A stretch of 64,000 bases of DNA, from assembly GCF_905475395.1 (NCBI RefSeq), contig NC_058337.1, positions 86,918,368 through 86,982,367 on the forward strand, given 5' to 3'. The notes under the pieces were generated by a model. That model saw only the letters and a program-made list of their open reading frames with translations. It was not told the origin of the DNA and ran no database searches. The DNA comes from Chrysoperla carnea (lineage: Eukaryota; Arthropoda; Insecta; Neuroptera; Chrysopidae). The first letter of the stretch is position 1, and every line of letters starts with the position of its first letter. The translations under genes and the position numbers were made by a program. This document shows, one piece after another, positions 1-64,000 of this stretch.

Positions 1-147
1 ACATTGAACTACAACGATACTTAAATGCCATAAATGTGACCCAAATGTGGCCCAAGTGACCCAAATTAAAATAAAAACAATTATTTTAATGTTTTATATA
101 ATTCATAAACAAAACTTATGTTGTCAAAAATTGTAACATTAACTTAT

Positions 148-148
<1 letters not shown>

Positions 149-180
<32 letters not shown>
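149..180. repeat. (AT)n microsatellite
   Basis: A run of about 16 AT dinucleotides lies in anonymous AT-rich DNA. No coding segment or recognisable element is seen in the surrounding 1 to 1,360, apart from a short CATC repeat at about 1002-1019. Confidence 0.95.
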
Positions 181-185
<5 letters not shown>

Positions 186-1379
186 CATGTATAATATGCA
201 ATATACAATATTGTAAACAGCATTTCCGTTAAATATTATATATCTATGCGATTTAACACATATAGATCTTTTTTCTATCGCTGGATGGGGTCAGGGTCAT
301 TCTTAGATTAAAATCCCATACCAGAAAGCTCTTGGTCTACCTGTATTATTATACGCATGTGATTTACATGCGGGTTGCCACCTCTCCAGATTTGATCGTG
401 AGACTCTAGAAGTCGTGTAGTCTCTCCCGACTCCCGATATCAACAATTCTCTCAAATTCAGTAAAACATATTTTTTTTGTTTATTTGTTTCATATTCTAG
501 AAAAACTGGATACACAAAACATCAAATATTTCGTCTTATAATTCGGTGATATAATTAGATTAATTTCACTATCTCCCGACCCGGAACTTGGAGGTAGGAT
601 CCCTACATGTGAATAATTATATTTTTTATTTAACAGATTCATATTTTAAAATCTACACTTAGTTTCTGAATTTTTCTGATCAGACAAATTAGATAAATAT
701 CAACTTGCATGGGAAAATTTTGAAAGAATAAAAAACTTAAGTTTACTCAAAAATGAATTTATTTTATAGCAATGCATCTCAAAATTAAAATTTTATTCAG
801 ATACACTTTCTTCGTAAAATATTTTACAAGTTTCGTGCTTTTACTAATAAATATTGGTGACATTCCAAAACATGATCTTTGATGGTAGCATAGTCACACA
901 GACATATTTATACGTATTTGTTCACGTATTGCGCATTCTAACAATATTTTTTATTCGGTATTTCCACGACAGACACACATAATAATATATACTACATGCT
1001 ACATCCATCCATCCATCCGTCCACCCAATTCTAACTATACTTTTAATAAAATTATTGTTGTGATACACATAAAATTATAAATAAATAACCATACAAGGAA
1101 AAAAGACGCAATTTATAATAAATAAGACGCATTATCTTTCTAAAAGACACCAGGCATAACATTTAATTAGAATAAGAAACTTGCGGCTCCATCGCTAAAA
1201 GCCATTTGTCCCGTAATGTTTATTACTTTCTTTTGTCAAAAACATGAAATGTTTTTTAATAACACTGCTTAATGGCCGGATTTTGTGATATAAAGGGGGT
1301 TAAGAGGCTTAGAGATTGCGACCCCCCAAAGGACACATCTTTGACAACCTCTAACAAATTTTCAACCTTAATCTAGCTT

Positions 1380-2060
1380 AATTTTGACGATCTGTGGAGG
1401 TGTATAAATCGTTAAGTAAAATTTACAAAATTTAAATACCCCCGAGAAATTGTTCGGGTAGGGAACCCTAAACTCGAACTTGAAACGTATCTCAGAACAC
1501 TTTCCATTAAATTACCTATTTTCTTAGATGCATCTTCAAACTGAACCGATTTTGAGAATCATCGCCTATTTTTCAGTTGGTCCGAGTACGGAGGGACCCT
1601 AAACTCGCACTTGAAACGTAGCTAAAAACACTCCCCATTAAATTACCTTTCAAATGAAACAAAAAAAATCCAAATCGGCTCATTCATTTAGATGCTACGA
1701 TGCCATAGACGGCATAGACACACACACATAGCGGTTAAACTTCAATCAACACCCCTTTGGTTCGGGGATTATAAATATCTTTAAAAAAGGTTTATTCCTA
1801 GGAATTCCTTCCAAATTGTTGGAATGATTCTACGAATTTATAATATCGATCTGTCTAGTAAAAAACTCTACATACCGAATTTCGACTAATTTGAACAAGA
1901 AGTGAAATTTACAAAATTTTAAAAACCACCGAGGAGTTTTTTGGGTACCGAATCCTAAACTCGCACTTGAAACATATCTACGAACACTCTCGTTTATATA
2001 ACCTTTTTCCTTAAAGCCTTTTCCAAATTGAACCGATTTTGATGATCATCCCCAATTTTT
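1380..2060 (+). repeat. Dispersed repeat with reiterated internal module
   Basis: A module of about 50 bp containing CTAAACTCGCACTTGAAAC, followed by ACACT and a stretch like ATTAAATTACC, occurs three times in the same orientation (about 1466, 1597 and 1948). Between copies are phrases like 'accgattttgagaatcat' and 'cacccctttggttcgggg'. This layout is typical of old interspersed repeats in insect genomes. No reading frame is conserved across it and the family is not identified. Confidence 0.7.
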
Positions 2061-2214
2061 TAACAGAATTTAGGTTTGGTTTTTGGTAGCACATAATTTA
2101 ATCTCTCGATAATGAACGAAAAATTGTGAGAAAATGTATGAAAAAACTTGTAACATCATCATACATCAATAATAAAATTATTTGTTATTATTTTATTATT
2201 TTCAACTATTAAAC

Positions 2215-2475
2215 AATTTTTGTTTGAAATATTTTTTTCGTAAACAGCACTGTTTTCCCATGAGAGCGCAAATTAATATAAAACTTTATTGTACATTTTC
2301 TAAAAAACTAAAAAAAATAGGATTTTGAAAATTTGCAGGTAGCTTCAAAACTCGTGGTCGTGTGAAAAAAATTGAAAATACTTTCGAAAATTTTCGAAAA
2401 CCAAATAAATGGCAGCCAATAATTATTTTTGTTATTATGAACTCAGTCAATTGTTTGTTTTCAGTTAAACACATA
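2215..2475 (+). repeat. Dispersed repeat family A, end segment
   Basis: This segment shares 'gagagcgcaaatta', 'gaaaatttgcaggtag' and 'tcagtcaattgtttgttttc' with family A pieces near 20,080-20,250 and 35,160-35,430. It represents one end of that family, lacking the part with GTTTGTAACGCTTAAAAATA. It is noncoding; short open frames through it are accidental. Confidence 0.75.
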
Positions 2476-4009
2476 GAGCAAACTTTTTTTCCAAAAAAAT
2501 TATTCGATTTGATTCTCCGAGTGTAAAGTACTTATAATTAATATGTAATCAATCCCATTTAAAGTATTATATTAATAATTAATAGTGCCCTTTACAAATT
2601 GAATTACCTTTAGCGTCTATATTACTATTAAGCGGATGTTGACAATATATTGAATACATCATAGTTTATACTTAAATATTCATTATTATATTGAGAAATG
2701 CTATATACTGACTGTATTATCCTATCAATATAATACAATGTCTGCTGAAATAAATATGTATATCGTGTGTATCAGAATAAATGGTCAATATTCAAGATGC
2801 CAAAATAAGCATTTTGGTACAATAAACATGTTACCAGAAACGACTCTTTGGGAGGTACAGACTACTGAGAACTTTGAGAAACTTTTTTGATAACTACTTT
2901 CCTATATGTTTTATACAAAAGTTGTTGATATTTTTTTAATTAGAAACTTTTTCTTACTGTTTGTTGTTAAAGAAATAGAATTTTTGCATCTTACATTATT
3001 TAGGAAATACAGCAAATTATTTGAAAACAGATAAAGCAAAACTTTAAATTGCATTGCTCATTAAATACTCAACAACTTTTGTTCTAAACATTTTTCGGAA
3101 GCCTAACAGATAGGACACAAACACGAAACGATTTGCAAATTTCTAGCTCGTGTAGCTTCGAATTTACGTTTCCGAACATATTTGTTACATTTCAAAACAC
3201 TTTTTTTGACTCACTCTAATATCTTTTTTAGTCAACTCTTTCTCAAATTTTTATTAAAAACATTAGTACTAGCATAGTTCCTTGAATATTGAACACTTGT
3301 TCTGATACACCCGGTATAAAATTAATGTCAATATTCATTAATTTCTAGAAATTTTTTTATAACCAATAGAACGAACATACATACATACATGCATAAATTA
3401 TTTTTAAATATATATTGTGATAATTTTATAATTAAAGAAATCTTCATTTAAATATGAAAAAAATACATTTTGATGGTGAAGGTACAATGTGAAAATTGAG
3501 ACAGAATTGAGACATTCTGAAAAACTGTGAACCTGATGAGCTTACTAAAAACAATGTTATAGTACATAATCACACATGTGCCATTTCCGAACCGAAAATC
3601 CTTGATACAACCATCCTAAAATCTAAGTGGGTATAAGATTGTATTTGTGGTACCACATGTATGATATGGAGATAGATATAATCGGAGTTGTTGAAATGTT
3701 ATCTTGCTTCCAAGGAATCCTGACCTATTTTTTACTAGCTGAGAGACGAAAATGCGATGCGCTTATACCTAAACTTGCATCAATGCCTGACATTGATGCC
3801 TGTAATTTACATCGCAAAATTATCTAATTAAATAATCCTAAAATTTTTAGAATTGATTAAGACTTAGTCCAGCTTCATATAAAAAAATCAAGTTTTTTAT
3901 CCAAAATTGTCCTGGCGCTCGTACATCCTTAAGCTCTTTTAGAAATCGCTTTTCAATTAGTTACTTAGAAATAATATGAGTTCTATAAAATCATCTCAAT
4001 CACGCAGCT

Positions 4010-4596
4010 AATATACCGTGGAACACCACGGTTTTAAAAAAATGATGAATACATACTTGAAACTTTGTGAGTGGCTTCCTTTCGACGAGTCTACCAAACT
4101 TTCCTCCACGATTTTTTCCAAAAGTGCTGCGTTTTCAATGAGCATAATGACGTCATATTTGACATATTGGTCTGTAAAAACGAATCAGGGAATTTGTTGG
4201 ACACTATGACCACTTGATAACATTAATAATTATTAAACAATAAAATATTTTCCCTATAAAAGTAATGCACTGACACGCTTGTCTACCACCTTGAACATAC
4301 CGTACTTAAGTTTTTCTTTTGTTTTTTATAATACATACATAGTTAACTTTTGCTAAATTGTTTAATAATTAATGTTATCAAGTGATCATATTGTCCGACA
4401 AATTCCCTGCTGCGTTTTTTCAGACCGATAACTCAAATATTACGCAATCATATTCATTCAAAAACGCAGAACTTTCGAAAAAAAATCGCAGAGGCAAATT
4501 TGATAGACACATCAAAAGGAAGCCACTCACGAAGTTTCAAGTTAAGTATTTATCATTTAAAAAAATCCCCGTGGTGTCCCACGATCTCTATAATCA
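4010..4596. repeat. Imperfect long inverted repeat (foldback element)
   Basis: The left arm (about 4010-4242) and right arm (about 4352-4596) are reverse complements with scattered mismatches and small indels. Paired landmarks are 'gtggaacaccacgg' against 'ccgtggtgtcccac', 'gagtggcttcctttcga' against its complement near 4530, and 'cacttgataacatta' against 'aatgttatcaagtg'. The spacer is about 110 bp. A 124-codon open frame (4382-4756) crosses the right arm and is attributed to the repeat. It looks like an old nonautonomous foldback or MITE; no transposase is present. Confidence 0.8.
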
Positions 4597-5361
4597 CATT
4601 GTCGTGTTAAAAGACCGGACCGACGTAAGAATAAATACAATTGTTTTCTTAGAAATACGTGATTTATCTTTAAGTAGTATTGTACATACAGCAGCTAGTG
4701 TTGTTAATGTCAATAATAAAATTTATTTTATTTTTCAAATTAAAAATTTCACTTGATAACAGTTTTAGTAAACTTCAAACAATAAAATGAATCATTGAAA
4801 TAAAACATATTTATAACACAATGCATTCCTAATGAGTAACTAATAATTATATTTAGTTGAAGAATAATTAATTATTACCGGTAATTAATAATCAATGCTT
4901 TAAATAATCATATTTTAATTATAGAATTCAAAACTATTAATTTGTACCGATATTGCTATTGTTTTGTAATATGTTTGTTCCTGATAATAAATAAATATCG
5001 GTGAAATTATTTTTACTCTTAATCAGAACATTCATAAATTTATTATTGTATTTCTATTGAAAATATAAATGCCATACTTCAACAGTTTTCGGTTTAATAA
5101 TAGTAACCTTTTTAGTCAAAACAAACAGCTTAATTAAAGTAGTTTCAGCAAAGTGTTAAAAAATCTTCAAAACTTTGAATATAATTATAATTATAATTAT
5201 GCTTTTATAAAAGCATAATTAAGGCTGTAAAAAATTGTAAAGACACTATACCGCGCTAAGGATTAAATAATACTAAGAATTTTTCAATAAAACTTTATAA
5301 ATACATTTTTTGATTGACAAAATTTCCAAAAATCACAAAAAATTCCTAGGTCATCGGGCTT

Positions 5362-5650
5362 TTTATACCATACATATACGTAATATGCAAGGTATACCAA
5401 GTTCAATCCCAAGTTTGTAACGCTTAAAAATATTGATGCTACGAAAAAAATTTTGGTATAGGTAGTCATAAAATCACCTAATTAGTCCATTTTTGGTTGT
5501 GTGTCCGTCTGTCCGTCTGTCTGACAACACGATAACTCAAAAACGAAAAAAGATATAAAGCTGAAATTTTTACAGCGTACTCAGGACGTAAAAAATGAGG
5601 TTGAGTTCGTAAATAAGCAACATAGGTCAAAATGATGAATCATATAGGTT
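5362..5650 (+). repeat. Dispersed repeat family A copy
   Basis: The copy starts at a 'tttttataccat' end and runs through GTTTGTAACGCTTAAAAATA, 'aaaatcacctaattagtcca', a (GTCT/GTCC)n tract and 'cacgataactcaaaaacg' to 'gtaaataagcaacataggtc'. The same order of landmarks recurs in both orientations elsewhere in the window (10.7, 13.3, 15.2, 19.7, 31.2, 37.3 and 39.2 kb). It is noncoding, and no transposase frame was found in any copy. Confidence 0.85.
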
Positions 5651-6074
5651 ATCAATTGGATATTTATCAAATAATCTAGAGAGTGTGATAAAAAGCTATC
5701 TAAAATATTTAGACAATCTTATAGTTGATAATAATACCATAAAAATATTAGGTTGCCGATGATACAACAACAAAATTATAATTTAATTATGAGTTCATCG
5801 AGGATCCATCATTTGATGAACAGAGACGACTATAGTTAGTGTATTGAAGAGCGATATCTATACTATCAAATTTATAAGCAGCACTAGCATACAATATATT
5901 ATATATTTTTGTAGTTGCTTGTTATTTTCAATAATTTTACATTGACTGATGAGATGACGCATGATTTATTGCAAATTTTGTAACGTAACAGTGCTGCGGT
6001 CGATTTAACTGATCTCTATACAGAATGATGTTTTAAAAAGTTTAGATCCTTGTATTTCAGAAAAATAAAATATT

Positions 6075-6620
6075 TTTGTTTTGGGATTTGATGAAACTCG
6101 GTGGATGGAGTAATTTTTATACAAAAAGTATTAAAATTAGGTTAATTTAATATTGGATGCAGAGTTTCTGAGATATCGCAATATTTGGACCGATTTTAGA
6201 CCGTATCTTAAAAACTATTCGACCAGTCGTCAAATGTACCTGATTTTTGTACTTTTTGGGTCAAAATTATCTTATATACAGAGTTTTTTCGAAATAGGAG
6301 ATAAAAAAAAATTTTTCGATTTTTTGCAATTTTTTTAAGGGGTTCCCTTTGAAAAAATCGAGAAAAACGAAAAAATTATTTTTGTTTTGGAATTTGATGA
6401 AACTCGGTGTATGGGGTAATTTTGATCCAAAAAGTATAAAAATCAGGTTAATTTAATGATTGGATGCAAAGTTTATGAGATATCGCAATATTTGGATCTA
6501 TTTTAGCCCGCATCTCAAAAACTATTCGACTAGTCATCAAATGCACCCGACTTTTGTAATTTTTGGGCCAAAATTACCTTATATACTGATATACTGAGTT
6601 TTATCGAAAGTGGAGGTAAA
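6075..6620 (+). repeat. Tandem direct duplication, period about 305 bp
   Basis: Two head-to-tail copies (about 6075-6360 and 6380-6620) share 'tttgatgaaactcggtg', 'gagatatcgcaatatttgga', 'aaaactattcga' and 'ccttatata'/'cttatata'. The copies have diverged by scattered substitutions, so the duplication is not recent. No function is visible. Confidence 0.8.
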
Positions 6621-7241
6621 CAAAATTTACTTTGAAATTGATTTAGTTTTATTATACGTAAACGTTTTGGTCAAATGGGGCTAAGTTTATTTTAGCTACA
6701 TATTTTTTAGAGCAGATTCAAAAAATAGGCCTAACCTGATTTCAAGTATTTAAAGTAAAAAAATCCCCACCAAGAAAATTTGTATCCAGCGAATTCCTCA
6801 AATAATCGTTTTTCATGATGTGCAAGTTACACACTTATTATTGGTTAATAAAATAAAGGTTCTTAATATGTAATCAGAGCTGATAATTTTATTATTTGTG
6901 TTAATATTTTTATTTGATGAATATACTTAGAAAACTAATAATTAGATAATTTGTTTGTTTATAAGATAATTATCACAACAAAATTCCAATTCCATGAATT
7001 CAATTATAATATTTTTTTCCTTGTTTTTATAGCAAAAATAGCGAGTCATGATAAACATGCATGATGCACTGATTATTAGTGATAATTAATGACTAAACCA
7101 CTGTTTGTGTACAATACAAATTGATTAATAATTTTTTGTCAATTATTTACGATGGCTATTGTAGGCGTTGATTTGTCAATAACCTGTCAATCCTAATAGA
7201 ATATAGTAGAAGGTACGTTAACATTTAAATGTGGATACAAT

Positions 7242-7549
7242 GCACATAAAAAAGCTTTTAACAAAAAACAACCAACTTCAAAAAACAAACTATTCCAAAA
7301 CAAATTAATATACACTATAAAGTAAAAAATAATGTAGTTAAAATTATTGTTATTTTTAGAGTCGGTTTCAGCCAAGGATGCAAATGTGATAGAACAGTTT
7401 GCTACATTAACTTGGCTGACATCGACTCCAAAAATAACTATAATTGTAACTACATTATTTTTTACTTTTTAGTGCATATTAACTAGATTTTGAATAGTTT
7501 GTTTTTTGAAATCGATTTTTTCTTTGTTAAAAGTTTTTTTATTTTGTGA
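7242..7549. repeat. Inverted repeat with short spacer
   Basis: The left arm 7242-7377 pairs with the right arm 7410-7549. Matching blocks include 'aagtaaaaaataatgtagtt' with its complement at about 7450, and 'cagccaag' with 'cttggctg' flanking the spacer of about 32 bp. A larger frame may exist: 'aaccaacttcaaaaaa' near 7271 and 'ttttttgaagtcggtt' near 7823 are inverted, which would make a TIR element of about 570 bp. Confidence 0.75.
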
Positions 7550-8160
7550 TTTTAGTGAACCTGAAGTACACTAACTAACTTGTCACTAAAAAAATAATCA
7601 TCGAAATCGGTTGGCGTGATATTGAGTTATTCGTCCATTTGCCTCGCACATACTTAAGGCAAATTTTTAAGATTTGTATGGCTTTCTCATGGATGCCATT
7701 GTCAAAATTGGACCAAATTGAAATAAGACCATACGGGAAGCACCAGCTTTCAAATAAAAAATCATCAAAATCGGTTCACCCAGTTAAAAGTTCTGAGGTA
7801 ACAAACATAAGAAAAAAAACTCCTTTTTTGAAGTCGGTTAGTGTAAGAGTAACAGCCCATAACAAAATTTTTTTATATTTTTATTTCCACAACGCCATGC
7901 TTGAAATTTATACAATATAGTACAAATAATCAACTATTTATGAAAAAATTTGGCTGACTGACAATTTTGTTAATTAACTTCTGGCAGACCTTTGGTTATA
8001 AATTATTTTTTTAATAATTTTAATAAAAATACACACTTCAGAACACCTCCTTGGCTTTTTTTTTTATTTTTTTTAGATTAAAGTTGTTTTAGATATCTTC
8101 TGTTACAACTTGTCTGGCGGCAATTTTTGTTAATAAAGTTTAGTTTAATTTTGAATGCAG

Positions 8161-8390
8161 ATATCGTAACAAACATTTTTTCGCTGACAGACCAATTTTT
8201 ATGCATAAAATAGATTTCAAACCTTATTTCAGGAAAAAATTAAGGTGGTGTTTTAACATGCACGGTTAAAAAAAAAAGCTTCTACAAAAGCTATGTCAAA
8301 ATACCACCTTAATTTTTTTCTGATAATGCTTTGTCTTTTATTTTATGCATGAAAATTTGGTCTGTTAGCGAAAAAATGTTTTTTACTATG
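8161..8390. repeat. Palindromic element, arms about 100 bp
   Basis: The left arm (8161-8261) contains 'acattttttcgctgacagac', 'atgcataaaat' and 'aaattaaggtggt'. The right arm (8292-8390) contains their complements in reverse order. The loop is about 30 bp with an A-rich run. The structure is consistent with a short hairpin MITE. Confidence 0.8.
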
Positions 8391-8879
8391 AAAGACTTGA
8401 CATATTTTAAGCTTCATTTTCTAAATGTAATTTTTTAACAGTTATTTTTTTAATAGTTATTCTGCTATTCGAGGTAGTTACGAATCCAACAAACAGATAT
8501 CATTAAAATCGATCCAGCCGTTCTTGAGTCATAAATGGCCTAACTAACCCAATTTTGTTTTTCCTCCGAATTTAAGAGGTAAAGAAAAAAATTACCAATG
8601 TAAAAGTTGCTTGTGTCAAAGAGGAATTGAAGCTGATCTTCATGTAAGATATAGGAACTCTTAACTTAGAAAGTTAATTTCTTATAACAAAAAACATCTG
8701 AAAACCGAAAAGATTCTAAAACCGTGGAGTCACAAAAAAAAACGTAAAAATTAAAAGTGTATGAAAACTAGGGACACTAATTATCAAAACTGAATATTTC
8801 TAATATTATAAGTTTAAAGTTATTGTCTAAAAGTCAAAGTTATAAAACGAAAATTTAAAAAAATATTATAAATACATAC

Positions 8880-9072
8880 CATAATCTCCGTGTACTGCAC
8901 AGATTTGCTGTGAATGATGCTGTGGACACAATTCTTGTGGGTGATGGTGTTGATGTATGTAATAATGTCCACCATTTTCTGTTGTGGGATAATACTCGCC
9001 GTAAGGGGTGGGAACTGCCGAACAATACATGTCATTATGTGCGGGTTCACCACTGCTCTGACTTGCCACCAT
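8880..9072 (-). CDS. Probable first coding exon of an unrecognised gene
   Basis: Reading minus, an ATG at 9072-9070 opens 64 codons and one extra base, ending at a strong donor (G|GTATGT). The peptide starts MVASQSSGEPAH. It is rich in Tyr, Gly and Pro in the middle, then His/Gln-rich with HQHHHPQ and a later PQHHSQQ, a composition common in the N-termini of insect transcription factors. Base composition is visibly less AT-rich than its surroundings. Upstream (higher coordinates) an in-frame open stretch continues to about 9123 without another ATG, and a 25-base T run lies at 9137-9161. No downstream exon was found between 1 and 8,880, so the next exon is probably outside the window. I do not recognise the family. 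It could be an isolated chance frame, but composition plus the splice site argue against that. Confidence 0.55.
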
Positions 9073-9136
9073 AATAATAGTGGCACATAGGGGGTTATTT
9101 TTTCTTTTTTGGTTTTCTTTCAAAAAAGTTGTTAAG

Positions 9137-9161
<25 letters not shown>

Positions 9162-9167
<6 letters not shown>

Positions 9168-10680
9168 ATTCACAAAGTTTATATTATAACATGACTAACT
9201 ACAACAAATATTTGATATTTGTAGGCTATGTCTTAGGTCAAAAAAGAAAACAAAACTAATGACACACCCGATGTTCTTTTTTAAAGGTCACTAAAAACAC
9301 AATCACACTCTATTAGATTGGAATTCACTTTCTATGTTTTTCCACTTTTTTTTTTATCCCTTGGGTTTTCTCACTTTATCAATTCTAAAAACAAATAAAA
9401 AATTAAAATTAGAAAATTTTTTTTAAAGAATAAATAAAAAGTTCTGTTGTTTTTCGATATATTTGCAATATTTTTGTGTCATTGTTTTATACATAATCGG
9501 TGCCGTATTAAGATTAGCTGATTCACTATACATCCATATTTAAAAAATATAAAATCTACTTTGAAAGCGATAAACGGAGAATTCTGTTTGGTACGAGCTA
9601 ATATCCACAACTATAAGTACCCTAGTTATATGTTTTACGTCTTTTAGGAAAAAGACTGTACTCCAATAAACAAAAGAAGCATTAACTGAAAAGAGAAGTA
9701 TCAGAAATGGCAGAAACTATATCAGGATAGACGGCCACATTCATTTGAAGTACTGAAAAGAACGTAAGTGGCAGTAATGGTTCAAATGTGATGAATAGAT
9801 TTGTCCCCTAGAAGAAGGGTAATTCAAAGTGAGGTACTTGAATCCTTAGTGGCTCGCCATTTGACAATAGGTATGATATGCAACGAGATTTATGTAATGG
9901 CTGGTACAAGCGCGATGTGCAGATATAAGGCGATACAAGCCCACCGCGCGATATACAGTGTACATTTTTTATAGTTACAGCTACTTGCTGATTCAAGCTG
10001 ATTTAAAAACGATGCCTTTAATTGATTTTTGGGCAGCTAGGCAGGAAGAATATTCTGAACTCTAACGTAAATTTATTTCCTCCGCAACAATATACTTATG
10101 TGATCGTGGGTTTTCATATCAAAATAAAATCTCAATCAAATAATATTTGATCGGTAAATTTTTAAAATTTTAAAACTCCTCGTATATCTCTAATTTTATC
10201 CCAATATGCCTTATTCATTAATTGGTTTATGACATGATCCGAGTAATATATAATATCTATCATATCTATCTTCATTAAAAGTTTTGCATTTATAGTAAAA
10301 ACGTCATGTTAGACGCGGTGATCTGTAATCAAAGTTCCTTTGTTTACTGTTAAACATAGAAGTGCCAGTGGTAAATCCAGTACTGTGAATATATACACAT
10401 GTGACTCATAAAACTATTGACGTTGGTAGATAAGATAACACAAACGTTTACGCAAAATGTTGCATAATATTCGTTAATTAATTTACGATAATACGTCAAT
10501 AGATTAAACAAATATATTTTAATCCGTCTAAGCAAATACCTTTTAAAAAAATTTGAATAATGCAATGGGCGAAAGCTTAACTTAACCAATGAAGTATAAT
10601 AGATTGATATTTTTGATTTGAGGATTTTCTATTTATGATTAATTGTTATAATAATATTATTATATATTGTTAGATCCTCT
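9162..10680. other. No recognisable feature
   Basis: This is AT-rich DNA upstream of the minus-strand exon at 8880-9072. I see no exon-like segment, strong hairpin or repeat shared with the rest of the window. If that exon is the first coding exon, its promoter or a first noncoding intron would be expected here or further right. Confidence 0.5.
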
Positions 10681-10684
10681 TTTT

Positions 10685-10925
10685 TTTATACCCTGTATAT
10701 ACTTTTTGGTATATCTATATTACATATGTAATACTCGTATATATATCAATGTAAGTTTAGTCCCAAGTTTGTAACGCTTAAAAATATTGATGCTACCAAC
10801 AAAATTTTGGTATAGATATTCATAAAATCACCTAAAAAGTCCATTTTCGGTAGTCTGTCTATCTGTCCGTCTATCCGCCTGTGAACACGATAACTCAAAA
10901 ACGAAAAGATATATCAAGCTGAAAT
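10685..10925 (+). repeat. Dispersed repeat family A copy
   Basis: The copy begins with 'tttataccctgtatatac', then GTTTGTAACGCTTAAAAATA, 'aaaatcacctaaaaagtcca' and 'cacgataactcaaaaacg'. It is truncated relative to the longer copies near 15 and 20 kb. Confidence 0.85.
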
Positions 10926-11129
10926 TGCTGCTACAAAAATTATGAATACCGAACCTTCGCACGAGGTTAATGTATATAAAATTCACTCGTTGTCTCAGTT
11001 ATAGCTATGAGGATAAAATCGAAAGAACGAATCCCAGGTATAGAGATTGTTACGTCTACTAACAGAGTTAAATCAGTGCCAAAATGTTGGGACCTCAGCA
11101 TGAGTTTCAGTTATGGAGGTTTCTCACTT

Positions 11130-11315
11130 ATCCAGGTCCCACTTAATGAAGGAAGTGCACCCAGCCTCTGAAAACAATTGAGGAGCTGATAAATGAATAT
11201 CAGCTTCTCAATCGGAAAAGGTGGTAAAACACATGTATGGTATCACAATGGGCTCTATAGACTAAGTTTGTCCTTCGTGGACAGCCAATATAACTGAACC
11301 TAACCTACAATGTAT
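11130..11315 (+). repeat. tRNA-derived SINE, 5'-truncated copy
   Basis: The body shares 'ggtggtaaaacacatgtatg', 'gtatcacaatgggctctata' and 'gtccttcgtggacag' with the full copy at 24,131-24,400. It ends in a 'ccaatataactgaacctaac' tail. The tRNA-like head is missing. Confidence 0.85.
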
Positions 11316-11423
11316 TTGATCCTAAAGAGACAGGAATGAAATTTTGATTAGATAGTTTGAAATAAACTTTATTATAATATTTAAAATCAATGAATACAAA
11401 TTAAAGAGAATTGAAAAAAATAC

Positions 11424-11494
11424 ACTCGAACCAGGACTCGAACCCGGACTTCTTGGATTCATGTTAAGCGCCCTACCAATTAGGCTATTCGAGT
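11424..11494 (-). tRNA. tRNA-like locus (probable tRNA pseudogene or SINE head)
   Basis: Reading minus, ACTCGAA (11494-11488) and TTCGAGT (11430-11424) form a perfect 7-bp acceptor stem. Box A (TAGCCTAATTGG) and box B (GGTTCGAGTCC) match the pol III consensus, the T-arm CCGGG/CCTGG pairs with one G-T, and a T7 run just downstream resembles a pol III terminator. The anticodon arm is poor: the stem has at least two mismatches and position 33 is not T, so no anticodon is assigned. A functional tRNA is therefore unlikely; a degenerate tRNA or the head of a small SINE fits better. Confidence 0.5.
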
Positions 11495-11499
11495 TCTAG

Positions 11500-13265
11500 A
11501 CACGAAGTAATAATAATCAATGAATACAATTTGTAAATTCATTAAAAAGTTTTATTTTTATTCGAATTATGAATTATAAATTATTAATTGCATTAATTAT
11601 AATTTATAAACTAATTATCGGTGAAAGATAAAAGTAATATAATTTGTGGCATTTTCTAAGGCTTATAAGTATATATAATTTTATATTTAATATGTGAAAT
11701 CACTTTTCTAATAGTATGTATAATCTGTTTGTCTAATTTATATTCAATTCTGAGAATAAAATTTAAATTGACTTATTATCGCATTTATCAAATAAAAAAT
11801 TTGAATATTACTTAAGAAATGTGTAAAAGTTTGTTAATTTAATGTTTCCTTGAACGATTTCTAATTCTAATTATTCATATCAAGCCAGATAAATCTTTAT
11901 TTTAGAAAATTTAAAATCAGAGGGTGTCAGATTGAATAGAAAAATTTATAATAAATAAAATAAAGCATTTCGTAAAAAGAATATTGAGGTCTGTTTTATG
12001 AAACTTGTGCGGGCGGAGAATGTCGTACTATTTTTAAAATTTTTTCCAATTTTCTAAAAAGCAGCGATAAATTGTTTCAAGGAAAAGATGTTGCTTTAAA
12101 AAAAGGGCTCCTTTTGACTTTAAAGTAAATTCATTGTTCTGTAAAGTCTGTTAATGATTTATTAATTAAAAATAAAAAGTTTTGTATTGAACTTGCCTCA
12201 CAAGGCATTATTGCGCTTCTAGTAATATGGATACAGCTTGCATTCATAATATTTTGAATTAGCTCATCTCTGGTGTATTATGGCTGCAGCTGCATCCATA
12301 CGAGACGAACCAGATACTCTACAGAGAGCTATCAAAAACAATGTTTGTTTAAATTGGTGAATGAATTATTAAACAACAAAGAATTGTTTTTAAGGAAAAA
12401 TTTTTAAATAAAACTGTAAACAAAAAATTTTTTATTGAATTAGTAAATTTTTTTATACAAAAATTTTTTTATTTAATAAATTTCTTTTATTATTACAAAA
12501 GCAGTAATATGATGACTAATTAAACAAAAATTTTCTTTCACAATATTACTTTGAATAATTTTTTTTTTCCAACGGTATTAAATTCTTTTAAGTGGTCAAA
12601 ATACATCATAAATTTTCCAAATATTTAAAATCAATATTTAATACCTTAAAAAAATTATTTAGTTTGACGTACTAATTAATGTAAAAAAATCTTAAAATTA
12701 CACACGAAGACTAAATTAGTAAAATTATAAATAATGGAAATACAGTTCCTGGAGTGGGGGTTTTTTATTGGAAGTTTCCTCCTCTTAAAAAATTTCTTTT
12801 TCAATTTCTTAGCTGAATATTTTATGAAATATTGTCGAAAAACGAAATATCTTTTTTATCATCTTTAATTGTTTATAACTTTTGTAATTTTTTGTAAGAT
12901 AAAAAATGCTTCCGGTACATTTTTCTAAACAACATTCCGAATCCAAGGAGCTATCACACGTATTTTTAAGAAGACCATTATCTTTATATTTCACCAATAT
13001 GAACCTGTTGACTAGACTTAACATCGCAAAATGACTACAATTCATTCATTATGCGCAGTTAGGGAAAATTATACTAAGGAAGACTTTATCTACCGATTTT
13101 AATTGGAACCTTTTTATAGATCATTTTATAGACATAGAATATTATACAAAGTACAGCTTCGCCAATATTATGATTGGTAATTATTGTAACACATTGAAAC
13201 TAAAAGTAGAAAATCTATAAGAAACATACAACACGTACCTACAGTATTTATAAGAAAAACAAACA
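11500..13265. other. No recognisable feature
   Basis: This is very AT-rich sequence with long A and T runs. I see no exon-like segment, clear inverted repeat or repeat copy shared elsewhere in the window. Confidence 0.5.
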
Positions 13266-13269
13266 CAAC

Positions 13270-13415
13270 ACGATAAAGTACAAATTAGGTGATTTAGTGA
13301 ACACCTATGACAAAATTGTTTTCCTAGCATCATTATTTTTAAGCGTTACAAACTTGGGACTAAACTTAATATACTATGTATATTTCATATATACATGGTA
13401 TAAAAACACAAAACA
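13270..13415 (-). repeat. Dispersed repeat family A, short piece
   Basis: This is the reverse orientation of the family's 'ttataccatgtatat' end: 'ttaggtgattta', 'tttttaagcgttacaaactt' and 'tatatacatggtataaaaa' appear in order. Only the terminal 145 bp or so is present. Confidence 0.8.
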
Positions 13416-14864
13416 AAGTTAAGGTGAGCAATATTTTTAAATAACGAAAGGAATCAGCTGTCAAAACTCAAAAGCACGCTTTAAACACAACAATACAAAA
13501 TTTTTACAAAATAAAAATATACATCAACGAATTCTATAATCTTTTTATTTAATGAAAACGATCAGCTGAATACCCATTGAATAGGGAATATTCATGTATT
13601 TTTTTTATATGTATTTTTAATTCATTTTTTACACCGTTATAACAAAGTAAAAAATATAAATACTGCTTAAAAATACTGTATTTAAGTGTAAAAATATATT
13701 TAAAATACATTATAATTTTGAGATATTTAAACGCAGTTATTTGGCACTCTCTGTTAATGACGTATAAGTACGTGATCTGTCAATTGGTGACAGTTCAATG
13801 TATAATTTACACTTTAAAAAAATGAATTTACAACACAGAATTTACACTCGTTATTATTAAGTTTTCTAATAAAAAGCCGTAGAATAGTATAATTTAATGA
13901 AATACCATATAAAATGTAAGAAATTAATATCATACAGTATGTCAACAAATTTGCCAAGCCCGTACTATGATGTCACGTCCGCATAAAAATTTGAATTTCC
14001 GTTTTAAAAATTTTTTTAATGCCCTCACTTAGTTTGTATTTTTATTAATTCTTTTTAAGTAATTAAAAAGATATTAATTACTAAAATAATGGTTTAGTCG
14101 AAATGTCATTAAAGTTACAAAAGAAAAATATTTGAACCAAATTTAAATTTCATGAATATTTCCTATTGCCTATGTTTATTATTGCATGGTATTCGCCTTC
14201 GTGCCTGGCCCCAGCATAATAATAATAAAAGTGCATTTAAAAAAAATATTTTTCTTATCAGTTACTACAATAATAATAATTTTATGACACGTTGTTATTA
14301 TACAATCTCAAAAATCCCCTAATTATAAAATTGGAATCATTGAAATAAATGTAATGTCATTTTTTATTTATAGGATTCCGTACCTATTAAATTATTCTGA
14401 CATAAATGCATTAAACGTGATGAATTAAAAAGTTTAGGAAGAATTTTTGAACTAGTCAATCAAATTCTTGATATAAAGTTTATACATCTATTCTATGTCA
14501 TAAAAATTATCGGATGAAGGATATGTGTTACATACATACATGTATATTATATGTGTTTGATAACATTAAAACGTCATAAAATTAGGACATTTATAGTTTT
14601 ACAACTGTTCTACTTTCATGTATTAAATACCAAATTATGATAAATATATTTATTTCATCTCTATAAATTGATTACAAAAATATTGATAGCAGAATGAATG
14701 TTAGACAAACTATTTAGTACAAGAGTCAGATAATATTGATATCGTCAATAGAACACAAGAGTGGGTTATATTCGTTGTACCTTTTTTCACTCAAGCGTTT
14801 TCATAGAATTTTGACCCCTTTGATACCAATTATGTTTATAATTTCTTCACATAATTTTGTGTTA

Positions 14865-15415
14865 AAATATAGGTACATAGATTAATTACAAACAAGTGAA
14901 ATAAAACAATTGACTGAGTTAAGTTAATTGCTGAAATACCATGTATAGACAGTGTTGATGACGCAATCGTTTGTTTTTTGACGTCATGTAAGTAAAGAAA
15001 GATATTCACTCTTAGATAAGTACACATTCATAACTGATAATTTGCGCCCTCGTGAGCAAAGAGTGTTTTTACAAAAAAATGTTTTAAACAAAAGTTGTTT
15101 ATTTTTTTATAAGGAACATTTTTTACATTTAAACTTTTATTCCATCTCTAACGGTTTACAAGGTGGGTTCTACAGACCCAAGACCCAATCGACCAATGTT
15201 GCTTATTTACGAATTTGACGTCACTTTTTACGTCCTAAGCACGCTATACAAATTTCAGCTTGATATCTCTTTAAGTTTTTGAGTTATCGTGATGATAGAC
15301 GGATAGGCGACAGGCAGACAACCGGAAATGGACTAAGTCGGTGATTTTATGAACGCCTATACCAAAATTTTGTTCATAGCATCAATATTTTTAAGCGTTA
15401 CAAACCAGGAACGCC
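14865..15415 (-). repeat. Dispersed repeat family A, long copy
   Basis: This is one of the fullest copies. From left to right it has 'acaattgactgagtt', 'tgtatagacagtgttga', 'tttgcgccctcgtgag', 'aaacaaaagttgttta', 'aggaacattttttacattta', 'tctctaacggtttacaa', 'gagttatcgtgatg' and 'tttttaagcgttacaaacc'. The span suggests a family length of at least about 550 bp. A C11 run (about 15,423-15,433) marks the right edge. Confidence 0.85.
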
Positions 15416-15984
15416 ACTTCCTCCCCCCCCCCCTAAATTATTATTTAACGTCTCTGAAGAAAAATAATTTATTTTAGCGAAGAAAAAACAAAAGAATTGT
15501 GTCGATTTGCCTTATTCTAATTGTTTATAAGCTGCACACACAAAAAACGTTTAAAATAAATACTTCTATAAAATAATTGCTCGCAAGGTAGTTATTGCTG
15601 GAAGAATTTATCTTAAAATTATTTTTTACTTTTTTGGACATTTTTTACTCGGTTCTGCTATTTAATGACTTACAAAAATTTGCTGATAAAAGCTGACAGT
15701 TTGTCTTATTGGGCAGACGCTGATAAATATAGACATACACATTTATACTCGATAGAGAACATCAAAATCTAGATATTCGTTGCTGGGTGAAACCGACTAT
15801 ACTAGAAAACTAGTCTGTATAACAGTACAAAATGTGATCAGTGATCTAACAAAGCAAAGCCATTCAAACAAAATTAATCAAAAATAATTTCAAAATGATT
15901 AATAAAATGTTATATTAATCATTATATTTTTGAATCATACTTTCATTCAAGTAATCATAATAATATATTCAGGGTGGTTCACAA

Positions 15985-16870
15985 AAATGTTAAGAAATAA
16001 AATATGTAGACAAAGCGTACTACCTGAAAAAGTAGTCAATTTACAAAGTAATTCGATACAGGGCAAACTTAGCAGGAAAGGGTCGATAAAGGGGTTACAA
16101 ATATCAGGTAAAAAATTCAACAGGTGAATGTTTGCCGGTGAAGAGGGTTCGCGGTTTAAAGAGGCAAACAGTTTTTGTGATTTGCGGTGTTAATACTCGT
16201 CCTACGTATATCAGGCAACTTCTACACAATATTACATCAATTATGTAATTTATATGACATAAAAAATTACAAAATGGGAAAGGATATGAAATCTGATTAT
16301 TATAAAATTTTTCAGTTTTTGGCAATTTTAAGAATGTTTTTTTGCATACAGTTATTTTAATTTTTTATATGAATTTTAATCGATAAAAAAAAACCTTCTT
16401 AGCAACTTTAAAAGAGTCTTTTTTACCAATTTCTCAGAAACTACTGAAAAAACAAAAAATAACAGGCTATTAGGAATTCAAATAGAATCAATTGTACAAA
16501 ATTACATAACGATTGAATTTTTTTTTCGGGGAATAAAAATTTAAAAACCAAGAAATGGTTTTTAGGGTTTTACTCGAAAGTTTTGAGATTATGTTTAAAA
16601 ATGATAAACTGCCTAGAACAATTTTTTTGATAGGACGAGTATTTACGCCGTAAATCTCAAAAAAACTGTTTGCCACCCCCATTAAACCCCACCCCTCTTC
16701 ACTAGCAAATATTCAGCTGTTGGATTTCTTACCCAATATTTATCATCCTTTTTTCGACCCTTTCCCGCTGAGTTTGCAATGTAACGAATTTTTTTGTTAA
16801 AAAAAAGTAGTACGCTTATACTAATGCATGAATTGATTTCATGTAGCAAATATTTAAGTAATTTATTCAA
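15985..16870. repeat. Diverged foldback element, arms about 240 bp
   Basis: The left arm (about 15,985-16,240) and right arm (about 16,610-16,870) are reverse complements at moderate identity. Paired phrases include 'gggaaagggtcga' forms near 16,075 and their complement near 16,757, 'gaggcaaacagttttt' with 'aaaaactgtttgccacc', and 'aatactcgtccta' with 'taggacgagtattt'. Short open frames on both strands here come from the repeat. Confidence 0.7.
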
Positions 16871-17297
16871 AATATCATATTTTCCACTTCACAGAAACAA
16901 AATTAGATTCTTTTAAGAGATATAATTAATTAAAATTAGGAAAATTAACATATACTTTTTATTTACCGTATAGTTTTAATTTAATTTAATTTTTATTATC
17001 ATAATTTAGTTTCTGTCTCTGTTGTTAATCGAAAATATCGTAAATATTAAATTTACTTAAATTATATATAGCGTTTTTATGAATGGTATCATAATTAAAT
17101 GCCATCAATTATTAATAATAAATAATGATAACATATATTATAAGTTTTATTTTATTCATAGTCAAAATAATATATTAATTAAAATTACTGCTGATCATTT
17201 TTATTAAATTTTAGTCAACTGAATTTTTTTAAATGTTTTAATGATTTTTTATTATTATGTATTAAGTAAATGTGAACAATATTATATTGTGTTATTA

Positions 17298-17685
17298 ACT
17301 TCCCAGAGGAATGTAATGGGTCCAATAGTGAAACTCTCCATTTTTATATATTTCCGCCAAACTTTTTCAATGTGATGTCTGTGTGTGTGTGTGTGTGTGT
17401 ACGTATATGCGTATGTACGTATGTCCGTTCGGATTCTTTCGCCTCGATTATCTCGTAAACCAGTTATGACATTAACACGTGACTGAGCTTCAGCAGAATT
17501 AGTTGAGCCGTTTTTTAATGGTAATAAAAAAACTGAATAAACAGAATCTGAAAAGTGGATAAAACACATCATTTATCTATGGAGATAATGATCGTTAGCA
17601 TAAGCTGCAGTACATGTTCGAAGAATAATTTATGAAGTCTATCAAGACCTTTTTTTAAATGTTTATTCCCCCTCTGGGAAGTTAG
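17298..17685. mobile_element. MITE with 14-bp terminal inverted repeats
   Basis: The ends are TAACTTCCCAGAGG (17,298) and CCTCTGGGAAGTTA (17,672-17,685), perfect inverted repeats that start and end with TA, as expected for Tc1/mariner-type target duplication. Inside is a (TG)n tract at about 17,379-17,400 and no transposase. The 96-codon minus frame (17,282-17,572) crosses the TG tract and is not a gene. Confidence 0.8.
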
Positions 17686-17899
17686 GCGTGTGGACTACAG
17701 GGGTCGCACTCACGCGCCTTCAGCATCACACCGACTATGTACTGCCAATTTTTTTAATTTATTATTAATTTTTTTTATCATTAGTTATAAAAAAACAACT
17801 CAAAAAATGATTGCTAATTTGACAAAACTGTTTCCCGTCTCGATACTGCTATACTACCCTAAATGTTCTTCGTGTTGGCCACTTTAAAAATGTATCTTG

Positions 17900-19710
17900 A
17901 GTTTGTGGTAATAAAAATCAAAATACACAGTGTATAGTGGAATTTATGTCAGACTTTAAATAAATTGTGAGATAAATGTCAAAAATAATGTGATATGCAA
18001 TAATAATATGACAGTTATTTTACAACGCGATGGGTATCCTAACGTCACCCATGGAAAAATCAAATGAAATAAATGCAATCACATCAAATACTTGGAAAAT
18101 AACTCAAATTACTAGAATTAGAAAATAAATGCAATAGGAAACTTTATAAAATGTTCTTGAACAAGTGAGGCAAGACATAGTGGTAATAATGTATTCTGAT
18201 GAAACAAGAATGATTTTTGGCAAAATTGTTGCGTGCAGTATTAAACATACTCCAGACTCGGAAAGATCATTGATTTTTATATAACTGCGGCATACAATTC
18301 AAATCTTTTGATCGTCCGGTTGATATTTTTTGAGATTTTTTACTAAGAATACCTGAAAATCCCGAGGGATCAAGAAAATACAAAATCTGCGCTTTAAAAA
18401 TTACCTTCATCAGTTGAATATGTCTTGCGAGTCAAACATGTATTGCATACAAAATTTATAGATATGCGTCTAAAATTAGGTACACTACAAAAACCAAAGA
18501 TAGAAAATTCCAAAGTGTTCTTAAATACCCATTACTATATGATTAGTTGCTCTGTTTTATATGTACGAGCATACCTTTAACTCCATAACTCCATTCAACT
18601 TCTGGGCACCGGTTACTCTATTTACCCAGTAAGCTCTCCCGGTAGTTTATACATCCTCCAATGAGAGTAAGCAAGAGAGGTAGACTCACTCAGTGTAAAT
18701 ACAGAGTATCCCTACCAATTTTTTTTTTTTTAATTAAAACTTCTGTGAAAAAAAAAATGTAATATGTATAAATTTAACTATTTTTATAGACTGAAAAGCA
18801 ATGATCTTTTGTTGATAAATATAATTTATTCAATCAATTTAGGAATAGCTTTAACTACTCTCAGCCAATATAAGGAATACAATTAAAACCAAAGCCAAAC
18901 CTTATCATTGGCATGTGTATAGTAAATTATAGGTACTTATTAATTATTTGAAAAACAACATACTATGAAGTTATACCCTGAACATACTTTTTTTTGGATT
19001 AATCAAAAAATCTTAAATTTCTCTAATAATCCTTTTAATTTTAACAACAGTAAACTATTTTCTGTTCAAATTCTAAAAACAGATGGACACTTTGTATTTA
19101 AACTATTTTTAACCCTTCGGAACATACCTTTCTTGTTAAAAGCCATAAAGAGTAAGTAAAAGTCAAAGCCTGTCCAGCACTGCTCTATTCGATGCATAAG
19201 CTGTAGTGTTTTTAATCGTTCACTCTGTATAATATATCAGGAAAAATACAGTGTTTATTTAATACATAGTTTTAGATCACAACATAACTAAATACTATAC
19301 TAAACCAGTTTAGTACAAAAACATACAAGAGTCTATGTCAGTTAAATGCCAGACGATTTCGTCATGCGCATGGATGATGTCATCATTTCAACATATACAC
19401 ATAAAACACATAGAAAAGAATATATATTAAAATGCAAATATGAAAGTTTTTACTTAACTTAAAAAAAAACCGTTTAAGTAAAATTTAAAATTACTCAGAT
19501 ATTTAAATTTTTTCTAAAATTTATTTAAATTTGGTTAGATAATTATAAACACTGTATAATATTATTAGTATATACATAATATATTATAATGTATGATTCA
19601 TAATTAATTAGATGTACACTCATTAAATAAAGTATTCATAAAATTTAATGAATTCAATCAATTTATAATACATTTTATACTATAGACAAGGAAGTAAGTA
19701 GTGCACATCA
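17900..19710. other. No recognisable feature
   Basis: This is AT-rich anonymous DNA. No exon-like segment, strong inverted repeat or repeat shared with other parts of the window was noticed. Confidence 0.45.
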
Positions 19711-19714
19711 ATCC

Positions 19715-20260
19715 ATTTTTATACCATGTATATGAAATATATTTAAGGTATACTAAGTTTAGTCCCAAGTTTATAATGCTTAAAAATATTGTTGCTACAA
19801 ACAAAATTTTGGTATAGGTGTTCATAAAATCACCTAATTAGTCTATTTTCGGTTGTCTAACCGTCTGTTTGTCAACACGATAGCTCAAAAACTAAAAAAG
19901 ATATCAAGCTAAAATTTGTATAGCGTGCTCAGGAAATAAAAAATGAGGAAAAAAAATGCTCAGAAACTAAAAAATGTAGGATCTATCTTGTAAACCGTTA
20001 GAGATAAAACAAAAGGTAAAAAATGTTCCTTCTAAAAAAATAAACAACTTTTGTTTGAAACATTTTTTCGTAAACATCACTGTAACCCGTGAGAGCGCAA
20101 ATTATGCGCACATTGTAAAGTATGTATTATATGGAAATATCAGTTATATATGTGTGACATGAATATATGTGTAATGTGACAGAGTAATCAACACTGTCTA
20201 TACATGGTATTTCAACAATTAACTCAGTCCATTGTTTGTTTTCACTTGTTTTTTTTTATC
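19715..20260 (+). repeat. Dispersed repeat family A, long copy
   Basis: This is the mirror image of the copy near 15 kb. It runs from 'tttataccatgtatatgaaa' through 'cacgatagctcaaaaac', 'gtaaaccgttagagata' and 'gagagcgcaaatta' to 'actcagtccattgtttgttttcact'. Together the two long copies define both family ends. Confidence 0.85.
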
Positions 20261-20288
20261 ATTAATATCTAATACAAAAAAATAATAG

Positions 20289-20557
20289 AAATTTCTTTTG
20301 GTCCAGGGAGGAGACAAGACAAGAATATTTGGTCTAAATTAAAACCCTACAAAAATTTATTTTCTGTAACTTTACTTGCAACTGAATCAATTGCCATGAG
20401 TAAAAATTTCAAATCGATGGAATACTTTAAAAAAATTGAAAGACAAACAGGTCCATCCACACATCCATTTGGAAATGTTATTTTCGGACACCTCAATAAA
20501 AGGTATTATAAAACTGTGGATTTCACTTTTGTCAGTAAAAGAAAAAACAATAATTAG
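20289..20557 (+). CDS. Coding-like segment, unrecognised protein
   Basis: A frame open from 20,273 to a TAG at 20,555-20,557 encodes a mixed-composition peptide unlike the poly-Lys/Phe/Ile translations typical of this DNA. It includes GRRQDKNIWSKLKPY, then LLATESIAMSK and RQTGPSTHPFGNVIFGH. A possible acceptor (TAATAG) lies at 20,288, and a possible donor (AAAAG|GTATTA) at 20,502. The only internal ATGs are at 20,396 and a few codons later. It may be an exon of a longer gene or a decayed coding fragment. It lies right after a family A repeat, and no partner exon was found. I do not recognise the family. Confidence 0.35.
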
Positions 20558-20599
20558 AAAATTTATAAAAGAAATACCGTGATAATGTTGTAAATACCG

Positions 20600-23245
20600 T
20601 GTAAGGACATCGAAAATTTTCAGAGTTGAATACTTATATCTCCTTGTCTACGAATGTATTTTGTATGTTTTTGTTATAGCTGCTATAAAATAAGGTGTAT
20701 TGAAAAATCTATTTTTAATATTCAAGATTTTATGATGTTCAGTTTAATTTTATGTTAAGTAATATGCCTTTTTAATATAGGTAAGACATAAATAACATAT
20801 GTATTGATGAAATTAAGGTATTTAGTTAACATATTTATGTAGAAAAATTGTGAACTAACATATAAAAAACAAATGTTAATTCAAGAGCTTTTAGAATGAA
20901 AAATTCACAAAATCTTTTAATTATATATAACCAATAACGCACGCCTGTACAGAAAATGTTTATACGTCTTGCAAAACTCAATTAAAAAAGCCAAAAATTG
21001 TAAATTCGAATAATTGAAAGGATTGGTAGGGATAATAATAGCCCCTGAATTTTGTGTTTACTTTTTGTCTCTGAAACAAGTTTAACTTGTTTGTCTGTCC
21101 TTTGTTTTCTTCTTCTTGATGATCCTCCGAGCAAGTTTTCGCTTTTCATCTTCTGTTTCTAGCATTAGTTTATCATAAATCAATAAAAAATAATCATGTA
21201 TTATTAATTTATTGAGATATGATCAACTCCGTCAATGATTTCGTGTTCCCCTGTTCTCACCTGTCTCCTCTTTTATTCACTATTTTAAAAGTTATAATTT
21301 TTTTGGTGCGGAACTCTTATAGAAAAATAAAATCGGTTAAGTAGTGGATTCAAAAATAACGAATTTCAAACAAACTTTTACCCTCCTGCATGTCATTGAG
21401 GTCAATAATTGAGATAATCTTACTTATCTTTTTAGTTGAAATCGGTTTCGTAGTTTCGGAGTTTTCATACATGTGATTTATATATATATAAGATTATAAT
21501 AAGCCTGGATAAGAAGCTAATGCAGACACGGAAACAAGGATTACATTGATCAATGAAAATGAGTTAAAAAGTTCTGATTTTATTCATGGATTTAGGTAGT
21601 GCTTTGTGCTTACAGAAATAAATCAAGGCTCAATATTCCGAATAAATACTTAGTATTATAAAATTATATGCATACAAATTCATTTAACGTCCACAGTCCA
21701 ATCTTATAGTTTGGCATTTTTAATGCTATATGTACTTAAATTACCAAATTATTTATTTCATTTTTGAAACTTTAAGTAGAATATAGACGAGTATGAAAAC
21801 AAAAAAGCTTTTTTAAACTAGAAATCTTATAAAATGAAAAATTTTCAAGAATTTTCGAGGCATTCAAATTCACAATGAATTTTTCAACAAGTTTTTATTT
21901 ATATCTATAGTTCACGCAAATTATAGGAATTTGTATAGTTGAATTTTGTTAATTCTAAAACTAGCAGCTATTTTCAACGTTTTAGTATTTTTAATTTTAT
22001 TTTCGGGATTTTTATAGTTATATTGATTGATTTTTGCTGATTTTTTACGATTTTCATGTTGATATCATATATATCGAATACAAACATGAAATTATAGATA
22101 TAATTTAATATACACTTTTAACATATCCGTATAAAAAATTATCTTTATTTAAAAAAAATTTAAAATGAAAAAATGTAATAAAGTTATGGACCTGGATGAA
22201 AGTTATACTGAACATATTTATATCTTTTTCTTTTCATAATAGCAAATGGAGAAGTTTTTAGAACTTCAATATTTCTCAAAATGAATTGTTTTGACCGAAA
22301 AATGGATAAAATGATCTCATTTCATTTTTCACCAAACAGTTCACATTAAATAATAACTGTTCTTTTACATTGCATCAACGATTATTAGTATGAAAACAAA
22401 AATCACTGGTAAAATCATTTTTAAATGAACACATTAAAGACACTGCCACACGATGGGCGATGATTTTACCTATTATAATTTTACACACAAAAAAGGGATT
22501 TTAACGTATATATAAAAGATCATTTTACCCGTAACGGCATATAAGAATATCGTCAGAAAAACTGACCTTAAAATTTATTATACGCCTATCAATTAGTCAA
22601 CAGGAGTCAAAAGTAAAAGAACCAGACAAAAACTAGCTGCTGTGTGTGCTGTGTACAACTTAACGCGTATCGCAGCTACATTCAACTCATAGCAAGGAAA
22701 CATGCTTATTATAACACCTCTTTCTTGTACGCATTGCTTAATGTATACATACGTACTCTCATACTCGTAGGAGATGTACTATGCCAAGATGAAATTAAAC
22801 AACCAGTATGTCACTTTCTACTTATATAATTCACCAGGTCTTGTGAGAATTCGTATCCCGAAAATCTTTTTTAAAATTTAAAATTGAAAACCTACCACTA
22901 TAAGTTGCAAAACCACTCGTTTCAAAATGTAAAGAACCAAATTCCTAATTTTCCTGGACTACTATATATATTTCATACAATAAAATCGATTTTACAGTTT
23001 AATATAAGAGACACTAAACGAATCCCTTGTCTTTTAGTGAAGAATTATAGTACAAATCGTCATAGAAAAATCAATCAAGTATGTAATTGAACATGTTGAA
23101 TGTCTGTGTTTATATGCAAATCCAAAGCTAATATCGTTGATACAGTCAAACTTGAATAAGTAGGATAATCTCAAGAGAGGTGATATGTTTGTAGTCATAT
23201 ATTCATACATCGCATACTTCATTAGAATACAGACCAGGGTTAATC
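20600..23245. other. No recognisable gene or repeat copy
   Basis: This is anonymous AT-rich DNA. A somewhat less AT-rich patch at about 22,600-22,760 ('ctagctgctgtgtgtgctg') has no convincing splice sites or extended frame. No inverted repeats of note were seen. Confidence 0.45.
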
Positions 23246-23251
23246 AATCTC

Positions 23252-23715
23252 TATATATATTATAAATGTGAAAGTAAGGATGTTTGTTTGTTTGTTTGTT
23301 ACGCTACCACGCAAAAACTAGTCAATTCATTTGAATGAAACTTAACAATAATATAGCTCATACATACAGAATAACACATGAGCTATAATTTATAAAGATA
23401 TATTTTTTTTTTAATTAAAATTTAATTTGACATTACCATAAATTACAGATTTCTGTAAAAATAGTCAATGTAAAACATTTTATAGCCATCTTTCCTGATA
23501 TACTCAATGAATTAAGACTATTTTACATTTATAAAAAATGAAAACCGTACATATATTTTACCTGAGTAAAACAATCTCTACCATTATTTCGAGTGTTATG
23601 GAAAGGGAATAATTAGTGAGAGCAAGAGAGGTGAAGGCTATAATAACACGACGGTGTTTATCAATCTTTACTTTTAAACCCAGCGAAGCGGGTGGGTATC
23701 ACCCTAGTAGATAAT
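23252..23715 (+). repeat. Dispersed repeat family C copy
   Basis: The copy starts 'tataaatgtgaaagtaagga' with a (GTTT)n tract, continues with 'taacacatgagctataattt', and ends 'cccagcgaagcgggtgggta' then 'ctagtag'. The same landmarks appear in reverse at 26,640-27,125. It is noncoding; this kind of element is common in insect genomes. Confidence 0.8.
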
Positions 23716-24130
23716 AAATACAAATATTTAAAGCCAATAATTCGGATAATTCATTTAGAATTAAAAGGAAATTAATACCTTTCCTGTTATTTGTGAATTT
23801 TGTTTGTAAACTTATTACTTTAGGACATAATAAAGAAACTTTCTATCACAAAATTAACGGGCTATTCGAAAAAAAATTGTTATATTTCCACTTAAAATTC
23901 TTGTTTTCCAAAATGGGTTCTGGAGGGGGGTCTTCCCTTCACTTTATCGTAAAATGCTTGTTAATTAAGGACATAATAAGGCAACATTTTATCACAAAAT
24001 TAGCGGGATCTTCAAAAAAAAAATCGAATGCATTTTCAGTTAAAACTTTAGAGTTTTTTTAAGTGGGTTCTGAAGGGGTCTTCCGTCCACTTTAAAGTAA
24101 AATACTTGTAAATTTATTACTTAATGAGTC

Positions 24131-24400
24131 AACCCTAGTAGCTCATTTGGTTAAGGTGTAACCAATTCCGTTCGCGGTATGTATAGGTTAGCGGGTTCGA
24201 TTCCCGCCGTCACAACAAAAATTAATTCATAGTTGTGATGCACAAGTGTAGTGCATGGTATATGCATGAAGGAGGTGCACTCAGCCTCTGAAAATAATTG
24301 AGGAGCTGATAAATGAAATTATCAGCGGAAAAGGTGGTAAAACACATGTATGGTATCACAATGGGCTCTATAGCCTAAGTGTGTCCTTCGTGGACAGAAA
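24131..24400 (+). mobile_element. tRNA-derived SINE, full-length copy
   Basis: A tRNA-like head carries a box A-like TAGCTCATTTGG and a perfect box B GGTTCGATTCC spaced as in a tRNA. It is followed by a body with 'gcatgaaggaggtgcactca', 'gaggagctgataaatgaa' and 'gtcacaat'-type phrases, ending 'gtccttcgtggacag'. Two further copies of the body lie at 11,130 (truncated head) and 58,625 (reverse). It is a nonautonomous, pol III-type retroposon. Confidence 0.88.
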
Positions 24401-25126
24401 TGAATATTTGTGCCAGCTTTTTGGACATATTATAGACACATTAATCACTTTGTTTTTATTTTAAATACATGCATTTTTATGACTAAAAAACTGTTTTAAA
24501 TTTAGATGGTGATTTCAAAAATTATCATTACACATTGTTAAACTTCCAGCACTGTTCATTCTATTCCAAGGACGTGCGACAAAATGTATGTAAATTGATA
24601 CTTTTATCACATTAAAAGATTATTTTATAGCTGGCGCTAATCTGTTTTAACTATGCGAAAAATATTGAGATTTTGTTTTCTTTTAAGCCATTTAGAATGG
24701 TCATAGAAGTATACGACAGGTCAGAGAGTACGCAAAAACTCCTATCGACTTAGAATTTTTTACCCTAAGAATATTTTGACACATAAGTATGTAAATAAAA
24801 TTAACTTTTCCTTATAAGTGATAGAAAAATAAAATTCTTGTCCGAAAGTTATTTTGATATATGATAGGGGGTCTTTTGGTGAGCTTAACTTCAAAAATTC
24901 AAGATTCTACCTTTGGGGACACATATCGCCTTCTTGAATTTAAAGGTGCGTCCGGTTTTTCCGCCTTATCTCGTTCCCTAGCAGTTTTAACAAAAAACAG
25001 TAAAGAAAAAAAAGTTATTGTAGGCCTCCCGCATCATTATTTTTTTAATTTTAATTTATTTTTATCCATTTATACAATTAACTGTTAACAATTAATTATG
25101 ATGTGGGTCGATTGGTTCGTTCTTAT

Positions 25127-25200
25127 CCAGGCTATGGCAGTATGATCAATTTATCGCCCCATTAATTATAATTATAATTGACCATATTGCCGCTGCCTGG
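25127..25200. repeat. Small palindrome with 27-bp arms
   Basis: 'ccaggctatggcagtatgat' and onward pairs with 'accatattgccgctgcctgg' across a loop of about 20 bp. A box B-like GGTTCGAATCC sits just outside the right arm, but no box A or acceptor stem accompanies it, so no tRNA is called. Confidence 0.6.
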
Positions 25201-25976
25201 GTTCGAATCCGCAACATCCCAAGCAGCGTTCAAACGAATAAAGTCGATAAATAAGAGTAAGATAAAGCCATCAAAGTTTTGTTTTTATCTCATTCTAGCA
25301 AAATAAAATTTAACATGGAGTAGAATGGTATACCATATATGTAGCTATGCTGTAGCATATGGCTGATACATACAGACGTCATTGTTCTTATCGGATCTCT
25401 GTTTAAAACTTGTCTTTAAAATGCTATCATTCGTATTTTTTGGCCGATTTTAATTTTAATTTCACTATTTGTCATCTCGCTTACGGTTTTTAAAATTATT
25501 TAAATTTCATGCAAATACCCAATTCAATGTCAATAGAATAACGTTTTTCAAATAACAAATCGTGTTTATTATTAATGATTAAGGTTGCTTGCCATTGACA
25601 CATAACTCAAGTTCAATCTATACGTGGCGTAAAATTTTTGATAATTTTTATTGATAACAATTGAAATTTTATGAGAGTATGACATACTTATATTGAAACA
25701 ATGAATTTTATGTTATTGATTTAATGCATGTAATTCAATAACTTTTGTTTCAAACCAATAATAAAATTTTTAACACTTCCGCAATAATTATTAATTGTCA
25801 CATATGTTTATGCAATTTCTTTTAAATGATTATACAAAAATCTTGTATACGTACTGTGTGGTCCGTTAAAACTTACAACGTATTTTTTTGAAAATTTATA
25901 CTATCTAGAATTTTTATTTCTTTTCAATATTTAGTCGCATCAATGAATGCTTTTACTCACAAGTCCCTTGTGTCTT

Positions 25977-27176
25977 AAAAGGTATCAATTAGATGACTAC
26001 AGGTGGTTCAATATAACATAAACCTACACTGTGTTCATTTCAAAAGTATCCACCCTTTATAACTCTGGACCTGATGTGATTAATGTTTTGAGTGAAAACA
26101 GGTCGATTTATATTTAGGAGTAAGTTCAAAAATGATACCTAGAGAAGTTTCGGTTTCATCTTCTGTGTAGTCTAACTTAAGAACCAATTGATCAATTCCA
26201 TTTTTTTTATAATCATGGCTGAAAAAAGAATTGTATGCCTTTTCAAATGACGTATCACAAGGTAGGGGATGTCGACGTGTTTTCATTCAATAATAAAAAT
26301 CACATTAGGTCAAGAGTTATTAAGAGTGGATACCTTCCATCTTTTGTGTAGTCTATCTTGAGAACCAATCGATCGATTTCATTTTTTTTTAAATGATTGA
26401 ATAGAGAATTTTATGCCCTTTCCAATGATGTTTATAAAGGTAGGGGGTGCAATTTGAAATTTCAAAGTTAGGTGGAAAAACTTTTTATGAGTTAAAGGGT
26501 GGAACCTAAAATTCTCTAGGTACCATTTTTGAACATGATATCTAAAGCGACTCGTTTTCACTCAAAACAATAATCACGCCAGGTTAAGACTTATTAAGAG
26601 TGGATTCTTTTGAAATAAACGCACTGTATGTTTATTTTATACTAGCTTGATACCCGTGAAGCCGTGATACGTTCACTGGGCTTCAAAATGAAAAACACCG
26701 CTTTATAGCCTCCACCTCTCTTGATGTGAACAGTTTTCAATTTTTTTAAATGTAAAATAGTCATAATTCTTTGAGTATATCAGAAAAGTTGGTCAAGAAT
26801 GGTTTGACATTTGCTATTTTAAATTTTTACAGAATTCCTTAATTTATGGTTAAAAAACGATGATTATAGATCTGCTCCATCCATAATCATCATTTTGAAC
26901 CATAAATTACAGATTTTTGTACAAATTTAAAATAGTAAATGTCAGATTAAATTTTTTTTTTTTTTTAACATACCTTTATAAATTATAGCTCATGTGTTAT
27001 TCTAAAGTATAAGCTATATTGCTGTACAGTTTCATTAAAAACCATTCGCTAGTTTTAGCGTGAAAGCATAACAAACAAACAAACAAACAAACATCCTTAC
27101 TTTCGCATTTATAATATATAGATAGATAGATAGATAGATATTGAACCACCTGTAGTCATCTAATTGATATCTTTTG
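25977..27176. mobile_element. TIR-bounded composite element
   Basis: A roughly 35-bp sequence containing 'atcaattagatgactacagg' at the left edge recurs inverted at the right edge ('cctgtagtcatctaattgat'), so 1.2 kb is bracketed by near-perfect terminal inverted repeats. Inside are two direct copies of a module of about 80 bp ('tcttctgtgtagtctaactt' at about 26,158 and 'tcttttgtgtagtctatctt' at about 26,340), then a reverse family C copy (26,640-27,125) ending in (GATA)n. No transposase is encoded. Confidence 0.7.
26640..27140 (-). repeat. Dispersed repeat family C copy with GATA tail
   Basis: This is the reverse of the 23.25-kb copy: 'actagcttgatacccg' at one end, 'ataaattatagctcatgtgt' in the middle, then (AACA)n and 'atccttactttcgcatttat'. 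It ends in a (GATA)n microsatellite at about 27,117-27,140. Confidence 0.8.
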
Positions 27177-27654
27177 AAAGACAATTATATTTTCAATATT
27201 TTGTTAAAATCATTTTTGATAAAAAATTAAATTAAATTAAATTAAATCAAACAAAACAAAAATTCTATTGAATATAATAAATTGTATCCAAAATTATCAT
27301 TGTGTGAATTCAGGCAATTAAAAAATTATTTTTATTCTAATTTTTATATAATAAATTGTTGAATACAGAAGGAGATCGTGTTTAAGAAATAAGATTTAGT
27401 ATACAAAAAAATAGTACTAATCTCACGTAAAATGAGAAAAACTCTCACTATTATACTATTTATATAATAACATAATTATACAGTCACAGGTAATTTTTTT
27501 TTTATTAGTGTGCGAAAATTTATAACCACAAAGTAGGATATAAAAGAAACACAGGACCTTCTCACAGAAAATTGTTTCTTCCTATAATGCTGTATTTGAT
27601 TCGTAATCAAAATGGTAGAAACACAAAATTGATTGTATTTTAAAAGTATCTAAT

Positions 27655-29245
27655 ATAGGAATACATTCTTGGTTTATCAAAATTGCATAAAATTTGGATG
27701 TGATTAAAAGAGCAAAATTAAATTTTTTGGATATTGATGACGTCATCAAGTTAATAAATTTGATTTTTTTTATAATACAGGCAAATTTGATCCGATCTTA
27801 TTGGAATTTTTTTTGAAACCCACTAATTTTGGGTCACTCTATTCAGCTGCGATGTCAGTTTTTTGCTAGCTATCACTTATGTGCTTAATTCCAGGACCAG
27901 TTCTCCACATTCTTGAAACCTATTAGAGCTAGGTTATTTTTGATCAAAAATTTGAAAAGTATGACCCAAATTTAGTAGGATTACATACTTGGTTTATGAA
28001 AATTGGATAAAATTTGGATGTGATAGAGCAAAATTCAATTTTTTTGGATTTTGATGACGCCATCAAGTTAATAAATTTGATTTTTTTTTATAATACAGGC
28101 AAATTTGATCCGATCTTATTGGAATTTTTTTTGAAACCCACTAATTTTGGGTCACTCTATTCAGCTGCGATGTCAGTTTTTTGCTAGCTATCACTAATGT
28201 GCTTAATTCCAGGACCAGTTCTCCACATTCTTGAAACCTATTAGAGCTAGGTTATTTTTGATCAAAAATTTGAAAAGTATGACCCAAATTTAGTAGGATT
28301 ACATACTTGGTTTATGAAAATTGGATAAAATTTGGATGTGATAGAGCAAAATTCAATTTTTTTGGATTTTGATGACGTCATCAAGTTAATAAATTTGATT
28401 TTTTTTTATAATACAGGCAAATTTGATCCGATCTTATTGGAATTTTTTTTGAAACCCACTAATTTTGGGTCACTCTATTCAGCTGCGATGTCAGTTTTTT
28501 GCTAGCTATCACTAATGTGCTTAATTCCAGGACCAGTTCTCCACATTCTTGAAACCTATTAGAGCTAGGTTATTTTTGATCAAAAATTTGAAAAGTATGA
28601 CCCAAATTTAGTAGGATTACATACTTGGTTTATGAAAATTGGATAAAATTTGGATGTGATAGAACAAAATTCAATTTTTTTGGATTTTGATGACGTCATC
28701 AAGTTAATAAATTTGATTTTTTTTATAATACAGGCAAATTTGATCCGATCTTATTGGAATTTTTTTTGAAACCCACTAATTTTGGGTCATTCTTTTCAGC
28801 TGCGATGTCAGTTTCTTGCTAGCTATCACTTATGTGCTTAATTCCGTGATCAGGACTCCACCTTCTTGAAATCTATTAGAGCTAGGTTAATTTTGATCAC
28901 AAATTTGCAAATTATGACCCAAATTTAGTAGGATTACATACTTGGTTTATCAAAATTTCCAAAATGGTACTTTGATACATTTTAATAAACCGGGAATATA
29001 TTAATAATAACTACAATTTTCTGTATTATTTAATTTATTTATTATCAACAAAATTTCGATTTTGAAGGTTAATCATTTCCTTTGCAAAATACCCCAGTAT
29101 CAATTAGGAGAGTAATGAGTTCCTTAAAAATGTTTTGCTCGGAAACGTTGAGAGAAATCAATACTTTGATTGATACTCTATCATTTGAATAAATTAAAAA
29201 AGTTTATCAATTAAATGTACAGACTTTTTAACGCAAAATGACACG
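27655..29245 (+). mobile_element. Element of four 318-bp tandem units plus a unique 3' module (family D)
   Basis: The motif 'gatgacgtcatcaag' recurs at 27,736, 28,053 (one change), 28,371 and 28,689, giving a 317-318-bp period. Units two to four are almost identical. Each unit carries 'aatttgatccgatcttattg', 'acccactaattttgggtca' and 'cctattagagctaggtta'. After the array comes a unique module of about 290 bp ('ccaaaatggtacttt' to 'atgtacagactttttaa'). The same layout with only two units lies in a WDR83 intron at 45,830-46,768, so array plus module moved as one unit. A Helentron/DINE-like nonautonomous element is a reasonable guess. No protein is encoded. Confidence 0.8.
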
Positions 29246-29884
29246 ATTATGACGACTCTCCCCCATTTTGCCTTTTATATGTTAAATACTATCAGTATCC
29301 AAATTTTCATCAAAATCGCGCCAATTCCGATATATATATAAGGCGTAACCTAAATACTTGCCACCGTTGCTATTGTACCCTCATTACGGCCCTGAACATG
29401 TCTACACAATTATAAGCTGACTTTATAAACTTTAATAGTTAAAAGTTTAACTGTATTAAGGATTAGCTTCGCCTAATTTTTTTACAGCCATGAATTTAAA
29501 TCTTTACCTTAATTTTCCAATAACATAATTTATATTGAACAAAATAAAATTTTTCACGATAACATTTCAGAATGTAGAAGCCTGCAGTTAGTGTTTAACT
29601 TGCTTCTCTAGTACAGAACAGAGTTATCACAAAAGCTGTTTATTTAAAAACGGATGTTGATAATTTTTTGTTGATATTATTCGTTAAACTATGTTTTAGA
29701 ATGAACACACACCAATAATGTGTTACAACACGTTCATGTTCTAACTTATTTACTAATATTATTATTTATATTTATTCTTATGTTTTTAAATTGTAAGATT
29801 TATTTAATAAAGTGGTCTGACTGACACTTTATTATACTACCGCACCGTTCGCACATGATGAATGGAGTCATTTAAACCTATAAT

Positions 29885-30875
29885 CCCACCAAAAACATAA
29901 ATGTGTAGAAAGGCGTAGATGTAATAAACTCCCAATAAACTCAATTACGTCAGCCCAAAAAAGTTGTGAAATCCCGTAGAGAAAAAAATTCTTCGAAAAA
30001 AAATTATAAAAATGGCATAAATTTATTGAGTAACTTTTCCGTAAAGAAACATTAAAGTATTACATTAGCAACTTTTCGGTGACTTCATACCTACACGCAC
30101 CTGTATAGGAGAACAAAAGATAATCGTTAACCCCCTACTATCTCCCTCCTCCCCTCTAATGTTATGACGTTATAATTTTTCCACAACTTTTATTAAACAT
30201 CAAAATTTAAATTTAAACAATCAAAGTATTCTTTAGATTAAAGTCAAGCACCTACTTAACAAAGGCCTAATTTTTTTTACTAAAGTACGAAAATTATTGG
30301 TTTAAATTTCTTGTGTAAGTTTCTCCTTAGTACGTATTTATTTAATATTTTACTTCGCAAGTTTTCGGAATACAAAAAACGAATCTAAAAATAAAAAACT
30401 TGCGAAGTAAAATATTAAATAAATACGTACTAAGGAGAAACTTACACAAGAAATTTAAACCAATAATTTTCGTACTTTAGTAAAAAAAATTAGGCCTTTG
30501 TTAAGTAGGTGCTTGACTTTAATCTAAAGAATACTTTGATTGTTTAAATTTAAATTTTGATGTTTAATAAAAGTTGTGGAAAAATTATAACGTCATAACA
30601 TTAGAGGGGAGGAGGGAGATAGTAGGGGGTTAACGATTATCTTTTGTTCTCCTATACAGGTGCGTGTAGGTATGAAGTCACCGAAAAGTTGCTAATGTAA
30701 TACTTTAATGTTTCTTTACGGAAAAGTTACTCAATAAATTTATGCCATTTTTATAATTTTTTTTCGAAGAATTTTTTTCTCTACGGGATTTCACAACTTT
30801 TTTGGGCTGACGTAATTGAGTTTATTGGGAGTTTATTACATCTACGCCTTTCTACACATTTATGTTTTTGGTGGG
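29885..30875. mobile_element. Near-perfect giant foldback, 481-bp arms
   Basis: The arms 29,885-30,365 and 30,395-30,875 appear to be exact reverse complements over every block I compared, including the same length of the T8/A8 homopolymer, with a 29-bp spacer. The ends are CCCACCAAAAACATAAATG and its complement. There is no coding potential. The near-perfect identity implies either very recent formation or ongoing arm-to-arm correction. It is the strongest hairpin in the window. Confidence 0.93.
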
Positions 30876-31109
30876 ATATCACTTCTTTTTGCCAGGCAAT
30901 AGTATTTAAGTTGAAAGTGTTTGTAACAATTTTAACTCACCATTATGCATACATTGAATTACTGTTGAATACTGAGCCTCGTACGTCAAGAAATATGCCG
31001 AACAAGATGTCATCAAAATTGTGTTATTTATAAATATTATAATGAAAATTTCATTTTCATATAACTGATATTGATTATTATATAATACATTCTATATAAT
31101 TTACGCCTA

Positions 31110-31400
31110 ATTTGCGTCCTCATGGGTAAACAGTCATGTTTTCGAAAAAATGTTTTATGCAAAAGTTGGTTATTTCTTTATAAGGAATATTTTTTACATT
31201 AAAATTTTTGTTATATCTCTAACGGTTTACAAGATGGGTTCCACAGACCCAGGAATCAATTGACGTATAATGATAATTTACGAACTTGACCTCACTTTTT
31301 CCGTCCTGAGTACGCTATAAAAATTTCATCTTAATATCTCTTTTCGTTTTTGAGTTATCGTGTTGGCAGACAGATGTGCAAACGGACAGACAGATATTAT
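31110..31400 (-). repeat. Dispersed repeat family A copy
   Basis: It contains 'aatttgcgtcctcatgg', 'gcaaaagttggttattt', 'tctctaacggtttacaa' and 'gagttatcgtgttgg' in the reverse-copy order. It breaks off exactly where the TGCGCA satellite begins, so the satellite has replaced or interrupted the rest. Confidence 0.8.
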
Positions 31401-32800
31401 GTAACTGCAAATATTTAGGCCTTATTTATGGGTAATACGCACAGCTTGATTTCATATGATAGTTCTGCACATGAATTGATCCTGAATATTACAACGGCTC
31501 ATACAGGGGCCTTATATTTTGTAAGTGCGCATATTTGGGTCTTATATATTGGTATTGCGCACACTTTGATCCCATATAATTGTTCTGCTCATGGGATAAT
31601 CTGGAATATAACAACTGCGCACACATTGACCTTAAATTTTGTAAGTGTGCATATTTGAGTCTTATATATTGGAAGTACATACAGATTAATCACAAATTAT
31701 AGTTCGGCCCATGCATTTATCCTAAATCTTACAACTACGCATACGCTGAATTTATATTTTGTTACTGCGCGTATGTAGGCCTAATATATTGCTAGTGCAC
31801 GCATGTGGATTACATGAAATATTACTGCGCATGGGTTGATTCTAAATATTACAACTTCGCAAATAGGGACCTTATATTTTGTAAATGGGGATATTTGGTC
31901 CTTAAATATTGAAAATGCGCATAAAGTAATCTCAAATTATAGTTCTGCGCATGCATTTTACCTGAATCTTAGAACTGCGCATTAGCTTAGTTAATATTTT
32001 GCTACTGCGCATATGTAGGCCTTATATATTGCTAGTGCGCACATGTGGATTAGATGTAATAGTACTGCGCATGGGTTGATCCTGAATATTACAACTGCGC
32101 ATACAGGGACTTTATATTTTTAGTGCGCATATTTGGGTATTATATCCGGGAAGTACCCACAGATTAATCAATAATTATAGTTGTGCGCATGCATTTATCC
32201 TGATTCTTGCAACTGCGCATACGCTGAATTTATACTTTGTTACTGCGCACATGTAGGCCTTAAATATGGCTAGTACACGCATTTGGATTACATGAAATAG
32301 TACTGCGCATGGGTTGATTCTAAATATTACAACTGCGCAAACGGGAACCCTATATTTTGTAAATGGGCATATTTGGTTCTTAAATATTGAAAATGCGCAT
32401 AAATTAATCACAAATGATTGTTCTGCGCATGCATTTTACCTGAATCTTAGAACTGCGCATTAGCTTAGTTAATATTTTGCTACTGCGCATATGTAGGTCT
32501 TATATATTGCTAGTGCGCACATGTGGATTTCATGTAATAGTACTGCGCATGGGTTGATCCTGAATATTACAACTGCGCATACAGGGACTTTATATTTTGT
32601 TAGTGCGCATATTTGGGTATTATATCCGGGAAGTGCCCACAGATTAATCAATAATTATAGTTGTGCGCATGCATTTATCCTGAATCTTGCAACTGCGCAT
32701 ACGCTAAATTTATATTTTGTTCCTGCGCAGATGTAGGCCTTAAAAATTGCTAGTGCGCACACGAGGATTACATGTAATAGTACTGCGCATGGGTTGACCC
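31400..32800 (+). repeat. Hierarchical satellite: about 30-bp monomer, about 240-bp higher-order unit
   Basis: TGCGCA(T/C) recurs about every 30 bp. The variant 'tgcgcatgggttga' recurs at 31,826, 32,066, 32,304, 32,544 and 32,784, so eight monomers form a unit of about 240 bp. The first third (31,400-31,700) is less regular, with a 120-bp half-period. Because 30 is a multiple of three, open frames of 60-78 codons run on both strands with a recurring SAH/CAV-like motif. They follow from the period and are not evidence of a gene. Confidence 0.92.
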
Positions 32801-33369
32801 TCAATTCAAGCAAGTCTCTGTCGAATGTCCAAAATCGCATTTTTCTATAATTTAGAAGTCCCTTAGAATCGGTATAGCTGAATCATTTATAGATAAATCA
32901 ATTATAGTGGAAGTGATGGAAAAATAATAACGCCACTAACCTTACCATGTTTTGTTATCAAATCTAAACGTGTATACAAAATTTCAACTCAATCGGTTGA
33001 AGATATCTGCTTTAAAATTGAGTAATAAGATTCCCCCCCCCCATTTAACAAAATATGGCGGAAGCCACGAGAAAATTCGATCAAGTCAACCATAAAAATT
33101 CAATGTCATTCAAAGTCAGCGTGCTTACAAAATTTCAACGTAATCGATTGAGGGTGTCGGCTTCAAAATTGGGTTGCAAGATTATTTATTGTTGAACATA
33201 ACAATACCATTGTTTTTAAGAAAATAAAATTCGTTGTCATTGCAACAATTAGTAGTAAACACTACAAGCCATTTAAGCAAAATGGTTTAAAACTTCTTGT
33301 AAAATTATATTTATACTTTTTTTAAATTTAAGGACAAAAATAGTTGGATTTTGCATTAACGAAAAAAAC

Positions 33370-33665
33370 AGGACTGGTTATTTACTTTCTCGAGGGAAAA
33401 TGATTGTTTTTTCGAAAAAATGTTTCAAACAAAAGTTGTTTATTTTTATGTAAGGAACATTTTTTACATTTAAACTTTTGTTCTATCTCTTACCGTTTTT
33501 CCGAAAATTGCAATTTAATTTTTTACTTTATTTGCTTTTCACGGGAAAACAATTACCTTTACAACAAAATTTTTCATACAGAATTGTTTAATTTTATGCA
33601 AGGAACATTTTTTGCATTTAAACTTTTGTTCTATCTCTTACAGTTTTCGCTATAAAAGCAAATTA
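33370..33665 (-). repeat. Internally duplicated fragment of family A
   Basis: The family A core 'aaacaaaagttgtttatttt', 'aaggaacattttttacattt' and 'gttctatctctta' occurs at about 33,425-33,495. It recurs, more diverged, at about 33,565-33,640, so this fragment is tandemly duplicated. The 83-codon plus frame is repeat sequence. Confidence 0.7.
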
Positions 33666-33669
33666 AAAT

Positions 33670-35155
33670 TTTCCTAATTAATGTAACAAAATAATTTTAA
33701 TCTGTTTTCTACATGGTACTTTGAATTTCATAGGGTCTTAGTAATAAGATATATTTTATTTAATTTTTATAATATTTTAAGTTGGAAATATTGAAATACA
33801 CAATTAATTTTTGAATATTTATTTAATATTTATTCAAATTTAATCAATATTTAATTAAAATTATATAAATAACAAATTTTTAAGCGTATTTAAGTTTTAC
33901 CATACAAATTGTATAGGAAAAAAAACTAGCCTTCTGATTGGTTCATATTTTACCATGTATTTTAAATACGGAAAAAATGCACCTTTAATTAGCGAAATTT
34001 CCCATTTCCCGTTAAAAATTTTGATATTTGGAAGTTTTTCTGGGGTATGATTTTTCTCTAATTTATTTTAATGAAAACCGCATCTTTCTACCATTTCTCA
34101 GTTTTGCTGTGAATTTATATGAGTGAGTAACAAAATTTCGGGGCGTGGCCGTTTTTTGACGCGTTATTGCTCGGAAACGATGAGAGCCGTGAACGTGAGC
34201 TTTGATTTACGGCGTCCCAGGGTATATATCTCCTTAAGTTGAAAAGCGCAACATTATAGCTCAAGTAGTTTCTGAGATATAAGGGTGTGAAAAAGGGCTA
34301 TTTGACGTCCTGTATATATAGTCACAGCAAAAGCATACACATTTCACATATACATTCACATATACATCATCATACATTACACTTTCAATTTTCGATTTTC
34401 CATTTTAAACTAATCTACGATTCGCACTGCTGTGCTATATGATAAGAAATATCTGATATGATACAAAAAAATGTTCCAAACAAAAAGTATTGGGTTCAAA
34501 AAAGGGGACTCATCTTTGAAAATAAGGATCTTTGGGATCGTGTTCGGAAATCATAAGAGATTATTTTGTTGTAAAACAAATTCAATTCAACAACAAAATT
34601 TAAAAAATTACCTGTACATATTAGTTATTTACGATAAAAATAGAATGAGAGCATTATTAGCGTAAGCATACGAAATTTGCACAACGAGTGAGTAACACGA
34701 GTTGGGCAATCGCAGAAGTACGTTAATAACACATTATCACACGTATACCGTACGAAACTTTATATATCCCTCTAAATTGTGAAAAAAAGGTTAATTATAA
34801 TTTAAAATTTGTCATGAGTTATTGAGAACACGATAAGAAATTTTTTGTGGATATTTCACTATGTGAGTATTGGTGTAAACGCCTATGGCAGACGAATCAA
34901 TGCAGTATGGGCTTCATGTTCATACTGGTTGGCGAGATCCACAATACTTCTGGTGGATAGCCCTATTCAATACTCAATAATACATAGATACTATAGTATC
35001 TGTCTCTATTCCATACCAGCATTGTAGTAAACGCCATGCGTTTCATACCGTGTCAAATTTTCGCACCCCTAACTATGCACCCAGTTTATCCCCAAGTGGG
35101 AATACGACCTACGTCTCGCGAAAACTATAGAATTTTGTATATTTATATTCACAGT
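33670..35155. other. No recognisable gene
   Basis: This is AT-rich DNA. A stretch at 34,130-34,310 ('attgctcggaaacgatgaga') is less AT-rich and resembles the 'gctcggaaac' phrase in the family D 3' module, so it may be an old repeat. No splice-bounded open segment was seen. Confidence 0.4.
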
Positions 35156-35159
35156 TTAC

Positions 35160-35435
35160 TTATGAGGGCGCAAATTATAACAAATTTTTGTTGTCCATTT
35201 TCTCCATAACTGTAAAAAATAGGGAGTTGAAAATTTGCAGGTAGTTTTAACTAGTGGCATCGTGAAACATTCTCGAAAAACGAAGAAAATTAAGTCAAAG
35301 TTAACGTTTTGGTTTTTTAAACTTTTCTAATTTATTAAAAATAATGCAAGACATTCAACTCTTTCTATACAGGGTATTACAACAATTAACTCAGTCAATT
35401 GTTTGTTTGTTTTCACTTGTTTTAAATACAAAATC
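35160..35435 (+). repeat. Dispersed repeat family A, end segment
   Basis: It runs from 'gagggcgcaaattataac' through 'gaaaatttgcaggtag' to 'ctcagtcaattgtttg' and 'ttttcacttgttt'. It corresponds to the same end as the piece at 2,215-2,475. Confidence 0.78.
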
Positions 35436-36474
35436 AAGACAATTATATAAATGACAAAAATGTGACTTCAATGGAATTGGATGATTTATCGAAATGTAGT
35501 AGCTTGTATCATTCCTTACAAGTTTCCTTTTACGGTTTATTTCATACGCAAACTTGCATCAGGTTGATAATTATTTTAGAAAATTTCTATTTTTTGGCAC
35601 CATTTTTTACCTATCATGATTACAGAGTATCCCTCAAAGGACTATTCAACGATTTACCAGATGATGGTGTTCTAAGCGAAATCAATTTTATTATATGAAC
35701 AGTAAAATTCCCACGTAGCAAATGGGAATTTAAAGGAGGGCCTCAACTTCTCGGTTGAGCCATTTTAGATTTGGTGAACTATTACCTATATGTACTCGCT
35801 CTTTTTGTTAAGGAATTCCGGATTCCTAACAAGTAAACAAGAGAAATATCGCTCACCTAATCCATTAGATTTTCCAAAAAAAATAAGTGTTCAAACAAAA
35901 AATGTTAGAATCTTTAAAGATAATTATTGCGACACTTTCCTAGAAAAAGATGAGGTCTACAATAGAAAATGAAATATCATTAAAAATAACATAATCAAAC
36001 TCTAAGTAAGCACTACTCAATGATTTCGGAGAAAAAGCCTAGTAATCGGATTGTTAGATTTCTTATAACTCGTTAAGAATAATAATAAATTTTTATTTGT
36101 ACAGCTGAAGAGTATAGAGTTGTCAATAAATTTCTCTTTAAGCAAAAATTTCAATGTCAAATTCCAACTCAATTAAACCAGACAACTATTGTCACCAAGC
36201 AAAGACTAGGTATCCTTTTTTTGAATTTTTATTTTTTTTATATCACACAAAAACCCAATTTCCAAATGGTACAATAAAATTCTTGGTATTCAAAAAGACC
36301 GTTTGAATATCACTAAAAAACAGGTTTTCTGTTAACGTATGTGTTGTAGTAATGTGTTCTTATCAAGATAAACAAAATTAATTAGTAATTACTTGAGAAT
36401 CTATCAGTTTGTTATGCTCATGTGGTATTTGAAAAGTAGTAGAACTGTTAAAAAACTCGAGCAAAAATTATAAA

Positions 36475-36815
36475 GGGAATTTGTTTTTCACAATCGATTT
36501 TTTGAAGTTATAGTCAGTCGGATAAAGAAATACTAAAATAGTCACTCTCAGGAAGTCCTCAATAACAGCTCCGATTTTGATCATTTTTTTCAAAATGATT
36601 CTTTGTATATTATTTAAAATCAGAAACATTTCAGGCGGAGGAAATAATCTGGTAGGGGGATATGCAATGTCGCGTCCGATATATCGACGTATCTGATATA
36701 TCGAAGTTTGCAATTTTGAGAAGATATCGATTTTATACTGTATGTCACATAAGAAAGGATTTTTTTAAATTCATCCCACTAAAAGGGTGGAATATGGGAT
36801 GAACGTTTGTATGAA
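36475..36815 (+). repeat. Dispersed repeat family E, copy 1
   Basis: It shares 'aacagctccgatttt', 'aaaatcagaa(a/c)catttcag', 'gattttatactgta' and 'aatatgggatg' in the same order with the segment at 39,725-40,050. It includes a small TATCGA-rich palindromic patch near 36,678-36,705. Confidence 0.75.
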
Positions 36816-36889
36816 TTCATTTTTGAGTTCACTACTGAACCGATTTTCAAAGTTCCTTCACCTATAGAATGTTCAGTTTCTAGTTATGT

Positions 36890-37535
36890 TAGGCAATTGT
36901 AATCCAAAACAAGTAAAATTTTGTCAGTTGTATAAACAAGTTGAAGTGAAATTAAACAATTGGCTAGTTAATTGTTGAAATAACCTGTATAGATAGTGTT
37001 GAATACCAGACGTTAATTATTTTTCTATTTGCCAACCCCCTCCCCCCGTATAAATTGTCCGACAGGTTTGGTATGAAATTAGAATCAATAGACTTAACAT
37101 CTACAACTATCTACAACTTTTCAACGTTCTATCTTGCATAGTTGTGAGAAAATTGAAACTTTTGTTCTAGCCTCAATTGCACCCTTTAATGTAAGCAAAG
37201 ATGTTTACGAAAAAATTCAAAAATTTCTTTTGGTTTTTTTTTTTAATAGGGAACATTTTTTATATTTAAACATGTTGCTCATTTACGAAGCTCAAATTCG
37301 CTTTTTATATCTTGAGTACGCCATAAAAATTTCAGCTCGATATCTCTTTTCGTTTTTGAGTTAACGTGATTCCAAAAAGACAGACAGACTTATGGACATA
37401 CGGACATGGGCTAATTAGGTAATTTTATGAACATCTATACCAAAATTTTGTTCGCATTATCAATATTTCTAAGCATTACAAACTTGGAACCAAATTAAAT
37501 TTACCTTGATATATATTTCATATATACAGAGTAAA
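36890..37535 (-). repeat. Dispersed repeat family A, long but diverged copy
   Basis: 'tgaagtgaaattaaacaatt' and 'tgtatagatagtgttga' are at the left. 'gggaacattttttatattt', 'cgatatctcttttcgttttt', 'acctatac'-type and 'aagcattacaaacttggaac' phrases follow, ending at 'catatatacagagtaaaat'. Sequence between the two blocks differs from other copies. Confidence 0.7.
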
Positions 37536-37984
37536 ATAAGACTTTGCCAGGAATTGAATGAGCCTTTAACAAGATTCAGCAAAGTTCTCAAAGAACATAG
37601 GCCCAACATTCACATATTATTAAATTATGAAATGTAATAAATTAATAAATTCAATCTTTAAGTCCAATCTAAAATCGAAGTATTACGGGGGATTTAACAC
37701 ACATACATAAATGTGAACGAGACCGCAGCCAGATAAAATTATATAAGTTCATAAATTCAATAATTTTTAAATCAAGGTTTTTTTAATTCATTTCAAAGTA
37801 TTTCGCCCTATATGGGAAAATCCCAACTAAAAAACCATTATAAATTTATTGTAAACAATTTTTTTTATATTACAGAGAAATTTATTGAGGAATTTCCCAT
37901 ATAGTTAACGAGTTAAAAAATAATAAAATTTACGAATAAAATAAAAAACTTTCCTCAAAAATGTTATCATTTAAATTAAGACGA

Positions 37985-38815
37985 TCAACAAATAATTTAG
38001 GTCATGTATACTGGCGTTGTTCATCAGATTGACGTATGCCTCTACCAATTGCTCCACGGACTGGTTAAAGTGCTATCAAACTGTACAGAGTCATTGCGAC
38101 TCGTCAAGGAGACTAGAAACAGTCTAAACAACCTGGCGAGACACAATAAAGTCAATATTACCTGGATCCCCGGACACTCTGGTTGGAACGGTAATGAGTG
38201 AGCAGACAAGCTGGCCAAACTGGGAACCACCATGGCTCCCACTCAAGAAAAGCTTGCGAAGATGCCATACCAAGAAGGTCTTAACAGATTAGGAGATAAT
38301 CTGAAAAACCAACAATTAAAAGCATGGACCAGCTACGAGGGAGGGCGAATCTCCAAAAGCCTGTTGGGTGAAGGAAACTCGGTAGGTAACAGAGCCGAGG
38401 AGATCTTGAAACTAAACAGAGCTGATATTAGAGTCATCGTAGAGTTACTCACAGGGCATGATAACCTGAACAAGTTCCAACATTAGATTGGAAAAAGACA
38501 ATCTCCCGCGTGTGACAGATGCGGAGAAAATTCAGAAGAAACTTCGATCCACTTTCTCTGTTACTGCCCGGCGCTCATACAGCAGCGAAGGAAATGGTTT
38601 GGTCCGGCCATAGTCGAACCAGAAGAAATTAGGAAACTCAGCGCTAGGCAAATCCTGGGTTTCAGTACATCAGTTGGTTATAATAGCCACTGAAAAGCGT
38701 AGCGGGGATAGAGTACAAGGGTCTATTTGGCTAGGTGCTCTGAACCATTGCTTCGAGGCGCGATGCCCGAGCATGGCCCGCTAACGTCCATATCATACCA
38801 TACCATACCATACCG
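37985..38815 (+). pseudogene. Dead 3' fragment of a non-LTR retrotransposon (RNase H and Zn-knuckle)
   Basis: In one plus frame the RNase H signature WIPGHSGWNGNE is followed, after an in-frame TGA, by ADKLAKLG. Further on, after another stop, comes a CDRCGENSEETSIHFLC knuckle followed by CPAL, the usual C-terminal zinc motif of I/R1-type non-LTR elements. The polymerase and the N-terminal part are missing (5' truncation). The 3' end carries a short repeat of CATAC units at about 38,797-38,815, a common tail form. The composition is clearly less AT-rich than its flanks. At least three stops make it nonfunctional. Confidence 0.88.
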
Positions 38816-38924
38816 GCGTTGTTCTGTAAAAGTTGAGGTCGATTGTACAAAACGGTGTTACACTCTCTACCCACAAGTTGAAGTAAGAGTAAATGGCCTA
38901 AATTTCCAAACAGAAATATTATTA

Positions 38925-39410
38925 TACCCTGTATATATGAAATATATATCAAGGTATACTAAGTTAGTCCCAAGCTTGTAACGCTTAGAAATATTGATGA
39001 AATTTTCGAAAGTACTTTCTAACTAACTTTTCTTCGTTTTTCGAGAATCTTTCACAACACTACTAGTTACATGAAAATTTTCAACTCTCTGTCTTTTATA
39101 GGTTTGGAGAAAATGGACACCAAAGTTTTGTCCTAATTTGCGCTCTCACGAGTAAACAGTGATGTTTATTGCTCATTTACGAACTATAACTCACTTTTTA
39201 TATCATAAGTAATTTTCACCTTGATATCTCTTCGTTTTTGAGTTCTCGTGTCGACTGGCGGACAAACGGAAATGAACTATTGAGATGATTTTATGAACAT
39301 TAATATCCAAATTTTTTTCGTATCATCAATATTTATTTATAAGCGGTACAAACTAAGAACTAAAATTAATATACCTTGATATATTTTTCATATATATGAG
39401 GTATTAAAGT
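38925..39410. repeat. Two family A pieces in opposite orientations
   Basis: Plus-oriented 'ataccctgtatatatgaaat' to 'aatattgatga' (38,925-39,000) directly abuts a reverse-oriented copy (about 39,000-39,410) with 'tttgcgctctcacgagtaaa' and 'gatatctcttcgtttttgag' and a final 'catatatatgaggtat'. Both outer ends are the same terminus, so this forms an inverted pair. Confidence 0.75.
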
Positions 39411-39724
39411 TTAAAAATTAACGTCCGATTTAGAAGAATTCGTAAATTCGTATTAACTTTCACAATTTACTTTCACAATGAAATTATAATACGTCCATAT
39501 ACTTCCATTATAATAAATGATTGCATAAAAATGCATTTTTATATATTATTTGAATCTAGTTCCTACTTTCCAAGTAAATTGGTTAATAATTTTTAATTTT
39601 ATAGATATTTTAATTTCATAGTTCGTTTAGTAAATTACTAAATCAAATTTTGTTAGCCCACTTGTCTACTGAAATTGCATTTAATTTAAGTATAGCTATT
39701 CCTCAGAAATAATCAGAAACCTTA

Positions 39725-40050
39725 TCATTTGGAACTTTTAGTCGTATAAAGGAATACATAAAATAGCCATTCTTAGGGTTCCCCAATGACAGCTCCGATT
39801 TTTATGATATTTTTTAAATGATTATTTTTGTATATTTTTTAAAATCAGAACCATTTCAGATAGGGAAAATAATCTGGAGGGGAACAGGTAATGTCGCGAC
39901 TAATATATCGACGCTCAGCCTGAATCGCTTATGATAGAAGTTTGGAATTTCGAGAAGATATTGATTTTATACTGTAGGTGTAACATAAGAAAGGATTTTT
40001 CGAAATTCATCCCCTAAAAGAGTGAAATATGGGATGGAAATTTGTATGAA
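39725..40050 (+). repeat. Dispersed repeat family E, copy 2
   Basis: This is a diverged partner of 36,475-36,815: 'gacagctccgattttta', 'aaaatcagaaccatttcaga', 'gattttatactgtag' and 'aaatatgggatgg' are in the same order. Confidence 0.75.
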
Positions 40051-40054
40051 AATA

Positions 40055-42475
40055 TTAATATTATAAATATTATATATAAACCGTCTTTTTTGAGCATTCT
40101 ATAGGTGAAAAAACTCGCAAAAAAAAGGTAAACGGATTTTACTGATCATATAATATAGACTGTAATCTACAATTATAGGGATTTTTCGTTTACAGAACAT
40201 AAGGCCCCAATGTTGAAGTTTAAGGTAGAGGCACGGCGGACGCTTAAAATTATAGTGAAAAGCTGGCAGATAAAAAAACTTATGAGTCATTGTCAGCAAA
40301 TAAATACACAGATAAATTTTAATATAAAATTTTTTTTTAATTTTTGAGCTATCGGAATTTTATTTCTGAGGAAACCGGCTCACCGGAAATTCTCGTATGG
40401 CCAGACCACCCCTGCTTAGTTCCAATTCACGGTTCAAAATCTAATAACGCCGTGTTTCCCATCCAAAAGAAGAAGAAACAGAGGTATTGTTTTATCATCA
40501 ACTTAAGTATTTATCATCAAATTTAGGATTTTTTCATAAAAGTGCATTTCACCTCAAATACTAGCCTTAATAGATTAAAATGATCCACAGAAAAGGGGAG
40601 TACATAGAAACATTCGGTCAAATTTTCGGTCATCAAATCTTTCGGAAACATCATACAAATTTTCGGTCAAATACTAAGAAAAACATGCTTGTCCTTATTT
40701 TAGTTCAAAAAAGGGCTTCAGATCGGCGTATTTTTTTCAAAAAGATTCAAGAAATAAGTAAAATCAAGTTTTATTTACAGTACTAAGTGGTCAAATCTGT
40801 TACATTGCATACGTGTGGTTTTTTATAAATTATTGCGTTCATTGAGTGGCGAAGGAGAAACAATTTCCCAAAGAACCATAAAATAAAAAATAATTGTTCC
40901 CTCAAGTCGACCAAAAAAGATTAAATTAAGTTAATACCCAAGATTATACAATAAAAAAATATAGTGTTTAAAAAAAACTGCAAAACCGCACGCCTATATA
41001 CTGTTAATCTTTTCTTTATTGTGAAAAAACTAAGCAATTATGTCAAGAGATAATGTTATTTTTAAATTTAATATTTTTCTAGGATAATCTTCTGAAAATT
41101 TCTTGAAATCTAGACTGCCAATCTAAACTTTTCTTTGAATTTTAAAAATGGAGAACTCCTTTGTAATAGAATTGGAGCGTTAAACACCTTTAATAAGATT
41201 TTATTTAAATCAAGAATAACTATAATTAATTACTCTAATAAAGTAGTTATGAATGATAAGAATAATAATTGTCACTAATTAAACATACAGAAAAAAAATT
41301 GAATAATATTAATTAAAAATTAAAATAAGCATATGAATAATTTATAATCAGTTAATACAACTATTCTATAAATAAAGTAATACAAATCAATATTAAAATA
41401 TATTCGAAAACATATCGAAAATGTATTTATGTTTTTAGGTTAAAATTAGATTAACCCATGTTTATTATAACATAAGAAATTAAATTGAGAAAATTATTAA
41501 ATTTGTACGTAGAAAAAAATAATAATAGAAAATTTTTGCTTGCAATGATTATTAATTATAATATTTATAACAAAAATTTTAAGAGGCTCGTCAGGGGGCG
41601 TATAGACATATAGGTACACATTCTAATTCGATATGACAGGTTCAACTCACAAAACAACATTAATATCATACAAAAACCCATATTCCATAATTCAATCCAC
41701 CATAAAATATTTAAATTTTATATGAAAAACACGAAAAATATGTTACCGTATGGTGAATAGCTCCCTACTTGATGAAACATAGAAACAATGATATTTTGAC
41801 CTTTGAGCATACCCATGAACTCTCCGTTTATACCCTAAATTAACCGATACAAAATATAATATAATAAAAAAAAAAACGTTTAATTACAATGGTCGTCAAA
41901 GATCAACTTTCATCACTAGAAAAATATTGAATACAATCAGATGCCACGTACATAATTAACTATTTATCACTGGTAGTTTTACAGCAGAGAGCACTCACTT
42001 TATTTAAAGAAATATGAAAAAATAAATAGTAATTAAAACTTGTATTGATTCACCACTAAAAAAAACGATCCGGCTATTTCAATTTAAAAACCTACTCAAA
42101 TTTGACGTTTTAATGACATTTTACAAAATAAAATTTTTTATTCCCCAACACTGTTTGATAAAAAAAAGTAACACGAAAAATAAAAACACCGCCGTGTACA
42201 CTAAAACATATTTTTCAAACTGAAAACTTAAATTTTGTACACCGTTCATAGAAATTTTACTGAAAAACACTTAAAAATATGTCAACAAATCAAGTAAAAA
42301 ATGTTTACCTAATTTATTATATGACACTTCAATATTGCAAATATATTCGATGCGTATAAATACCACGAAAGGGTATTTAGTACACTTTAATTAATATATT
42401 ATGAAAAATATTCACCATAATTATTTATTATTTGAAAATATTTTGTATAATAAAAAAAAAAAATGTGGAACTCGA
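40055..42475. other. No recognisable feature
   Basis: This is extremely AT-rich DNA. No splice-bounded open segment, long hairpin or repeat copy was recognised. Confidence 0.45.
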
Positions 42476-42479
42476 TCAC

Positions 42480-42725
42480 AAAATTGATACGACACACAAT
42501 ATTGATGACGGCTGAAATTCTTAAGATATTTGATGAGTTGGCTCTCAGTTAGAGAGAGACGCGCAGCAACAAAGACAAAAAGGAGGGTAACGAACCCCAC
42601 GTGTCTTAAACGGACGGGCAACAAACCGCGACTAGAGCTGTTGACAGTGCTGACTGCTGGTACTAGCTCGCTTATACACAGTTGTTGGTCATTGCTGCAT
42701 GCATGTATGGCTGGTTGGCTTAACT
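42480..42725. promoter_or_regulatory. GC-richer patch, candidate promoter or noncoding exon
   Basis: Roughly 240 bp stand out from very AT-rich flanks. On the plus strand there is an initiator-like TCAGTT followed by GAGAGA and 'agacgcgcagcaac'. On the minus strand TATAAG is followed about 25 bases later by TCAGCA. A convincing coding frame is absent. One possibility is a 5' exon or promoter of a gene transcribed leftwards (for example the gene owning the exon at 8880-9072). This is inference from composition and short motifs only. Confidence 0.25.
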
Positions 42726-43860
42726 ATGTTTTGTGTAGGTATTTTTTTAGAACCTTTTATTTATTAATTTCACATGATTCATTTTTACGAGTTTACGACA
42801 TCCATATTTAATTATTTAAAAGTATGTGCGTTTTATTTGAACATAAAAAGGTTTTATGTATCCATTATAGTACTCATTTTTGTCATGTTTCATTCATTTA
42901 AATTTGGTTCTTTTACATGGTACTCTCTACAATGCTGCTATCTATGTAACCGCCAAACCACAAAACTATATAAATGCTAAATAGTAACCTAATTTTCATT
43001 TATTGATGAAATATAAAAGTTGTGGGCGATAAAATTCCCGACAAACCTATTAGATAAGTTGTACACGTATGCTTAAGTCTTTGTTTAATGCCTCATAGAG
43101 TAATAAATTCATTAAAATATGAATTTTATTTACTTAATCCATCTATATTAATTATTTTGAAATTTTGAATTTTCGAAAGGCATTTTTCGTAGCAATAAGA
43201 TTTGAATTGCCATGTGGGAGTTATTGATTCAATGACCATAATGTTAGTATTGAGTGGTCAAAGTAGTCTGTAATAAACAAAGGTCTTATTCGATATCGAA
43301 AATCGATACATAACTATTAAAGATATTACCATGGAAGTAATCATTATAAGAAAGATATACTGAAACTCATTTAAGATCTGTGACTGAAAAATTTCAAAAT
43401 GCATTCCCTTAGAGAACTTCAGTCTCTACATCGAAAAATGAATCGGAGCTCTGATCTGGACGTCACTTGCATTAATTGTTAGAATCCCTTCAAAGAATAT
43501 TTCTTACCTACTCCGATAATTTTCATTCAAATTTGATTCGAAATATAATAATTAAGTCGGACGTACCAATTTGTTGGTATACATACAATTTTTCAGGGTC
43601 CAAATGTCTCTCAATTGCGCGGGGTCTGTAGCATTTGCTACTCGTGCTATACGGCTAATCCACTATGATTGTGCAGTCAAATTTCTACTACCAGTAATTT
43701 TTTAATAAAGATTTTTCTAATTGAATTTGGATATTTCATAATCTCAAGTTTAGAATCTATCTTGCATATACATTGCACGACTCGTAGTTACGATTATCAG
43801 CGTACGATCATTAGTTTGGGAGTTGTAAAATAATGGACAAAAAGGTGATAAAATAAAAAA

Positions 43861-43866
43861 TTTATT
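43861..43866 (-). terminator. Poly(A) signal of WDR83
   Basis: AATAAA on the minus strand, about 62 bases past the WDR83 stop codon. Confidence 0.6.
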
Positions 43867-43927
43867 TAATTCGTGATACATGATACTTATAATTATTATT
43901 GATAAAATATTAAATAACAGTCTTAAA

Positions 43928-46900
43928 TTATGAACTCTGTTCTTCTGAACGATGTTCTGGTTCCCACATGAAAATAAAATTTCCGGAAGCACTTAAAATT
44001 TCATTTCGCTTAGGATGTCCATGCAACGAATATATTACGTTATATGATCTAAAAATTAAAATAAATATAATTTCTAAAATTTCAATCGATTGCCTTTTTG
44101 CGAGTAATTTCAGCCAAACTGTGATTTTACAATTCGGAACAAATATTTACCTATTTTCAATTTTAGGATGAATAAGCTTGTTGGTAACAACTCCCGAAAC
44201 TAAATCCCAAACATAAATAGCGCTATCAATTGATCCAGACATTACATGAGTATCGTTTTGACTAACAATAGATTCAATTGCAAAATCCTTCATTGTATGT
44301 CCTTTGAACCTAAAAATAATAATCCTTTTTTTAATCATATAAATGTTATACGTTAATTTGTGAAATTATCAATTGGGGAGATTCAATTAGAGCTGGTAAA
44401 AATTTATGCGCGTTTAACGAGCCATATCTCCTAAATAAATAACAATTTAAGCGGAATTATTCTTTGAAGTGCTTCGTTTTACTCTGTGCCTTTTATTTTT
44501 GTCTAAAAAATATAAATGATACTTAATTACAGTCACAACAGAGTTAAGATTTACATTTAGAAGAAATGCATCATTAAATGCCTAGAAAATTTTGCCAAGC
44601 TCTAGTAAAATCGTCCATTGCCGGAAATAGGACATCTCATTCTCCCCCACTACTACCACTACCACCACCTGGCTTCTAAAGTTATTCAAGTTAGAAAGAT
44701 AGCAACGCTGACTAGCGCTTTTTCTAGACAAAAGAACAAGCTTGGCAATAGTAATATCAGTTTTTATGAAAAATAATTTTTGCGCTCGGTACTAATTTAA
44801 TTTGCATACTCTTTCAACACTCGGCATAAAGCGGTAGGGAATGATAGTAACTTTTGAGCTACATTTTCAAAATGTTAAAAGCCTATACTTTCGAATGGGT
44901 TGTATTTTTCGTGGAGATGTAGGTATCTGAAATTACATCAATTTTGATAAGTCTATCTGGACGAAATTCTTTGAATGTATTTTTGAAAAATAACAAGGAT
45001 AGACAACTATTCCAAGGTCATAGCAGACAAGAAATTGTTCCATAGTTATGCTTATGACCTTATGTCACTTTTGAAAGTTTTAAAAAAAAATAATTGATTG
45101 AATAAAAATAAGATCAAAATAACCAATATTTCAAGTCCAAAATTAAGTTAAATGTTCAATAGACTATAAAATTCTTACTCTCCGAGCATTTCACCAGTAT
45201 CTTTATCCATCAATCGTAGAGTATCATCGACACAACTTGCTAAAATACACTGACCATCTTTTGTAAAATTTACGGAAGTAATAGGCTCTGGAATACAATC
45301 ATTAAAAATTAAATCAGATATATTCAGTATCAATTATTTAATTTTATTACCTCCAAGAAAATCACATATAATTTTTCCGACTCGAATATCATATATTCGA
45401 ATTTTGCAATCAACAGATCCCGTCAAAATTTCATGATCAGATATTTGAATCGACGTTATACAATCTTTAGCTTCCTTTAAAACTTGAAATGGACCATTAT
45501 TTCGTGATTTTAAATCCCAACACATTACTGTATTATCTTTACTACCTGACACCGCAATGGATGAATCTTCATTAAACTAAAAAATATATGTCACGTTAGA
45601 AAATTCGGAGCACGGTGTAGATGAAGATGCTTAAATATATTTGTCATGAATGGAAGCTTTATGTACTTTCTTTCTCATAATATCAGGTGTGTAACTAGGG
45701 CGTGGCAAAGGAGGCACCCTTCACCGGTGCAATAGAAATTGAGGCGCAAAGCAAAAAGTTTGTTATATACATAAAACAAAAATATAGTAAAGAATAAAGT
45801 AAAAGGAATTAATTTACAATATTATAAATATCATAATTTTGTGATAAAATTAAATTTTTTGAATTCTGAGGACGTCATAAAGTTAAAAAATTAAATTTTT
45901 TTGATAACACAGGCAAATTTGGTCCGATTTTATTAGAATTTTTTTTGAAACTCACTAATTTTGGGTCATTCTTTTCAGCTATGATGCAAGTTTTTCTCTA
46001 GCTATCACCTATGTGTAATTCCGGAATCAGAGCTCCACATTCTTGAAACCTATTAGAGCTAGGTTAATTTTGATCACAAATTTCAAAAATATAACCCAAA
46101 TTTGATAGGATTACATACTTGGTTTATCAAAATTGGATAAAATTTGAATTTGATGGAGCAAAATTAATTTTTTTGGATTTTGATGACGTCATCAAGTTAA
46201 AAAATTCGATTTTTTTGATAATACAAACAAATTTGATCCGATCTTATTAGAATTTTTTTTGAAACCCACTAATTTTGGGTCATTCTTTTCAGCTGTGATG
46301 TTAGTTTTTCGTTAGTCATCACTTATGTGCTTAACTCCGGGATCAGGACACTGAATTCTTGTAACCTATTAGAGCTAGGTTAATTTTGATCATAAATTTG
46401 AAAAGTATAACCAAAATTTACTAAGATTACATACATAGTTTACAAAAATTGCCAAAATGGTACTTCTTGATACATTTTAATGAAAAGTGAATATACTAAA
46501 AATAATAATTACAATTTTAATCCAATTTTGTTTGTATTATTTACTTTATTTATTATCAACAAAATTTTGAATTTGAGATTAATCTATTCCTTATGCAAAA
46601 TACCCTAGTATCATTTAGGACAGTAATGAGTTCCTTAAAAATATGTTTTGCTCGGAAACATAGAGAGAAATCAATACTTTAATTTAATACTCTATCATTT
46701 GAATAAATTAAAAAAAGTTTATCAATTAAATGTACAGACTCTTTAAGATATAATGACCCTAGTAAAATAATAAGTGTTCCATATTATTTTATATCCTCTC
46801 AAGTTAATGCTTTTTAATTAAAAAGTTTTAAAATACACACCTTAACACATTTAACTGCACTAGCATGGCCTCGGAAACGTCTTATTGGTTGCCCTGTTGT

Positions 46901-48205
46901 TACATCCCATAGTATAACAGATTTATCTGTTGAACAAGAAACTATATGACTACTATCACATGACCCAGAGGCATCCAAAACTTCATCTCCATGACCTCCA
47001 TACGTCTTTAGTAATAAACTTTTTTGAGGATTCCATAATTTTAATTTTTTATCTGAGCCACATGTTAAACAATAATTACCATCAACTAAAAATTAAAAAA
47101 TTATAATTGTATATTCTTAGAGATTCTTCCAACCCTCTCTCCTCCTTAATTTTAATTACAAAAATTTATACTTTGCAGTACGGCTTTAAACACAGTGCTA
47201 TTTTTTCGCTCACGGAAATTGAAATGTCGCTATTGTGCCAGATAATGTAATTTCATCATAAGAACAATTAAATAGTGTTTAGCTGTTTATGTGTCTTAAG
47301 GTTTAATTATTTATAGAATGTACAATTTAGGCTGGAAATAATTGTAACTTTTCTGCTTCAGAAAAAAAAATATTGTGTATGCTTAAAGACTATAGATCGT
47401 ACATATTATGATAATCTCTTTTCTGGTACAGTACTTTTATTATTACGTTTTTTTCGCTGCTGCCGTTTCAATACTGCTACATTGAAGTAACTTAAGGTTC
47501 CACTTCACATTAATGCGGTACCTGAAGGCAAGCGGTAAACATGGTAACAAACAGAAAGCACACTTCCTTACCACCGTGTTACAGCAGCGAACATGGTTTC
47601 TGATTGATTATCTCGAAGTAGCGCTTGTGTAGTTTCCTTGAAGTGAATTATAAGGTTCAATTGCATTGTGCGCAGCAAACACTCCCGTTACGTCCTGGTA
47701 AACGTGTGTGACTTAAGTTTAGTTACCGTCATCAAGCGTAATTACCGCGTCAATAGGGAGAAGCCTTTACACATTGGACGGAAATAATTGAGCATTTATT
47801 TTGCAATTGATTGTTAAAATACGCTGTAAAAATTTGATTAAACATGGTTTAATAAAAGGAACACATATAACAGCTAGGTTGCCTATCGACATATTGCAAC
47901 CTGGTATTAATACCGACCAATATTTATTTTACCGTCGTATGGCAGCTTTTGGGCCAAATATAAAAACAATCACATATAATGTGCTAAGATTTTCGGCTCT
48001 ACGTATATTTAGTTCATTTTACGCAAATTTTGATATTGCAATTTATGTATTTCTGGTAGTTTTTAAATTGAAATGGAGATGAGTCCATATGATATCGTCA
48101 TATTCCTATTTTGAAACCGAAACTACTTGAGTATTTACCATTATATCTAACAGCCCTTATTGCTCCTTGTTTACAATCAATAGTTTTTGTACATGATAAA
48201 TTCAT
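43928..48205 (-). CDS. Wdr83: WD repeat-containing protein 83 (MORG1)
   Basis: Seven-bladed WD40 propeller protein. In the family it acts as a MAPK-module scaffold and as a component of the activated spliceosome. Six exons join in phase (minus): 48139-48205, 46841-47085, 45351-45576, 45179-45287, 44151-44309 and 43928-44048, giving 927 nt or 308 aa; the human protein has about 315. All introns are GT..AG. Diagnostic stretches are GAIRAVRYNVDGNYCLTCGSD (first blade), SDHEILTGSVD, KDTGEMLGE, THVMSGSIDS and GHPKRNEILSASG (last blade). The start ATG gives MNLSCTKTIDC, a short N-terminus ahead of blade one. The second intron holds a family D repeat. The gene lies on the same strand as, and downstream of, kinesin-5, 1.8 kb apart, with its own putative upstream region. 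Confidence 0.96.
45830..46768 (+). mobile_element. Family D element with two tandem units, in a WDR83 intron
   Basis: The second copy of the 27.7-kb element has two units of about 314 bp ('gaggacgtcat' at 45,868 and 'gatgacgtcat' at 46,182) followed by the same 3' module ('ccaaaatggtacttc' to 'atgtacagactctttaa'). It is more diverged than the array at 27.7 kb. It lies antisense to WDR83 and contains no exon. Confidence 0.8.
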
Positions 48206-49950
48206 ATTTCAAAATTATTTATCAAATTCTTAACCTAAAAAAGTGACATATCGTCTAATGTCAATTGGTGGGACAGCTGACAGATACTGAATATTTTATA
48301 GGTTTGTTCATTAGGTTTGTTATGGCGCTTAGAAAGTTATGCGTTAGGTTCGTTATAGCGCTTGATTATTTAAACCATGAAGCATAATGAATATGCATAA
48401 ATTTATCTATGGCATAAATACATTAAATCGAGAAAAATAGTGACACACAAAACTTTATGGCGGTTTCGGAGAGGAGTGGGGTTGAAGTAAATCGGGAAAA
48501 AAAGTGGACCCTAACCGAATTAACTCAGGTGCAATTTTCTTGTTACAACATGTACTTTTATGGAAAAAATCATGGAGGTTATAAAGAAGGAGAACGATCG
48601 CTACGTGCTAAAGCATTAGCGCACCTGTCCCTGAAAATTTGTAGAATTTATAGTTCATTTTTCAGCCACCAACCGCGCTGTCGTCGGTAAGTAGTATATT
48701 AGCGCACAACAGCCCGCATTTAATGAGACAACTTAGCGATCCCAGCGCCTCACTTATTTTGTCCATATTTTGGGGACAATATTTTCTATTGCGATCGTTT
48801 TCCTTCTTTATAACCTTCATGGAAAAAATAGTGGTAGACGCCGCAGACTGGCAGTATGACGGTAATTTGAAATCAAGTGTGGGATTATTCCCGAAAACTG
48901 CTGTAAAATAAAGTAAAACTAAAAAAATTTCTGACGCTTGCCAAATAACTTCCATAACGGCCGTGCAACCGTTACAAAATACTACACAGACATAATAGTA
49001 AATATTTAAAAAATATAATAAAATAAATATTTTACAGAGAAATGTCACCATAAGCGAATTGAATTTAACTAACATAAAAATTTCACCATCTTGACCCTTT
49101 TGTATTCCAGATTATTTTTTCCCCGGAGATGGATAATTTTAGTGTTTTAGGTACCAATTAATAAGCCCCTAGAAACATTATAATTAATAAAAAATAGTGA
49201 GGTTTTTACTACTCAACTGACAAAAATTACAAATTTTCTTCCTAGGCTGGAGCCTTCATCGCTAAAATTAAATTGGTCCTCCACTTAAAAGGCCTCACGG
49301 TGTTTAAGGTTCAAAAAAAGTGAATACAACACTAAGATTAAGTGAATAATGTTCAACATAGCCAATAGTACTGGTCGTTGTAGATGAAGACGACTAATTG
49401 TAATACTAGTTAGTCGTTAAAACCGATATGTCGTAAAATTCAATGTACTATCAAATAGAACTACCATTTAATCTTAATCAGTGATTTTGATTGTATAAGG
49501 TATTTTGAAATGTGGCAGGAAATGAAAACGTTTCGAACGAAAATCAAGAAATATATGATATTTGAACAGTTTAGCAATGAATAATCCTCGTAAAGCAGAT
49601 ATGAATCGATCGCATAAACATTGCTATTTAAAGCTGTGGGCTTTTTTCTTTGGAGATATTATAAGGCAAAGGTCTACGGTAATGACTTTCAATCCAGAGA
49701 TGATCTAAAACTAAATATCATTGATGCCTTTCAAGACAAAATTGTAAAAATGTGTAGAAATAACATATTAAAAAGCACACCAAAAATGTCGCAACATTAA
49801 AAAAAAACATCGTAAAAGGAACAAAAATAAAAGATAAATGCTATTTTGAATATTAAATATTATATTTTTCTAAATCTAAAGTACATTTTAAAAAGTCACA
49901 AATGTAAAGTCGTATAAACTTTGAGAATACGCTTAAACATTAAAAAATAA
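48206..49950. other. Intergenic region between kinesin-5 and WDR83
   Basis: This holds the WDR83 upstream region. At about 48,310-48,370 the phrase 'ttaggttcgttatagcgctt' occurs twice in similar form (direct repeat of about 46 bp). At about 48,556-48,600 and 48,785-48,830 a 45-bp inverted repeat contains 'ggttataaagaagga'. A 137-codon minus frame (48,662-49,075) overlaps one arm. It shows no recognised domain or splice support and is not called as a gene. Confidence 0.5.
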
Positions 49951-49957
49951 TAATATT

Positions 49958-49963
49958 TTTATT
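49958..49963 (-). terminator. Poly(A) signal of kinesin-5
   Basis: AATAAA on the minus strand, about 35 bases beyond the kinesin-5 stop codon. Confidence 0.6.
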
Positions 49964-49996
49964 TTACAATATTTATAAAATTTAATAAAGTTCATT

Positions 49997-52900
49997 TTAA
50001 TTAACCAAGGGACCAAGTACTTCTCTTCTGTTAGTTACTGCACGTGATCCTGGATTATTATCCGAAACTCTTTGAAGCTGTGTTGCTGATTTTGATTTGA
50101 GTAATGAAACATTAGCGTTTTCTTTGTTTGATAACTGAAATAATAAAAAAAAAAAACAATCTATTTTAAAAATTTATTGAATCGCATCAAAATTTTGAAA
50201 AACTATGTTTAAATATCAAACAATCTAATGAATTCAACATTTCAAGAATTCTCAGAGAATTACAGGAAAAATATTCATTCAACTGGAGTGATGAATGAAA
50301 TAATTCAGAAACAGAAACACGAATTGGATGAAATGATGTAGAAAATTAATTCGATGAAATAATTAAATGAAAATCTTGAAAAACAAACAGTTCATGTATA
50401 TGAAACATCTGAAAACATGAATCAACTTTAAGAAAATAGTTGCTGCGATTAATTTTAAACATGTTTAGTCATTCTCGGTCTTACCCTGGTGAACAAAAAT
50501 TTGAAGAAAGTATAAGTCTTAAGAATTCTGAATAACTCTGAATTTCTCAACGTTTTTGGACTGTCTAATTCAAAGTTATCCAGACTTATTAAGTCTGATT
50601 TAGACAGTCCAAAAACATTAAAAAATTCAGAGTTCCTAAGACTTTTTAAGACTTATTCTTTCTTCAAATATTTTTTCCACCAGAATAGATCTTTAGGCCT
50701 TGGTGTTTGCCAGACATCAACGTACTCGTATTATGCCATTGACACATCTCTAGAAATACTTGCGACGAAAGATAGGGGGCAAACAAAACTAAACAGGATT
50801 GACATTCAGTAATAATATTAGTTAACTTACCCTGTGACTACTGGGTGGATTGGGTGTAGCAAAATCTGCTTTACACCTCTCTTCTCTTGTGTTACATAAA
50901 TCATTTGTAGACGATGCTTTAACCAATCCGACAGTTTCAACAGACCCCAAACAATTCAAATCCTCTTCGGCGGAGATATTTGAGTTAGATTCAGCAATTC
51001 CATTCACAAGCGCATCACTTGACTGCAAATTATCAGCTAAACGTCGTCTTCTAAAGCGTTCCAAAATCACTTGCCGTGGTGCTGTAGCTGCTAAGTATCT
51101 TGGATATGGTATAAAATCTTTACGGATCGGTGTATTTCCCGTTGGTTTTGTACCGTCAAAAATAATATCTTCTGTTAAAAATCGTTCAACTTCAATTCTA
51201 CGATCATTCACATCGGAACAAATTTTTTGCTCAAAGTTTACATTTTCTTCTTTTAAATTGCTCATATTTGAATCGCATGATAATTTCACTTGTTCATGAT
51301 AATTTTCGAACGTGATTTGTAAATTGTTTGAATTCGTTTTTAAATTTGATAGATTTTCATCGATTTTAATTGTTAAATTTTTCATGAGTTCATGTTTTTC
51401 AATATTGCGTTTTGATTTATCGATAATTTTTGTATGCGCTGTTTGAATATTTGAATCGAAAACTTTTCTTAGTTCGTCAATTTCAGCTGTCAGATGTTCT
51501 TGAAGCTCTTTACAATTATCATGTAAACCACATTCTTTTAGAACTAGATCATCCGATACCCTTACAATATGCATTTCATTTAATTTTAATCGTTCATTTG
51601 AATCAAAAATCGCTTGTTTTCCAATATTTTTCACATCGTCGCAACCATTTTCATAAAGTCGAATCATATTTTCAGATGTTTCATGTACATTAGCTGTTTG
51701 TTTTTCAAGATTTTCATTAAATTCTTTCATCGAATTGATTTTCTGCATCATTTCATCCAATTCGTGTTTCTGTTTCTGAATGATTTCATTCATCACTGCA
51801 GTTGAATGAATATTTTTCCCATAAAGCTCTGAGAATTTCTCAAATGTTGACTTCATAGATTGCTCGATATTTAAACATAATTTATCAAAATTTTGATGCG
51901 ATTCAATGAATTTCAAAATTAATTGTTGTTGATTATCACGAATTTGTTCAACATTTTTATCAGATTTTGCGATTGATGTTTCTAATAAAGGAAGAATTTT
52001 CGTGTTTAACAATTCGTTTACAATTGAAAAACTATGAGTAAATTTATCCTGAACAATCTTTTTCAGCTCATCGGAGCACCTTTCATCCATTTCAATATTT
52101 CCGTTTAACGTTTCACGTAAATCGTTTTGTAATTTCGTTCCGAGTGAAAATAAATCGTTTAAAATTTGTTTAATAGCAATCATTTCGAATTTATTAGAGT
52201 TGATGTGTTCAACGTTCTGTGAGACATGAGTCTCGATAAAGTTATTTTGTGTTTGAAAAAATGTTTGAATTTTTTGTTGCATTTCACACAGATTTGAATT
52301 GAAAACATTTTGGAATCGTTCTCTTTCCGTTATATTTTTCGACTCAATCATTTTCACGCGTTCCAATTTATCATGCAATTTATTTTCATCTTTTGTAACC
52401 GTTTCGACAACGTTTAAGAGTGTACGAGCCTGATCTCCTAATTTCGCTTCAGTTTCACTGTATTTTTCAACTAAATGCGCTTCCTCCTCTGAAATCGCTG
52501 TCACTTCTTTTAATTTTTTTTCGGTCTCAAGTAAGTTTACCTTAGTTTCAGTTAGCTCTAATTTAAGCTGTGTACAGATATCGTTTGCTTTTTCTAATTC
52601 ATCACTGATTGCCCGATGTTCGTTAATTTTTTCAGTTAACTCTCGTGCGTAATTTTCGATTTCGTTAACCATATGATTATAATTGTCTGGTGCTAAATAA
52701 ATTCCGTTACATGATCGACTTGCAGTTAGGTCACGTCGTAATCGTTCAATTTCCTCCGTATATTCCTGAATGAAATAAAATTCTAAATAAAGTTACAAAA
52801 TACAAGTTTTTATTACTTTTGAATTTCTTCAGAAATAAAATGGGCAATTGTTATGACAAAAATTAGTTTTCAATGCAAATATTATCAAATCAAAATTTGA

Positions 52901-55567
52901 AATTTCAAGTTCTAAATTTTCTATATTAAAATACAAGTTCCGAACTTGTAATTTAAGTTGGTTTTTAAGATGATTTATTATTTAATAAATATTATAATTT
53001 TTCTTGGGTACTTGGACAATTAAAATAATTTAGATGTTTATTTCAGTAATTGAAGAACAAAACTCATTACATTTAATTCAAATTTAAGAAAAGAAAATAA
53101 AAAATATCGAGCTAAATTTTTGAAGTTGGAAATAAAGGCCAACGAAACGTTGCAAAATTTTAAACGTAACACCTAGATTATTTTAATTGTTCAAGCACCC
53201 AAGAAAAATTATAATATTTATTGTTTACAGCATGGATGAAACTCAAAATATGAATTTATTATTTAAATAGAGTTTAATTTTAAACCAATTTTCTTCTATT
53301 CAATTTGCCATTTTTTTCTGAAAAAAATTTAGGAATAGGGAAAAGTGAATATTCCAGTCTTACCTTAAGTAAAGCAGATTTCGTGAATTTTTGATTAATT
53401 TCTGGTCGATTTGTAATATTTTTGGCACGATGAGCATATTCAAGAGTGCTTAACGTCTCTTCTAAATTACATGTGGCTGGCGATACCGTAGCAATGATAG
53501 ACGTTTTTGTTCGCCCACCAAGAGAATCTTGTAAAAGTCGAGTTAATTTGGACTCTCGATACGGCACATGTGGAGCTCTTTCGACTAAAGCCGTAATTAC
53601 ACGCCCCAGTGTTAATAAAGATTGATTGATATTGCCAGCTTCACGAGCACGCTTGTCAACGGCTCCTGATCGACCAATGTTTTCACTGCCAGCTAAATCC
53701 ACTAAATTTAATTTTCCGGTTTTTAAAAGGTCTTCACCTTCGTTCGTACTTTCTTTGGTGTGCACAGTTATAGAAAAAACTGTGTGTGATCGACTGCAAA
53801 AAAAAAAACAACATTGGATTTTAGTCATTAGAAAGGTACTACTAACCAATCCATAAATTTGTCTTAGACCCACTTTTTGTTTAGCATTGGGGTAAATAAG
53901 GTGTTGCGGTAGTCAGGTAATAATTTGTATTTTAAGAGTTTCGGGCTAAATTATTGTTTTTTGGATACTAAGTTTTATTCAAATCGAAATCAAAATTGTT
54001 CTGTTTTTGGTGTTTTTAGAGTAATTAAGATTTAAAATTTACAAAAATCTTGTTCATTTAAAAAGAAACATATCGCAATGGTGCGATTTTTGTAATTTTC
54101 TTCTCTATGTTACTGGTGAATTATATTTCTTGATATTTTCCGATTTTGTTGGTTTGTACTTATAAATAATAAGCAGTAACGGAACTAGTACTGAGGGGGC
54201 CTTTTTCAAAATATTGATGCAAATAAAATCAAATAGATTTTATATCGACCGATTTATTAGAGATGAAATTTTATTTATAAATCATCTTTGAAATGGAGCA
54301 GGTGTTGGAGGTCCATATCATTTCTACCACAGATATGACGGTTTCTACGCCCCCGGTAATAATTAATTGAGTACTTCAGATAATTCATACCTTGATTGTG
54401 CATTCATTAACGTGCTAGCAGTTTGACGTTTCTCAGAGCCTTTTTGCAAAATCTTGTAAACCTCGTTTTTATTATGAACAATGACTTCTTCCAATCCATG
54501 AACAATGACTGATCCTTTCTTGACATTATCCTCGTAAAGTCGGATTTTAGATGAATCTTCGATTGGCGATAACAAGTCAAATAATTCTTCATTGTAGAGC
54601 TCCAAATATGAGACTCGTACCGTGTGCTCCACTTGTAACAATCTTAATTCATCGAATAGCTGACTTAAAGTACGAGGTATAATACCTGCGTCTGGATCCT
54701 AAATAAAAACGGAAAGCAAATTATAACGATCCTGATGCCCATTTATATTCAGTTTAACTTAAATTCCAGCTTTGACGATTTAAAAAAAAGGTTCCCATGT
54801 ATCCAGTTACATTTTTATCAAATATCCTATCATTTCGATCAAAATTTGGCTTGTTTCTCCGCGAATGGTAAAGATATCAAAATATACTTACATTTTGCCA
54901 TGACCCATTAGTTGTTGTTTTTTCCGAACCCCCCGCCATCGTGTAGGTTTTTCCAGTTCCAGTTTGTCCATAAGCGAATACTGTGCAGTTATAACCAGCC
55001 AATACTTCTTGTATTAATGGACTAACAACCACCGAATATAATTCAAGCTATTAAAATTAAAGATCAATTTAGAAAAATACGTTAATTTTTAAACACCAAA
55101 CATACACTGAGTTGAAGATAAATAAGTTATTATCATTGCACAAAATATTTTCAATTTGTGAAAAAGTCTTTTAATTTATAACATCGTATAATGGTCAAAT
55201 TTTTCGTAATCTAGATTCGAAATATTCAGGTAACACACAGAATGAAATAGGTATATATAATAAATATTTGAATTAAAAATAAAAATTACCTGGGTAGATT
55301 TTGGGCCAAATACACGATCAAACGTAAATTTTTTTGATATTGAATGCTGACGAACATTTACTTCCCGATTCGTCGGTATATCGATAACGTTGTGAGATCT
55401 TTGTTCCTTTTCTTGGCTGCTTAGAGGCCTATAATGTTACAAAATTGACAAAAATTAAAGAATATAAAAACAAATTGTATAGTAAAACAAATTTAAAAAA
55501 AAACTAACCGAACTCTTACGAATGATTGAATCTGTTGATTTTGTCTATTTTCTTTTTTACTATTCAT
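49997..55567 (-). CDS. Klp61F: Kinesin-5 (KIF11/Eg5, bipolar mitotic kinesin)
   Basis: Homotetrameric plus-end motor that slides antiparallel spindle microtubules. Seven exons join in phase (minus): 55509-55567, 55290-55428, 54892-55047, 54391-54698, 53364-53793, 50831-52765 and 49997-50134, giving 1054 aa, the family's normal length. The motor occupies about residues 15-350: P-loop GQTGTGKT (93-100), switch I NAQSSRSH (217-224), switch II DLAGSE (253-258), then [11 protein letters not shown] at the neck. Residues from about 365 to 890 are coiled coil, carried mostly by the single 1935-nt exon. The tail has the BimC box with the Cdk1-type site TPIRK (Thr about 909). The last exon begins LSNKENANV, which contains a KEN box, a candidate APC/C degron. 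The start gives [11 protein letters not shown], with a second KEN triplet at residues 5-7. The final intron is unusual (see the antisense copy). Confidence 0.97.
50158..50452 (+). pseudogene. Inverted partial copy of the kinesin-5 coiled-coil exon inside the gene's last intron
   Basis: The plus strand here reads as a diverged copy of the kinesin-5 coding sequence at 51,633-51,928, which lies on the minus strand. By eye the two are about 85% identical over roughly 295 bp with one small indel. Preserved peptide pieces include [28 protein letters not shown] and ETSENM. In-frame TAG (50,339-50,341) and TAA codons rule out coding. It starts 23 bp from the final acceptor and occupies much of the 696-nt intron. 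In kinesin-5 pre-mRNA it is antisense to the exon. Confidence 0.93.
50486..50692. repeat. Hairpin MITE-like palindrome in the last kinesin-5 intron
   Basis: The left arm ('ctggtgaacaaaaatttgaa', 'agtataagtcttaagaattc', 'tttttggactgtcta') pairs with the right arm ('tagacagtccaaaaac', 'aagacttattctttcttcaa', 'ttccaccag') across a short loop near 50,590. It is imperfect, with arms of about 100 bp. It sits between the antisense exon copy and the large exon. Confidence 0.82.
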
Positions 55568-57247
55568 TTTGTCTTCTTCAAATAATTAATTATTACAAAA
55601 TTTTATTATTTCAGTTCAGGTTCTTTGAGTTAAAACAAACAACAACACACATATAAATATTTTACAGTTAAAAGTTTTGATGATTAAGAAATCACAACTG
55701 TCACCTTTTTTTAAATTTATCCGTTACAACAACATTTAAAAATCAGTTTTTTGAAATATCTATTTATGTTAAAAACTTTTAATTTCAAAATAGTGCTTGT
55801 TTAGAGCACATGCTATAGAAATCCAATAATTTTAAAACTATTTGCACATTAATTATATTCGAAATGTTATTATATTATCTTAATTACTTATCGTTTAATA
55901 ATTAATTTAGGTTGAAATAGTCAAAGTCTTAACATGTACAGCCTAAATATTTTTAACTTTTTGAATAACGCTAATACTGCGCATGTATTTGTTTTCATTA
56001 AAGAGTTTTAATAAGTATAATGCAATAGGGTGAGTTCACTATGCACTCTCAACGTTTAAATTTATGTTCAGTCTTCAGCACAGATTATAATTTTTTTAAA
56101 TTAATAACTATAATCTGTGGTCTTCAGTCCTTTCACATGACGAATAAATGGTATGGAGTTGATCGAGTTTTTATTTTTTTATAACTTTTTTTATTATACT
56201 GTAGAGTTATTCGTGTGGATCTCAAGGGTCGCATCAGATCCTACTTACGGCTTGTTGCATACTGTATTGGAATTATTAAGGAATTACGATTTCATGGTGA
56301 CGCTTGACGCCAGTTTTTGGCGTAAAATTTGATCACATGGTATGATCAAAGAGTTTACATACATAGAGATCACGAGGGCCCGAAACTTGCGATATGCGTA
56401 GCGAGAGAGAAGACTGCCAGTGAGTTCCCCTGTATCCCTGTCCATTACATACAAAAAATAATACAAATATAATAGCAGGCACAAAATCTCTATGCATCAT
56501 ATAAATATGACAAGGACACAGAGGAACAAACAGGCAACTGCTCTCTTGTTCATCATATCGCACCCACTTCCAGACTAGCAGATCCCTCGCGTCCTCTATA
56601 TGTATTACCTCTATGGGTATAATTTTGATCAGAGTGCCATCTAGATAAAAAGTAGCGATAAAGCTAAAAATAATTTTGCTTTGCTTCTGCTTCAGTTAAT
56701 TAACGCTAAGATAGCATTCTGATCGAAATTATACTATGTGATCAAATTGGAAAGCTAGCGTCAAAGGACACCATGAAATCGCACCTTCACAGTTAATTTT
56801 CCGTTCTGCTCAAAGATGTGAAATTTCATAGATACATAACATAGAAAACTTTCTTGGGGCGCCTGAAATGTTCAGATCTTTTCAAATCAAACTTTTTGTA
56901 ATCAAAATAGATTCAGAAATCGGCAAAACAATGAATCATAAGCAAAAAATGCTCTGTAGTAAAAAAAAGATGAAGTTTTATTAAAGATTTACATTATTCA
57001 CAATTGAAAATGTCGATATTTCTATAACTCGAAAATAAAACTCCTCGAAAAGGTTTTACGCCATGTGATTCTTTTTTGTACATTTATTTCAAAATCTTAC
57101 TCAACTGGATAGATCCAAACCTGCCTTTGTTGAAATGTTCTTCATTTGTTCAAAAAATTGATCAAGTAGGTTTCATTATGATATATAAATAAACAATTAT
57201 TAAATATTAAAATTTTACTTTAAATTATTCGAAATAGTATTAGCAAA
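55568..57247. promoter_or_regulatory. Divergent intergenic region between kinesin-5 and the membrane-protein gene
   Basis: The region must contain both promoters, as the genes point away from each other. Specific core elements could not be assigned with confidence. A 500-bp MITE (56,286-56,783) occupies the middle. A small palindrome with 'cacagattata' and 'tataatctgtg' lies at about 56,080-56,123. Confidence 0.5.
56286..56783. mobile_element. MITE with imperfect terminal inverted repeats
   Basis: The left end 'cgatttcatggtgacgcttg' pairs with the right end '(ctagcgtcaaagga)caccatgaaatcg'. The similarity continues inward over about 50 bp ('aatttgatcacat(g/a)gtat' on both sides). The interior is relatively GC-rich and encodes no transposase; open frames of 66 and 76 codons on the minus strand are incidental. 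Confidence 0.72.
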
Positions 57248-59885
57248 ATGGCCCAACTGGCCCCGGTTCTTTTGGCCCTTATCCTAAATTTGTCAGGATT
57301 CTACATTTTTCGTAAACCTCAAGGCATAAATGGTCCTAGTGGTGGTGGAAGTGGCAGCTCGAAATCCAGTGGGAAATCAGTTGACGATTATGATAATAGT
57401 GAAGCGCCTTTAATGTCAAGTGTATTATTCGCAATAGCAGTTGTAATATTAATATTAGATACAAGATTATATCCCAAATGTTTTCGAGAATTACATTGGT
57501 TTATCGATCATTTATATCAGGTTCGCAAAGTGTTTTTTAAGAATAATCTAAAATGAAGGGTATTGTTGAAACACTCCTCGTTAGTTTTTTGAGACTTAAG
57601 ATGTATCATCGTGTTAATCAGGGTCCGTAAATAGTGCTTGGAGATAAAAATATATCTTCTGCATGATCGCTAAAGGTTACACCGCATGCCTGGGCGGTGT
57701 ATAACCTTTTTTATTAAATAATTTTGTCTAAATATTTAAAACAAAACTAAATAAATAAAAGTATGGCATTGCCAAAGATAGATAAACGTAATTATTTTGA
57801 ATACTAAATTTATTATAATCCCATCAATAGGTAGCTAATTATGAAAATACTAAGCTTAATATCAGATTTTAGGAGTCTCCTGAGTGGTACGGGCGTCACT
57901 ATCCCGCGAAACGCGTTTATTTTTAGATATCCAGAATGGTTCATTCTACTAGAAAAACTAAAGAAAACTTCTCTTCTAAATTAAATGTTCTATCTCTTAA
58001 AACTTTTGTAAAAGCAAAATTATTCTGGCTATTGTGTAAGGAATGTACAAATTTCGCTATTTTAGTCTGTTTTTCGCGATTACCTCCCTTATCGTTTACT
58101 TCTATTTAATTTTACCTATTGTCAAAGTTGTATAGATATCTCTACAAACTTTTTTAAAATCTATTAACAATATTTTTCGTTTTATTACTATTGAATCCAT
58201 CGAATACTGTGTCATCAATTCATTATTATCAATTTTCTTTTCAATTATTGATGCAATTCCTTTGTGATCCTTAATTAACGCAATAAGTCGAAAAAATATT
58301 GATTTTATAAAAAAAGTTTCAAATCAAAAAGATAACGAAAAAGCGAATATCCCTCCTTAATGATTGTCATTATCCCGGGAATCGAAAATTACTTTGCTTT
58401 CATGTACATCGATTGGTTCGTCTATACCGGCGGGTTTATTATTTGTGTCCATAGTACTGTAGATCTGATAGCCATCGTTCTTTATAATCGCCATGTTTAA
58501 TCCTTCAAAATAAAAATTCGAAATCTGTGTATTATCCTATGAAGTCTTCACTTGAACCTTTTTTCTCTAATCTAACAATCCAAAAACTAAAAATAATTTA
58601 ACTTTAAATATAATTAGCATAGGCTAGGTTAGGTTAGGTTATATTGGCTGTCCCCAAAGGACACACTTAGGCTATAGAGCCCATTGTGATACCATATGTG
58701 TTTTACCACCTTTCCGCTGATAATTTCATTTATGAGCTCCTCAATTTCAGAGACTGAGTGCACCTCCTTCATGCATATACCATGCACTACACCAGTCCAT
58801 CACAACTATTAATTAAATAAATTTTTTCGCGACCGCGGGAACCGAACTCGCTAACCTAACCATACCGCGGACGGAATACTAACGACGGAAACTAATTATT
58901 TTGTTTGTATTTTCACAGTATATTATGGCCACATTTATATTAGAATACACCTTAAATGATTTTTGGTTTCCTTTTGAAAATTGGGCCTTGTGTTTTTTAC
59001 CAAAGTCTGGTCTACTAATATGTCATTTATTTGAAAAACTGGGCCATTTTCAATGCTTAGCGCGAAGAATAGTAGAAGTTACTAGTATGCCAGAAGCTAT
59101 ATTTGCTTGGAGCTATTTTATAAGTTCAATGTTTTTAATATCAGTTCTGCATGCTACTTGTATTCTTGATTTCCGTATTCTTCTCCGGTAAGTAAACAAC
59201 ACATTATATTTTTGTTTTCAGTTGAAAATGCCTTCATAAGAATACATCTTTGAGAATATGAGGAAGGGTCATTCAAAACAATCTTATTTGCGATCTCATT
59301 CGAAAAATTTGATATAAATTAATATATTTTCGAAGTGCCAATTTCTAATAACGCTTTACAGCAAAGGAAATTAATTTTAAGGAAATATAGTGTTTCTAAA
59401 ATTAGCTTGCTCGAAATTATTCTTACAATTTTTTAGGGTGCTTACAACGAAATGCTACATATTCAAAGTTGGTTTTACATTTTCTTCGAAAAAATTAATT
59501 TGAGATTCTAATGCTAAATCCCAGAAATGGGGGAATCGCAAACCCTCCTCACTTAGGAAAATTTGTTTTACACCTTAGAAAATCGTACGCATCTTTCGTC
59601 TATTTTGAATGAAAAACTATGTTAAAAAATTATAGATGTGGACCATGTGCATTCCTCGAAGACATAATGATTAATTTTCAATTAATTAAAGAGAATATAT
59701 TATTACAAATCTGTGGCGAATGCGTGACAAAACCACCAGGATGTCCCCCTGGCTGCCCCACAAATAGAAATTCACGTATTCCTCCTGGTGTGGGTGGTGC
59801 TGCTGGAGGTATTCAAAAACGTCCAATACATAAAAATAAAAGAAATGATTCAGATACACATGCTTGTAATGAATGCTCTTACTAA
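57248..59885 (+). CDS. Unrecognised multi-pass membrane protein
   Basis: Three exons join in phase, 57248-57520, 58919-59187 and 59636-59885, for 263 aa. The first donor is weak (CAG|GTTCGC), the others ordinary. Hydrophobic segments lie near the N-terminus (LAPVLLALILNLSGFYIF, possibly a signal anchor), at about residues 58-75 (VLFAIAVVILILD), around 95-130 (less clear) and at about 150-175 (FAWSYFISSMFLISVL). A Gly/Ser-rich linker with GGGSGSSKSSGKS lies between the first two. The C-terminal tail is Cys/Pro/Gly-rich (PPGCPPGCP) and ends NECSY. I do not recognise the family and assign no function. The final exon ends only 139 bp before the TTC19 start codon. The first intron carries a reverse SINE. 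Confidence 0.85.
58622..58890 (-). mobile_element. tRNA-derived SINE, reverse copy in the membrane-protein intron
   Basis: Reverse of the 24.1-kb copy: a tail of 'aggttaggttaggtt', the body ('gagcccattgtgatac', 'tgagtgcacctccttcatgc') and the head with a degraded box B (AGTTCGGTTCC read minus). The head end lies about 30 bp upstream of the exon 2 acceptor at 58,918, so only the polypyrimidine tract separates them. Confidence 0.87.
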
Positions 59886-60017
59886 CTATATAATATAATT
59901 GTATTTCCCGCATTTTTTTCTGTAATTTGTAAATGTCTTTTTATATAACATAAATTTATTTAGTATATTATACTGTTATTTATTTTGTTAATATTGTGTA
60001 ATTTTATTTTCAATTTA

Positions 60018-60023
60018 AATAAA
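60018..60023 (+). terminator. Candidate poly(A) signal of the membrane-protein gene
   Basis: The AATAAA nearest downstream of the stop codon at 59,885. It ends one base before the TTC19 ATG at 60,025. Confidence 0.35.
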
Positions 60024-60024
60024 A

Positions 60025-62428
60025 ATGTTTAAAAAAATATTTACTACTATAAAATTTTTAAATAATTTAAATAACCAAATAAGAAATAGTGTGCACGTTC
60101 AAATTCAAAAATCTTTTACACAGCAATATGACAAACAGTTGGCTTTAAGACATAATTATTTTCAAAAGAATGAATTACCAATATTTAAAAATATTCTAGC
60201 ATTTAGTTTGATGGGTTTTTTGAGTGGAGCTGAAAAAGAATTAAATCCAGAAGAGGAAATTGTTATGACAATGAAGCGAGCCATTATTTGCGTACAACGC
60301 GAACAATATTCTCAAGCTGAACAACTTTTACACATTGCGTTAAATATGGCACAAAAACAAAATAATCAAAATGCAATTACATATATTTATGATTTAATGG
60401 CTAATTTAGCTATGGAACGTAATGAACCCATGAAAGCGAAAAATTTATTTGTAAATGTCATGCAACGGCTATTACAAAGTGGAATCGAAGAAGGCGATTT
60501 AAAAGTAATTAGACATTTTTAAAGAAGTTTATAATGAAATATCAATTTTTATACTTTTAAGACTGTTCCCAATACTTTCGTTGGAATAGGAAAAATGATT
60601 TTATAGTATTTTAAATTGTCAAATGTTGTGCTACAATATTTCGTTTTGATTAAATTGACCTTGTACATAAAAACAAGAAGTAAAAAATTTTGATCGTGTG
60701 CTGGAAGTCTTGCATTAGTATATATTTATGAAGGATATAAGAAATCCGATTTATTCTAGAGCTCTATGTAACAAAAATCGATCAAAATCAAGCCTACAAA
60801 AGATTTTGGTATTTTCTTAATATTTCCATAATTCAGTATCTTTCTATTTAGAATAATGTGACCAACGATGATATATTGAAGACACTACTTGGAAACGAAA
60901 AGATAGTGTAACATGTAACCATATTCTATATCATTTATAATTTAAGTGTAAAGTATAAACCGCCTGCCTTATTGATATATACCAATGCAAGACTGCAAGA
61001 AGTTCAGTGGTCCTACTCAGCTTTTGGTCCCAGAAAAGACAAAACACGAATTTTTAACCTAAAGGGGGAAAAATTAGAAATTATAATTAGTATTTTGGCA
61101 TAAACACATTTATAGCCAACAAAATCAGATAATACGTCAACGTTCAAGGGGGAAGGGATCTCTACTCTGACCTGATTCATCTCAGTTCACCCATGAGCGC
61201 ACGGCTAAATTTTGCCTTTTCTTCGCTGGCTTGGGTATATTGGTTTTTATACATTTGGTCTCCATTTCATGTTGATTGAAATTTTTTCATGGATTTTATT
61301 TAGGCGAAATGTCTACATCTGAAAAAATTTACTATCAGAGAACGTAATACATTTAAAAATTAACTACATAAAAATCTATCTACTAATTAACTCTATAGAA
61401 ATCTATCAGTTACTTTTACTGGCGCTTCCGCGTTTTCATCAGATCCCAAGTTGCAATACACAGTTAGGAAAAGAATCTTAGGTTGATTTAATTTCCATCG
61501 AACATAGCTAAGAATCGTCTTGAATTAATCGATCAATTCATTAAAATTAAAAATTTTGAATTATTTATTGGGATTAAACTGTTAACCGGAAATGGTACAG
61601 GTGCTTCAAAATCTCTTGGACACATTGTATAAAAACACTGAAGTTTATAATTTCTGGCTATCATGGGCTCAGAAATGTTGCGAATAGTTTTAAAAATTCA
61701 AATACTAAAACTTGTATATTAATATCAAAAGTTTTGTTTAAAAATTAAATTCACCTTAAATTACCAAATGCATTATAACGAAAAATAATTACTCCCGGTA
61801 ATTTTCCTTGAAAAAATCAATTGTTAATTATTTCTAGCTTAGACCTGTTGTGAAATAATCAGTGATTATATTTTAGGTAGTTCATATTAGTTTAAAAGTA
61901 GCCAATGTACATGTTCAAATGGGATACCTAGAGGAAGCTGAAATTGGTTACGTATGGTGTATAGATAAATTAGAACACAAAACAGACAATGATTCATTAC
62001 TACTGCGTGGTATATCATACGACTATTATGCACAATTATTATTAACCCAGAACCGAGTAAAAAAAGCTATCGATTGTCTTAAATCAGCATACGACATTTG
62101 TGTTCAAGTCTTGGGAATTACCAGTAATCAATCAATCAAATTGTTAAATGATTTGGGCTCAGCGTATTGGCGTGCTGGTGATTTAAGTAATGCAGAATCA
62201 TATTTTAAGAAATCATTAAGCCTTATTCAAATATCGGGTAATGAAAGTTACACAGGTGTTTTAAAATATAATTTAGGAACACTTTTAATGGAAAAAGGTT
62301 TGTATAAAGACTCTCAACAAATGTGTAAAGAAGCTTGGCATTTTGCTAAAGCAAGTAATGATAATAATTTATTAGAAAGAGCTAGTGATTGCTTAGATAA
62401 TGTAAAAAGTAAAATTAATAGTAAATAA
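60025..62428 (+). CDS. Ttc19: Tetratricopeptide repeat protein 19, mitochondrial
   Basis: TTC19 is an inner-membrane mitochondrial protein that keeps respiratory complex III active by clearing Rieske-protein fragments. Two exons, 60025-60504 and 61877-62428, join in phase at DLK|VVHISLKVA for 343 aa; the human protein is about 380. The N-terminus (MFKKIFTTIKFLNNLNNQIR) is basic, amphipathic and lacks acidic residues, fitting a mitochondrial presequence. A short hydrophobic segment (ILAFSLMGFLSG) follows at about 58-69. Family-typical pieces follow: AITYIYDLMANLAMERNEPMK, then TPR helices through NDLGSAYWRAGDLSNAESYF and LKYNLGTLLMEKGLYKDS. The exon 1 donor is GTAATT and the acceptor TTTTAG. 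The 1.37-kb intron holds nothing recognised. Confidence 0.95.
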
Positions 62429-62566
62429 TGAAAAAAAAATTCAAACTTGTAAATACAGATATTTTTTGTTCAACATAGAACATAAAGAAATTCCAAGAAA
62501 GAAAGGTTGAAATATTTCATTAAATTTATATAAGGATGAATTTTTGCTGACTTCGAGTTGAGACAT

Positions 62567-62672
62567 AGTTATTGAAATAAATACCACGAAAAGTACTTTT
62601 TTATTTCGAGTATCGTACGATACTCGAAATAAAATTTTATTTAGAAGATTGTGATATTTATTTCAATAACTA
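62567..62672. repeat. Palindrome in the TTC19 3' flank
   Basis: 'agttattgaaataaata' at the left pairs with 'tatttatttcaataact' at the right. The centre holds an exact palindrome built on TTTCGAGTATCG/CGATACTCGAAA (about 62,603-62,630). The left arm contains AATAAA at 62,576-62,581, the nearest candidate poly(A) signal for TTC19. Confidence 0.85.
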
Positions 62673-63320
62673 TTTCATTAAGTTGTCTAGAGCACAAAAT
62701 CAATAATTTCTATTGCCGCCTCCACACTATCGCGAAGTAGCACGAAGTCGGGCGAGGAATGATATTACGGAGATGATAATAGTGGTGTCTCGACTGTCCT
62801 CGCCTTGCCTTATACAACTTCGCTAAAAAAGTGTTTTTTGTACACAACTCAAAGGTAATACGAGGCATGCTTGTGAGTCTTATTTCCACATCCTCGTGAT
62901 TACTTGTATAGTTCAGTAGCTGTTGTGTATTGTATACAATTTTTGTTCAAAAGTTTTGTTATAAACGCACAGAGAGCTACCGCAACTGCAGCGTAACTAC
63001 GTACCAAAAACATATGTTTCCCTTGAGGCAACAAGGAAATATGTAACATGCTACACGTGTTAATTTTGTTGCTAGATGTTTCCGTTCGACTTCTTCCTTA
63101 AGTAATGAACAAATCTAGTCATTCAATATTATTTAAAAACCAATCCTATATGAGAAACGATAAAAAACGGCATTATCATTGTCGATAATTTATCGTTGAT
63201 CTTCTTTTGACCAATTCTCGGTAAAATTTCAATGTGGAATAATCAATCTACACTTTACCCTGTTTTAAAAATAAAGTAATTTGAAATTTTTGAACAAAAT
63301 TTGCGATACTAAAAATTGCA

Positions 63321-63363
63321 ATGGAGAATAATCCATTTAGGCCATCTGGTTTAGTTCGACAAG
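63321..63363 (+). CDS. Probable first coding exon of a further gene
   Basis: An ATG with a purine at -3 (GCAATGG) opens 14 codons plus one base, MENNPFRPSGLVRQ, ending at a strong donor (CAAG|GTAAGA). The peptide contains an NPF motif, known in other proteins as an EH-domain ligand. The region upstream to about 62,700 is less AT-rich, as for a promoter. No second exon was found before 64,000. The call rests on splice quality and peptide composition alone. Confidence 0.4.
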
Positions 63364-63429
63364 GTAAGATTTGGGTAAATTATAAAAAAATGCCATAATT
63401 ATAGTTTTTATGAAAGAGGTTCATGATTT

Positions 63430-63800
63430 ATACAATCGAACGCCTTGTTAAAATCAATGAATATTGTCGCAGCGCAACTGTTAATACTAATTTAAATCTA
63501 TTTGATATTTGATGCCAATCCCTAATTAAGACACTATTCAATAGTATTTCCTTGACTTTGTAGCTGTGATCTGTTTCACCATTCTCGGAATTAATCGCCT
63601 CCCAAACAATTTTATTTTTGTTCCCTGGAAAGTTTTCATTTCAAATCCATGTTTTTAACGATTGGTATTTGAGCTCCTCCACACTATCTCTTACTGGGGT
63701 TAAGAAGATTAAAAGTTTGTATGCGAATTCAGCTCCTAGCTGTTATTATCAAGAGTACTTTGGTTCTGGCAATTCTACAGTCTCCCCTTTCCGCTATTTT
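63430..63800 (-). pseudogene. Degenerate non-LTR reverse transcriptase fragment
   Basis: Reading minus, pieces of an RT domain appear in different frames: a stretch like AYKLLI near 63,715, and FIDFNKAFD near 63,450, the typical motif around the first catalytic Asp of non-LTR RTs. Stops and frame changes separate them. If the exon at 63,321 is real, this remnant lies in its first intron, antisense. Confidence 0.5.
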
Positions 63801-64000
63801 ATGTAGGTAGACATTTCTTGATTTCAAGACAAAAATCACGTTTCAATAAAAAGCATTTAACAATTTTCTAATAAAAGTGTTCCTCTATGTCTTACCAGTT
63901 TACGAGAACGATTTCTGAATCGCCACACTTTGGATTTTAAACGGAGTGTATAGTAAGTCTGTTTCACAATATAGTAGATAACGAGAATTAATGGATTTTA

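Follow-up and report, generated by a model that had tools for sequence, protein, structure and literature searches.

An inverted copy of a coding exon in the last intron of two kinesin-5 genes of Chrysoperla carnea

The last intron of a kinesin-5 gene, located in the window of 64,000 nucleotides analyzed here (contig C1; positions are those of the window unless a contig or locus is named), contains a backwards copy of almost 300 bp of the large coiled-coil exon of the same gene, and the same arrangement was identified in a paralogous gene on contig C5. We consider it fairly probable that a single, old inverted duplication was kept by both paralogs and that gene conversion between exon and copy has taken place since.

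The kinesin-5 gene in the window and its intronic exon copy

The gene is encoded on the minus strand. Its designation as kinesin-5 in the preliminary description is well founded, as the Pfam domains Kinesin and Microtub_bind were matched in the motor exons and in the large exon, respectively, and KIF11/Eg5 chains were the top PDB matches of one motor exon, with Drosophila Klp61F lower in the ranking. Based on the Pfam and KIF11 matches, the C-terminal part of the motor is encoded by an exon at 53365-53795 (approximate boundaries). The large stalk/tail exon at 50831-52765 is an open coiled-coil exon of 645 codons, in phase 0 at both ends and with the Microtub_bind domain near its end. It is followed by the last intron at 50135-50830 (696 nt, GT..AG) and by the last coding exon at 49997-50134, which according to translation and reading of the sequence encodes LSNKENANV...GPLVN and the stop codon. 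The LSNKEN motif of this last exon contains a KEN box. The intron preceding the large exon is ~600 nt long in this gene and ~80 nt in the C5 paralog, and in the window gene it contains a 55-nt inverted repeat (52984-53038 and 53168-53222; 93% complementary). About 6 kb past the end of the window, at C1:86988731-86989747, a full-length kinesin motor match was found in a single open frame of 719 aa; apparently this is another kinesin, with a motor without introns, near the kinesin-5 gene.

The noncoding intronic copy, delimited by local alignment and blastn, extends over 50152-50449 and is sense on the plus strand and antisense in the kinesin-5 transcript. Its source, here called the exon arm, lies at 51635-51930 (minus strand) in the large exon, as placed by local alignment and reading frame. 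In the local alignment of 50152-50449 (plus strand) with the reverse complement of 51930-51635, 263 of the 296 aligned bases are identical (88.9%), with two 1-base gaps, and the score of 417 compares with a maximum of 42 among 200 dinucleotide shuffles of the intron; the antisense copy reported in the preliminary description is thus real. With blastn the identity was 88.3% over 298 columns, and a repeat finder returned the pair in two pieces, 222 nt at 89% and 66 nt at 88%. The coordinates first given for the copy were right to a few bases and the loop of ~1.2 kb agrees with the ~1.19 kb that separate copy and exon arm, while the identity of "about 85%" by eye was slightly low. The inverted duplicate indeed lies inside the transcription unit of its own target. 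The copy starts 17 nt from the 3′ end of the intron.

The 33 differences between the copy and the exon in the window gene fall on codon positions 1, 2, and 3 in 14, 7, and 12 cases, and comprise 9 synonymous and 20 nonsynonymous changes as well as 4 stops (one TAG and three TAA in the frame matched to the exon). From exon to copy, 18 differences are from G/C to A/T and 6 are in the opposite direction. Based on the spread over codon positions, the stops, and the excess of changes from G/C to A/T, this copy is free of coding constraint and its composition has drifted to A+T; the differences look like drift. Searches for relatives of the inverted copy elsewhere, in collections without insect genomes, gave no pattern matches in viral contigs and nine in genome contigs, none of which was confirmed, and a distant blastn search against phages gave no match.

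Local inverted repeats are not unusual in this material, as four pairs with a spacer of 0-6000 passed the thresholds in the window, the kinesin-5 pair among them, and one such place was found in control loci. The control comprised 49 of 61 loci (182,657 bases; mostly 3-4 kb long, some overlapping), the 12 loci at the two kinesin-5 genes being excluded, and the place was seen in two overlapping loci on contig C3. The three other pairs in the window are 155-230 bp long and 80-84% identical (4017-4241/4357-4583, 10767-10926/15251-15405, and 23243-23434/26938-27131). On C3, locus L045 has a 323-bp inverted repeat at 212-534 and 938-1260 (C3:38669081-38669403 and C3:38669807-38670129), 98.5% identical and with a spacer of 404 bp, in the gap separating two kinesin-domain matches of another gene; this may be a mobile element bounded by long terminal repeats.

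The paralogous gene and gene conversion between exon and copy

The genome assembly, taken to be inChrCarn1.1 of Chrysoperla carnea (559,487,470 bases, 337 contigs), was searched. With the intronic copy as query we obtained four matches (all four candidates were scored), two in the window gene and two in the C5 paralog, and with the 645-aa exon four matches among 12 candidates, corresponding to two open exons and two broken copies. The open exons share 88% amino acid identity, and the copies contain four (C1) and one (C5) stops. In the C5 gene the backwards exon copy is likewise found in the last intron (524 nt, GT..AG), adjoining the acceptor; it starts 23 nt from the 3′ end of the intron, and an identity of 92.8% over 276 columns was found between the two arms, the copy at C5:9950542-9950817 and the exon arm at C5:9951844-9952139. 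The C1 and C5 genes align over window positions 49536-55864, and since the introns align too, the whole gene was duplicated at the DNA level. With a dS of 0.266 and a dN of 0.059 between the large exons (the C5 exon ends were set 3 bases off at both ends, in frame, which does not materially affect the totals), both kinesin-5 genes appear to be constrained. The boundaries of the two copies coincide within ~2 bases at the right end and within ~20 bases at the left end, and for this reason a single inverted duplication preceding the gene duplication is the most likely origin. Two repeats were observed in the C5 locus L005. Directly 3′ of the paralog (L005 3711-3797) is an 87-bp palindrome, 96.6% self-complementary, with a relative at window 62563-62676 (78-83%), and window 45939-46181 and 46253-46450 each match, in reverse orientation, an intronic stretch of the C5 gene (L005 7116-7360) at 68-69%, which is probably a dispersed repeat.

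Trees and site patterns were obtained from an alignment of four sequences, the two exons and the two copies, without an outgroup. At the nine sites that divide the sequences two against two, the copy groups with its own exon seven times and with the other copy twice, and the third grouping does not occur. All seven own-gene sites are located at 50316-50402, while the two copy-copy sites are at 50169 and 50203. When the alignment was divided at breakpoints picked after these sites had been seen, the AU test rejected both the shared-copy tree and the third tree in the right half, 50301-50440 (p=0.005 each). In the left half, 50165-50300, which has none of the seven own-gene sites, the shared-copy tree was weakly the best (AU 0.85 vs 0.16 and 0.16). 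For the whole alignment the own-gene tree was best (AU p=0.96), followed by the shared-copy tree (p=0.066) and the third tree (p=0.016). Within 50301-50440 the C5 copy differs from its exon at 3 of 135 positions and the two copies from each other at 19 of 135, so that arms of one locus are more alike than paralogous arms in this tract, which is not the case in the left half. The C5 copy and exon share 89 consecutive identical bases. Their longest run of agreement covers 13 variable columns (permutation p=0.008 per pair, ~0.05 after correction for six pairs), and an agreement run of the C1 copy with the C5 exon gave p=0.035, to which we attach no meaning. Under a single origin without exchange, 5000 simulations in each of three settings never produced seven own-gene sites. 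From these patterns we infer gene conversion between exon and copy, at least in the C5 gene.

The divergence of the copies points in the same direction. They differ from each other at 39 of 269 positions, compared with 36 of 129 in the rest of the last intron (Fisher p=0.002) and 44 of 188 in a second intron (p=0.019); two further introns, which can be aligned only poorly, differ at 207 of 446 and 86 of 227. On the other hand, divergence as low as that of the copies was seen in two short noncoding stretches that had been selected from BLAST matches, one intronic (7/51) and one in the 3′ flank (6/57). The left half of the copies is equally little diverged (16/131). Repeated exchange with a slowly changing exon would explain the low divergence between the copies, the low divergence between copy and exon, and the small number of shared-copy sites. 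An increase in amino acid change in the exon arm, as could result from copy-to-exon conversion, was not seen, its 16 nonsynonymous differences between the paralogs in 98 codons being reached or surpassed in 175 of 545 stretches of that length.

The course of events that would account for the observed arrangements, boundaries, and site patterns starts in an ancestral lacewing kinesin-5 gene, where ~296 bp of the large coiled-coil exon would have been copied backwards once, next to the acceptor of the last intron. The entire gene would then have been duplicated onto another chromosome along with its introns, and both daughters would have retained the backwards copy. Free of coding constraint, the copies would have decayed, while gene conversion between the inverted arms, which is clear in the C5 gene and probably took place repeatedly, would have kept these ~89% (C1) and ~93% (C5) alike. 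The pre-mRNA of each gene would thereby be able to fold into a long stem of exon and intron that reaches close to the 3′ splice site. The neutral inverted duplication to which the preliminary description fell back is nearer the mark than a functional element, but is incomplete, since the copy is common to two paralogs and has apparently exchanged sequence with the exon.

Independent inverted duplications that arose separately in the two paralogs, after the gene duplication, would also give the preference for the own-gene tree in the whole alignment, where the shared-copy tree narrowly escapes rejection; this counts against a single origin followed by conversion. They are favored by this best tree, which places each copy with its own exon, and by a copy-exon divergence below that expected from neutral drift since the gene duplication in the first simulation setting. 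They would, however, have had to hit the same intron position and both exon ends within ~20 bases, and in the left half own-gene sites are missing, both of the informative sites there uniting the copies; we regard them as unlikely. A much smaller probability is given to the exon fragment having been brought in by a mobile element. The element that could be considered is a palindromic MITE-like repeat at 50486-50683 in the same intron, 36 bp from the copy, with 81% self-match, CCCTGGTGG-like ends, and many genomic relatives (at least 91 matches in the best 40 of 715 candidates, with many of the sites hit on both strands). This palindrome looks like a dispersed MITE family separate from the exon copy. 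It is absent from the last intron of the C5 paralog, which has the copy nevertheless. Transposon capture was rejected on these grounds and because the exon fragment is not contained in mobile-element copies elsewhere, all four of its candidates in the genome being at the two kinesin-5 genes. A processed retrocopy was likewise not supported; the A-run (plus strand) at the 5′ end of the sense copy is the polypyrimidine tract of the intron read on the other strand. The least probable explanation, bordering on negligible, is an assembly artefact or a retained haplotype. Inverted repeats may in principle be misassembled, but the arrangement is present on two chromosomes, the large exons differ by 8.9% without a stop in either, and the assembly is described as built from PacBio long reads and Hi-C with haplotypic duplications removed (PMC10116181).

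Predicted pairing of the two arms and its possible effects

Judging from the gene structure, both arms should be part of one primary transcript. When the pre-mRNA segments were folded in silico, 268 (C1) and 266 (C5) inter-arm pairs were predicted, and the exon-intron stem proposed in the preliminary description is thus possible. The predicted C1 stem ends ~21 nt before the AG, and the C5 stem likewise spans the region upstream of the acceptor. Branch points are usually located in the stretch just upstream of the acceptor, and a stem covering it could therefore hinder splicing. By translation, a protein made from a transcript retaining the last intron would end after VS (C1) or VSLLLL (C5) and lose the KEN exon. 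As antisense to the exon of its own gene and to that of the paralog, the copy gave predicted duplex energies of −330.8 to −371.9 kcal/mol in the four combinations, compared with −58.7 to −79.2 for five shuffles. The low folding energy predicted for the isolated intron (z −8.06) stems largely from the neighboring palindrome and not from the exon copy, which has its partner outside the folded stretch. Domain matches in the genome included the Dicer dimerisation domain (two) and A_deamin (seven exon matches at two loci; a match that does not separate ADAR from ADAT1).

On another reading, which follows the preliminary description, the stem would be functional and kept by selection, through siRNA, ADAR editing, or concealment of the last 3′ splice site, with autoregulation or a KEN-less isoform as the outcome. 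In its favor, the arms and their position are retained in both paralogs, the predicted pairing covers the sequence immediately before the acceptor, intron retention would affect the protein as described, and matches to the Dicer and A_deamin domains are present. In addition, both arms have changed together between the genes at seven sites, which selection for pairing would also be expected to produce; these joint changes are, however, clustered like a conversion tract. No clear bias toward pairing was found among the polarised transitions, 11 of which keep a G:U pair and 7 of which break pairing, although the raw counts lean toward G:U-keeping changes (10 vs 6 in C1 and 7 vs 1 in C5; 17/24, P ~0.03 one-sided by hand). 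The low synonymous change of the exon arm was not significant (P=0.12), and the C1 copy has accumulated its 33 differences, stops included. We regard a functional stem kept by selection, and with it the autoregulation suggested in the preliminary description, as unlikely, to about the same degree as the independent duplications. More tentative again is a self-antisense kinesin-5, an old hairpin refreshed by conversion and retained through the gene duplication that might limit the mRNA in cis or in trans via siRNA or editing, or might act as a KEN switch by intron retention. If this were true, it would be a hairpin RNA with the coding exon itself as one arm.

Comparison with known systems and significance

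Closest in working principle are Drosophila hairpin RNA (hpRNA) loci, which contain inverted partial copies of their targets, as in hp58 with its fragment of a neighbor's exon, and the parallel drawn in the preliminary description holds to the extent that this source describes them (PMC10317233). The kinesin-5 arrangement resembles such loci (D. simulans hp58, ballchen-adjacent hairpin; PMC10317233), and the Nmy and Tmy hpRNAs (PMC12224907), in being an inverted partial copy of a protein-coding gene that is complementary to the gene. It has a long inverted repeat in one transcription unit and complementarity to the target mRNA. The hpRNA loci give rise to hairpin transcripts of their own, which contain both arms, and have demonstrated Dcr-2-dependent siRNAs acting in trans, whereas in kinesin-5 one arm is a coding exon and the other belongs to its own intron. 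Because one arm is the coding exon itself, kinesin-5 has no dedicated hairpin transcript apart from its target mRNA and is not classed as an hpRNA locus.

Exon-intron duplexes at ADAR sites are short structured elements under selection. The predicted kinesin-5 duplex, unlike these, is formed by a 296-bp exon duplicate, but here too an exon pairs with a complementary intron in the pre-mRNA, in silico. In Drosophila para, an exon-intron duplex at an ADAR editing site, for which mle(napts) is reported to disturb splicing, likewise involves an exon pairing with an intron and may block splice-site access (PMC4710571); in kinesin-5 such pairing is predicted.

Inverted arms homogenised by conversion are also described for sex-chromosome palindromes (PMC8981503, PMC3723533). 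Those arms are far longer and >99% alike, compared with 296 bp and ~89-93% between an exon and its own intron in kinesin-5, and the kinesin-5 chromosomes are not sex chromosomes according to the published table. Long inverted repeats involving coding sequence are found in the mitochondrial palindromes of nematomorphs, for which template switching and conversion are discussed as causes (PMC6649704). There both arms are coding, near-adjacent, and mitochondrial, while the kinesin-5 pair is nuclear with one arm intronic. Arabidopsis MIRNA genes are reported to have arisen from inverted duplication of their targets (Allen 2004). Inverted target duplication would be the raw material for small RNAs in both cases; the MIRNA genes are separate plant loci, and the kinesin-5 copy lies inside its own gene. 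Among titles and openings of abstracts, in a collection of partial coverage that holds few subscription journals, we found no paper describing a gene with a backwards copy of one of its exons in an intron, nor, within the same scope, one in which such a copy and its exon evolve in concert in a pair of paralogs.

The origin of hairpin RNAs is described as an open puzzle (PMC10317233). A plausible first step toward one is a gene in which a reversed segment of an exon sits in an intron of the same gene. In kinesin-5 this arrangement has apparently persisted through a gene duplication, while exchange with an exon under constraint kept the arms similar. Should conversion be able to proceed in the copy-to-exon direction, the copy in the intron would also store changes on which a conserved mitotic motor could draw. 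With two paralogs, one of which has a perfect stretch of 89 bases, effects on siRNA, editing, and splicing are directly testable in a commercially reared insect. To a specialist the finding would be neat and testable rather than startling, and should siRNA, editing, and splicing effects all prove absent, the two genes would still be a clear small example of concerted evolution between an exon and an intron.
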